In this document: positions 1 through 43,823 of the stretch, piece by piece | How the letters are laid out: every line of letters begins with the position of its first letter | How positions within the stretch are numbered: the first letter of the stretch is position 1 | DNA from: Candidatus Melainabacteria bacterium | Lineage (GTDB): Bacteria > Cyanobacteriota > Vampirovibrionia > 2-02-FULL-35-15 | DNA: 43,823 bases | Assembly: GCA_016201905.1 (NCBI GenBank) | Contig: JACQBQ010000037.1 | Location: 1-43,823 of the forward strand | Reading direction: 5' to 3' | Position numbers and translations under genes: made by a program | Notes under the pieces: generated by a model | Told to the model about the DNA's origin: nothing | The model's input: only the letters and a program-made list of their open reading frames with translations | Databases searched by the model: none

Positions 1-141
1 CAAGAACACATGGCTAATCGTTATGTCAGATGTTACAAATCAATGTTTACTAAACTTGAGATGAGAGCTGCTTTACTTGCTCACACATTCTCAAAGTGGG
101 TTAAGCTGCTTTTGAACCTAATTTTTCACAGGTCGTTATAG
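1..141 (+). CDS. C-terminal fragment of an unidentified protein (5' end outside the window)
   Basis: Reading frame 1 is open from the first base to a TAG at 139-141 and gives 46 residues ending in KLLLNLIFHRSL. It is basic and contains the stretch MFTKLEMRAALLAHTFSKW. I do not recognise the family. It could be the tail of a transposase or another plus-strand gene that starts before the window. An open frame of this length at a sequence edge can also arise by chance, so the call is weak. Confidence 0.3.
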   Translation, partial: QEHMANRYVRCYKSMFTKLEMRAALLAHTFSKWVKLLLNLIFHRSL

Positions 142-162
142 TATATTTAATTTGTATTAAGG

Positions 163-168
163 TATAAT
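163..168 (+). promoter_or_regulatory. Possible -10 box upstream of the M24 peptidase gene
   Basis: A perfect TATAAT lies 37 nt before the ATG at 205. No convincing -35 is seen at the right distance. A second AT-rich box, TATATT at 189-194, lies nearer the start, so the actual promoter is uncertain. There is no Shine-Dalgarno before the gene. Confidence 0.35.
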
Positions 169-204
169 CATTACGTTGTTTTTCATCATATATTTGGAAT
201 TTAA

Positions 205-861
205 ATGCAATCTCCTTCAGTAACTGAGTATACTCAGCAACAAATCATTGAAAAAACCAAGCAAGCTTCAAATGTTGCATTTAAGCTACTTCATGAAATT
301 TCAAAAATAATTAAACCTGGAATTACTGAAACACAAGCTAGGATTAAAGCACAAGAAATTTATGAAAAACATGGAATAAAAAAATCCTGGCACAAGCCTT
401 ACATATATTTTGGTACAAATACCATTCTTACTTTTATGGATAAACCAAAGGAAGAAAAAACTTTGCAGGAAAAAGACATTGCATATATTGACATAGGACC
501 GATTATAGATGGGGTAGAAGGAGATGCAGGGCATACACTGGTGTTTGGAAATAATTCTTTGTTCAATGAACTTAAATTGCAAAGTAGCAGAATTTTTAAC
601 TTAGGAGTAGATTTTTGGAGAAAAAATAACCCGACTGGTATTGAGCTCTATAAATGTATTTATAAACTGACAGAAGAAGCAGGTTTTATATTTAACCTGA
701 ACCCAGCTGGACATCTTATAGGCTCCTTTCCTCATAAGGGATGGAAAGAAGGGCTACATACTTATCCTTATCCTCCTGAACCAGGTTACTGGATTTTAGA
801 GATTCAGATTAGACATCCTGAAAAACCTTATGGAGCTTTTTATGAAGCTGTTTTGTTGTGA
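205..861 (+). CDS. M24 family metallopeptidase-like protein (aminopeptidase P / methionine aminopeptidase fold)
   Basis: This 218-aa protein is a single 'pita-bread' M24 catalytic domain without the extra N-terminal domain of classical Xaa-Pro aminopeptidases. The five expected metal ligands can be placed: D96 in YIDIGP, D107 in GVEGDAGHT, H170 in PAGHLIG, E199 in ILEIQI and E214 in FYEAVLL. The residue after D107 that is usually R/T is changed (AGHT), so the substrate may be unusual. It is probably a cytoplasmic dinuclear metal peptidase acting on a small peptide or a related amide; the exact substrate cannot be read from the sequence. No partner gene is adjacent. Its stop is only 7 nt from the convergent stop of the small membrane gene at 868. 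Confidence 0.85.
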   Translation: MQSPSVTEYTQQQIIEKTKQASNVAFKLLHEISKIIKPGITETQARIKAQEIYEKHGIKKSWHKPYIYFGTNTILTFMDKPKEEKTLQEKDIAYIDIGPIIDGVEGDAGHTLVFGNNSLFNELKLQSSRIFNLGVDFWRKNNPTGIELYKCIYKLTEEAGFIFNLNPAGHLIGSFPHKGWKEGLHTYPYPPEPGYWILEIQIRHPEKPYGAFYEAVLL

Positions 862-867
862 GTAAAT

Positions 868-993
868 TTAACTAGTTTTCTTATTGCTTTCTTCACCTTC
901 AATATATCCACATTTTTTATAAATAATTATTCCAGAGATCAGAAAAAATATAGCACTTATACTCCATCCTATCATTGCTATTAAATGTTCCAT
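868..993 (-). CDS. 41-aa single-pass membrane peptide
   Basis: The ORF starts at an ATG directly after the stop codon of the 74-aa gene (TAA at 996-994, ATG at 993-991), so the two are translationally coupled. The peptide begins MEHLIAMIGWSISAIFFLIS, continues through a hydrophobic segment ending GIIIYKKCGY, and has a charged tail EGEESNKKTS. That pattern is one transmembrane helix followed by a cytoplasmic tail. Size and position resemble small accessory subunits of membrane complexes, but no family is recognised. Confidence 0.5.
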   Translation of the reverse strand: MEHLIAMIGWSISAIFFLISGIIIYKKCGYIEGEESNKKTS

Positions 994-1218
994 TTACTTT
1001 ATTCTCTTTTCTTCTAGCACTTCATGACTTCTTAGAATACAGTTTACACCAAATGTTCCAACAAGAATGCTGAAAATACAATAACCAAGAAAACCAACGA
1101 ATCCAAATTCTTTAATCACAACAATAGGTTCAATGAATATTCTTCCTAAAGGTGAACAAAATGCAAGGCCAGCTATCTTTAATATCTCGGCTCTTTGTTC
1201 AGTTTGTTTGCTAATCAT
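994..1218 (-). CDS. 74-aa small membrane protein of unknown function
   Basis: The protein has a charged start (MISKQTEQRAEILKIAG), a first hydrophobic stretch near residues 15-35, and a clear transmembrane segment at about 40-60 (EFGFVGFLGYCIFSILVGTF). The tail is charged (HEVLEEKRIK). It is followed with no gap by the 41-aa membrane peptide, which suggests a two-gene unit. I do not recognise the family. Together they fill the space between the M24 peptidase and the acetyltransferase and point the opposite way. Confidence 0.6.
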   Translation of the reverse strand: MISKQTEQRAEILKIAGLAFCSPLGRIFIEPIVVIKEFGFVGFLGYCIFSILVGTFGVNCILRSHEVLEEKRIK

Positions 1219-1299
1219 AAGAAAGATTCTAGCAAATGCAATCTCAAAAACATGTAACCTTTGGTCACATGAAGATAAAATTTTTGTTAATTTTTAATA

Positions 1300-1305
1300 T
1301 ACAAT
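1300..1305 (+). promoter_or_regulatory. -10 box placed for leaderless transcription of the GNAT gene
   Basis: TACAAT (within TATACAATAAT) ends 7 nt before the ATG at 1313. This is where the transcription start is expected to coincide with the start codon. There is no Shine-Dalgarno upstream of this ATG. Confidence 0.45.
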
Positions 1306-1312
1306 AATTGCC

Positions 1313-1828
1313 ATGCAGTCTTCTAAAGTTACAAAAGATATAAAAAAAATTAAAATTCGCAAAGCACAAGAAGATGATATCGAATCACTTTTTAGTTTAA
1401 TCGATGCTTTAGCTGATTATGAAAAGCTTCAAAGACCAGATCTTAAAGCTAGAGAAAGACTGAGAAATGATTTATTTGGGGCATTACCAAAAATCAGTGC
1501 ATGGCTTTCTGAACTAGATGGAAAAGCTGTTGCTTATGCAATTACTTTATTTACTTACTCAAGCTTTCTTGCATTGCCAAATTTATATCTAGAAGACATT
1601 TTTGTTTTACCTGAGTATAGATCACTTGGCATAGGAAAAGAATTATTTAAGCACTGTGCAAAGATAGCATTGAAAGAAGGTTGTGGACGTATGGAATGGC
1701 AAGTTTTGGACTGGAATAAACTAGCTATAGATTTTTATAAACAAATTGGTGCAAAGCAATTAAAAGAATGGCTACCGTATAGGTTTACGAAAAATGAAAT
1801 TGAAAAATTCATTCAACTGAATTCTTAA
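1313..1828 (+). CDS. GNAT family N-acetyltransferase, diamine acetyltransferase-like
   Basis: This 171-aa protein has the acetyl-CoA binding motif A as LEDIFVLPEYRSLGIGKELF (about residues 93-112, R103xxGxG108) and a motif B region VLDWNKLAIDFYKQIGA (131-147). The N-terminal pattern (IRKAQEDDIESLFSLIDALADYEK) and the WN..A..FY.Q.GA segment are those of the spermidine/diamine N1-acetyltransferase branch. The likely reaction is acetyl transfer from acetyl-CoA to an amine, but the acceptor is an inference. The ATG at 1313 is preceded by a -10 box and no ribosome binding site. The gene ends 11 nt before the convergent end of mqnA. Confidence 0.88.
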   Translation: MQSSKVTKDIKKIKIRKAQEDDIESLFSLIDALADYEKLQRPDLKARERLRNDLFGALPKISAWLSELDGKAVAYAITLFTYSSFLALPNLYLEDIFVLPEYRSLGIGKELFKHCAKIALKEGCGRMEWQVLDWNKLAIDFYKQIGAKQLKEWLPYRFTKNEIEKFIQLNS

Positions 1829-1839
1829 TAAGAAAAGCC

Positions 1840-2730
1840 TTATCTATTGGTCTTAAGCAGATTTGGATTTAAATTATTACAATAATTTTCAAAAATGCTT
1901 AGTCCTTTTTTACATTCATTAGTAAATTCATAACTTAAATGGTGAAAATAAGTGTTGTAAAACTCAGTTGAAATAAGTACTTTCTCTTGAGCTTTCTTTA
2001 TAACTTTATCAAATAGTTTTCCTAAGCCAATTTCTTTAGACTCTTTTAGTTTAGCGATAATTGTTTCCACTTCTTTTGGAAAATTTGTTAAAGCCTCTTT
2101 TCTTACTACCCATACACCAAATGTCATTGGTAACCCAGTATGTTTTTTCCAGAGTGAGCCAAGATCGTAGATAAATAAATCTCTTGGTTTTTTTGAAAAC
2201 TCAAGCAATGCATGATCGCCTATAAAAAGACAAGCAGAATAATCTTTTGATTCTAAAAGTGTTTCATGAAATGCTTCTATTTTATATGAGGCATCAATTT
2301 TTAAGAATTCTTTAAGTAAAATTTCTAATAATTTATTAGAAGTTGCTGATGCTGGCGACAGCGCTATCTTTGCACCGTGTAATTCTTCAATTGGAAAATG
2401 AGAAAATAATAAAACACTGTCAGCTGGTCCATTTGATGATATACAAAGATCACCAATAGGTACAAGCTTGTCTTTGTTTTCAATATAGGTAAGTGACGAG
2501 ATTGGAGCAATATCAATATCACATTTTAAAATCAGTTCATTTAACTTTCTTGGAACATCATTTATTAATTTTGTATTTATTTTTACTTCACCAAGTTCAA
2601 TAGGAAAATTTATCGGGAGGCAGTTTATAAAGTCAACTTGACCCAGCCTTAGAGGTGTATTGTAGTGTGCCTCTACATTAAATTGTTTCTTTATATCGCT
2701 GTGCAATAGGCATCCTCCACCCATAACCAA
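1840..2730 (-). CDS. mqnA: Chorismate dehydratase MqnA (futalosine pathway of menaquinone synthesis)
   Basis: This 296-aa protein has the MqnA signature RLGQVDFINCLPINFPIELG near its start, then DVPRKLNELILKCDIDIAPISS, GDLCISSNGPADSVLLFSHFPIEEL and GLPMTFGVWVVRKEAL. It has the periplasmic-binding-protein-like fold of MqnA/MqnD enzymes. MqnA converts chorismate to 3-enolpyruvylbenzoate. The other mqn genes are not in the window. The start is unusual: the only ATGs (2730 and 2724) lie inside the 3' end of nadE, giving about 50 nt of overlap and some 25 residues before the family's usual N-terminus. No ATG, GTG or TTG is available closer in. The gene is probably translationally coupled to nadE. 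Confidence 0.9.
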   Translation of the reverse strand: MVMGGGCLLHSDIKKQFNVEAHYNTPLRLGQVDFINCLPINFPIELGEVKINTKLINDVPRKLNELILKCDIDIAPISSLTYIENKDKLVPIGDLCISSNGPADSVLLFSHFPIEELHGAKIALSPASATSNKLLEILLKEFLKIDASYKIEAFHETLLESKDYSACLFIGDHALLEFSKKPRDLFIYDLGSLWKKHTGLPMTFGVWVVRKEALTNFPKEVETIIAKLKESKEIGLGKLFDKVIKKAQEKVLISTEFYNTYFHHLSYEFTNECKKGLSIFENYCNNLNPNLLKTNR

Positions 2731-4345
2731 AAGATCTGCTGGTTAATTTCAAACCAGGTGCTGCTTGTTCTCTCTTGTATTCACTTTTATCTATCATATT
2801 ACAGACTTTTTGTGCTGTCTCTTTTGTTATACCATTCTTTATAATTTCTTTTAGTGGTAAGTGTTCCTCTACATAAGCATTTAAAATTTGATCCAATAAA
2901 TCATATGGTGGAAGTGTATCCTGATCTGTTTGATTTGGTTTTAGCTCAGCTGTAGGTGGTCTTATAATAGTATTGTTTGGTATTAAGTTCTTACCTTCTT
3001 TTTGATTTATATATTTTGCTAGTTTATACACTGTAGTTTTTGGGAGATCTGAAATCACAGAAAGACCACCGCACATATCTCCATATAACGTACAGTATCC
3101 TGTTGCAAGCTCGCTTTTATTTCCTGTAGAAAGCACTAGTGCTCCACTTTGATTTGAAATAGCCATTAAAATTAGTCCCCTAATTCTGGGCTGAATATTT
3201 TCCTGAGTAAGAGAGCTATCAACACTACCCCATATGGGTGAAAGCAGATTTAAGAAAGTTTTAAAAGATTCTTCTATTGGAATTGTTTTAATGTCAATCC
3301 CTAAATTTGAAGCCAGTTCTTTAGCATCTGTATAACTGGCATTTGAAGTGTACCTGGAAGGCATGAAAACTCCTTGAACATTTTCCTTACCCAATGCAAA
3401 AGTTGCAAGTGTAGCAACTAAAGCTGAATCAATTCCTCCGGATAAACCAATAATTACTTTTTTAAATCCACATTTTGTAACGTAGTCATGTAGTCCACAA
3501 GTGATTGCTTGTAGTAATTCTTGCATATCATTAAATGGAAGTTCTGTTGGAACGCTTCTGCCAGCAGTTATTTGTTTATTTTTATTATATTCAAAAACCT
3601 GCAGATCCTCCTGAAAGCTTTTTAACTTTAAACAAACATTTCCATCTTTATCAATTACACATGAATTACCATCAAAAATTAGCTCGTCATTTCCACCAGT
3701 CTGGTTTACATAAATGATGGGTACTTTGTATTTCTTTGCTGCATTTCTTAAAACATTTTCTCTGATTTTTGGCTTACCAATGAAATATGGTGAAGCAGAT
3801 GAGTTTATTAAAAAATCAATTTTTTGTTTTACCAGCTCACCTATAGGATCGACATGGTACCTGGGTTTTGTCCATGTTAAATCATCATGCCAAATATCTT
3901 CGCAAATTGAAAATCCAAATTGTTTATCATGAATCTCAACAGATTTAATGATTTCCCCCTGCTCAAAATATCTATCTTCATCAAATACATCATACGTTGG
4001 TAATAAAACCTTTTGTCTTGTGCAGATTATTTTATTTCCTTGAATTAGTGCAAGTGAGTCAAATAAAGGTTTTCCTTCACCATGGTTTTCTTCTGCAAAC
4101 CCAACAATAATAGAAATATCTGATTTAATGTTTTTTGCTAATTGCTCTAAGTTTTTTTTATTATCTTCAATGAATTGTTTTTTTAAGAGAAGATCTTTTG
4201 GCGGGTAACCACATAAAACAAGTTCTGAAAAAATAACTAAATCTGCACCTTGTTTTGAAGCAGCTTCAACATTATTCAGGATTTTTTTTACATTGTAATC
4301 AAAATCACCAATTATAGGATTTATTTGTGCTAGTGCGATTTTCAT
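2678..4345 (-). CDS. nadE: Glutamine-dependent NAD(+) synthetase
   Basis: This 555-aa two-domain enzyme makes NAD+ from deamido-NAD+, ATP and glutamine. Residues 1 to about 260 are a nitrilase-type glutaminase domain with the triad E41 (FSELVLCGYPP), K112 (RQKVLLPTYDVFDE) and C148 (SICEDIW). The C-terminal synthetase domain carries the PP-loop SGGIDSALVA at about 302-311 and further conserved stretches STGNKSELATGYCTLYGD and PTAELKPNQTDQD. Length is normal for the fused form. The start codon sits just after a repeat-like leader with two hairpins that resembles the one before ligA. The 3' end overlaps mqnA. Confidence 0.96.
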   Translation of the reverse strand: MKIALAQINPIIGDFDYNVKKILNNVEAASKQGADLVIFSELVLCGYPPKDLLLKKQFIEDNKKNLEQLAKNIKSDISIIVGFAEENHGEGKPLFDSLALIQGNKIICTRQKVLLPTYDVFDEDRYFEQGEIIKSVEIHDKQFGFSICEDIWHDDLTWTKPRYHVDPIGELVKQKIDFLINSSASPYFIGKPKIRENVLRNAAKKYKVPIIYVNQTGGNDELIFDGNSCVIDKDGNVCLKLKSFQEDLQVFEYNKNKQITAGRSVPTELPFNDMQELLQAITCGLHDYVTKCGFKKVIIGLSGGIDSALVATLATFALGKENVQGVFMPSRYTSNASYTDAKELASNLGIDIKTIPIEESFKTFLNLLSPIWGSVDSSLTQENIQPRIRGLILMAISNQSGALVLSTGNKSELATGYCTLYGDMCGGLSVISDLPKTTVYKLAKYINQKEGKNLIPNNTIIRPPTAELKPNQTDQDTLPPYDLLDQILNAYVEEHLPLKEIIKNGITKETAQKVCNMIDKSEYKREQAAPGLKLTSRSFGYGWRMPIAQRYKETI

Positions 4346-4355
4346 TTTTTATACC

Positions 4356-4445
4356 GGAAAAATCGCGGATCAAACACGATTTTTCCTTTTCCTTCCCGAC
4401 GCTCAGAATATTCTTTATCAGAATATCCTTCGCTTTGTTTGGAAT
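4356..4445 (-). repeat. Two-hairpin leader/repeat upstream of nadE
   Basis: Reading on the minus strand, a block starting AAGCGAAGGATATTCTGATA forms an 8-bp hairpin with a 7-nt loop (GGATATTC...GAATATTC). After a purine-rich linker (GGGAAGGAAAAGG) comes a second 10-bp hairpin, GGAAAAATCG...CGATTTTTCC (4386-4356), ending about 10 nt before the nadE ATG. A closely similar block with a different but still pairing hairpin sits before ligA. It may be a dispersed repeat of the GTCATTCC...GCGAAG type (the flank reads GTCATTCC) or a leader element. Confidence 0.55.
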
Positions 4446-4461
4446 GACATTCAGATATCTA

Positions 4462-5292
4462 TTATATGTAACTTTTCCTTGGTTGGTTTAGTTCAGTAAG
4501 AAAATCTCCAATAATGTTTAAACTTAAAACTGTAAGCATGATCATTAAACTCGGATAAAGAATAAGATTTGTATGTGTATTTAAAAATTGCCATCCGTCA
4601 CTGGCTAATGTACCCCAGCTGCAGTTTGGTGGAGAAAGACCAAGCCCAAGAAAGCTTAGAGTTGACTCAGCAATAATTGCTCTTGGCATTGTAAAAGTTA
4701 TGGTTACTAGTAAAACACTTAAAATGTTTGGCAATAAGTGCTTAAAAAATATCCTGGTATCGGTTAATCCTATTGCTCTTGCAGATAAAATATATTCATG
4801 TTGTTTAAGTTTTAAAATCTCTGCTCTTGTTAATCTGGCTACATCCATCCAGCTTATAAGTCCTATTGCAAATAAAATACCGCTTGTGGATCTGCTAAAC
4901 AACAGTCCAACAATACTTAGTATTAAAAGATCTGGCAGAGAATAAACTATATCTATTAATCTGGTTATAAAAAAATCTATCTTTCCTTCACACATAGCAG
5001 CGATTGTGCCAACTAGAAGTCCAATGAAAAAAGCAATAAGTGCAGTAACCACAGCAACTAAAATAGATAACCTTGCTCCATAAATCAATCTAGCTAGTAA
5101 ATCTCTTCCTAACTGATCAGTACCTAGCGGGTGTTCTAGTGATGGAGAACTTAGTATTAAATCCTGATCCTGAGCATCGAATGAATACTTATCAAAGCTG
5201 TATCCCATGTATGAAAGTAAAATAAGAACTAACAGCAACAAAATAAATATGAATGAAAATAATGCAATTTTATTTTTAAGAAGCACTGACAT
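4462..5292 (-). CDS. ABC transporter permease of the DppC/OppC family
   Basis: This 276-aa inner-membrane permease has an N-terminal transmembrane helix, then the typical periplasmic segment LEHPLGTDQLGRDLLARLIY (about residues 52-71), five further hydrophobic helices and a C-terminal ESTLSFLGLGLSPPNCSWGT motif. The cytoplasmic EAA loop that contacts the ATPase is EYILSARAIGLTDTRIFFKHLLPN. This is the second permease subunit of peptide/nickel importers. No binding protein, first permease or ATPase gene is adjacent, so it is an orphan here and its substrate cannot be assigned. Confidence 0.92.
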   Translation of the reverse strand: MSVLLKNKIALFSFIFILLLLVLILLSYMGYSFDKYSFDAQDQDLILSSPSLEHPLGTDQLGRDLLARLIYGARLSILVAVVTALIAFFIGLLVGTIAAMCEGKIDFFITRLIDIVYSLPDLLILSIVGLLFSRSTSGILFAIGLISWMDVARLTRAEILKLKQHEYILSARAIGLTDTRIFFKHLLPNILSVLLVTITFTMPRAIIAESTLSFLGLGLSPPNCSWGTLASDGWQFLNTHTNLILYPSLMIMLTVLSLNIIGDFLTELNQPRKSYI

Positions 5293-5303
5293 AAGCTTAA
5301 AGA

Positions 5304-5675
5304 CTAATCAAGTTTATTTGCTGAAAGTGAAGCCTGTATTTTTTCAATCATTTCATACATATCTTTGGCATCTTTCAAATATGGGTTTAAAGCTAATGCC
5401 ATTGCAAACTGTTCTTTAGCCATTGGATACTTTACTTTAGGTAGCTTGTTTTGATCCTGGCAGAGTGCTAAGCCATAATCAGAATATGCTTGAGCTAAAA
5501 GTGATTTAACTGGTATTGAGTCAGGCTGTGCTTTAAATTCTTTCTCTAACATTTTAATTGCTTCTTCGAACTGACCTTTTTGGGATAGACTTTGTGCCCT
5601 TGTAAGAGGATCTACAAGGCAGCAACCTGAAATAATTAAAATCAAAAGAGATAAATATATAAAAATTCTTTTCAT
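5304..5675 (-). CDS. Small TPR-type lipoprotein
   Basis: The frame is open from 5723, but the start at 5675 (MKRIFIYLSLLILIISGCCL) gives a proper lipoprotein signal with lipobox ISGC and places a TATAAT 12 nt upstream. The mature part holds helix-turn-helix repeats typical of TPRs: AQSLSQKGQFEEAIKMLEKE, then a second unit with LLAQAYSDYGLAL and AKEQFAMALALNPYLKDAKD. It is 123 aa long and probably tethered to a membrane on the periplasmic side. It lies 11 nt from the permease gene and may be co-transcribed with it. The specific partner is unknown. Confidence 0.78.
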   Translation of the reverse strand: MKRIFIYLSLLILIISGCCLVDPLTRAQSLSQKGQFEEAIKMLEKEFKAQPDSIPVKSLLAQAYSDYGLALCQDQNKLPKVKYPMAKEQFAMALALNPYLKDAKDMYEMIEKIQASLSANKLD

Positions 5676-5687
5676 GAAGTAATTATT

Positions 5688-5693
5688 ATTATA
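5688..5693 (-). promoter_or_regulatory. -10 box of the TPR lipoprotein gene
   Basis: TATAAT on the minus strand lies 12 nt before the ATG at 5675 and would give a leader of only about 5 nt. It is 15 nt from the divergent serS -10 box, so the two promoters are packed back to back. Confidence 0.45.
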
Positions 5694-5707
5694 TCGCAAT
5701 GACATGG

Positions 5708-5713
5708 TATAAA
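5708..5713 (+). promoter_or_regulatory. -10 box placed for leaderless transcription of serS
   Basis: TATAAA (in GGTATAAAATAAACCC) ends 8 nt before the serS ATG at 5722. No Shine-Dalgarno is present and the transcription start would fall at or next to the start codon. Confidence 0.45.
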
Positions 5714-5721
5714 ATAAACCC

Positions 5722-6993
5722 ATGCATGATTTAAAAGAATTAAGAACAAAAGTTGACTATTACAAACAAATGCTTTCAAAGAGAGATAAAACTCTTGTTG
5801 CTATTGTAGATGAAATACTAACTGTAGATCAAAAGAAAAGAGAAATTCAAACAAAAGCAGATGAGCTGCGCAAAAGAAAAAATGAAATTGCAGATGAAAT
5901 AGGACGTTCAAAAGGTGATTCAGCAAAGGTTGAAACCCTAAAAAAAGAAGGAAGCAATGTTAATAACTCTCTTGCTGAGATTGAAAAAGAAGAAATTAAT
6001 TTAAATTTTAAATTGACAGAAAAAGCCATGTGGCTGCCGAATATTCCTGCCGATGATGTGCCAGAAGGTGAAAATGAAACAAAAAATAAAGAAATCTCAA
6101 AGTGGGGAAATCCAAGAGTCGAAAAATGGATAAAACAACACTGGGAAATCGGGACACAATTAAACATTTTTGATTTTGAGCGTGGTGTAAAAATTGCTCA
6201 GTCAAGATTTACAGTTTCAAGTGGATATGGGGCAAAACTAGAACGTGCTCTTATGAACTTTATGCTTGATCATGCGGCAGAAAAAGGATATAAAGAAATT
6301 TTCCCGCCAATTTTAGTGAATAAAGAATCAATGATTGGAACAGGACAGCTCCCAAAATTCGAAGGAGATTTTTATAAATGTGAAAATGAATTTTTGTATC
6401 TTGTACCTACAGCAGAAGTTCCATTGACCAGTCTGCACAGAGATGAAACCATTTCTTTAGATCAATTGCCACTTAAGTACTGTGCTTACACACCGTGTTT
6501 CAGAAGAGAAGCTGGTGCAGCTAGTAAAGATACCCGTGGAATTATAAGGCAACATCAGTTTAATAAAGTAGAACTTGTAAAAATTACAACCAGTGATAAA
6601 AGTTCTGAAGAACATGAAAAACTTACTAAGGATGCAGAGGAAATTCTTCAAAAACTTGAACTACCTTATAGAAAAATTCTTTTATGTACTGGTGATTTAG
6701 GCTTTTCTGCAATGAAGTGTTATGACCTTGAGGTCTGGTTTCCTGCTCAGAACACATATCGTGAAATAAGCAGTTGCTCTAATTTTGGTACATTTCAAGC
6801 ACGAAGAATAAATATAAAATATAAACCTACACCGAAAGATAAACCTCAGTTTGTTCACACTATAAATGGCTCAGGCCTTGCAATTGGCAGGACACTGGCA
6901 GCAATCTTAGAAAATTATCAGACAGAAAAAGGGACAGTTTTAGTGCCAAAAATTTTACAGGGTTATTTGGGTGGAGTGAAAGAGATAGCCTAA
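5722..6993 (+). CDS. serS: Serine--tRNA ligase
   Basis: This 423-aa class II synthetase charges tRNA-Ser (and tRNA-Sec where present) with serine. Residues 1-110 form the charged N-terminal coiled-coil arm that holds the long variable arm of the tRNA. The catalytic core has the TAEVPLTSLH serine-binding loop (230-239), motif 2 CFRREAGAASKDTRGIIRQH (259-278) and motif 3 with GSGLAIGRT (383-391) followed by ENYQTEKGTVLVPK. Length is standard and no key motif is missing. The gene stands alone. Its stop codon TAA shares bases with the convergent stop of the next gene. Confidence 0.97.
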   Translation: MHDLKELRTKVDYYKQMLSKRDKTLVAIVDEILTVDQKKREIQTKADELRKRKNEIADEIGRSKGDSAKVETLKKEGSNVNNSLAEIEKEEINLNFKLTEKAMWLPNIPADDVPEGENETKNKEISKWGNPRVEKWIKQHWEIGTQLNIFDFERGVKIAQSRFTVSSGYGAKLERALMNFMLDHAAEKGYKEIFPPILVNKESMIGTGQLPKFEGDFYKCENEFLYLVPTAEVPLTSLHRDETISLDQLPLKYCAYTPCFRREAGAASKDTRGIIRQHQFNKVELVKITTSDKSSEEHEKLTKDAEEILQKLELPYRKILLCTGDLGFSAMKCYDLEVWFPAQNTYREISSCSNFGTFQARRINIKYKPTPKDKPQFVHTINGSGLAIGRTLAAILENYQTEKGTVLVPKILQGYLGGVKEIA

Positions 6994-7931
6994 GCATACA
7001 CAAATTTTGTTGAAGCAGTATCAATTTCTTTCATCATACGTAAATCTGGGAGAGTATGGATAGTGATTCTCTTTGCTGGTACTTTAACATTGTAACCAAG
7101 TGATTTAGTTAATTTAAGTAGTCTTTCATTTATCTCCGCAGTTGTCCAATCAGTGTGTTTTATATTGATTAATAAATAATTTAGTTCTTCTAGTTGCTTA
7201 TCACTTAATTTTTGTTCTTTTGTTAAATTCTGTTCAGCATTTGTTATCCAGGTATTAAACCATTGTCTTTTATGGGCAGTATCAAAATAAATATCAACAA
7301 GATAGTTGTATCTTAATTGTGCCCCACCTTTCATTAATTTTATTCCTTCTTTTAACTGTCGAACTTCTGAAGGGATTAAGTAGGCGCTTTCTTCAATCGG
7401 TTCATTAGACAGTAGCTTTTTTATTTTGGATTTATTTGATTCCCAAAGCTCTATTGGGTGAGTTGTATTATAAGAGTTAAGAAAATCGACTTTTTGCTTT
7501 TCATCTTCAGGGAGATATTTTGAAATTATTTCAATTGCGGTATCTCTTTGACTGCTAGAAATAATACCTAAATTACTATAGTGACAGTCAAAAAATTCTA
7601 CTATATAAACAAGCCAGGATGAAAGTGGTTTATCAAGCTTTATTCCATTGTCTAAATTTAGAATTTCACTTAATTGATTTTTAAGTTCTAAATTTTTCAT
7701 GTTTTTTATTTCTTCTAATATTAAGTCTTTAAAAGGATTATAAACTTCTGGTGTTTGAGGTCCTGCTAGTTTAACAAAGTATTTTTTAGGTATCTCTGCA
7801 GGGCAATATTTTTTAAAGATGATTTGATTGCCAGGTACTGACGTCACTTCAACAACTTCAGTATCTGCAGACCTGGCAGTGATACCAGGGCTACTGAAAT
7901 GACAGTTAACTTTATGTGTAGATAGAGACAT
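6990..7931 (-). CDS. Hypothetical 313-aa protein
   Basis: I do not recognise this protein. It has no signal peptide or transmembrane segment, is mixed alpha/beta to helical in character, and has a lysine/glutamate-rich central part (residues 140-250) with likely amphipathic helices. The N-terminal region has CHFSSPGITARSADTEVVEV and a proline-rich stretch PKKYFVKLAGPQTPEVYNP. The C-terminus ends with RITIHTLPDLRMMKEIDT. The stop codon overlaps the serS stop by several bases (CTAA read both ways). It is probably cytoplasmic; no functional context is available. Confidence 0.7.
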   Translation of the reverse strand: MSLSTHKVNCHFSSPGITARSADTEVVEVTSVPGNQIIFKKYCPAEIPKKYFVKLAGPQTPEVYNPFKDLILEEIKNMKNLELKNQLSEILNLDNGIKLDKPLSSWLVYIVEFFDCHYSNLGIISSSQRDTAIEIISKYLPEDEKQKVDFLNSYNTTHPIELWESNKSKIKKLLSNEPIEESAYLIPSEVRQLKEGIKLMKGGAQLRYNYLVDIYFDTAHKRQWFNTWITNAEQNLTKEQKLSDKQLEELNYLLINIKHTDWTTAEINERLLKLTKSLGYNVKVPAKRITIHTLPDLRMMKEIDTASTKFVYA

Positions 7932-8059
7932 AAGCTCTTTCTGTATGAATTACTAATTGTAGTTAATCATACCAAAGGGTTGTCAGTTATGATCAGTGCC
8001 TTTTATTAAAAAATTTTAATAAACAGATATGATAAAAAGGCTTAATTTAGGCTCTAATT

Positions 8060-9637
8060 TCAAGTAAAAAGCCTTTGCTTAAATTCCTTAACTATCTTTT
8101 CAGCCTCTTCTACCCTTAATGTTAATGCCATGCCAAAATAAACAAGTAGGCAAGCTGAGCTACTGCAAAATATGAGGATGGCTTTAGAAAAGAAGTCATA
8201 GTTCTTAAGATATACAGGGAAAAGTTCTAAGAACAATAAACCAAATAAGTACATTACAAGAGTTGCAGTGCTAAGTTTTAAAAGAGGCCTTAAATGCTTT
8301 ATCCATCCAAGACAACCGATTTTTTTTCTAAGTAAAAATAAAAGCAATAAGAAATTAAACCCAGTAACAATTGAAGTACTAAAAGCTATTCCAGGAGCCT
8401 TGAATTTTTCTACTAATACACTATTTAAAAAGATTTTAAGAAGTATTGAAAATACAGCTACAAGAAGAGGAAGCTTTGAGTCACCCAGCGAATAAAAAAC
8501 TCTTGTCAATGTGTCTCTGGCTACATAGGCTATCATTGAAAGTAAAAGTGCTACTAATATACTGCTTGTAAGCAGGGTAGATCTTTCATTAAAAGCTCCC
8601 CTCTGGAAAACGATTTCAACAATTGGTTTTGAAAATAAATATAAATATACTGCTATAGGTAATGTTAAAAACCAAAGAGATCTGATTACTAGAATACAAG
8701 TTTGTTTTAAACCATCAAAGTTTTTAGCGTGTGCTAGCTCTGAAAAGCGTGGAAAAAACGGTACTAAGAAAGATGTAAGTAAAACCCCAAGAGGCAGTTG
8801 AATTAATCTATTTGCAAGTACTGTTGCTGTCCAGCTTCCTTCCTGTAGTCCAGAACAAAAAAAGCTGTCTATGTAGACAGTTATTTGCCCAATTGTTGTG
8901 CTTAAAAGAGCAGGACCAAGGAAATGAAAAAATTCCTCTACTGCTTTTTGATTTTGGGTGAAAGAAAATTTTAAGTTTTCATATAGACCAGCCTTAATAA
9001 GATCAGGTAGCTGTACTATAAGCTGTAAGATTGCGCCTATTAAAGTCCCTATGCCAAGCGCTAATCCAAGCATAGGATCGCCATATGCAAAAACAAAAAT
9101 TATAATTGCAATGCTTGGTAAAACAGGACTGAATGAAGGCCAAAAATAACTACCATAGACATTTGATACCCCACATAAAATTCCAAGTAGACCAGAAATT
9201 ATAATTAATGGAGACATAATCTGTAGCTGAAGTGAGGTTAAGTGCCACAGTTTGTTTTGATATTCAGGGCTTAAACCTGTTGCCGGCACAAGCAAGTGGA
9301 CAATCTGATCTTTTAGGCAAATTACAAAAAGTGTAATTAAAACAAGTACAACAAAAGTATAAGTGCATGTCCTTATTAAAAAACTGCCTGACTCTTTTGC
9401 ATTGTCTTTAATTTTTGTAAGCGTACTTATTGTGGCTGAATGAAAAGGACCACCAAGTCCGCCAAGTAAAACAAGAGCGTTTCCAGTTAAAAGATAAGCA
9501 AAATTATAAGCATCAGCAGTAATTGTAGTGCCAAAAACTTTTGCAATTACTAAGTCTCTAAGTAGTCCAAAAATCTTACTGATAATAGTAATTATTCCTA
9601 CAAAACCAACGATTTTAAATAATTTACGATTTGACAT
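8060..9637 (-). CDS. murJ: Lipid II flippase MurJ (MviN)
   Basis: This 525-aa polytopic membrane protein of the MOP superfamily has about 14 hydrophobic helices. Family features are visible: the start SKIFGLLRDLVIAKVFGTT, the TADAYNFAYLL segment, QITVYIDSFFCSGLQEGSWT in the central cavity region, NRLIQLPLGVLLTSFLVPFF, and a C-terminal RDTLTRVFYSLGDSKLPLLV. MurJ moves undecaprenyl-linked peptidoglycan precursor across the inner membrane. Length matches the family. The gene is monocistronic, and a GTCATTGC repeat lies just upstream of its start. Confidence 0.95.
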   Translation of the reverse strand: MSNRKLFKIVGFVGIITIISKIFGLLRDLVIAKVFGTTITADAYNFAYLLTGNALVLLGGLGGPFHSATISTLTKIKDNAKESGSFLIRTCTYTFVVLVLITLFVICLKDQIVHLLVPATGLSPEYQNKLWHLTSLQLQIMSPLIIISGLLGILCGVSNVYGSYFWPSFSPVLPSIAIIIFVFAYGDPMLGLALGIGTLIGAILQLIVQLPDLIKAGLYENLKFSFTQNQKAVEEFFHFLGPALLSTTIGQITVYIDSFFCSGLQEGSWTATVLANRLIQLPLGVLLTSFLVPFFPRFSELAHAKNFDGLKQTCILVIRSLWFLTLPIAVYLYLFSKPIVEIVFQRGAFNERSTLLTSSILVALLLSMIAYVARDTLTRVFYSLGDSKLPLLVAVFSILLKIFLNSVLVEKFKAPGIAFSTSIVTGFNFLLLLFLLRKKIGCLGWIKHLRPLLKLSTATLVMYLFGLLFLELFPVYLKNYDFFSKAILIFCSSSACLLVYFGMALTLRVEEAEKIVKEFKQRLFT

Positions 9638-9652
9638 TTGACTTACGGTTAT

Positions 9653-9687
9653 GTCATTGCTTCGTCACTATCGCTCCTCGCAATGAC
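9653..9687. repeat. Short GTCATTGC...CAATGAC palindromic repeat
   Basis: GTCATTGC at 9653 is matched by the inverted GCAATGAC at about 9680-9687, with a core containing TTCGTCACTATCGCTCCTC. It belongs to the same dispersed family as the copies at 11777, 12328, 23126, 26543 and 33589. This is the shortest form with a degenerate left arm. Confidence 0.7.
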
Positions 9688-9745
9688 GCACATAGTTTTA
9701 TTCTCTTTTTGTAACACACCTTTAATAGATTATAATTAATTAAGT

Positions 9746-9773
9746 TTGTCGTTCATTAAAGTTAGAATATAAA
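9746..9773 (+). promoter_or_regulatory. Likely promoter of the yqeG-like gene
   Basis: TTGTCG at 9746-9751 and TATAAA at 9768-9773 are separated by 16 bp. The -10 box ends 9 nt before the ATG at 9783, so the leader would be only a few nucleotides long. Confidence 0.4.
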
Positions 9774-9782
9774 TTGATACGA

Positions 9783-10274
9783 ATGTTTCCATTTCTAAAA
9801 CCAACACTAATATATAACGATGATGTGACTAAAGTTCATATTGATGAACTTAAAAAACTCAATATAAATGGTTTAATATTAGATCTGGATAATACAATTA
9901 TGGCTCCAAAGACAGCCAGACTTGACCTACCGGTAAAATATTGGCTGGAAGTTATGAAGCAAAATTTTAAAATAGTAGTTTTAACAAACAATAAAAAAGC
10001 ATTTTACCTGGAAGCAGTACGGCAAGTTTTAGAATTACCTGTAATTGGTTTTGCAAAAAAACCCTGGTCAGTTGGAATTAAAGAAGCGCTTGAAATTTTA
10101 AATTTACCCAATGACAATATTGCAATTATTGGAGATAGGCCTTTGACAGATATCTGGCTTGGACAAAGATATGGATTTAAAACTATTTTAGTGAGAGCAT
10201 TAACTGCTCATATCGAACCTAAATGGAAATATTTTCTGCGGAAGTTAGAATGGTCCTTTGTGAAAAAACAATGA
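9783..10274 (+). CDS. YqeG-family HAD IIIA-type phosphatase
   Basis: This 163-aa HAD-superfamily protein has motif I as LILDLDNTIM (D34, D36), motif II as VVLTNN, the conserved lysine in GFAKKPW, and motif III as IAIIGDRPLTDIWLGQRYGF. The start MFPFLKPTLIYNDDVTKVHIDEL is typical of the YqeG family, which occurs in Firmicutes and Cyanobacteria and is related to phosphatidylglycerophosphatase GEP4. The substrate is not shown by the sequence. A TTG at 9774 in frame is a possible alternative start, but the ATG matches the family. The last codon overlaps the arginase-family gene start (ATGA). Confidence 0.88.
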   Translation: MFPFLKPTLIYNDDVTKVHIDELKKLNINGLILDLDNTIMAPKTARLDLPVKYWLEVMKQNFKIVVLTNNKKAFYLEAVRQVLELPVIGFAKKPWSVGIKEALEILNLPNDNIAIIGDRPLTDIWLGQRYGFKTILVRALTAHIEPKWKYFLRKLEWSFVKKQ

Positions 10275-11248
10275 AAAAAAACATTTCAATAATCCTTGCA
10301 CCTTTTTCAATTGGCGGTCCAAATAACGCTGCCAAAGATGGTCCTCAAGCTTTGATGAGTAATAATGTTGATGATGATTTGAAAGAGTTAGGTTTTAATG
10401 TAAAAATTATAAGACCACCTAAAAACCTCGGCACTTTAGCACATAAGCACATAAACACATTGACACATAAGCACATAAGCACTATCAAAAATATTGATTC
10501 AATTGTAAAAATAAATAATTGGTTATCAACTACTATTGCAAGTGAAATTAAAAATGATTCTATTCCGCTAACTATTGGCGGGGATCACAGCTTAGCAATT
10601 GGCACGATAACTGGAACAAGTGATGCACTTGGAAATATTGGGGTCTTGTGGATAGACAGGCACTTTGATGCACACTCGCCTAAAAATACTCCATCTTGGA
10701 GGGCTCATGGCATGCCTGTTGCAGTCCTTGCAGCAAATAAAAATTATGATCTCCATCCTGATTTCCAGAACTTATTGTCAATCGGGAAAAGTAACAGATT
10801 GCCAAAAGTAAAACCAGAAAACTTTGTTCAAATTGCAATTGGTGAAAAAAGCCATATTAAGCCAAATACGAAATGGTATTCAATGGAGTACATTGACAAT
10901 GTTGGAATTAAAAAAGTAATTGATGAAGCATTAAACTATCTTTTAAAAAGAGTTAAACATGTTTATATTGCATGGGATATAGATTCTATGAATGTAACAG
11001 GTACAGGTACAAGCGGTGATAGCCAGCTTACTTTAAGGGAAGGGCTTGTAATCGCAAGAGAAATAAATAAAAAAATAAGATTGGCTAACAGGTTAGCAGG
11101 CTTTGAAATTATGGAAGTAGCTCCAAAATTAGAAAGAAAAGATTTAAGAGGTCAGACTGTTGACTGGGCAATTCAGCTTGTGACTACTTGCTTTGGTGGA
11201 AATTTATTTAATAATTTATCTCGTTTAAAAAGAAATATTCATGTATAA
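10271..11248 (+). CDS. Arginase/agmatinase/formiminoglutamase family hydrolase
   Basis: This 325-aa ureohydrolase-fold enzyme has the binuclear Mn ligands: H106 in GGDHSLAIGT, D129-x-H131-x-D133 in WIDRHFDAHSP, and D236-x-D238 in YIAWDIDSM. The C-terminal FEIMEVAPKLE also fits. The second conserved residue of the DAHxD motif is R (IDRHFD), and the usual DPxxxPGTGTP motif reads MNVTGTGTSGD, so it diverges near the substrate site. Arginine to ornithine plus urea is the best guess, with agmatine or guanidino acids as alternatives. Residues 57-72 are an in-frame histidine-rich tandem repeat. The ATG at 10271 overlaps the phosphatase stop, so an earlier ATG at 10223 is not the start. Confidence 0.88.
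   Translation: MKKNISIILAPFSIGGPNNAAKDGPQALMSNNVDDDLKELGFNVKIIRPPKNLGTLAHKHINTLTHKHISTIKNIDSIVKINNWLSTTIASEIKNDSIPLTIGGDHSLAIGTITGTSDALGNIGVLWIDRHFDAHSPKNTPSWRAHGMPVAVLAANKNYDLHPDFQNLLSIGKSNRLPKVKPENFVQIAIGEKSHIKPNTKWYSMEYIDNVGIKKVIDEALNYLLKRVKHVYIAWDIDSMNVTGTGTSGDSQLTLREGLVIAREINKKIRLANRLAGFEIMEVAPKLERKDLRGQTVDWAIQLVTTCFGGNLFNNLSRLKRNIHV
10440..10478 (+). repeat. In-frame tandem repeat inside the arginase-family gene
   Basis: The 15-nt unit CACATAAGCACATAA occurs at 10440-10454 and again at 10464-10478, a period of 24 nt. It encodes two 8-residue units, AHKHINTL and THKHISTI. The repeat lies between the first strand and the GGDHS motif, probably in a surface loop. Confidence 0.75.
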
Positions 11249-11257
11249 TATTTATAA

Positions 11258-11755
11258 ATGAAAATCAAAGCAAAAGATAAAACCATTACCGATAAGCAAG
11301 AGATCAAAGTTTTTTTAGAAAAATATGGTCTCTATGCTGAGTTCTGGCAGCCAGAAACTACTGATAAGTCTACTTCTGAGCCGCTTATCAGATATAAAAA
11401 TCAAATTGAAAAATTAAAAAAGAAGTTTGGTTATTCATCAGCAGATGTTTGTGCAATGAGTCATGAAACAGCAAACTTAGATAAGATGTTAAATGCTTTT
11501 GTAAAAGAGCATCATCACACAGATGATGAAGTTAGATTTACTGTGGAAGGCGAAGGGATATTTGGAGTAAATCCATTAACCGATCCATTATTTGAGGTCT
11601 ATGTTCAGCCAGGAGATTTGCTTGTAGTGCCGGCTAATACAAGACACTGGTTTAATTTAACAGATAAAAAAAATATTTGTTGCATAAGGATCTTTAAAGA
11701 AAACCCTAAGTGGGAAGCTGTTTATGAAATGCCTAAAGAGCATATAATCAGCTAA
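11258..11755 (+). CDS. mtnD: Acireductone dioxygenase (methionine salvage)
   Basis: This 165-aa cupin enzyme oxidises 1,2-dihydroxy-5-methylthiopentene to 4-methylthio-2-oxobutanoate plus formate (Fe form). The metal ligands H85, H87 and E91 lie in EHHHTDDEVRFTVEGEGIF, and H130 in VPANTRHWFNL. It starts nine bases after the arginase-family stop on the same strand, but it functionally belongs with mtnB, mtnX and mtnW downstream, which run the other way. Length is typical. It ends before a long palindromic repeat that separates it from mtnB. Confidence 0.95.
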   Translation: MKIKAKDKTITDKQEIKVFLEKYGLYAEFWQPETTDKSTSEPLIRYKNQIEKLKKKFGYSSADVCAMSHETANLDKMLNAFVKEHHHTDDEVRFTVEGEGIFGVNPLTDPLFEVYVQPGDLLVVPANTRHWFNLTDKKNICCIRIFKENPKWEAVYEMPKEHIIS

Positions 11756-11776
11756 GTTTTTCGTGTAACTACTCGC

Positions 11777-11899
11777 GTCATTGCGAGGAGGCTCTAAAAG
11801 AGCCGACCCGCTCCGCCAGCAGAGCGAGGCGAGCGTGGCAATCTCCTAACGTTTGTGAGATTGCTTTGTTGTCCGCTTAGGCGGACTCTTCGCAATGAC
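11777..11899. repeat. Long GTCATTGCGAG palindromic repeat between mtnD and mtnB
   Basis: The element is bounded by GTCATTGCGAGGAGG and TCGCAATGAC (about 123 bp). It contains internal inverted pieces such as GAGATTGCTT and the palindrome GTCCGCTTAGGCGGAC, and a GC-rich core (GACCCGCTCCGCCAGC) unlike the surrounding AT-rich DNA. It fills most of the gap between the convergent mtnD and mtnB stops and is the same size class as the copy inside ligA. Confidence 0.85.
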
Positions 11900-11927
11900 A
11901 TAGAAAGATGAAATTACTCCTGAGCAG

Positions 11928-12635
11928 TTACATTTTTTCTAATGCAAGTTCCTTCATCCTATACTCAAACAAAAACTCAAAAATTTCTACATGCCTCTTT
12001 GCTTCTTGTGGTGATTTTCCCCAAGCATAAATACCATGGCCTTTTAAAAGTAATCCTGGTACGTCTTCGTTTATATAATTTGGTGCAATGGTTGCTAAAT
12101 ATTTCATGTCCTGGCTGTTTTCAATAATAGGGATAGTTATTTTTACATCGTGAGTTTTAAGGCCAAGTCCTTTTAGCATTTCTAAATCTGAAAAAATAAT
12201 TTTGTCTCCTGATTTCATGGATAAAAGAGTACTGTTTGTAGTGTGAACATGAAAAACTGCTTTTGCACCAACGTGTTTATAGATAGCACTGTGTAAAAGT
12301 GTTTCAGCAGAAGGTTTTACGCTTGATGTGTCATTGCGAGCCGAAGGCGAAGCAATCCCAATCGAGATTGCTTCGTCGCTATTGCTCCTCGCAATGACAC
12401 CACTTTCATTCACTAAAATAAAATCATCTTCTGTTAATTCACCTTTATCTTTTCCACTAACTGTAATTAAAAATTGAAGAGGATTTTCTTCAATTAAAAT
12501 TGAAAGATTTCCTGATGTACCAAGCATCCAGCCTCGCTGATAAAAACTTGTACTGACTTTAATTAATTCACTTTTTGTCTGATCAAGCTTTACGTCTTTA
12601 TTTATTTTTCTTGTTGTATTTATTTGACTTGTCAT
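11928..12635 (-). CDS. mtnB: Methylthioribulose-1-phosphate dehydratase with an in-frame repeat insertion
   Basis: This 235-aa class II aldolase-type enzyme of methionine salvage dehydrates 5-methylthioribulose-1-phosphate to 2,3-diketo-5-methylthiopentyl-1-phosphate. Zn ligands are visible as H129 and H131 in VFHVHTTNST and H200 in LLKGHGIYAWG, with the conserved KPSAETLLH at 107-115. GTSGNLSI (39-46) is the phosphate-binding stretch. Residues about 80-104 (VIARSNSDEAISIGIASPSA and following RNDTS) are the translation of a palindromic repeat and have no counterpart in the family; without them the protein has normal length. The reading frame is intact on both sides. Confidence 0.92.
   Translation of the reverse strand: MTSQINTTRKINKDVKLDQTKSELIKVSTSFYQRGWMLGTSGNLSILIEENPLQFLITVSGKDKGELTEDDFILVNESGVIARSNSDEAISIGIASPSARNDTSSVKPSAETLLHSAIYKHVGAKAVFHVHTTNSTLLSMKSGDKIIFSDLEMLKGLGLKTHDVKITIPIIENSQDMKYLATIAPNYINEDVPGLLLKGHGIYAWGKSPQEAKRHVEIFEFLFEYRMKELALEKM
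12328..12400. repeat. GTCATTGCGAG palindromic repeat inserted inside mtnB
   Basis: The inverted ends are GTGTCATTGCGAG (12328-12340) and CTCGCAATGACAC (12388-12400), perfectly complementary over 13 bp. Inner arms AAGCAATCCCAATCGAGATTGCTT are also inverted. In the mtnB frame the element reads VIARS... and contains no stop codon. Confidence 0.9.
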
Positions 12636-12739
12636 TGTTAGTTATTTTATCAAAGATTCTTAACGTAATTTGGTTTTTGACTTGTTATATTGTATTTAGT
12701 TTAAATAGAGGATGAATTTAAAGGACAATAAGAAAATAA

Positions 12740-12745
12740 GGAGAA
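12740..12745 (+). promoter_or_regulatory. Strong Shine-Dalgarno of the first lipoprotein paralogue
   Basis: AAGGAG about 7 nt before the ATG at 12752 fixes the start. Upstream, TTGACT at 12677-12682 is a good -35, but no clear -10 lies 16-18 bp downstream of it. The same AAGGAG motif precedes 13546, 15136 and 15872. Confidence 0.6.
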
Positions 12746-12751
12746 AAATAT

Positions 12752-13525
12752 ATGGGAAGTTTGGCTGTTAAATTGGGAACTGCAGTTTTAGCAGGGGTTA
12801 TTCCATTTGGGGCTGCAGGATGTAAAGGCAAACAAGAGATGCAAGAAACAGCGCAAGTACAGAAAGTTAAACACTTTTCTGAAATTTTTCCATTTAAGAG
12901 AGATGAAAATACTGGAAAGGTATTTGTTGGTAAAGAAGAAAAAAAATTTTTAATAATCAAAACTAATCAGGAACATCCATTCTATCCATATGATTTAGAA
13001 AATCTAGATAAATGGCAAAAATTGTTTAATCAAAATGCTAATAAATTAGAGCAAATAGAAATCAATGCTGCTAATATTCTTTCTTCATTGCCAAAACACG
13101 GAGAACAAAATATTATTTTTCCGAATAATTTTTATGATCTTTCTACACTTGATGCACTAATTAGTAAAAGTGTTTGTCTTAACATGAAAGAAGAAGTAAA
13201 CCTAGTGGTCTTTCCAGTAGCTAGTTTTAAGGATGGTAGTAGGAGACCTCTCGCATTAACTCTAGAGAAGAGTTTTGAATTTATGCCTAATTCGTTAGCT
13301 CCTAAATTCTATTCATATGATTCACATAATAACTTAGGTGGGTACGATCAAGTAGGAACTGGTATTAGCTTTAAAGTAGAAAATAAAGCAACTAACCTAA
13401 CACTTAATTTAACTGCCCCCTTAGAAAATCTTCCACTTATAATAACGACTGAAAACAAAATGTATTTAATTGGACTAGATAAGGTAGATGTTCAAAAAGG
13501 GAATTTAGAAGTTAGTATTCGTTAA
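12752..13525 (+). CDS. Putative lipoprotein, mtn-locus paralogue A1
   Basis: This 257-aa protein belongs to no family I recognise. The N-terminus MGSLAVKLGTAVLAGVIPFG is a hydrophobic export signal followed by AAGC, a plausible though non-canonical lipobox. It shares two motifs with A2 and A4: after the signal VKHFSEIFPFKRDENTGKVF, and near the C-terminus LPLIITTENKMYLIGLDKV. The centre (residues 75-200) is variable. It is probably exported and anchored by lipid. It starts a plus-strand pair with A2, 20 nt apart, between the minus-strand mtnB and mtnX. Codon composition looks like that of its neighbours. Confidence 0.75.
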   Translation: MGSLAVKLGTAVLAGVIPFGAAGCKGKQEMQETAQVQKVKHFSEIFPFKRDENTGKVFVGKEEKKFLIIKTNQEHPFYPYDLENLDKWQKLFNQNANKLEQIEINAANILSSLPKHGEQNIIFPNNFYDLSTLDALISKSVCLNMKEEVNLVVFPVASFKDGSRRPLALTLEKSFEFMPNSLAPKFYSYDSHNNLGGYDQVGTGISFKVENKATNLTLNLTAPLENLPLIITTENKMYLIGLDKVDVQKGNLEVSIR

Positions 13526-13545
13526 TTAAAGGAGAAGCAAACCTC

Positions 13546-14376
13546 ATGAGACCAATTATAAAACTAGGTGCAGCAGTTTTAGCAAGCATTCCATTGGCAA
13601 CAGTAGGATGTACTGACAAGAACGCTGATAAAGCTAATATTGTTTCAAATGAACCATACTCTGATATAAAACATGTTTCAGAAATATTTTGTTTTAAAAG
13701 AGATGAAAAGACCGGAAAGATTTTTATTGAAGAAGCAGAAAAAGATCATAGAAGACTAAGTTACGCGGTCCATAACCTTAAATTACTTTGGCAGGAAATT
13801 GACATGTTGAAGTCATGGACTAATGAATTTAATAAAAGAGCAGAAAAGCTAGAACAAAGAGAAATAAAAGTTAGTGATTTAACTCCTCCTAGTGTTCTTA
13901 ATACCACTAAGTTTAATCCTAAAGATACCCAAACCCTGAAAAAATTTGATGTATTAAATCCCACGTATTTTTACGACGTATATCCATTTACAAATCCTAC
14001 AAAAGGAGAGGAACTTAGCTCTAATATCCCAGTTGTACGAGCTGATGGTAAAGATTTTTCATATTTGTATACTGCATATGCTGCATACAATAGAAATATA
14101 CCTCTTTCAATATCAATACCGTCACAGTATTTCATTCCTGAGTCTATTACTCGTAAGCACTATCTGAATATACCTCGTTATGGCTCTTCTAATGATAAAG
14201 AACTTGAAGCAAAAGAAGGAATTTATTTTATTGCTAAAGGAAAAGTGAGAAAAGTTGAAGTAATAGTTCCATTAACTAGTCTTCCATTAGCTATAGATAC
14301 AGGCAAAGAAATGTATTTGATTGGTTTAGATAAAGTAAATGTTAGCAACGGTAATCTTGGAGTAGTTAAGCGATAA
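13546..14376 (+). CDS. Putative lipoprotein, mtn-locus paralogue A2
   Basis: This 276-aa protein starts MRPIIKLGAAVLASIPLATV followed by GC, an export signal and possible lipobox (TVGC). It has the family's first motif as IKHVSEIFCFKRDEKTGKIF and the last as LPLAIDTGKEMYLIGLDKVN, close to A1. The middle contains LEQREIKVSDL, comparable to LEQIEINAANI in A1. An AAAGGAG ribosome site precedes the ATG. The stop codon abuts the stop codon of mtnX on the other strand with no spacer. Function is unknown; an envelope location is inferred from the signal. Confidence 0.75.
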   Translation: MRPIIKLGAAVLASIPLATVGCTDKNADKANIVSNEPYSDIKHVSEIFCFKRDEKTGKIFIEEAEKDHRRLSYAVHNLKLLWQEIDMLKSWTNEFNKRAEKLEQREIKVSDLTPPSVLNTTKFNPKDTQTLKKFDVLNPTYFYDVYPFTNPTKGEELSSNIPVVRADGKDFSYLYTAYAAYNRNIPLSISIPSQYFIPESITRKHYLNIPRYGSSNDKELEAKEGIYFIAKGKVRKVEVIVPLTSLPLAIDTGKEMYLIGLDKVNVSNGNLGVVKR

Positions 14377-15042
14377 TTACACTGCTTGTGTTAGCTGCTC
14401 TTTAATGTCGTCAAATGTTTCAAATCGAATATGATTTATTTTTTCTTCATTTAAGTACTTAATCAAATCTCCTCTTGCAAATACTACATCTGCAATCTTT
14501 GAAGCTGCCAGATCTGTTAAAGAATCCCCGATTAAAACCCTTGTAAACTTATCTTTTGGATAATTTTCAATAATTTCAATCTTACAGCAGCCACAATCCC
14601 CACATAAAGTACAATTCTTAGGCAAATATTTATAATCAATTTTTATTTTCTCAGATTTGAAGTTTCCCGAATTGCAGAATATTTTTAATTTGTTTTTATA
14701 ATTCTCAAGCACTGCTTCCACGAAAAAATCTAATCCACCGCTAAGTACATTAAACTCAATATTTTCTTTTTTACAGAAATCCAGAAAATCAACAAAACCT
14801 TTTCTGAGTTTAGCCTCTTTCTTTGCAAAGCCTATAATTTCATTTTGTTTACTGCTGTCTATCAGGCTAAAAAGTTTTTCAACACCATCTTTTAATGTAA
14901 TTACCCTTTCATAGAGTATTTTGTTTTTTATTTCTTCCCATTCTGGCGGAGCAAACCTTTCCATAATCATTACTATTACATCGCGCTCAGTGATAGTGCC
15001 GTCGAAGTCTGAGAATATTGCTAGCTTTTTATTTTTAATCAT
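14377..15042 (-). CDS. mtnX: 2-hydroxy-3-keto-5-methylthiopentenyl-1-phosphate phosphatase MtnX-like
   Basis: This 221-aa HAD phosphatase has motif I SDFDGTITERD (D12, D14), motif II VLSGGLDFFVE, and motif III RVLIGDSLTDLAASKIADVVFARG. The segment ERFAPPEWEEIKNKILYERVITLKDG is typical of MtnX/PSP-like proteins. It also has a cysteine cluster CTLCGDCGCC, an extended form of the cysteine pair region found in MtnX. In methionine salvage it removes the phosphate produced by MtnW to give the acireductone consumed by MtnD. It lies between two blocks of plus-strand lipoprotein genes rather than next to mtnW or mtnB. Confidence 0.88.
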   Translation of the reverse strand: MIKNKKLAIFSDFDGTITERDVIVMIMERFAPPEWEEIKNKILYERVITLKDGVEKLFSLIDSSKQNEIIGFAKKEAKLRKGFVDFLDFCKKENIEFNVLSGGLDFFVEAVLENYKNKLKIFCNSGNFKSEKIKIDYKYLPKNCTLCGDCGCCKIEIIENYPKDKFTRVLIGDSLTDLAASKIADVVFARGDLIKYLNEEKINHIRFETFDDIKEQLTQAV

Positions 15043-15100
15043 GAATTGACACTAATTCCTTCTGTATGAACCATTTGCACATGTTATATTATCTACTAAT

Positions 15101-15106
15101 TATAAT
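15101..15106 (+). promoter_or_regulatory. Possible -10 box for the A3-A4 block
   Basis: TATAAT at 15101-15106 lies upstream of the AAAGGAG site and ATG of A3 (15136). A TTGCAC at 15075-15080 is 20 bp away, longer than usual, so the -35 is uncertain. Confidence 0.35.
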
Positions 15107-15135
15107 TAAGTACGATTTTAAAAGGAGAAATTATT

Positions 15136-15831
15136 ATGTCCATGCCAGTTAAATTAGGAACAGCACTTCTTAGCGGGGTAATTCCATTTCTTGCTCCTTA
15201 TGGAAATCAAAAATGCCCTGTTGGAAAAGTTCAAGAAGTAAAATTAGAAAAAACTTCAACCGTCAATTCACCAAGTGACTTTTTAAGATTTACCTACGAT
15301 GAAAAAACAAGTAAAGTTTTACTTACTATTGCTCCTGAAAATGAAATTAAGGCATATTTCGAAAAAAACAAATTAGAAGGCTTTAAAGATGCTATTGGAG
15401 AATGTGAAAATGAAGTTAAAGTATATCCTATTTTTACTTCATATTTAAAGCATGTCGTTTTAACACTAAAAGATAAAACTAATGAAATTATTCCTAATGA
15501 TAGAAAAATTTTACGCCCAAGTCTTGCAGAATCTAAAGCACATAGTTGTCTTGTAGTATCACAGCCATTTAAACAGCCACCACAAGGAATAATTTGTCTA
15601 GAAGCACCAACAAATTTTGTAGATATAGACTCACTTGCAATAAGAAAATATAAGGGAAAAGATGTTCTTAGTTTTAATATGAAAAGGGTTTGGCCAAAAC
15701 TTGATGAGAAGACACGTAAAGTAGTAGAAGATGTTCAAGAGGGAACCATTGTTTTACCTCGTGATTTTCACTTGGTAATCACAAAAGGTGATACCGCACA
15801 CTTTGTAATAAACAATTCAAAAAAGAATTAA
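15136..15831 (+). CDS. Exported protein, divergent mtn-locus paralogue A3
   Basis: This 231-aa protein begins MSMPVKLGTALLSGVIPFLA, nearly the same leader as A1 and A4, but the rest has diverged. Traces of the family remain as SDFLRFTYDEKTSKVLL (compare SEIFPFKRDENTGKVFV in A1) and a C-terminal LPRDFHLVITKGDTAHFVIN. Unlike the others there is no cysteine right after the leader (the first is in NQKCPVG), so it may be cleaved by signal peptidase I or stay membrane anchored. A strong AAAGGAG precedes the ATG. Function unknown. Confidence 0.7.
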   Translation: MSMPVKLGTALLSGVIPFLAPYGNQKCPVGKVQEVKLEKTSTVNSPSDFLRFTYDEKTSKVLLTIAPENEIKAYFEKNKLEGFKDAIGECENEVKVYPIFTSYLKHVVLTLKDKTNEIIPNDRKILRPSLAESKAHSCLVVSQPFKQPPQGIICLEAPTNFVDIDSLAIRKYKGKDVLSFNMKRVWPKLDEKTRKVVEDVQEGTIVLPRDFHLVITKGDTAHFVINNSKKN

Positions 15832-15871
15832 TGGTTTCCGGTTAAACAAATTATATTAAGGAGAAATCATC

Positions 15872-16702
15872 ATGTCTATGTCAATTAAACTAAGAACAGC
15901 AATTTTAGCAAGTGTTATTCCATTTGCTAGTGGTTGTAGCGTCTGTAATAATGACAATCCAGCTGATATAAAACCGGTTGAAGTAAGAAATGAATTACCT
16001 AAAGTTACTCATTTAAGTGAAGTTGTCCAGTTTAAAAGAGCTCCAGAATCTAAAAAACTTTTCTTAGAGTGGAGTCGAGGTAAACAAAATGTGCAAAATG
16101 ATCTAAAAAATCTTGGATTAGATGAACAGGATAGAATTGAATTTGCTTTATGGCAAGCACAATTTAATAGAAAATCAAAAACATTCGAGAATAAAGAAAT
16201 AATAATTAATAATTTACCTAGTCCAGTAAGAAATAATGACATTCCTGATTTAAATGATAATGACTCTCTAAAAAAGCATGGAGTGATGATTCCGGACATA
16301 CATTCTCATAACTCTCCTTTTGTTAATCCATTTATGAATGCACTTCCAAATGATGTTTTAAAAGAAAAAAATTACTTAATCCTTCCAGTAAGCAGTGATT
16401 CTAAAGGTAGAAGAATTTTACCAGTTGCAATAACACTAGGAGATAATTTTAAATTTCTGCCAGATTCAGTGCACCTGAGCGACTATTTAGACGAGTCTAT
16501 TCCAACTGAAAAAAAATCAATAAACTTAGGATTGTATTTTGAAGTACAAGAAAAAGGAGGAAAGAATAGAAAATTACATGCAGTGGTTCCTCTACGGAAC
16601 ATGCCGCTAGTAATTGAGGCAGAAAATAAAATGTATATTTTTGCTTTTGACAAAATCGATGGAATTAATGAAGGTGAGAAGAAATTTTACTTGCCTAGAT
16701 AA
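15872..16702 (+). CDS. Putative lipoprotein, mtn-locus paralogue A4
   Basis: This 276-aa protein starts MSMSIKLRTAILASVIPFAS followed by GCSVC, an export signal with lipobox-like ASGC. Family motif 1 is VTHLSEVVQFKRAPESKKLF, and the C-terminal motif is MPLVIEAENKMYIFAFDKID. The middle has ILPVSSDSKGRRILPVAITL, which matches VFPVASFKDGSRRPLALTL in A1, so A1 and A4 also share the central part. It has an AAGGAG ribosome site, lies 40 nt after A3 and 12 nt before the 60-aa gene. Its role is unknown. Confidence 0.75.
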   Translation: MSMSIKLRTAILASVIPFASGCSVCNNDNPADIKPVEVRNELPKVTHLSEVVQFKRAPESKKLFLEWSRGKQNVQNDLKNLGLDEQDRIEFALWQAQFNRKSKTFENKEIIINNLPSPVRNNDIPDLNDNDSLKKHGVMIPDIHSHNSPFVNPFMNALPNDVLKEKNYLILPVSSDSKGRRILPVAITLGDNFKFLPDSVHLSDYLDESIPTEKKSINLGLYFEVQEKGGKNRKLHAVVPLRNMPLVIEAENKMYIFAFDKIDGINEGEKKFYLPR

Positions 16703-16714
16703 AAGTAGAATTTT

Positions 16715-16897
16715 ATGATTAAACCAATAGTGACTAAAGCAGGACTTGGAGCAATAGCATTTGGAGCTGGTGCCTTACTGTATGTTGGCATGGCGAAATT
16801 GGACATGCATGTTGGGAAAAAACCAAGAGAAGTGAAGCCATCAATAGAATTAAAAAAGAATGTTCAAAATAAAGATATAAAAAATCTTCAAAAGTAA
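16715..16897 (+). CDS. 60-aa single-pass membrane protein downstream of A4
   Basis: The peptide has a glycine/alanine-rich transmembrane helix near its start (GLGAIAFGAGALLYVGMAKL) and a lysine-rich tail (KPREVKPSIELKKNVQNKD). It follows A4 by 12 nt and is likely co-transcribed. The tail probably faces the periplasm or cytoplasm as a charged anchor. No family is recognised, and it is short enough that expression is not certain. Confidence 0.55.
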   Translation: MIKPIVTKAGLGAIAFGAGALLYVGMAKLDMHVGKKPREVKPSIELKKNVQNKDIKNLQK

Positions 16898-16916
16898 GTA
16901 GGAACCCACCTTAGTT

Positions 16917-18044
16917 TTAGCTTGATCTTGGACTTACTAAGTTTAAACTTTCAACTTCTTTTATAAACTCTTTAGCTCCAGCTAAGCCACCATCTTTGTG
17001 CTCCCAGACAGCTGTTCCAGCATTAATAACTATATCTTCACCGAAGTCAAGGATAATTTCTTTTACCATATTTGCTTTAATTCCCGCTGATGGAACAGGC
17101 CATGAGGGTTTTATATGAATAAGTGGTTTAGTAAGCTCTTTATTAATACTAAGAACAATATTTTTTTCCCATGACAATGATCCATATTGACTTGGAAATA
17201 AAACAAAATCTGCACCTGCTATTCTTGGCAGTTTAGCTAGAAGAAGCTGTTCACTTAAACCAGACGTACTGCCCATGCATATAGCACCAGCAAAGGCTGG
17301 ATGAGCCATTATCGGTATTGAAACCGTTTGCCTGAGAGAGGTTAGCAAAGGTAAACCGTATGAAACATAATTAAATAAAATACAAAGAGCTCCATTTTTT
17401 TCAAGCTGAACTGCACGATCTAAAATTTCATTTGCTTGTCCAGTTAAGTTAATGGCATAGATTGTTTTTGCTTTGGCTTTTTCTTTTGCACCTAAACATG
17501 CTTCAAGTCTTTTTAAAGTCTGATTAAAATCCTTGTCATATAATATTTCATCGTCTTTAACTATGTCTATTCCAGCTTCTGCTTGCTCGTAAAACATATT
17601 TCCTAATTCACCGTGAGAAAGTCCAAGGCAGGGTTTAAAGATGCTCATTAGCAAAGGCTTTTCTTTCTTTCCTAATTGATCTCTTATCCCGCTTATTCCA
17701 AACCTTGGTCCTTTAAAAAGATTTAAATAATTTTGTGAAAACTCTATATCTTCAAGCTTGATTTTTGGGACTAAACTTATTTTTCCATATACTGCAGTTA
17801 ATAATGCGCCAAGATCACTTCCAAAGTTTTCTATAGGAAATGCAATTTTAACTGTAGAAGTAAAACTTGATTCTTCAATTGAAACGACTTCAGCCAGGTG
17901 TTTTGAAATCTGGAGTCTTACATTTCCTGAAAGCTCATTCCATATGCCTATTGTTTGTCCGACAGCAATATTATGAGCTAATTTTTTTATGTCCCGGCCA
18001 TCATTTTTTATCGTATAAACTACATTAATCATATCTTTTGGCAT
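16917..18044 (-). CDS. mtnW: RuBisCO-like protein, 2,3-diketo-5-methylthiopentyl-1-phosphate enolase
   Basis: This 375-aa protein is in the RuBisCO large-subunit superfamily. It has the loop K137 in LMSIFKPCLGL, the metal-site motif K163-D-D-E166 in GIDIVKDDEIL with the lysine that is carbamylated in the family, H248 in MAHPAFAGA, and the phosphate-binding IKPSWPVPSAGI and INAGTAVWEHKDGG segments. With mtnX, mtnB and mtnD close by it is best read as the MtnW enolase of methionine salvage and not a CO2-fixing enzyme. A good ribosome site AGAGGGAG is 7 nt upstream of the ATG. Length is slightly below that of typical MtnW. Confidence 0.92.
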   Translation of the reverse strand: MPKDMINVVYTIKNDGRDIKKLAHNIAVGQTIGIWNELSGNVRLQISKHLAEVVSIEESSFTSTVKIAFPIENFGSDLGALLTAVYGKISLVPKIKLEDIEFSQNYLNLFKGPRFGISGIRDQLGKKEKPLLMSIFKPCLGLSHGELGNMFYEQAEAGIDIVKDDEILYDKDFNQTLKRLEACLGAKEKAKAKTIYAINLTGQANEILDRAVQLEKNGALCILFNYVSYGLPLLTSLRQTVSIPIMAHPAFAGAICMGSTSGLSEQLLLAKLPRIAGADFVLFPSQYGSLSWEKNIVLSINKELTKPLIHIKPSWPVPSAGIKANMVKEIILDFGEDIVINAGTAVWEHKDGGLAGAKEFIKEVESLNLVSPRSS

Positions 18045-18090
18045 TGCTTATCTCCCTCTAAAGAACTAAATCAGGTTACGATCATTAATT

Positions 18091-19632
18091 GTGATTAGAA
18101 TTATTGTTTTTATCATTTTACTCCTTTTTTGCATTAACACTGTAAGTGCGATTACAGAATATGAACAGAATTTAAAGCAAAGCCAGAAAACATATTTGAA
18201 TTATTTTGATTTAGTCCAGTTAAGTAAAACCTCAAACCCTCAAGGAGAATTGCTTCAAAAGTTAGAGCAGCAATTAAACTTGCCGATAATTTACCAACCC
18301 CTGCAACTACTAGTAAGCTTCTTACATGATGATACTCTGGGTGATTATTTTAGAGTTGCTTCGTGGAATATAGAACGTGGGTTTAATGTAGATAGAATCA
18401 TTCAGATACCAGAATATTCATTTGATTCTAAGACCAGTGAAAAACTAAAAGAAGAATTAGAGGTTTTTTCTAAGGCAAGCATAATTATTTTAAATGAGGT
18501 TGATCTTGGTATGCCAAGAACAGCCTACAAAAATATAGCAGAAGAGATAGCTCGTGTTTTTAAGATGGGATATATTTTTGGTACTGAGTTTATTGAAGTT
18601 GATCCTTATCAATTAGGGGTAAACAAGTTTTCAAAAGAAGAGAAATTATTTTTAGAGGATAAAGCTCTGAAAGAACTTGATAATATTGATAAAAATAAAT
18701 ATCGAGGCCTACATGGAACAGCTATTCTTTCAAAATACCCTATATTGAATGCAAAAATTATACGACTGCCGGTTTGCTATGAATGGTATAGAGCTGAGTC
18801 GGACAAGCTTTCAGCACTTGAGTTTGTCAGGAGGAAAACTGCTCAGCAAATCTTCAGTGAAAAAATATTAACAGAATTGAGACACGGGAACAGGATGGCA
18901 ATAGTTGCTGACCTGCTTTTGCCAAATAATCAGATAATAACAGTTGTGGCAACTCATTTAGAAAATAGATGTGTACCAAAATGCCGCTGTAAGCAATTTG
19001 AGTTTCTCTTAAGCAGGCTGAGAAACATTAAAAACCCATTAATTCTTGCTGGTGATTTCAATACAACAGGTACTGATACAAGCCCAGTTAGTGTAAAAAA
19101 AGAAATCCTGAAATTAGCAAAAGACCCTGATTTTGTCCTTAACAACATAATTTTTACAATAACACCGCTAACACTTGCACAAAATGTGGTTTTAAATACT
19201 ACAAATTTTTTAAAGCAATATAAAGATCCAACAACAAAGCATATTCCTATACTATTTCCAAATAAAGAAAGAGAACTTTTTGATCTTTTAAAAGAATTTA
19301 GATTTAATGATGGTGGAGCATTTGATTTAAGAGGAACATCTGGAAAAACATACAGAGGGCATGATGGACTTTTAAGTAATTCAAATGAAAGAGATGTTAA
19401 GGGTTTTAAATCAACTTTTGAATTAGAAAGGTACTTTGGTATCGCTAGGTATAAATTAGACTGGTTTTTTATAAAACCATTAAATTTAAAAACTCCAAAT
19501 GATAAAAATAGCTCTTATGCATATGCTCCATACTATGGAAAAACCCTGCAAGAATTAAATAGAAGTTTTGGAGAAATTTCAGATCATGATCCTATTATTG
19601 TGGATATACCTGCTGGAGAGCCATTACGTTAG
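18091..19632 (+). CDS. Secreted endonuclease/exonuclease/phosphatase-fold protein
   Basis: The 513-aa reading frame begins with GTG and a signal peptide (MIRIIVFIILLLFCINTVSA). The EEP (DNase I-like) catalytic motifs are present: SWNIERGF, IIILNEVDLGM with the metal-binding glutamate, TAILSKYPI, VVATHLENRC, LAGDFNTTG, KLDWFFIKP, and the terminal ISDHDPIIVDI. The region between FNTTG and the KLDW motif is unusually long (about 115 residues). The substrate may be nucleic acid, phosphoinositide-like lipid or another phosphodiester and cannot be told from the sequence. It is divergent from mtnW. Confidence 0.85.
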   Translation: MIRIIVFIILLLFCINTVSAITEYEQNLKQSQKTYLNYFDLVQLSKTSNPQGELLQKLEQQLNLPIIYQPLQLLVSFLHDDTLGDYFRVASWNIERGFNVDRIIQIPEYSFDSKTSEKLKEELEVFSKASIIILNEVDLGMPRTAYKNIAEEIARVFKMGYIFGTEFIEVDPYQLGVNKFSKEEKLFLEDKALKELDNIDKNKYRGLHGTAILSKYPILNAKIIRLPVCYEWYRAESDKLSALEFVRRKTAQQIFSEKILTELRHGNRMAIVADLLLPNNQIITVVATHLENRCVPKCRCKQFEFLLSRLRNIKNPLILAGDFNTTGTDTSPVSVKKEILKLAKDPDFVLNNIIFTITPLTLAQNVVLNTTNFLKQYKDPTTKHIPILFPNKERELFDLLKEFRFNDGGAFDLRGTSGKTYRGHDGLLSNSNERDVKGFKSTFELERYFGIARYKLDWFFIKPLNLKTPNDKNSSYAYAPYYGKTLQELNRSFGEISDHDPIIVDIPAGEPLR

Positions 19633-19682
19633 TGCTATAATTTTTAATTAATCATCAAACATTTACAAGGAGGTTTTTCTTT

Positions 19683-19865
19683 ATGGCAAATAAAGTATCA
19701 GGACTAAATTGTAGTTATGATTTAAGTAACAAATCATTAGCTAGAGCATATGAAAAGGCTCTTCGGAATCGAGAACACAGAAGAAACGTAAGAATAGCTG
19801 AAGAAGGTTTGAAAGAATTAGAAAAACTGGCCTTAGAATGGGTAAGAAAAAATAAAAAAAATTAA
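19683..19865 (+). CDS. 60-aa basic helical protein
   Basis: A near-perfect ribosome binding site (ACAAGGAGG) precedes the ATG. The peptide is largely charged and helical (ARAYEKALRNREHRRNVRIA and EEGLKELEKLALEWVRKNKK). It has no membrane segment. It may bind nucleic acid or another protein, but no family is recognised. Its TAA shares bases with the convergent leuD stop. Confidence 0.6.
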   Translation: MANKVSGLNCSYDLSNKSLARAYEKALRNREHRRNVRIAEEGLKELEKLALEWVRKNKKN

Positions 19866-20389
19866 TTATGTTGTTTTTCCCAGGTTCTAACTTTGTTTAT
19901 CTTACTTTCCATATATTTCAAAAACCCACCCTTTAAAATAAACTCTTTTTTTAGAGGATCAAGATCAAATTTAAACAATTCTCCATCGACTGTTTTTACA
20001 ACTTGATTTACAACGTCTATCTCGCACTCTGATTGCTTAAACAATTTTTCTATTTCATTTGCTTGTAGTTTTACTGGCACTAAACCATTGTTATAACAAT
20101 TCTCTTCAAAGATTCTTGCAAAGCTTACTGCAATTACTGCTTTAAAGCCTCTATCCATAATTGCCCAGACAGCATGTTCGCGTGATGAGCCACACCCAAA
20201 ATTTTCTCTTGTTAAAAGAACCACAGCATCTTTGTATTTTAAATCGTTAATCGTAGTATGGGGAACATCTTCAAGTAAATGAACTCCGTAACCAGATTTT
20301 GTAATTCCAGTAAGATGACGGGCAGGTATTATTTGATCAGTGTCAATGTTTGAGCGATCTAGAGGTAAAATTTTTCCTTTTATAATCAT
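19862..20389 (-). CDS. leuD: 3-isopropylmalate dehydratase small subunit
   Basis: This 175-aa protein is of the short archaeal/thermophile-like LeuD type (leucine biosynthesis; also similar to homoaconitase small subunits). It has RSNIDTDQIIPARHL at its start, the YGVHLLED loop, and the substrate-loop motif LLTRENFGCGSSREHAVWAI. It pairs with LeuC to isomerise 2- to 3-isopropylmalate. The start codon overlaps the leuC stop (TAATG). The YG..LL loop and lack of a lysine biosynthesis neighbour favour leucine synthesis, but a related hydro-lyase function cannot be excluded. Confidence 0.93.
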   Translation of the reverse strand: MIIKGKILPLDRSNIDTDQIIPARHLTGITKSGYGVHLLEDVPHTTINDLKYKDAVVLLTRENFGCGSSREHAVWAIMDRGFKAVIAVSFARIFEENCYNNGLVPVKLQANEIEKLFKQSECEIDVVNQVVKTVDGELFKFDLDPLKKEFILKGGFLKYMESKINKVRTWEKQHN

Positions 20390-21729
20390 TAAATATCCTT
20401 AGGGTGAATTATTTCTCCAGCTATAGCACTAGCTGCAACTACTGCAGGGCTTGCTAAGTGTGGACGAGAGCCGGTTCCCATGCGCCCCGGGAAGTTTCTA
20501 TTTGTAGATGATATGCAGCGTGATTCTGGCGCAACCACACCCATTGACATACCTAGGCATGGTCCACATGATGAGTGTGTCCAAAGAGCTCCTGCATCCT
20601 GAAAAATATCGTGCAGCCCTTCACGCTCAGCTTCTCTTTTTATTGCCTGTGAACCTGGGGTGATTATGGTGGGTATTTTAACTTTTTTTCCTTTTAAGAT
20701 TTTTGCTGCTTCACGAAGATCTGAGATTCTTGAGTTTGTACAGGATCCAATAAAAGCTTGATCCATTTGAAGACCAAGTAACCTCTGTCCTTTTTTTAAG
20801 CCCATGTATTCAAGGGACTTTTCATCTGCATCATTTGGAATAGTGCTATCAATGTCAATAACTTCTCCTGGATTTGTACCCCATGTAACTTTTGGTTTTA
20901 ATGAACTTGCATCAAGAGAAATTTCTTTATCGTATTTTGTGTCTTTATCACTTGCAGAACTTAGCCACTTATTTTTTAAAGCATCAAACTCTTTTTTATC
21001 TTTTGTAATATTTTCTTTTCCCCACAAATAATCAATAGTCACATGGTCAGGACTTATCATTCCACTTGTGGCGCCAGCTTCAATGGACATATTACACATT
21101 GTCATTCTTTCTTCCATAGACATTGAATCTACTGTAGAGCCGGCATATTCAAGTACATATCCTGTAGCACCACGAAAAGTAATTTTTCCTATGATTGCTA
21201 GGATAACATCTTTTGCATAGACAAAATTTGGAAGCTTGCCATCAATTTGCACTTTAAATGTTTTTGGTTTATTTAAAATCAAACATTGAGCAAGCATTGC
21301 TCCAGCTTGTGCTGTAGTTCCAATGCCAAGAGCAAATGAACCAAAAGCTCCATTTGTTCCAGTGTGACTGTCTCCGCAGCAAAGCGTAATTCCTGGCTGA
21401 ACATAACCACGTTCTGATGCTACTACATGGCAAATACCGTTATCTCCTATGTCAAATATTTTTATCTTATGTTTTTTTGTCCAGTCACGCAGAACTTTAG
21501 CCTGAATTGCTGTGGCAGTGTCCTTAGCTGGTGAGACGTGGTCATTAATCGCTATTATTTTTTCTGGTGAATAAAGCTTTCCACCAAAATTCTCATCAAT
21601 TTCAGTGGCTCCTTGTGGCGTAGTAATTTCATGAGCAACAATTTGATCCATAAAAATCAAATAATTACTGCCTGGAAGTTCTTCTACAATATGTGAGTCC
21701 CAAATTTTCTCAAATACAGATCTTGCCAT
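20389..21729 (-). CDS. leuC: 3-isopropylmalate dehydratase large subunit
   Basis: This 446-aa aconitase-family subunit carries the three 4Fe-4S cluster cysteines C330 (FIGSCTNSRISDLR), C388 and C391 (THSSCGPCLGMSMG). Other family motifs are DQIVAHEITTPQGA, CCGDSHTGTNGAFGSFALGI and RNFPGRMGTGSRPHLASP. With LeuD it catalyses the second step of leucine biosynthesis. The two genes form an operon with overlapping stop and start. A TATAAT on the minus strand about 45 nt upstream is a probable promoter. Confidence 0.95.
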   Translation of the reverse strand: MARSVFEKIWDSHIVEELPGSNYLIFMDQIVAHEITTPQGATEIDENFGGKLYSPEKIIAINDHVSPAKDTATAIQAKVLRDWTKKHKIKIFDIGDNGICHVVASERGYVQPGITLCCGDSHTGTNGAFGSFALGIGTTAQAGAMLAQCLILNKPKTFKVQIDGKLPNFVYAKDVILAIIGKITFRGATGYVLEYAGSTVDSMSMEERMTMCNMSIEAGATSGMISPDHVTIDYLWGKENITKDKKEFDALKNKWLSSASDKDTKYDKEISLDASSLKPKVTWGTNPGEVIDIDSTIPNDADEKSLEYMGLKKGQRLLGLQMDQAFIGSCTNSRISDLREAAKILKGKKVKIPTIITPGSQAIKREAEREGLHDIFQDAGALWTHSSCGPCLGMSMGVVAPESRCISSTNRNFPGRMGTGSRPHLASPAVVAASAIAGEIIHPKDI

Positions 21730-21769
21730 TTTCTTGCTTCTCTTTTATTTTATTATTATCTGCAACCCT

Positions 21770-21775
21770 TATTAT
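21770..21775 (-). promoter_or_regulatory. Probable -10 box of leuCD
   Basis: On the minus strand GGTATAATAAGGG lies about 45 nt upstream of the leuC ATG. TTACAT lies 19 bp further upstream as a weak -35. Confidence 0.4.
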
Positions 21776-21829
21776 ACCTATATTGTAAGCATTTTATGTA
21801 ATTTTGATCTTCTGTAAAAGAATTGTGTC

Positions 21830-21859
21830 TTGCTTATAATGAGAAATGTACGGTATAAA
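21830..21859 (+). promoter_or_regulatory. Probable promoter of the patatin-like gene
   Basis: TTGCTT at 21830-21835 and TATAAA at 21854-21859 are 18 bp apart. The leader would be about 20 nt long and shows no Shine-Dalgarno before the ATG at 21889. Confidence 0.4.
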
Positions 21860-21888
21860 TTGTTTTTGGGTAAAAATTAAATAGAATC

Positions 21889-23121
21889 ATGACTTCTTCA
21901 AAAAAAATTGCATTGGTTTTATCAGGTGGTGCAGCTAGAGGCGCTTATGAAATTGGTGTTTTAAAAGCACTTCTTCCTGAGATTCAAAAAATTGGTGGCT
22001 TTAAAATAATTTGTGGAACAAGTGTTGGCTCAGTAAATGCTTGTTTCTTAGCATCACTGATGCACCTTCCTATAGAAAAATTAGTTGAGGGGCTTGAACA
22101 TTACTGGTTAACCTTAAAAAGAGAACATGTTTTTATAGAGAACTGGGCTCATGCAGGACTTAGATCATTCTTAGGTTCGCTTAGATTAGGGCAGCCTGAT
22201 TTTCAGGGACTGCTTGATAACACTCCATTGAAAAGGATCTTAGATAATGAAATAAATTGGGAACAGATTAGAAAAAATGTTCAGGATGAACTTATTTATG
22301 CAATGACAGTTACAGCTACTTCTGTTACAAGTGGCCGCTCTATGGTCTTTTATGAATCACATAACCCAAACTGTATAAGTGTTATACCGACAGAATCACA
22401 TACTAGGTTTGTACCGGATAAAATCACTGCTACACATGCTCTTGCATCAACTTCAATACCAATATTTTTTAGACCTGAATACCTTAAGTTTAGAGATCAT
22501 AATGAAGAACATGGTGATTGGTTTTGTGATGGTGGCTTAAGACAAAACACTCCTCTTTCACCTGCTCTTACTTTAGGTGCTGATGCTCTTGTTATAATTG
22601 GTCTTCACTTCACGGAGGAAAGATTTAGCCCTGATTCTGAAAAACCAGGATTACTGCAAAACGTCGGTAAACTTTTAAATGCACTTTTTTTGGATCACGT
22701 AAGGTTTGACACTCAGAGATTAAATATGGTCAATGAAATACTTGAGTCTATTGATGATCCTTCCTTGCTGCATAAAATTAATGATACAAGAGTAAGAAGA
22801 GGTAAAAGACCATGGAAAGTTATTCCGGATTTATTTATTTCTCCAAGTAAACCAATAAGTGATATTGCAGAAGAAATATGGGATAAATACCCGGAGGTAA
22901 GAGCAAGTTTTCGCACACTTGACTGGCTTTTTAAATTAGGGAATTTAAAAGGTCACCTGCGCGGCGATCTTTTAAGTTACTTCTTTTTTAACCCGCACTA
23001 TTCAAAAGCGCTTATTGATCTGGGTTATACAGATGGGCTTGAAAAATTAAGCTCAACAGTCTGGGATCCGCACACAAAGAAAAATGTAAAAGTAATTGAT
23101 AAGTTAATAGGAAATATATAA
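21889..23121 (+). CDS. Patatin-like phospholipase (RssA type)
   Basis: This 410-aa cytoplasmic or membrane-associated serine lipase has the oxyanion-hole motif LSGGAARGAYEIGVLKAL, the nucleophile elbow GTSVG (S45) and the catalytic aspartate D214 in CDGGLRQNTP. The order and spacing are those of bacterial patatins. The C-terminal 180 residues (from about 230) are an extra helical part without a recognised domain, making the protein longer than minimal RssA. The likely activity is acyl hydrolysis of glycerophospholipids. A GTCATTGC-family repeat follows the stop codon. Confidence 0.9.
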   Translation: MTSSKKIALVLSGGAARGAYEIGVLKALLPEIQKIGGFKIICGTSVGSVNACFLASLMHLPIEKLVEGLEHYWLTLKREHVFIENWAHAGLRSFLGSLRLGQPDFQGLLDNTPLKRILDNEINWEQIRKNVQDELIYAMTVTATSVTSGRSMVFYESHNPNCISVIPTESHTRFVPDKITATHALASTSIPIFFRPEYLKFRDHNEEHGDWFCDGGLRQNTPLSPALTLGADALVIIGLHFTEERFSPDSEKPGLLQNVGKLLNALFLDHVRFDTQRLNMVNEILESIDDPSLLHKINDTRVRRGKRPWKVIPDLFISPSKPISDIAEEIWDKYPEVRASFRTLDWLFKLGNLKGHLRGDLLSYFFFNPHYSKALIDLGYTDGLEKLSSTVWDPHTKKNVKVIDKLIGNI

Positions 23122-23125
23122 ATCA

Positions 23126-23180
23126 TGTCACTGTGAGGAGTGTAAACGACCCGCTCCGCCTAGCGGGCTCGCAATGACAC
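23126..23180. repeat. GTCA(T/C)TG(C/T)GAG palindromic repeat
   Basis: TGTCACTGTGAGGAG at the left pairs with CTCGCAATGACA at the right, with two mismatches. The core has ACCCGCTCCGCCTAGCGGG. It occupies the gap between the patatin-like gene and the convergent barrel gene and could also act as a transcription end for either gene, although no T-tract follows. Confidence 0.75.
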
Positions 23181-23186
23181 AAAGTG

Positions 23187-24212
23187 TCATTTAATTCTTG
23201 CAGTAATATTAAACCCAAAATGCAAATTATTAGATGGTGCACCGACTATAAACTGTCCAAAGGTGGAATACGGGGTATTTGATACTCCAATTGTCCACAC
23301 ATGAGTCTCAAGCCTGGATAAAATTTGCAATCCAAAAGCCCAGGCATTTTTTGATTCTCTAAAGCCAGAAAGTACAGGTGTATATTCTCCAAATAAAGAA
23401 AGTTTGTTTGGAATAATTTGTAGTGCTGCACCGATAGGTAAACCAAATGTCCCTTCATTTCTTATAAAGCCTCTATGTTTTGGATCATTAAATGAAAATA
23501 GTACTGCTGACTTAGAGCCAATGCTTCCAATGGTTGGAGTTCTCCACGCATAAGTGGGCACTACATAAACTTTTAGCCAGCTTGGAATTATTACCTTTGA
23601 AACAATAGCCTGTACATAAGGATCGATAGAGTTTTGAATATCATCGTTCTGAAAGCCGCTGGACAGGGTAAGTCCAAATGGTGCGCCAGTACCAAACTTC
23701 CTAGCTTCTTTAAAAACCTGAAATTTTAATCCAAATTCAGATGCATCCGTAAGACTTGTTCTAAATACGTGAGCTTCAAGATTATTTGTAATTCCATAAT
23801 AAAGACCGATGCCTGTGTATGCAAAGCCGTCCAGACCATATACATCATAGTTTGTGCTGGATTTAATGGGTTCTGAAAACCTGTGTGTAAAATCAAAACC
23901 AAATCCTTTTTTAGGTAAAAGCGTATCTGTAGGAACTGTAAAAAGTCTTGAACCTACGGTAGTGCTTGCAGGGCCTTTTGCATATTGTTTCTTTTTTTTA
24001 ACTGCGCTTCCTGAAAGGGTAGAATCTTGCTCATCTTGTTTACTAATATCGCTTGGTGTTTCTATAGGTACATCAAGCGTGTATTCTTTCCCGTCAATTT
24101 CTACTTTTATGGTTTTGTTTTTTCCATCATAGTTAATAATTCTTGGTTCTTTAGCAAAGGAAATGTTTGCTGTAAAAAGAAATAACAGTAATAATAGAAA
24201 CTTGTTTTTCAT
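23187..24212 (-). CDS. Outer-membrane beta-barrel protein, DUF5777-like
   Basis: The start at 24212 (MKNKFLLLLLFLFTANISFA) is chosen because it gives a clean signal peptide; the frame is open further upstream to 24287. The mature 320 residues alternate as in a beta barrel and end with FGFNITARIK. Recognisable stretches are PKKGFGFDFTHRFSEPI, GLDGFAYTGIGLYYGITNNL and GLTLSSGFQND, which resemble the DUF5777 barrel family often found beside cytochromes. A short N-terminal domain (residues 20-90) is charged. The upstream cytochrome c gene supports a joint envelope role. Family assignment is moderate. Confidence 0.72.
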   Translation of the reverse strand: MKNKFLLLLLFLFTANISFAKEPRIINYDGKNKTIKVEIDGKEYTLDVPIETPSDISKQDEQDSTLSGSAVKKKKQYAKGPASTTVGSRLFTVPTDTLLPKKGFGFDFTHRFSEPIKSSTNYDVYGLDGFAYTGIGLYYGITNNLEAHVFRTSLTDASEFGLKFQVFKEARKFGTGAPFGLTLSSGFQNDDIQNSIDPYVQAIVSKVIIPSWLKVYVVPTYAWRTPTIGSIGSKSAVLFSFNDPKHRGFIRNEGTFGLPIGAALQIIPNKLSLFGEYTPVLSGFRESKNAWAFGLQILSRLETHVWTIGVSNTPYSTFGQFIVGAPSNNLHFGFNITARIK

Positions 24213-24263
24213 CCGGACATAAAAATCGGACGACTGATAATAGTTATCGTTCCATAGTTTGAA

Positions 24264-24291
24264 GGATTTGTCCGGTTTACCCGGCAAATCC
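24264..24291. repeat. Bulged hairpin, repeat family 2
   Basis: GGATTTG (24264-24270) pairs with CAAATCC (24285-24291), with an inner CCGG/CCGG stem, a T bulge and a TTTA-type loop. The same architecture occurs at 27073-27100 with different stem bases that still pair. It lies between the cytochrome c and barrel genes. Confidence 0.6.
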
Positions 24292-24343
24292 GATCTAATA
24301 AAAAGAATTGACCGAAGGAAGCTCCAGCTTGTCTGGAGCTAAA

Positions 24344-24691
24344 TTAAAGACTTCCCAGGTATTCAGCTAATTGTGATATTTGTTCATCAGTAAGTTTGAA
24401 GTCAAATAGTTTTTTCATAAGTTGTATTGATCTTTCTATTTGCTCTTGATTTTTTCTTTTCCCAATGCCTTTTAGTATGGGTATTTTCCTTCCTTCATCT
24501 GGATCAATACTCATAGTTTCAAAATTCCATCTTCCTGCTGAGCTACCACCAACATGACAGTGATTACAGCTGCCGTATTTCCCCTTTGAATTGTAAAAAA
24601 GATCTTTTCCGGGTAAGTCAGATTTTGCAAATAGTAAATTAGAAAATAAACCAATTGAAAAAAACAAAAAAAATATATAAAGTATTTTCAT
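24344..24691 (-). CDS. Small periplasmic c-type cytochrome
   Basis: This 115-aa protein has a signal peptide (MKILYIFFLFFSIGLFSNLL ending at FAKS) and one heme c site C42-N-H-C45-H46. The C-terminal helix LTDEQISQLAEYLGSL is typical of class I cytochrome c. A methionine at LMKKLFDF is a candidate sixth ligand. It probably carries electrons in the periplasm. The barrel protein gene follows on the same strand. The gap between them holds a hairpin (GCTCCAGACAAGCTGGAGC) that may partly end transcription. Confidence 0.85.
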   Translation of the reverse strand: MKILYIFFLFFSIGLFSNLLFAKSDLPGKDLFYNSKGKYGSCNHCHVGGSSAGRWNFETMSIDPDEGRKIPILKGIGKRKNQEQIERSIQLMKKLFDFKLTDEQISQLAEYLGSL

Positions 24692-24724
24692 ACTTTATAG
24701 TATGCCACAAAAAAAATAAGTGTT

Positions 24725-24895
24725 TTAAGCTTCAGCTACAGATTTTCCATCTGGGTTGCCACTAGAAACAAATTGTGTGGCATTCTTAGCTGCCGCTATA
24801 GCAAGCGAAAATATAAATGCTGGGCCACTTGCTCCTGCTCCCAGGCGTATAGCTGTATCAGCTGCTGTTTTTAATGTGAACTTGGTAATATCCAT
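24725..24895 (-). CDS. 56-aa hydrophobic peptide with strong ribosome site
   Basis: The ORF has AAGGAG 7-8 nt before its ATG. It encodes MDITKFTLKTAADTAIRLGA, then a glycine/alanine-rich hydrophobic stretch (GASGPAFIFSLAIAAAKNAT) and a small polar tail ending NPDGKSVAEA. It resembles a secreted or membrane-inserting small peptide; the GA-rich core is reminiscent of bacteriocin-like peptides, but there is no GG leader cleavage site and no export or modification gene. It lies between the 459-aa protein gene and the cytochrome gene on the same strand. Function unknown. Confidence 0.6.
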   Translation of the reverse strand: MDITKFTLKTAADTAIRLGAGASGPAFIFSLAIAAAKNATQFVSSGNPDGKSVAEA

Positions 24896-25023
24896 TTATA
24901 AACTCCTTAAATAACAGAATAATTAAGTTGTGCTTACATCATATACAAAGCATGCCCACTAAAAAAATTGATAGATTTTTTTTATTTAACATAAACTTAA
25001 CTCTTTCCTTAAAACTAAAACTT

Positions 25024-26403
25024 TTATGCAGCTGCTAGATGGCTTGTTGGAGCGGGTACTACGGGACTTGGAGCTGGTAATGGAGCTGAAGTGGTCAGAA
25101 CATCTCTCCACCAGGTACGGACACTTCTAACAGTATTTCTTGTAGCTACACGAGAACCTTGATTTCTTGTAGTTCGAATAAATTGTGCAACCCATTCAAA
25201 CTGTGATTCTGCTATAGGTCCATATGAACGTCCTATGGCTGCCTGTGCTGCTTTTACAAGGTCAGTTCTAATTGTTTGCAGAGCATGATTATTATAGGAC
25301 AGTAATATTTGTCTTTCAGAATCTATTATGTTACCAGGTAGTGTAACTGGATTACCTTTTATAAAACGTTCTGCTCGAACTTGTATATTTTGTGCATTAG
25401 TTAGAAGTTCATTGCAAGCTTCTAATCTCTTATTAGCATAATTAGCCTCAGTTCTTACATCTCTCAGTGTTCTAAAGTTTCCTATTAATGACTTTCGATC
25501 TTTTTGGAGTTCTGCAAGTTCCTTTTTAGCAGCTGTTAGATCTTTTCGGACTTGATCTAAATTTAAAAGTTTCTTTTGAGCTTCCTCACTGGCTTTATGA
25601 GCTGCCTGTAAAGTTTTCTTTTCAACTTCGCTAGTAGCATTTTTTAGAGCTTCTTGTAATGCTTCTTTGGCTTCTTTGGTTTTACTAGCTGCATTGTCAA
25701 CAATTTTTTGTAACTTGGCTACTTCTTCGCTAGAGCTTTTTACCGCAGTTCTAAGATTTCCACTTACAGTTCTGGAGTCTGCTAACAGCTCACCAGTAAG
25801 CCCTTTAGGTGCAAACCCTTTTTTAGCAAGTTCATCAATTGCTGTTTTTACTCCTTTTTCAGCTCCTTGTACTTTCTCTACTGCTTGCTCTAGTGTTTTT
25901 ATAGCAGTGCCTGCTTCGCTTTGTAATCTTTGAGTATTTCGTCCAATTGTTTCTAAAGTTTTTGTAGATAGACTATCAATTTTAAAAAGCTTCATAGCTG
26001 CTTCATCAAGAGGGACTTTAGTCATGCCTTTAAATCTTAAGAAATTTTTTGCTTTTAAAACACCAAAAATAGGCAAAGCACCTAAAAGCTGTAAGCCACC
26101 ATTAAGAAGATTACCGGAGGCAATTTCCATAATACCTCTAACTCCAAAATATGCTGCTATTGGAAGTGTTAATACTGGGCAGAATATAGAAACTATGCCT
26201 AAGATGCTAGCTACATTATCTACAAATTTTAATAGGCCACCCCAGAAACCAGTCTCTTGACTATTTCCTCCTAAAAATAGATTTGATGCAGTAGTTACTA
26301 AAGCTGAGCCAGCAAGTACCTTTGCTCCAGTTGTTCTTCCTGAAAGAAATGATAAACAACCTGTTCTAGATGTAGCTGATGTTAATCCTGATATTAATGA
26401 CAT
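25024..26403 (-). CDS. 459-aa membrane and coiled-coil protein of unknown function
   Basis: The N-terminal third (residues 1-125) is hydrophobic and glycine/alanine-rich (FCPVLTLPIAAYFGVRGIME and LLNGGLQLLGALPIFGVL) and probably inserts in a membrane. Residues about 150-330 form a long helical coiled coil rich in A, K and E, with stretches such as KEALQEALKNATSEVEKKTL. The C-terminus ends in a proline-rich tail SAPLPAPSPVVPAPTS. There is no classical signal peptide. The architecture resembles secreted or phage-tail-like membrane-active effectors, but this is only a shape argument. An AAGGAA site precedes the ATG. The 56-aa peptide follows on the same strand. Confidence 0.72.
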   Translation of the reverse strand: MSLISGLTSATSRTGCLSFLSGRTTGAKVLAGSALVTTASNLFLGGNSQETGFWGGLLKFVDNVASILGIVSIFCPVLTLPIAAYFGVRGIMEIASGNLLNGGLQLLGALPIFGVLKAKNFLRFKGMTKVPLDEAAMKLFKIDSLSTKTLETIGRNTQRLQSEAGTAIKTLEQAVEKVQGAEKGVKTAIDELAKKGFAPKGLTGELLADSRTVSGNLRTAVKSSSEEVAKLQKIVDNAASKTKEAKEALQEALKNATSEVEKKTLQAAHKASEEAQKKLLNLDQVRKDLTAAKKELAELQKDRKSLIGNFRTLRDVRTEANYANKRLEACNELLTNAQNIQVRAERFIKGNPVTLPGNIIDSERQILLSYNNHALQTIRTDLVKAAQAAIGRSYGPIAESQFEWVAQFIRTTRNQGSRVATRNTVRSVRTWWRDVLTTSAPLPAPSPVVPAPTSHLAAA

Positions 26404-26528
26404 TTATTATTTTTCCTTAAATAATATGAGCTTATAAAAAGTCATAAAATGACTCTAATAATAAAAAGGCCGTTTTGGAAAAAATTGACAGCTAAAAATA
26501 TTAAGAAAGGTTATTGTGTGGTTAAAAA

Positions 26529-27026
26529 TTAAAATGCTATCGCGTCATTGCGAGGTTGCTCCTCGCAATGACGTTTAAAGTCATCTTTTCCAAGCATGTA
26601 TGCTTTAACCAAACGTTTACCTAAAAAGAAATTATTATACATTTCTTTAATATGTGAGCTTACTTCACCACCTACATCTATAGTGCATGCACGCAAAAGT
26701 CTTACAAACTCTCTATAATGCATAAAGTCGTTTTTTTCAAAATAATCTTTTAAATAATTAGTGAGATAAGTTTCCAGTTCTTCTTCTTTTATATCCCTTT
26801 TGTTTTTTTTATCTTCTTTGCCAAGGTTATAAACCAGTACAAATCTCATACTTTTTCTTGCATTGTCAAAACATCTTTTTAAACTTGAAGATAGAGCACG
26901 ACTTTTTCCTTTAACAATATTCAAATAATGATCAAGATCTTTTAAAACATCTTTATCTATTGAATCTGACAGTACCTTATCTACAAGCTCAAATTCTTTA
27001 GTGTTTTCAAGGGTTAAATCATTCAT
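26529..27026 (-). CDS. 165-aa hypothetical protein with a repeat-derived C-terminus
   Basis: The protein is helical and charged, with no signal or membrane segment. Typical stretches are LKDLDHYLNIVKGKSRALSS and LETYLTNYLKDYFEKNDFMH. I do not recognise the family. The last 14 residues, RHCEEQPRNDAIAF, are the translation of the palindromic repeat at 26543-26573, so the original C-terminus was replaced or extended by the element. Upstream of the start there is no Shine-Dalgarno. Confidence 0.65.
   Translation of the reverse strand: MNDLTLENTKEFELVDKVLSDSIDKDVLKDLDHYLNIVKGKSRALSSSLKRCFDNARKSMRFVLVYNLGKEDKKNKRDIKEEELETYLTNYLKDYFEKNDFMHYREFVRLLRACTIDVGGEVSSHIKEMYNNFFLGKRLVKAYMLGKDDFKRHCEEQPRNDAIAF
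26543..26573. repeat. Minimal GTCATTGCGAGG hairpin repeat
   Basis: CGTCATTGCGAGG and CCTCGCAATGACG form a perfect 13-bp stem with a 5-nt loop (TTGCT). This is the shortest complete copy of the repeat family. It encodes the end of the 165-aa ORF. Confidence 0.9.
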
Positions 27027-27072
27027 GATTATTATTTAGGTAATGTATCAGAGCAGACTATTTATACAATAA

Positions 27073-27100
27073 GATTTTATCCGATTTATTCGGTAAAATC
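27073..27100. repeat. Bulged hairpin, repeat family 2
   Basis: GATTTTA (27073-27079) pairs with TAAAATC (27094-27100), with an inner CCG/CGG stem and an AT loop, plus the same T bulge as the copy at 24264. Both copies are followed by AATTGA a little downstream (27118 and 24304). Between here and lpxA the sequence also contains AAGCGAAGAATGAGCGAGGA, related to the nadE/ligA leader block. Confidence 0.6.
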
Positions 27101-27193
27101 TGGATAACATGAATTAAGGAATTGATCAAGTGCACTGTGCAAAGCCTGACAAGCGAAGAATGAGCGAGGAAGGCGGTGACAATAACCATTCAT

Positions 27194-27199
27194 GATAAA
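27194..27199 (+). promoter_or_regulatory. -10-like box placed for leaderless transcription of lpxA
   Basis: GATAAA (in CATGATAAACTG) ends 8 nt before the ATG at 27208. No Shine-Dalgarno is visible. Confidence 0.35.
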
Positions 27200-27207
27200 C
27201 TGTTTTT

Positions 27208-28041
27208 ATGCCTGTTTCAGAAGCTGCTAAAACAAATATACACCCAACAGCAATAATATCACCAGAAGCTAAGATTGGTGATGGTGTAACTATTGGTCCC
27301 TATTCCTGCATTGGTCCAGATGTTGAAATAAAAGAAAATACCTACATAGGTCCTCATGTAATTATTCAAGGTAATACAGAAATTGGTCCGAATTGTAAAT
27401 TGGTTGCGGCTTGCAGCATTGGGCTACCTCCACAAGATGTCAGTTATAAAGAAGAAAAAACAGGTGTAAAAATTGGAGAAAGTACAGTTATTAGAGAATA
27501 TGCAACCATTCACAGAGCAGCAAAAGAAGGTTTTACAGTAGTTGGAAATAATTGTTACCTAATGAATTATGCTCATGTCGGACACAATGCTAGGGTTGGA
27601 AATCATGTAATTATGGCAAATGGTGCAACACTTGGTGGTTATGTAACTGTTGAAGATTTTGTTTTTATCAGTGCATTTTGTCCTATTCACCAGCACTGTA
27701 GGGTAGGTGAATCTGCAATGGTTGGTGGTATGACACCGACAAGGCTTGACTTACCCCCTTATTTTGTTGCAGATGGAAGACCAGCAAAAATTAGAGGGGT
27801 AAATAAAGTTGGATTGCGTAGAAGAGGAGTAAAAGCTGATGTTAGAGAAGAGCTATCTAAAGCTTATAAAATTATTTACCTTTCAGGAATTGGCACTTCA
27901 AATGCTCTTGAAAAGATAGAAAAAGAACTTGTTCAGTTTGATGAAATTAAGAAATTGGTTAATTTTTACAAAACATCTAAAAGAGGCGTTGTTGGAATTG
28001 ATTCAGAAACAAATGACTCAGATAGTTCTACATTAGAATGA
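27208..28041 (+). CDS. lpxA: Acyl-ACP--UDP-N-acetylglucosamine O-acyltransferase LpxA
   Basis: This 277-aa left-handed beta-helix acyltransferase catalyses the first step of lipid A synthesis. Hexapeptide repeats run from HPTAIISPEAKIGDGVTIGP to about residue 190. The catalytic histidine is H126 in NYAHVGHNARVGNH, and GLPPQDVSYKEEKTGVKIGE and PTRLDLPPYFVADGRPAKIRGVNKVGLRRRG are characteristic LpxA segments. The C-terminal helical domain follows, with a short extra acidic tail. The gene indicates an LPS-type outer membrane. It starts an operon with lspA and rluD; no other lpx gene is present. Confidence 0.95.
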   Translation: MPVSEAAKTNIHPTAIISPEAKIGDGVTIGPYSCIGPDVEIKENTYIGPHVIIQGNTEIGPNCKLVAACSIGLPPQDVSYKEEKTGVKIGESTVIREYATIHRAAKEGFTVVGNNCYLMNYAHVGHNARVGNHVIMANGATLGGYVTVEDFVFISAFCPIHQHCRVGESAMVGGMTPTRLDLPPYFVADGRPAKIRGVNKVGLRRRGVKADVREELSKAYKIIYLSGIGTSNALEKIEKELVQFDEIKKLVNFYKTSKRGVVGIDSETNDSDSSTLE

Positions 28042-28045
28042 ATTA

Positions 28046-28528
28046 ATGACATACTCTGAAAATTTTAAAAAGATATTATTGACTAATTTAATCATTGTTG
28101 TTTCTATAGTTTTACTTGATCAAATCTCAAAAAGATTTTTGTTTAATGAAGTCGGATTAAATCACACGAAAGAGTTTATCCCAGGTTTATTTAATTTTAC
28201 GATTGTTCAGAATACAGGCGGTGCTTTTAGTATTTTAAAGCAACATCCAATTTGTTTTAAAATTATTGGAGTTGTTAATGTTCTTATTTTTTCGTATTTA
28301 ACTTTTTGCCCAACTGTGGCTTTTAATATCCTTACAAAGTTTGGCTGTGCTTGCATTTTGGGAGGGACAATTGGCAATTTAATTGATCGCTTTATTTATG
28401 GTGGTGTAATTGATTTTTTAGACTTGCAGTTATTTAATTTTGCTGTTTTTAATCTGTCTGATGTGTTTATTGATCTTGGCGTGGTATTAATCTTACTTGG
28501 ATGGTTTTTCACAAACAAAAAACATTAA
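28046..28528 (+). CDS. lspA: Lipoprotein signal peptidase (signal peptidase II)
   Basis: This 160-aa inner-membrane aspartyl protease cleaves prolipoproteins at the lipobox cysteine. It has four hydrophobic helices, the conserved FTIVQNTGGAFSIL, and the catalytic aspartates D114 (GGTIGNLIDRFIYGGVIDFLD) and D139 (FAVFNLSDVFID). It starts 4 nt after lpxA and overlaps the start of rluD by 28 nt. Its presence supports processing of the lipoproteins predicted in this window. Confidence 0.95.
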   Translation: MTYSENFKKILLTNLIIVVSIVLLDQISKRFLFNEVGLNHTKEFIPGLFNFTIVQNTGGAFSILKQHPICFKIIGVVNVLIFSYLTFCPTVAFNILTKFGCACILGGTIGNLIDRFIYGGVIDFLDLQLFNFAVFNLSDVFIDLGVVLILLGWFFTNKKH

Positions 28529-29427
28529 ATGTTAGTTATGAGTATGCAGGTGAAAGGCTGGATCGCTTCATTTGTAAGTCTCTTGGTGACTTAAGTCGTA
28601 CTTTGGTTCAAAGATTAATAGATGAAAACCTGATTTTAGTAAATGAAAAATCTATAAAGGCTGGCTATAAGATTAGAGCGAATGACAAAGTTTCAATTTC
28701 AATTCCAGATTTAAAAGAAGCAGAAATTGAGAGTGAGAAAATTCCTCTTGACATAGTTTTTGAGGATAAGGATTTAATTGTTATAAATAAACCACAGGGT
28801 ATGGTAACGCATCCAGCTGACAATGTGCACAGTGGGACACTGGTAAATGCTTTGCTTTATCACTGTAAGAGTTCTCTTTCAGGAATAAATGGTGTTTTAA
28901 GACCAGGAATTGTACACAGGCTGGATAAAGAAACTTCAGGGTTAATTATTGTCTGTAAGAATGATAAATCGCATAATGAAATTGCAAAGCAAATAGAAGA
29001 GCGAAAAGTGAAAAGGCATTATCTGGCAATAGTTCATGGCAAGGTTCAGCATGATCTTGGTACTGTAAACAAACCAATAGGTAGAAATAAGATACATAGA
29101 CATAAAATGGCTATTGTTTTGGGTGGCAGAAAAGCAATTACACATTGGAAAGTTTTAAAAAAATCAGAAAAGTTTACACTACTTGAGTGTAGCTTAGAAA
29201 CTGGCCGTACACATCAGATAAGAGTACACATGGCAAGCCTTAGACATCCAATAATTGGTGATAAAACATATGGTAAAAAGAATGACACTGTAGAAAAGAT
29301 GATGTTACATGCCTATAAGCTTATTTTTATTCATCCAAAAACCAAAAAAGAGATTAAGCTTGAAACTGAGATGCCAGAACGATTTACACAGTTTCTGTCT
29401 CGTGATCATATGAAGCTAATCTTATGA
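28501..29427 (+). CDS. rluD: RluA/RluD-family pseudouridine synthase
   Basis: This 308-aa protein has an N-terminal S4 RNA-binding domain (RLDRFICKSLGDLSRTLVQR, then LVNEKSIKAGYKIRANDKV) and a catalytic domain with the active aspartate D142 in HRLDKETSGLIIV. Also typical are INKPQGMVTHPA and LETGRTHQIRVHMASLRHPIIGD. It probably modifies 23S rRNA uridines of the RluD target site; paralogue specificity (RluC, RluD) is an inference. The gene overlaps lspA upstream and runs 44 nt into the 3' end of the convergent small gene. Confidence 0.92.
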   Translation: MVFHKQKTLNVSYEYAGERLDRFICKSLGDLSRTLVQRLIDENLILVNEKSIKAGYKIRANDKVSISIPDLKEAEIESEKIPLDIVFEDKDLIVINKPQGMVTHPADNVHSGTLVNALLYHCKSSLSGINGVLRPGIVHRLDKETSGLIIVCKNDKSHNEIAKQIEERKVKRHYLAIVHGKVQHDLGTVNKPIGRNKIHRHKMAIVLGGRKAITHWKVLKKSEKFTLLECSLETGRTHQIRVHMASLRHPIIGDKTYGKKNDTVEKMMLHAYKLIFIHPKTKKEIKLETEMPERFTQFLSRDHMKLIL

Positions 29428-29902
29428 ATGTATACAGCTTTTTAATTTCACTTAATCTATGCTCATCACTGGTATTAGCTTTTACATAGTGTTGGTCGAT
29501 CATTATGTCATAGAGGTTTCGTAAAACATCTTTATCTTCATCAGTTAAAAATTGTCCTAACATTCTTATTTTTTTTGAGTCTGCATCAATCTCATCTTCT
29601 TCAGGTGAACCAGTCCTTGCAAGTTCATGTAATATTCCCTTTGCAAAGAAAATCATCTGTTTTAAGATTGGGAGTTGAGTTTCTTGTACAGTTCTTAAAA
29701 ATTTTTCTTGATGAGGATTTAGTTCACTGCCTTTCCGTCTTGTCTTTTCTAAAAATGCAGCATCTTTACTGTCATCATAAGTAATCTTGTCTCTGTATTC
29801 ACTTGCAAGCGATCTGACATTATGTAAATTACGTTTAATTAGCTCTTTATTTACTGTCATGTTCTGTGGGATTAAATCTAATCTCATATTCTGCTCCAAC
29901 AC
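29384..29902 (-). CDS. Hypothetical helical protein, paralogue of the 169-aa neighbour
   Basis: This 172-aa charged, helical, probably cytoplasmic protein has matching segments with the next gene: NLHNVRSLASEYRDKI against NLNNIVLLAKEYKEEI, and LRTVQETQLPILKQMIFFAK against FNATQEHRRKIFDQIIHWAE, in the same order. The two are tandem paralogues. The start may be the first ATG or the one five codons later. No known domain is recognised. The 3' end overlaps rluD on the other strand by 44 nt. Confidence 0.65.
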   Translation of the reverse strand: MLEQNMRLDLIPQNMTVNKELIKRNLHNVRSLASEYRDKITYDDSKDAAFLEKTRRKGSELNPHQEKFLRTVQETQLPILKQMIFFAKGILHELARTGSPEEDEIDADSKKIRMLGQFLTDEDKDVLRNLYDIMIDQHYVKANTSDEHRLSEIKKLYTFIRLASYDHETETV

Positions 29903-30014
29903 TAAAGATGAATTTTGCTTGATTAACTGATTAAAAGCTATTATAAATCATTAAATAGAGCTTTTATTTGTATAGAGTCTTTAAGGTCTATTTTTTCTTA
30001 ACTTGGCTGATAAA

Positions 30015-30524
30015 CTAAGCGCTCTTTTGTGTTTTTCTTGATCTATAGCTGTCAGGTGTGGCTGAAGAAGAAGTACCGTTTGCACATTCTAACAAATGTT
30101 CTATTATTAACTCAAATTCTCCTGGTTCAAATTGATAGTGAAATATTAGATTGCCGGCAGATTCAAGCAAGTCTGCTTCACTTTTTGTTAGTGTTTTCAT
30201 CATTAGATTAAATTTATCTATATCAAGAATAAATTCTTTATTTGATCCCCAGATAAATTTTCCTTTTGAGTCTATTTTTGCAAGGTCTATAAAAGCTCTT
30301 TCAGCCCAATGAATTATCTGGTCAAATATTTTTCTCCTATGTTCTTGAGTTGCATTAAAGAATTGTCTATCATATTCATTGATCTTATGCCCACTTTTAA
30401 CTACTGATTCTAGAGATTTTATTTCTTCCTCAATATGTTGTGGAATTTCTTCCTTGTATTCTTTTGCAAGTAATACAATATTATTTAAATTTTCCCTAAG
30501 GGAATTTAAGCAATTTACTTTCAT
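30015..30524 (-). CDS. Hypothetical helical protein, paralogue of the 172-aa neighbour
   Basis: This 169-aa protein is homologous to the 172-aa protein downstream (see the shared segments there). The C-terminus is low complexity and basic (ANGTSSSATPDSYRSRKTQKS). It has no signal peptide. The tandem arrangement points to a local duplication followed by strong divergence. Function unknown. Confidence 0.65.
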   Translation of the reverse strand: MKVNCLNSLRENLNNIVLLAKEYKEEIPQHIEEEIKSLESVVKSGHKINEYDRQFFNATQEHRRKIFDQIIHWAERAFIDLAKIDSKGKFIWGSNKEFILDIDKFNLMMKTLTKSEADLLESAGNLIFHYQFEPGEFELIIEHLLECANGTSSSATPDSYRSRKTQKSA

Positions 30525-30620
30525 TGATTTATACTTATAGATAAATATATCCCTTAGATAGTGCTTCAGTCTAGGCTTTTTGTAAAGCTTTAGTAAATTG
30601 ATTGTAAAATAATAATCAAT

Positions 30621-30959
30621 ATGAAAACATTCATGAATTTTATCTCATTTTCAATTTTATTGTTTATTTTTCTTATTGCCATAAGCAATATTTCAAATGC
30701 CATAACGATAGAAACAGTTTTTTTAAGTCTTAAAGTAAATGTAGGTTTTCTGATTTTAATGTGTTCAGTACTAACTAGCTTTGCAATGGTTCTTTTTAAT
30801 ATCTCAGCTAGTAGTTCTGTAGCATTGGATAAAAACAATTTAAAAAAACAAATTGAAAATCAAAAATTAAAACACGAATTAGAGTCTGATAAAGTTAAAC
30901 AACTTGAGGCCAAGATTTATACTCTCGAAGAAGCATTGAAGATGGTGACAAAAAAATAG
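30621..30959 (+). CDS. LapA-like small membrane protein
   Basis: This 112-aa protein has two hydrophobic helices (about residues 5-26 and 38-65) separated by a short loop, then a coiled-coil tail rich in K and E (KKQIENQKLKHELESDKVKQ). That layout matches LapA / DUF1049 proteins, which in Proteobacteria help regulate LPS assembly. The family call is by architecture only. Its stop abuts the stop of the convergent secreted protein gene. Confidence 0.55.
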   Translation: MKTFMNFISFSILLFIFLIAISNISNAITIETVFLSLKVNVGFLILMCSVLTSFAMVLFNISASSSVALDKNNLKKQIENQKLKHELESDKVKQLEAKIYTLEEALKMVTKK

Positions 30960-31829
30960 TTACCACATTCCAGGCACTTTTACTGCTTTTTTATTTGGAG
31001 TTAGTGTTGAATCAATCTTTTTATAAAATGCTGATGGTTTAAATCCGGATCTGTCTTTTGCTGTGTCTAAGCCAGTTGAATTATCTTCTGCATAAGCAGG
31101 TTGTTCTAATAAGGAAAGCTTGTCTAAGCCATTCTCATGATATTCCTCTACAGCATTGGTTTTTACAAGCTGGAATTTTATTTCATCCCTGATGAAACCT
31201 TGACATTCAGGTGTGTATTCAATTTCATATCCTTTTGCAAGGATCTTATTTCTTGAGATGTATTCAAATTTTAATTTGCCGTTTAACCATAGCTCCCTTG
31301 CCAGTGCTGGATTTTCTTTGTGGTTATTAAGTCTAAGGGTATAAGCATAGGTAATGTCCTCGGGATCTATAACAGCCTTAAAACTAAAATTGTGATATTC
31401 AATATCTTCATTTAGATTTGGATCGTGATAAACATCTTTTGTAGTTGGATATTTGGAATTTATAAGAAAATAGTCAGGACCTCTTGAACTAACTACAACT
31501 TCTTTTTCTTCGAAGTCTCTTTTTTCAAATGGAAGCCTTGAATTACAGTGTACAAATGTAGTTGGTTTAGTAAGCAGAGGATTTACTACTCTTTTTGTGG
31601 TAGTTTTGGTTAGTATCCATGTTCCATCTAATTTAGGCAGCTTGTCATGTTCAAATGTCAGGCTCCAGGTTTTTGGTTCTTCTTCTTTGGTGTTTTCTTG
31701 TGTTTGTACTTTTTCTAATCTTTCTAAGATTTTGTCATATCCTTCTGAAGAGCTCTTTGCTGGAAGAAAAGAAAACACAGCACAAATTGCTATGGAGAAT
31801 AATGTTGTTTTTTGTTTGCTTAATCTCAT
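30960..31829 (-). CDS. Secreted protein of unknown function
   Basis: This 289-aa protein has a signal peptide (MRLSKQKTTLFSIAICAVFS ending near FLPAKSSS), then a short charged linker with a helical segment (YDKILERLEKVQTQENTKEE). The remainder is probably beta-rich, with WSLTFEHDKLPKLDGTWILT and many aromatic and charged pairs. It resembles lipocalin-like or DUF6816-like exported proteins only loosely, and I do not assign a family. The C-terminus has SGFKPSAFYKKIDSTLTPNK. No operon partner is evident. Confidence 0.65.
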   Translation of the reverse strand: MRLSKQKTTLFSIAICAVFSFLPAKSSSEGYDKILERLEKVQTQENTKEEEPKTWSLTFEHDKLPKLDGTWILTKTTTKRVVNPLLTKPTTFVHCNSRLPFEKRDFEEKEVVVSSRGPDYFLINSKYPTTKDVYHDPNLNEDIEYHNFSFKAVIDPEDITYAYTLRLNNHKENPALARELWLNGKLKFEYISRNKILAKGYEIEYTPECQGFIRDEIKFQLVKTNAVEEYHENGLDKLSLLEQPAYAEDNSTGLDTAKDRSGFKPSAFYKKIDSTLTPNKKAVKVPGMW

Positions 31830-31940
31830 TTATTCAACCATAGCATAAGTTAAGAATTAATTGAAAGATTTTCTTAATCATGCAAATTAACTTTAAGATT
31901 AATTTTTTCTAATGTTTCTTCTTAACCTGGAATCTCTTAA

Positions 31941-32282
31941 CTATTCTTCTTTGTCTTTCTTTAGTTTATTTTCAATTTCAGGTTTTTCTTTAGTTTTCTT
32001 TTGTAGATTTTGGATTTTCTTTTTAAGAAGCTCTTTGTCAAAACTTTCTTGTGTTTCAATTGCAAACTCAAACTTAAATATCCCTAAAATGTTTAAAGTA
32101 ACTAGAACAATTAGCCAGAGAATTAATGCCTGCCAAAAATCAATGGAAATATCAGCATATGTCTTTGCAATGGTACTGTTCCAAAGTGCTTCAATTAAAA
32201 CGATGGGTAGAAAAACCACAAATGCAATGATAAGGATTGCAAATAAAAACGTGGTTAAAGAATTTAACTTATACATTTTCAT
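31941..32282 (-). CDS. Small two-helix membrane protein with a charged coiled-coil tail
   Basis: This 113-aa protein has transmembrane helices at about residues 10-30 and 47-65 (WQALILWLIVLVTLNILGIF) and a C-terminal tail rich in K and E (LKKKIQNLQKKTKEKPEIEN). It begins 4 nt after the ligA stop on the same strand and may be co-transcribed with it. The overall plan is the same as the LapA-like protein at 30621, so the two may be distant relatives. Function unknown. Confidence 0.6.
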   Translation of the reverse strand: MKMYKLNSLTTFLFAILIIAFVVFLPIVLIEALWNSTIAKTYADISIDFWQALILWLIVLVTLNILGIFKFEFAIETQESFDKELLKKKIQNLQKKTKEKPEIENKLKKDKEE

Positions 32283-32286
32283 GCCA

Positions 32287-34533
<2,247 letters not shown>

Positions 34534-34658
34534 TTAAATATAATTTATTGTTTATAGAATGAGTATATATCTTATAAGTGGGTATATAATATTCTAGCTA
34601 TTGTTAATAGAATTGGATTCTGATTGTTGAATAGGATTTTTTTTAATCAACCCCTTTT

Positions 34659-34732
34659 CGGGGCGTGGCTCAGCTTGGTAGAGCATCTGCTTTGGGAGCA
34701 GAGGGTCGCACGTTCAAATCGTGTCGCCCCGA
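34659..34732 (+). tRNA. tRNA-Pro (anticodon UGG)
   Basis: A complete 74-nt cloverleaf. Acceptor arms are CGGGGCG (34659-34665) and CGCCCCG (34725-34731), with discriminator A. The D arm is GCTC...GAGC. The anticodon stem TCTGC/GCAGA encloses loop TTTGGGA, so the anticodon is TGG (proline). The T arm has TTCAAAT. No CCA is encoded, so the 3' end must be added after transcription. The 3' part is duplicated at 34951. Confidence 0.97.
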
Positions 34733-34734
34733 TT
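34715..34734 (+). repeat. Direct repeat, copy 1 (3' end of tRNA-Pro)
   Basis: CAAATCGTGTCGCCCCGATT (20 bp) is repeated exactly at 34951-34970. The two copies are 236 bp apart and the repeat covers the T loop to one base pair past the discriminator. The position is the usual one for integrase attachment sites in tRNA genes. Confidence 0.9.
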
Positions 34735-34950
34735 TTACAGGATCGATTACGAATAATAACCATATAATGTGAGTGAGGCATACAAGACCCTCTGCTCCCA
34801 GTTCTGTTTGCGTGCGTAAGCATGCAAACAGGTTTATAAAAAGTGTGGGCAAATTTTAAGAGGTCTATGCAAGCTAATGGTATTATAAACTTCGAAGAAA
34901 ATGCCGAAGGCATTTGCCCACACAGAGGCTCGCTCAGCTTCGCTGAGCGG
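34733..34950. other. Structured tract without genes between duplicated tRNA 3' ends
   Basis: I see no credible gene here. The tract contains an inverted copy of the tRNA anticodon arm (GACCCTCTGCTCCCA at 34786-34800, complementary to 34693-34707). It also has a 12-bp hairpin with a GTAA tetraloop (34804-34831), a 12-bp inverted repeat GTGTGGGCAAAT/ATTTGCCCACAC (34843-34854 with 34912-34923), a nested AATGCC/GGCATT hairpin (34900-34914), and CGCTCAGC/GCTGAGCG (34931-34949). The last overlaps a second GCTCAGCTT copy of the tRNA D-arm region. Confidence 0.7.
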
Positions 34951-34970
34951 CAAATCGTGTCGCCCCGATT
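34951..34970 (+). repeat. Direct repeat, copy 2 (duplicated tRNA-Pro 3' end)
   Basis: An exact copy of 34715-34734. Preceded by GCTCAGCTT...GAGC at 34932-34948, it could be the remains of a second tRNA-Pro gene missing its acceptor 5' half and anticodon arm, or the far attachment site of a small integrated element. Confidence 0.85.
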
Positions 34971-34988
34971 GTATTAGGCTATTGATTT

Positions 34989-36002
34989 TTAGCTTGAAGA
35001 AAAAATTGTTTGTAAAGTTAAAAAATCTAAATATTTAAATCGCCCATCAATTTCTTTGCCATCTTTTTCCTCAAAACCATAAAAAGTTCTATCCTTTTCT
35101 TTTGTCAGATTAAAAAAGTTACTTTGGGTAGTGTCTACTATAAAAAGCTCTTCATTACTTGATAAATACAATGGCCAGCCATGTCCTTTTCCATTTGCAT
35201 AAAAAATTTTACCTTCTAAAAGTCTTTCAAGTATTAATTTTTCAAGAATTGCGCATACAGTAAATGCTTGATAACAGCAAATCCCACCTAATCTAAAGAC
35301 TAGTGGACCTATTCTAAGAAGTCTCTTTATTTCTTTAAGCTTTTCTGTTTTAGGTGAATCTTCCAAGTATTTTATTCTTTTCAAATAATCATAAACTGTT
35401 TTTAAAATCTCCTCCTCTTTTGTAAGTTCATCTAAAACTATCTTTTCTTTTATATTTTTATATGCTTTTCTTAGTTCTACATCTTGTTCAAAATCAACAC
35501 TAAGAAAAGGCCCTTTTATACCATTACTTGAGTCAAGAAAATAAACAGCACCATCAATTACATGACCAGAAGAGGGATTATATAAAGCTCCAATTCTATA
35601 GTGATTAGATGGAGTGAAGTCATCTTCTCTAATCTTATTTTTAGATCTTCTAATGTCTCCAATAACGTCTTTGCTAAATATAGTAACTCCACCATTTGCA
35701 TTGCCTCCTCCTATTTGAACCCCTTCTTCTGTGGGAAAAACCCATAAAAGATAATTTTTTGTTTTATCTTCGATGATAAAATGGTTTTCATCATTTCTTG
35801 GTAAAGGTTTTTTTCGTAGTCCTTTGAATAAATCAATTTTTCTTTGTTCATCTTTTGAAAGAATAAAAACTTCTTTTCCAATTCTAATGCCAAGCTCTTC
35901 TCCAGCTTTTAGTGAAAATCTTTTAATATCTAATGAAAAAAAGCTATAGCTAGGCAAGAGAGTTGTCTTAATAACTGATTGCATAATACGAGCAATTGAC
36001 AT
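34989..36002 (-). CDS. Transglutaminase-like / papain-fold domain protein
   Basis: In this 337-aa protein a possible Cys-His-Asp triad sits in the C-terminal third: C242 or C243 in RLGGICCYQAFTVCAILEKL, H274 in NGKGHGWPLYL and D290 in ELFIVDTTQSN, with the usual spacing of transglutaminase-core domains. The N-terminal 230 residues are without recognised domain but contain many glycines in VQIGGGNANGGVTIF. No signal peptide is evident. The activity could be protease, amidase or transglutaminase. An AAGGAA ribosome site precedes the start. The function and target are unknown. Confidence 0.65.
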   Translation of the reverse strand: MSIARIMQSVIKTTLLPSYSFFSLDIKRFSLKAGEELGIRIGKEVFILSKDEQRKIDLFKGLRKKPLPRNDENHFIIEDKTKNYLLWVFPTEEGVQIGGGNANGGVTIFSKDVIGDIRRSKNKIREDDFTPSNHYRIGALYNPSSGHVIDGAVYFLDSSNGIKGPFLSVDFEQDVELRKAYKNIKEKIVLDELTKEEEILKTVYDYLKRIKYLEDSPKTEKLKEIKRLLRIGPLVFRLGGICCYQAFTVCAILEKLILERLLEGKIFYANGKGHGWPLYLSSNEELFIVDTTQSNFFNLTKEKDRTFYGFEEKDGKEIDGRFKYLDFLTLQTIFSSS

Positions 36003-36144
36003 AAATATTTTTCCTTAAGAGTTTAAAGCTAGTCTAATCGTACAGTTCCTTTATTTTGATGTAATTTATATTCATAATTTTTTAATTTTAAGGTTAAGAA
36101 CATAATTATCAATGTTTTCCTTAAATCCAAAATCTAATAAGTAA
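36003..36144. other. Intergenic region before the first recombinase tail
   Basis: Apart from the ribosome site of the transglutaminase-like gene (AAGGAA, minus strand), I see only AT-rich sequence without repeats or an open frame of useful length. Confidence 0.5.
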
Positions 36145-36234
36145 TTAGAGCATTCAGATTTGAAAACTACTCAGGGGTATTTGATGACCTCTGAAAATGA
36201 GGTGGTAAAAGAGATGAAAAAATTGGTAAAATAG
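36145..36234 (+). pseudogene. C-terminal remnant of a tyrosine recombinase (copy 1)
   Basis: A stop-bounded frame reads LEHSDLKTTQGYLMTSENEV and ends VKEMKKLVK. HSD.KTTQ.Y is the end of XerC/integrase-type catalytic domains, including the H of the (W/H) position and the nucleophilic tyrosine. The rest of the gene is absent: the frame is closed by TAA directly upstream, and no R-x-x-R or other motifs are seen before it. It is not an intact gene. Confidence 0.7.
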
Positions 36235-36326
36235 CTCATATTATATTTTCTTTAGATTCCTGCCTAAAGCAGAAGATTAAATAAAATTAATATAAGTGCA
36301 TCTATAGATAGAATATAATTTTGGTT
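36235..36326. promoter_or_regulatory. Promoter region of the ATP-grasp-like gene
   Basis: TATAAT at 36314-36319 ends 7 nt before the ATG at 36327, the layout expected for a leaderless transcript. No -35 consensus is seen and no Shine-Dalgarno. Confidence 0.45.
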
Positions 36327-37538
36327 ATGCAAATATCACAACTCCATTGGCAAGAACCTTTAGCAAGAGAATACATCCTTCAATATGGCGGTAGTAAATC
36401 TGCGTCTTATGAGTATTTAAATGATACCCAGCCGCACTTAAGAAAATATTTACCAACAGGTACAAAATATTTACCTCCTGGTGGAGATGTTAAAAGATTC
36501 CTGGACTCGGTTAACTTTTCGTTTTCAACACAAAAAATTGTAAGAGGATGTCATCCACTTGATTTTTTTGGAATGGTAGATGTAATTGATACTGTAAAAG
36601 GTTTGCAAGATAGGACTGCTGTTGTATATGCAATTAAAAAACTCCAGGAACAAGCAAGAAATCCTGAAGTAAAATCATTTGTAGAATATGAGTCAGGAGA
36701 AGCTTTTAATGGGGAGATTGGAATATTAATTCAAGACTATTATGGTGAAGAAAGAGGTTCAATAATTGAACATCCTCATATGAAAGGCATTTACAGAGTT
36801 GGAAAGGTTACTCCAACTATTGCTTTTGAATCATCTAAATTAGCACAAGCTAGATATAATGTTGACGAAGAAATATGTGATGTTAACGGAAGAGCACTTA
36901 ATGTGTTTAGTTTTGATGAGGGTCTTGATTTTAAATCATATCAATCAATTGAACAAGATGAAGCTAGTAAAGTAATTGAACTATATAGAAAAGTTGCGGA
37001 CAGTGGATTAATACCTCAGGGCTACTCATTTCAAATGGAGTATGGAATTGATAAGGTTACAAAACAACTTATTTTTTATCAAGCTAGATTATTTAGACCA
37101 TTTGTTGATAGAGCTAATTACAAGAGAGATGACGTTGATTGGGATTTTAATGGGACAATGCGATTTAATGCATTTGGTATAACTCCAAAAGAAGGAATTG
37201 AAACCTATTTGGCATATTTAGAAGAAGATGGCATTAATCATAGCTCTGATAAAAATGCTGTTGCATTTGCTTATAGTGCATCTGGCAAAAATCAAAGAGG
37301 TTCAACTAGTTTAAATATTCAACCAAAAAATATGGAGGTTTATTTACCTTATCAATATCAACTCCTTGAACATGGACATTACAGGTGGCTTCAGAAAACA
37401 CCAATTACACTTACGCCAGTTGTTACTAGACTTGAAGATAAACTAAACAGCTCAATTCATTTTGCTGCTGAAGATGGAGTAAAAGTAAGAGTTTGGTCTA
37501 ATGGTATTGTTGGCGGAATTAGTTTGGTAGAAAAATAA
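36327..37538 (+). CDS. PEP synthase-type (PPDK-N like) ATP-grasp protein, divergent
   Basis: This 403-aa protein shows echoes of the nucleotide-binding domain of phosphoenolpyruvate synthase/PPDK enzymes. GEIGILIQDYYGEERGSIIE matches the VMVQ...GV.FT strand-turn region, and YSFQMEYGIDKVTKQLIFYQ followed by ARLFRPF matches the DIEWAID...LYILQARP end motif that carries the catalytic Glu and Arg. No phosphohistidine domain or PEP-binding domain follows, so at most one half-reaction is possible. The start at 36327 is an ATG after a -10 box; an in-frame TTG lies 6 nt upstream. Tyrosine-recombinase tails flank it on both sides. Confidence 0.55.
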   Translation: MQISQLHWQEPLAREYILQYGGSKSASYEYLNDTQPHLRKYLPTGTKYLPPGGDVKRFLDSVNFSFSTQKIVRGCHPLDFFGMVDVIDTVKGLQDRTAVVYAIKKLQEQARNPEVKSFVEYESGEAFNGEIGILIQDYYGEERGSIIEHPHMKGIYRVGKVTPTIAFESSKLAQARYNVDEEICDVNGRALNVFSFDEGLDFKSYQSIEQDEASKVIELYRKVADSGLIPQGYSFQMEYGIDKVTKQLIFYQARLFRPFVDRANYKRDDVDWDFNGTMRFNAFGITPKEGIETYLAYLEEDGINHSSDKNAVAFAYSASGKNQRGSTSLNIQPKNMEVYLPYQYQLLEHGHYRWLQKTPITLTPVVTRLEDKLNSSIHFAAEDGVKVRVWSNGIVGGISLVEK

Positions 37539-37542
37539 ATAG

Positions 37543-37638
37543 TTCTTATTAGCTTTAGGACATAGTGATTTAAAAACAACGCAGGGTTATTTAATGACTA
37601 GTCAGGATGAAGTTATAAAAGAAATGCATGGGTGGTGA
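37543..37638 (+). pseudogene. C-terminal remnant of a tyrosine recombinase (copy 2)
   Basis: The frame reads FLLALGHSDLKTTQGYLMTS and ends QDEVIKEMHGW then TGA. It matches copy 1 at 18 of the 20 residues from HSDLKTTQGYLMTS to EVVKEM or a conservative variant, and keeps the LGHSD motif and the tyrosine. A stop codon closes the frame just upstream. It begins 5 nt after the ATP-grasp-like gene. The nucleotide sequences of the two copies have diverged in many third positions, so the duplication is old. Confidence 0.7.
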
Positions 37639-37807
37639 TTAATTAGTCAAAATAATAGTGTCTATTAATCTATTCTTAACAATTAGAATTTCTTACTTTT
37701 TATACTATATTTATTGAAACAAATTGATGATTTAACTATTCATTAGTTAATGATTTATATTATATGTGTATAACAAATGATGGATAGGTAATTTCTCTGG
37801 TAAAAAT
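37639..37807. other. AT-rich intergenic region before the HicBA-type module
   Basis: No open frame or repeat stands out. The best promoter-like element is an AT-rich stretch around 37750-37770 (TATATTATATGTG). No clear operator-like inverted repeat is seen next to the HicB start. Confidence 0.3.
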
Positions 37808-38104
37808 ATGAATAATATAAAAATAAAATATACAGTCTCTATTATTCACGATGATGAAACATCACAGTATGTTGGGGTTTGTGAAGAATTAGATTATACA
37901 GGCATTGGCGATACAAAAGAAGAAGCGGAATCAAATACTGTTAAAGCAGTTAATATGGCACTAGACTGGGCGAGTGAAAATAGGCAACTTGAAGATATGT
38001 TAAAGGAATGTGGTTACAAAATGACTATTACTAATAATACTCAAGTATGGCAAAAGCATTACATTGCTAATTATCAAGAAGAGGCAAATCTGCAATTAGT
38101 TTAA
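37808..38104 (+). CDS. hicB: HicB-like antitoxin
   Basis: This 98-aa protein has the partly degraded RNase H-fold domain of HicB: YTVSIIHDDETSQYVGVCEE, LDYTGIGDTKEEAESNTVKA and VNMALDWASENR. It normally blocks the HicA mRNA interferase by direct binding. No C-terminal ribbon-helix-helix or HTH DNA-binding domain is visible, so autoregulation may be absent. The stop codon overlaps the hicA start (TAATG). The gene order is antitoxin first. Confidence 0.82.
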   Translation: MNNIKIKYTVSIIHDDETSQYVGVCEELDYTGIGDTKEEAESNTVKAVNMALDWASENRQLEDMLKECGYKMTITNNTQVWQKHYIANYQEEANLQLV

Positions 38105-38337
38105 TGGGACAAAGATTTTTTCCAATACATTATAAGGTTTTAATAAAAGTATTTGAGTACTATGGATTAACTGTTGTTAGAACATCAGGCGATCATTTTT
38201 TGATGAGTAAGCCTGGTATGAAAAGACCAGTTGTAATTCAAGCAAAACAAAATGTACCTGTTGAGCATATAACAAATAATATTAAAGCTGCTGGGATTAC
38301 AAGAGAACAATATTTTGAAGCACTAAGATACGTATAA
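38104..38337 (+). CDS. hicA: HicA-like toxin (mRNA interferase)
   Basis: This 77-aa protein has the dsRBD-like fold of HicA. The catalytic histidine is H31 in TSGDHFLMSKPGMKRPVVIQ, followed by AKQNVPVEHITNNIKAAGIT and REQYFEAL, which is the family's C-terminal helix pattern. It cleaves mRNA when free of HicB. Length is normal. The gene overlaps hicB by one base, so expression is coupled. Confidence 0.85.
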   Translation: MGQRFFPIHYKVLIKVFEYYGLTVVRTSGDHFLMSKPGMKRPVVIQAKQNVPVEHITNNIKAAGITREQYFEALRYV

Positions 38338-38396
38338 GAATATTGTTTTGCAACTTACAGATTTAAAAACTATTCCTTCAAATCTATCCGCCAAAG

Positions 38397-38410
38397 CCCG
38401 CCTGGGCGGG
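38397..38410. repeat. Short GC-rich hairpin after hicA
   Basis: CCCGCC and GGCGGG form a perfect 6-bp stem with a TG loop, in strong contrast to the local AT content. It may end transcription of the convergent genes, although neither side has a long T-tract. It is similar to the GC-rich inner arms of the larger repeats (CCGCCAAAG...). Confidence 0.5.
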
Positions 38411-38421
38411 AAACCCAATAA

Positions 38422-38988
38422 CTAATTAATTCCTGTAACCTTATCTGCAAGTTCTTTCAATAATCTAAAATCTTCTGCATGTACATTCTCATATCTTTTG
38501 TAAACTGCTTTAAGACCATCATTAATAATATGTGCCACTGAAAAATTTGGATTGTGGTAAGAACTAGAAATCCCATCTTTTGTTTCTTCTTCACGGAATA
38601 CTCTTTCATAGTTAGTTATCAGTTCAGAAAATAAAGTTGCTGCTGCTGCTGAGCGAAAAAATGCATTTACACCTCCAATCTTGAAATTAGAAAAATCTTC
38701 CTCTGATAATCCAAATTCACCTGCTTCTTTACTTCTTTTATCAATTGACTCACCAATTATTCTAATTGTATCCTTTGGGTTAGTAAGCCAGCTCCTGGCA
38801 CTTATAAGTGAGCTGCCTTCTTTAGCACATCTGCTATAAATATCAGACCTTAGATGTATAAAAAAATCATTTGCTCTTATTAATCTTTCAAAGATCTCAT
38901 GAGGTTGTAATTCCTTTTGGTTTTCTAATAATTTTGGTGGCTCTGGGTTTTTTATGGGTTGAAGAGTTACTGCACGAGTGGCAAGCAT
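38422..38988 (-). CDS. Hypothetical 188-aa protein
   Basis: A mixed, mostly helical soluble protein with no signal peptide. Segments include LQPHEIFERLIRANDFFIHL and FRSAAAATLFSELITNYERV. I do not recognise the family. An AGGAGG motif with about 4-nt spacing (TCAGGAGGTAGC, minus strand) precedes the ATG, so translation is well supported. Confidence 0.65.
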   Translation of the reverse strand: MLATRAVTLQPIKNPEPPKLLENQKELQPHEIFERLIRANDFFIHLRSDIYSRCAKEGSSLISARSWLTNPKDTIRIIGESIDKRSKEAGEFGLSEEDFSNFKIGGVNAFFRSAAAATLFSELITNYERVFREEETKDGISSSYHNPNFSVAHIINDGLKAVYKRYENVHAEDFRLLKELADKVTGIN

Positions 38989-39181
38989 GCTACCTCCTGA
39001 AATCTTTTAAAAATATGTTACTTAACCATATACTCTCATAGTTAAGATATTGAAGTCAATAGCATGCTCTTTAAAGGGTTTGGAAATTAAATTAATTTTT
39101 TTTAATCTTGTTAAAGACTTAGCTAAAGATTATCTATTCTAGGTTAAAGAGGTTTAATAAAAAAATATCCTTTGCCTTAAC
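38989..39181. other. AT-rich spacer
   Basis: Apart from the ribosome site of the 188-aa gene, no open frame, repeat or promoter pair is clear here. Confidence 0.3.
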
Positions 39182-39529
39182 CTAGTTCGTTGTAAGTCTA
39201 ATACTGTGTATAAATCCAGTATTTGATGCCACAAGGTTTGAATTAATTCTATTACCATCCACAAAAAACATTATTCCTCTTTCTCTTAAGTACAATACTA
39301 CTAAGTTATGGGTGTGTTTTTTATTAAAATCATATCCTTTCTTAATTTCAAAGGCTTCAAGCAAATCAACAATTTCATCTTTTTCATTTTTTACTCGAGA
39401 GAAGTAAGCGATTTTTACTGGTTTATGTATGTAGTTTTGAAGTTTGACTGCTAACTTACGTACAGAGCATGGTTTGTAAGGTATGCTGTGTAACAGTATT
39501 TGTACAAGTTGATTTACTGCAAAGGTCAT
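39182..39529 (-). CDS. Hypothetical 115-aa protein
   Basis: A small basic protein with an N-terminal helix (VNQLVQILLHSIPYKPCSVR), a possible beta region and a histidine-rich loop (FNKKHTHNLVVLYLRERGIM). No domain is recognised and no signal peptide is present. It could bind nucleic acid given its charge, but this is a guess. Confidence 0.55.
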   Translation of the reverse strand: MTFAVNQLVQILLHSIPYKPCSVRKLAVKLQNYIHKPVKIAYFSRVKNEKDEIVDLLEAFEIKKGYDFNKKHTHNLVVLYLRERGIMFFVDGNRINSNLVASNTGFIHSIRLTTN

Positions 39530-39598
39530 AATTTTTAAACGATGCTTTATATTTTAACAGCTAAATAAAAATATTGTGATGGCTTTGACACGTAAGAT

Positions 39599-39626
39599 TT
39601 GTTTAATGAAAAAGTTAGAATATAAT
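39599..39626 (+). promoter_or_regulatory. Promoter of the mini-SurE gene, leaderless layout
   Basis: TTGTTT at 39599-39604 and TATAAT at 39621-39626 are 16 bp apart. The -10 box ends 8 nt before the ATG at 39635, with no Shine-Dalgarno between. Confidence 0.55.
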
Positions 39627-39634
39627 TAATAGAA

Positions 39635-40024
39635 ATGAAATCTAAATTCATAGCTTTGTTTTTGATTTCTAGTCTAATTTTAGTTACTATTTGTGTATCT
39701 GGTGCTCAAGATACAAGATCAAATCCAAAAATCACTATTCTTCTTTCTAATGATGATGGCTATAATGCGCCAGCAGGTATTTCTGAAAATATGAAAGGGG
39801 TAAAGATCACAAAACTTAGCTTAAATCCTAAAAAAGATATGTATCATTTGGAAAAAGATTTATCTCTTACTAAGATTTACAGGTCAAATGAGTTTAAACT
39901 AATCATTGATAATGATCCTAAGACAGATGCTAATGCTTTTTCAAAAGGCTATATTACAATTACACCTCTTAGCATTAATCAGGCAGATAGTATTAAAAAC
40001 TCATTTAGCTTTTTAACTAAATAA
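39635..40024 (+). CDS. Exported, internally deleted SurE-like protein
   Basis: This 129-aa protein begins with a signal peptide (MKSKFIALFLISSLILVTIC VSGA). Residues 33-48 (ITILLSNDDGYNAPAG) match the start of SurE nucleotidases, including the two metal-binding aspartates D40 and D41. The rest (MKGVKITKLSLNPKKDMYHL, then AFSKGYITITPLSIN) matches the final third of SurE. The middle third, with the other metal ligands (the conserved Ser and Asn), is missing, so 5'-nucleotidase activity is unlikely. The frame is intact and the promoter looks good. Confidence 0.65.
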   Translation: MKSKFIALFLISSLILVTICVSGAQDTRSNPKITILLSNDDGYNAPAGISENMKGVKITKLSLNPKKDMYHLEKDLSLTKIYRSNEFKLIIDNDPKTDANAFSKGYITITPLSINQADSIKNSFSFLTK

Positions 40025-40138
40025 CTGTTAGGTGAGTTGTTTGAAGCTAATTTAAGAGCAGGTTAAAAACATTTTTATATTTTGGAGCTATCAAAAAAAG
40101 CCCCACAAACGCTTTATATCTATATTAGGGTAGGGATT

Positions 40139-40720
40139 ATGAATGTTTTATTTTATGAGTTTGAATTACTAATCAGGGATCTGCATAGTTGGATTGTAGC
40201 TCAAAAAGACTATTATGAAAATAAAGTGAAAAGAGAAGATGAAGGGTTGATTTCTTTTTTAAGTAACTCTTCTGGTGCTCCTTGTGACTATTTTTCTTGT
40301 AAGTCCATGATAAGGGAGTTGCGTCCTTACTTATCACATAGGAATCCTAAAGTGAGAAGCCTTGCAGCAATGAGAATAATTGAACTTATTCCAAGTCTAC
40401 TTACGCTAGCTTGTTTATTATTTGGTTTTTCTAAATCTATGCTTAAGGATTTAGCAAAGGAAATGTTGACTTTACTTGACATGATAGGTGATATGCAAAA
40501 GTCCGGACAAATTTCATTGCCAGGTGATGCCTTATCGAATTTCAATGGTGTTGTTAAAATGCTTATAGAAACTATTGCTGATGGCGATGAAGAACAAAAA
40601 AGAAAATTATTAAGCAAATTCCAATTGGACAGAACAAGTGGAAATGATGAATTTATTGATTCTAGCGATTATTGCCAAACAATAAATAGTACTGGTTCAG
40701 GACATAACAATAATATTTAG
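40139..40720 (+). CDS. Hypothetical 193-aa protein
   Basis: Start at the ATG at 40139 (MNVLFYEFELLIRDLHSWIV) with an AGGG site upstream; a TTG at 40082 is a less likely start. The middle has two to three hydrophobic helices (MRIIELIPSLLTLACLLFGF) next to a possible HEAT-like stretch (RPYLSHRNPKVRSLAAMRII). The C-terminus is acidic and glycine/asparagine-rich. Cysteines occur in PCDYFSCKSM. Family not recognised. Confidence 0.6.
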   Translation: MNVLFYEFELLIRDLHSWIVAQKDYYENKVKREDEGLISFLSNSSGAPCDYFSCKSMIRELRPYLSHRNPKVRSLAAMRIIELIPSLLTLACLLFGFSKSMLKDLAKEMLTLLDMIGDMQKSGQISLPGDALSNFNGVVKMLIETIADGDEEQKRKLLSKFQLDRTSGNDEFIDSSDYCQTINSTGSGHNNNI

Positions 40721-40838
40721 CTTTTTGATATGTAAGTTTGGGCTTTCTTAGATAGCAAGCATACTGCTTGTTAAAATAACAACCATTAGAAAATAAGTTA
40801 CCAGGGAATAATACAGCTGGAGAAATCAAAAATTTTAC

Positions 40839-42839
40839 ATGCTGGAATCTTTTAGATTATTAGGGATTAATTCTTCAGGCCTTGAAAGAACCAATACTAT
40901 TACTTCAGAAAGAAGAAATGAAGATGAAGTTTTTATTGAGGCTACTAAATTAAACAATCCTCTTGAAACAGAAAATTATTTAAAAAAAATCCTCAAAGGA
41001 AAACCTCATGGCTTTATAAAAGCAAAACTCCTTTTAGCAGAGTTGTTAAAGGAAAAAGATTTGAAGTACTCATTTGATTTAATTCATTCAGCTCGCTTAT
41101 CAGCTCCTGTTGCTCCAGAGTGCTATTTATTATTAGCTGAAATTGCTGTTGATTATCAGGCGTGGTTAATTGCAAAAGGTGCTTTGGAAACTGTTAAATG
41201 GCTGTGTCCTCAAAGTGACAAAGACATTTCTAGTAAGGCAGACAAATTGCTCGATTTGATTTTAAATAAAATCAATGAAAAAGTATATGATAGTTCAAAT
41301 AATGAATTTTGGAGAAATAAATCTGTAGATAAATATTGGATATTGGAAAAGCTTTATTTTCAGGCTGAGATTAAAGAACTTGTTGATTATTCTTTTAAAT
41401 TGTTAGATCTTTTCCCGGGAAATATAAAAAATTACTACATTGTTTATAAATCACTTGTCTTAGCTAACAATAAAGAAGCTTTAAATAAGTTTCTTGAGTA
41501 TATAAAAAACAAACTAGCAGATGATTATTTAAATCTAAACCTCTACATAGGCATGACTTATTATCATTTTTCTGATCATGAAACCTCTATTAGGCATTTA
41601 CAGAGTGCATTAAAAATTGATCCTATGAATTCAAAGGCGTTATTTTATCTGGCATTAAATTACTTAATGACCAATAACATGAAAGATTTTATTTCAACAA
41701 GCACCAGGATTCTTCCTGAGTCAGACCCAGAGTTTATTGCTCTTTATTTTATTTTTTCTGCAGCATCAAATATTGAAATGAATAAAAGTGAGTTTCCGAA
41801 TCACAAAAACGTTGCCAGAGAGACCTCAAAAATAATTGATCAGCTTTTGCAAAGTGGGCAGAAAGAAACAGCTTCTTTTATAGGAAAGCAATTTCAGAAA
41901 TTAAGTTATTATTTGATTTTGCCATATTTGCAACTTTACTTAGCTGAAGTATATATCAAATTAAATTTACTTGATACTGCAAAGGAAATTTTGCAAGACT
42001 GTACTGATTCTGATGTTCACAGATTAAATGCTTGGATTTATAGACTTGAAGGAAAAGATGATCTGGCAGAACAAGAATTAATAAAATACAGAAAGACCGA
42101 GATTCCAGATAAGGACATTGCTTTTTTTTGCCAGTCAATAAGTTTAAATCTTCCGGATAAATCACCAGATAGTGCCGAGCAGGTTTTAAAACATGTTAAG
42201 GGTGCTTATGAGCAGACAAAAGATTTGACTCGGCAGTTTGATCTTGAGTACGGATTAAATACAATGACATGTATGGAAACAGGCTGCCAGGATTGTTGTA
42301 CAAAAACCTTTCCTCAAATTACTTATACTGAATTTCTTTATATGAAAAACTGGTTAGACAATCAAACAGAAGAATTAAAAAAACAAATCTATGAAGGGTC
42401 AAATAAAATTGTAGCTATGTACAGGGAAAAATATAAGAAAGATCCTCCTTTTATGGTGGGTGAAAAAGTTGACTTTAAGAAAGAATATCCTTTAGATCTT
42501 AAATTTGATTGTCCTTGCCTTGGGGATAACAAATGCAATGCCTATGAAGGCAGACCTTTTACTTGCCGTGCATATAGCTTTTCAAGTTTTAATGGCATAA
42601 CTTTCAAAGGCTGCATTTACTTCTTTGAACAATTTAGATCAGCAACTAAACTAAATCAAACCAGAAAAGTTGTAGATGGGAAATCATTTTTTAGATTTGC
42701 AAAGCTTACTGATGAAATGCTAATCGGTGAAAAAGTTATGGCTCCTATACCAGTATGGTTTGGACAAAAATATGATGAAACTTTAGAAAAGGTTAAAAGT
42801 GCGATTAGTGTTTTTAAAAATAACAAAGACAAAAAATAA
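40839..42839 (+). CDS. TPR protein fused to a YkgJ-type cysteine cluster
   Basis: This 666-aa protein has an N-terminal helical repeat region (about residues 30-440) with TPR-like units such as NLYIGMTYYHFSDHETSIRH and LQSALKIDPMNSKALFYLAL. The C-terminal part is a YkgJ/UPF0153-type metal-binding cluster: C478, C483, C486, C487 (TCMETGCQDCC), then C558, C560, C566 (CPCLGDNKCNAYEGRP) and C576 (FTCRAY), and a last cysteine in KGCIYFF. Such clusters bind Zn or Fe. The protein is probably cytoplasmic and may work as a scaffold or modification factor. The enzymatic role is unknown. Confidence 0.8.
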   Translation: MLESFRLLGINSSGLERTNTITSERRNEDEVFIEATKLNNPLETENYLKKILKGKPHGFIKAKLLLAELLKEKDLKYSFDLIHSARLSAPVAPECYLLLAEIAVDYQAWLIAKGALETVKWLCPQSDKDISSKADKLLDLILNKINEKVYDSSNNEFWRNKSVDKYWILEKLYFQAEIKELVDYSFKLLDLFPGNIKNYYIVYKSLVLANNKEALNKFLEYIKNKLADDYLNLNLYIGMTYYHFSDHETSIRHLQSALKIDPMNSKALFYLALNYLMTNNMKDFISTSTRILPESDPEFIALYFIFSAASNIEMNKSEFPNHKNVARETSKIIDQLLQSGQKETASFIGKQFQKLSYYLILPYLQLYLAEVYIKLNLLDTAKEILQDCTDSDVHRLNAWIYRLEGKDDLAEQELIKYRKTEIPDKDIAFFCQSISLNLPDKSPDSAEQVLKHVKGAYEQTKDLTRQFDLEYGLNTMTCMETGCQDCCTKTFPQITYTEFLYMKNWLDNQTEELKKQIYEGSNKIVAMYREKYKKDPPFMVGEKVDFKKEYPLDLKFDCPCLGDNKCNAYEGRPFTCRAYSFSSFNGITFKGCIYFFEQFRSATKLNQTRKVVDGKSFFRFAKLTDEMLIGEKVMAPIPVWFGQKYDETLEKVKSAISVFKNNKDKK

Positions 42840-42864
42840 GTACTCCAGTGTGACAAGGACCTTG

Positions 42865-43701
42865 TTAAGGTTCTTTACTTAACAGCGTACTTATTCTCTT
42901 GGAAAATTCTTCTACATTAACTGCTGGTTTAGAAATAAAATCGTCAAGCTTATTGCTTAGCTTTTCTTCAGGCATTTCAGTTTCTTTATTTGAATATCCA
43001 ACTAACTGTATCCCGGGTTTAACTTGCTCTCGTATTTCCATTATTAAATCATGCAAATTTTTTCTAGCATTTGTTACATCGATTAGGATTAAGTCTGGTT
43101 GTAATGTTTTACTGATAGAAGGAACTTGATCAATAGAATGTGTAGCAGCTACTTTATAGCCAGTCATCTCCAAAGCCAGTGACAATACTGTTTTAGAGGA
43201 CTCCGATTGATCAAACAACATTATTGTTTTTTGGCTTTTACTTGCATTAGCTTCTTGTTCCTGGACATAATGTAAAACTTCGGAGTACATTACGCCTGTC
43301 TGTATTAAAATAAAAGCTGGATAAAGTTCTACTTCTTCTCTTTTAATTCTAACCTTTAGGAGTCCTTTAAAAAGCGAATAACCATTAATAAAATCCTCAA
43401 CAAAAAATTTTAATCCCTCTTTGTTTACACAATATCTCTTAAAAAAATCTATAGCTATGCATGAAAGACGTTCCATATCATAGGAGTATTTTTTTGCAAG
43501 GCTTGAGGTATCCTTATTATTAATTAGCGTTGGATAAAGTTGTCTGTCTTCTTTTTCAAGGTGATCAAATAAAATATCAGTGATTCTTTTTAATCTTTCT
43601 ATGGAATTATTTAAATCACTAGGGCCACCAGCTTGATTATCTATTTCATAAGCAGTAGAAACTATTGCTCTGTGTTGAGACTTTAACGAGATGTGAATAA
43701 T
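42865..43701 (-). CDS. Hemerythrin-like domain fused to a response-regulator receiver domain
   Basis: The ATG-started ORF ends at 43476, but the same frame stays open to 43701 (278 residues), and the added part holds the first half of a hemerythrin HHE domain: LKSQHRAIVSTAYEID, then LFDHLEKEDRQLYPTLI. The second half follows the first ATG (RIKREEVELYPAF). The C-terminal 120 residues are a receiver domain (KTIMLFDQSESSKTVLSLAL, phosphoacceptor in DLILIDVTN, lysine in DFISKPA). No ATG, GTG or TTG is available before the hemerythrin part, so the start is either ATT-type or lost. A di-iron, O2/redox-sensing regulator is the likely role. Confidence 0.7.
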   Translation of the reverse strand: MIHISLKSQHRAIVSTAYEIDNQAGGPSDLNNSIERLKRITDILFDHLEKEDRQLYPTLINNKDTSSLAKKYSYDMERLSCIAIDFFKRYCVNKEGLKFFVEDFINGYSLFKGLLKVRIKREEVELYPAFILIQTGVMYSEVLHYVQEQEANASKSQKTIMLFDQSESSKTVLSLALEMTGYKVAATHSIDQVPSISKTLQPDLILIDVTNARKNLHDLIMEIREQVKPGIQLVGYSNKETEMPEEKLSNKLDDFISKPAVNVEEFSKRISTLLSKEP

Positions 43702-43729
43702 TCACGAAAGGCCACTTTTTAATAAAAAA

Positions 43730-43760
43730 GCCTGTCAAGTACTTGGAGGTAACGACAGGC
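43730..43760 (-). terminator. Rho-independent terminator-like hairpin upstream of the hemerythrin gene
   Basis: On the minus strand GCCTGTC...GACAGGC forms a 7-bp stem with a 17-nt loop, followed by TTTTTT. It would end transcription of a minus-strand gene that begins beyond the window edge, or attenuate transcription into the hemerythrin gene, whose open frame starts about 29 nt downstream. Confidence 0.6.
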
Positions 43761-43780
43761 ATATGATTTTAATTAACGAA

Positions 43781-43801
43781 AAAGACCTTTTACGGGTCTT
43801 T
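43781..43801. terminator. Second hairpin with T-tract
   Basis: AAAGACC and GGTCTTT are perfect 7-bp inverted repeats around TTTTACG. On the minus strand GGTC is followed by TTTTT, so it can serve as a second terminator in series with the one at 43730. Confidence 0.5.
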
Positions 43802-43823
43802 CACAAAATAGAAGCTTTATGTA

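Follow-up and report, generated by a model that had tools for sequence, protein, structure and literature searches.

How did the genes of an mtnWXBD-type operon come to be interleaved with genes of the opposite strand, and do these have a part in methylthio-sugar metabolism? The question is raised by a 43,823-nt contig of a Candidatus Melainabacteria genome (2.28 Mb, 99% complete), referred to below, at its whole length, as the window; the order concerned is represented by 11 genomes, all of one family. The first-pass annotation had read mtnW, mtnX and mtnB on the minus strand with mtnD inverted, and had placed A1 and A2 between mtnX and mtnB, and A3, A4 and a 60-aa ORF between mtnW and mtnX, all on the plus strand. 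The gene map and family assignments agree with that arrangement, and the frames of enzyme and inserted genes alike are intact.

The mtn genes and their arrangement in relatives

The features of the locus are as follows.

11258..11755, plus strand: mtnD (acireductone dioxygenase), PF03079 (ARD family) E 5.7e-33, convergent with mtnB
11928..12635, minus strand: mtnB, TIGR03328 E 2.5e-58, over cutoff; own ATG start; in-frame palindromic element at 12330-12398
12636..12751, no strand: mtnB/A1 divergent spacer, with promoter-like TTGTTATATT and an SD before A1, as read from sequence
12752..13525, plus strand: A1, an orphan-family gene for a predicted exported lipoprotein with lipobox-like AAGC; paralogue of A2/A4
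13546..14376, plus strand: A2, an orphan-family gene for a predicted exported lipoprotein with lipobox-like TVGC; its stop abuts the mtnX stop
14377..15042, minus strand: mtnX (HK-MTPenyl-1-P phosphatase), TIGR01489 over cutoff; PRK09552 E 4e-73, best full-length match
15043..15135, no strand: mtnX/A3 divergent spacer; its homologues are the mtnX/G8x spacer (G008) and the sequence that precedes G9a (G009)
15136..15831, plus strand: A3, same promoter/signal module with a different body; paralogue on contig C28 of the same genome (42% identity, E 7e-48)
15872..16702, plus strand: A4, an orphan-family gene for a predicted exported lipoprotein with lipobox-like ASGC; best relative G9a of G009 (33%, E 5e-43)
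16715..16897, plus strand: 60-aa ORF, a possible gene, with no Pfam/NCBIfam match over cutoff; relation to the family unproven
16917..18044, minus strand: mtnW (RuBisCO-like DK-MTP-1-P enolase), PRK09549 E 2e-113; still the first gene, on the original promoter side

By profile matches, W, X, B and D are all present and of the right families for a Bacillus-type mtnWXBD operon; MtnW and MtnX fall below strict equivalog cutoffs, yet these are their best matches over full length. The distance between X and W is 1874 bp, filled with opposite-strand genes, and W-X-B-D are not contiguous on one strand. That W-X-B(-D) is the Bacillus operon order was verified on fetched Bacillota loci: 75 of 77 mtnX loci from outside the order (nearly all Bacillota) have W-X-B in order on one strand, and among all 80 fetched loci only the record of G005, itself of this order, has a W-X gap above 300 bp. 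The nearest mtnX outside the order is that of Brevibacillus (48%). The window locus thus shares its enzymes and W-X-B order with the operon of Bacillus, Brevibacillus and Geobacillus, but differs in having mtnD inverted and W, X and B separated by opposite-strand genes; in its relatives, moreover, mtnB appears to start at ATT.

Within the order, six of the nine other mtn-bearing genomes (G001, G002, G003, G004, G006, and G009) keep W-X-B contiguous, the W-X gap being -4 to 55 bp, and the operon is interrupted in 4 of 10 (the window genome, G005, G007, and G008). G010 lacks W, X, B, and D and has mtnA. The operon is thus contiguous in the relatives where the paralogues are missing (G001-G004, G006), as it is in Bacillota. 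A wider block is largely conserved around mtn: murJ, HAD, arginase, mtnD, mtnB, mtnX, mtnW, an endonuclease-like gene, leuD, leuC, and patatin. Since mtnD is convergent with mtnB also in G003, G004, G005, and G007, its inversion is real but common in the order, and no part of the operon disruption. G001 has a mtnD remnant near mtnB (L065, G001:C3:165267-165356; 79% over 29 aa) and an intact mtnD ∼5 kb away. Elsewhere in the block, leuC and leuD are split by unrelated opposite-strand ORFs in G006 and G007 (L040:10429-11574; L041:12987-13526), by eye one ATPase-like ORF and one Kazal-like exported ORF. The mtnA profile match of the window genome (L196/L198, G000:C33:2290-3369) is interrupted in frame, possibly by a palindromic insert.

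All nine other mtn-bearing genomes lack an ATG, GTG or TTG upstream of the conserved MtnB motif GWM(L/M)GT(S/A)GNLS. At the homologous position they have a conserved ATT after an SD-like stretch, which in most of the nine overlaps the mtnX end (L035-L044), and their mtnB appears to be initiated there; an ATT start is documented for infC of E. coli (PMC5472188). An ATG start is found only in the window genome, in which A1-A2 lie between the two genes mtnB and mtnX.

An orphan family on the mtnX side

The inserted genes had been taken to be related to each other. For A1, A2, and A4 this holds along the entire body (27-32% identity, z 13-17). A3 shares with them only a module comprising the promoter region, the SD and the first ∼24 residues, its body having no detectable relation to A1, A2, or A4 (z 0.3-3.3; body-only profile E 0.37); against A4, for example, it shows 52% identity in the signal region and nothing detectable past it. 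The 60-aa ORF has no blastp match to the family. Their description as lipoprotein cassettes likewise suits A1, A2, and A4, which match a PS00013-like signal peptide pattern with a lipobox cysteine and are thus predicted lipoproteins; A3, which has no lipobox cysteine, and the 60-aa ORF do not match the pattern. A3 groups with its contig C28 paralogue (100%), so a tandem duplication of a two-gene cassette from A1A2 to A3A4 is rejected. A transposon or IS cassette is rejected too, no transposase, terminal repeats or target duplication being found at 11200-18200.

The genes belong to a rare, fast-changing and previously undescribed protein family of Melainabacteria that is restricted to this order. 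It has ∼15 members in the 11 genomes, the number at which iterated profile searches stay: four in the window, two elsewhere in the same genome (C25 and C28), two in G005, three in G007, two in G008, and two in G009. A further match on the genome's own contig C32 is marginal at E 0.004. In a sample of 386 genomes of the phylum, members occur in three, all within this order, and in none elsewhere. Homology of the body beyond the signal region was found for A1, A2, A4, G9a/b, C25, G8x/y, G5x, G7x, G7c16, and G5c58; with signal regions removed and 513 decoys included, G7y is borderline (E 0.002) and A3/C28 are not significant. This comparison rests on 11 draft genomes, among which divergent relatives could be missed.

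The same family recurs beside mtnX in three further genera. G005 has one ORF opposite to the mtn strand between X and W and G007 has two; in G008, two opposite-strand ORFs lie beside mtnX, with mtnW and the other neighbors on another contig. Run against 263 ORFs, a profile built from A1, A2, A4 and both G009 genes placed most of these mtn-flanking ORFs directly behind the known members. Conversely, a profile of the G005/G007 subfamily, built with no signal peptide and no window sequence, retrieved from 11 whole genomes, besides itself, only G8x (E 7e-9) and G9a (E 9e-5). Seven opposite-strand ORFs lie at X/W or on the mtnX side, and every one is a family member by body or 5′ module (G7y borderline). 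Under random placement, members in the two mtn slots of at least two genomes, at ∼2000 slots per genome, would be expected with P ∼8e-5, a figure that ignores shared ancestry; an operon split in 4 of 10 genomes by one rare family argues that the link is not chance.

The association is nonetheless incomplete. Nine of the 15 members are at mtn, in four genera, but six are elsewhere (C25 and C28, one each in G005 and G007, and both in G009), and five mtn-bearing genomes have no member. The dispersed members are surrounded by an efflux pump and a tRNA-like sequence, by polysaccharide genes (by eye asnB, a nucleotidyltransferase and a dTDP-sugar dehydratase) or by orphan genes, and none is near mtnA. 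G5x, G7x, G7c16, and G5c58 have no export signal. The targeted or repeated cassette gain proposed earlier accords with an association that is far from random and recurs in three other genera, although the members elsewhere show that it is not exclusive to mtn.

Constant starts, a shared spacer and a fossil of mtnX

Nine members have a common N-terminal signal region, and among these the first ∼24 residues average 49% identity, as against 26% for the rest; the signal region is more conserved than the body in 35 of 36 member pairs. The usual pattern for signal peptides is the reverse. Conservation extends upstream. Two regions align with the mtnX/A3 spacer, namely the mtnX/G8x spacer of G008 (z 8.1) and the stretch that precedes G9a in G009 (z 5.7), scores reached by 0 of 200 shuffles in either case. 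The sequences upstream of G8x and G9a are nearly identical along 70 bp (z 20.5), within a continuous block of 155 bp (81% identical) that begins inside mtnX and ends inside the signal peptide. The A3 spacer has no match in those of the X/W copies of G005 and G007, and these copies, except G7y, lack an export signal. Within the window, TGTTATATT occurs only twice, before A1 and before A3. In a scan of the whole region, promoter-like sites are no more numerous than in shuffles, terminator counts are likewise not above shuffles, and Rfam yields no match within 9500-20000.

G9a (L084:5877-6700) lies in a polysaccharide-type locus away from mtn. It is preceded, on the opposite strand and continuous with the spacer, by the first six codons of mtnX (MNQYKK), which read ATGAATCAATACAAA; the corresponding start in G008 is MNQYK. 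Because mtnX of G004, a genome without insertion, also starts MNQ-K, the codons before G9a look like native mtnX codons, and this 5′ remnant points to an mtnX-flanking origin of G9a, or of its 5′ part. Replacement of the G009 mtn operon by transfer is rejected, as G008 stays with G009 in the trees of both mtnW and mtnX.

Two independent insertions had been proposed. Within the window genome these are likely; across the order, parsimony and the spacer evidence point to different numbers of events. On a six-gene tree, whose deep nodes are weakly supported (60-70%), parsimony gives three changes at X/W, and placing the carriers as a single clade, on one side of a split, is marginally rejected (AU p 0.0485). 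Given the A3/G8x spacer match, either the two lineages have a homologous mtnX-side position or the spacer moves along with its gene. The match argues for fewer gains; if there was one gain only, precise losses restoring a W-X gap of a few bp must be assumed in several lineages.

Accounts of the split operon

We favor, with confidence a little above even, the reading that a diversifying orphan family, equipped with a divergent promoter, established itself upstream of mtnX and so split the operon, its tie to mtn being positional. An ancestral mtnW-mtnX-mtnB operon would have been entered upstream of mtnX by genes of this small, order-restricted family, the inserted unit consisting of a promoter, an SD and a signal-peptide start followed by a variable body. 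As the unit points away from mtnX, the common spacer would have to serve as promoter in both directions, driving the inserted gene on one side and mtnX, now detached, on the other. The two genes seen in three of the four genomes (A3/A4, G7x/G7y, and G8x/G8y) would have come by gain in tandem or by repeated gain. The window genome would have acquired another pair, between mtnX and mtnB, and from then on its mtnB would start at an ATG of its own, where relatives have an ATT near the mtnX end. At least one copy, G9a with its mtnX 5′ remnant, would have moved to another locus. Those members that bear a signal are probably envelope proteins that are undergoing diversification. The synteny, the homology, the common spacer, the mtnX fossil and the different mtnB start are observed, while the sharing of a promoter, the direction of movement, selection and the cellular role are inferred.

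Other accounts of the same layout were weighed. Although all the genomes are MAGs or draft assemblies, mis-assembly or mis-binning of contigs is highly implausible, as four separately assembled genomes share a similar layout with conserved flanking synteny and intact frames. The X/W junction might instead tolerate insertion or be prone to recombination, so that genes arrive there independently of one another, with no special tie to one family. Such a hot spot would fit the opposite-strand, lineage-specific genes that also split leuC/leuD in G006 and G007, the three parsimony changes, the repeated palindromic inserts in mtnB and the unrelated Q-rich ORF adjoining the mtnW side in G008; but the leu inserts are unrelated, whereas seven of seven opposite-strand ORFs at the mtnX side or X/W come from one rare family (G7y borderline), and we consider this account unlikely.

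The functional link to methylthio-sugar metabolism suggested at first is less probable still. Exported proteins that bind, transport or sense methylthio-compounds could be kept at mtn for co-regulation, and it is true that the same operon was hit in four genera and that G010, the sole genome without mtnWXB, also has no family member. Yet five mtn-bearing genomes do without one, and the six members elsewhere, none of them at mtnA, together with the subfamily that lacks export signals, leave such a role unsupported. Searches by sequence of Pfam, NCBIfam, PHROGs and the PDB gave no match for the family, and Foldseek comparison of two AlphaFold models of moderate confidence (pLDDT 71.5 and 68.2) with the PDB and a viral library gave no fold match, to a binding protein or otherwise. 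The lack of a homologue of known function, the missing signals and the neighbors of the dispersed members favor an association with mtn that is most likely positional, through the divergent promoter and inheritance at a tolerated site, rather than enzymatic.

A bolder reading, to which we give a modest chance, is a modular diversifying system of exported proteins, with constant promoter and signal peptide and exchanged bodies, whose home locus upstream of mtnX has repeatedly broken the operon and seeded copies carrying mtnX fragments. If true, a diversification system for exported proteins would have its home in a central-metabolism operon. Break-up of operons by lineage-specific (ORFan) genes is a general phenomenon, and the present case resembles it in having foreign ORFs inside a conserved operon with flanking genes intact. 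What sets it apart is the recurrence of a single rare family at the same junction in four genera, together with a common divergent spacer and a displaced copy to which a piece of mtnX is still attached; the break-up of an ancient operon by orphan genes can here be traced through the states that preceded and followed it, a change of start codon and a molecular fossil of movement.

Inserts of another kind occur in mtnB. A palindromic repeat, GTCATTGCGAG...CTCGCAATGAC (hairpin z -7.4), lies in frame in mtnB (12330-12398) and in ligA (33589-33711), with further sites at 26544-26572 and 11777-11899 of the window. Inserts of this kind occupy the same MtnB loop in G004 and G008 and a different loop in G007 and G001. 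In its behavior the insert inside mtnB is like the Rickettsia palindromic elements (RPE), which are in-frame palindromic inserts; the likeness concerns mtnB, not the inserted genes.
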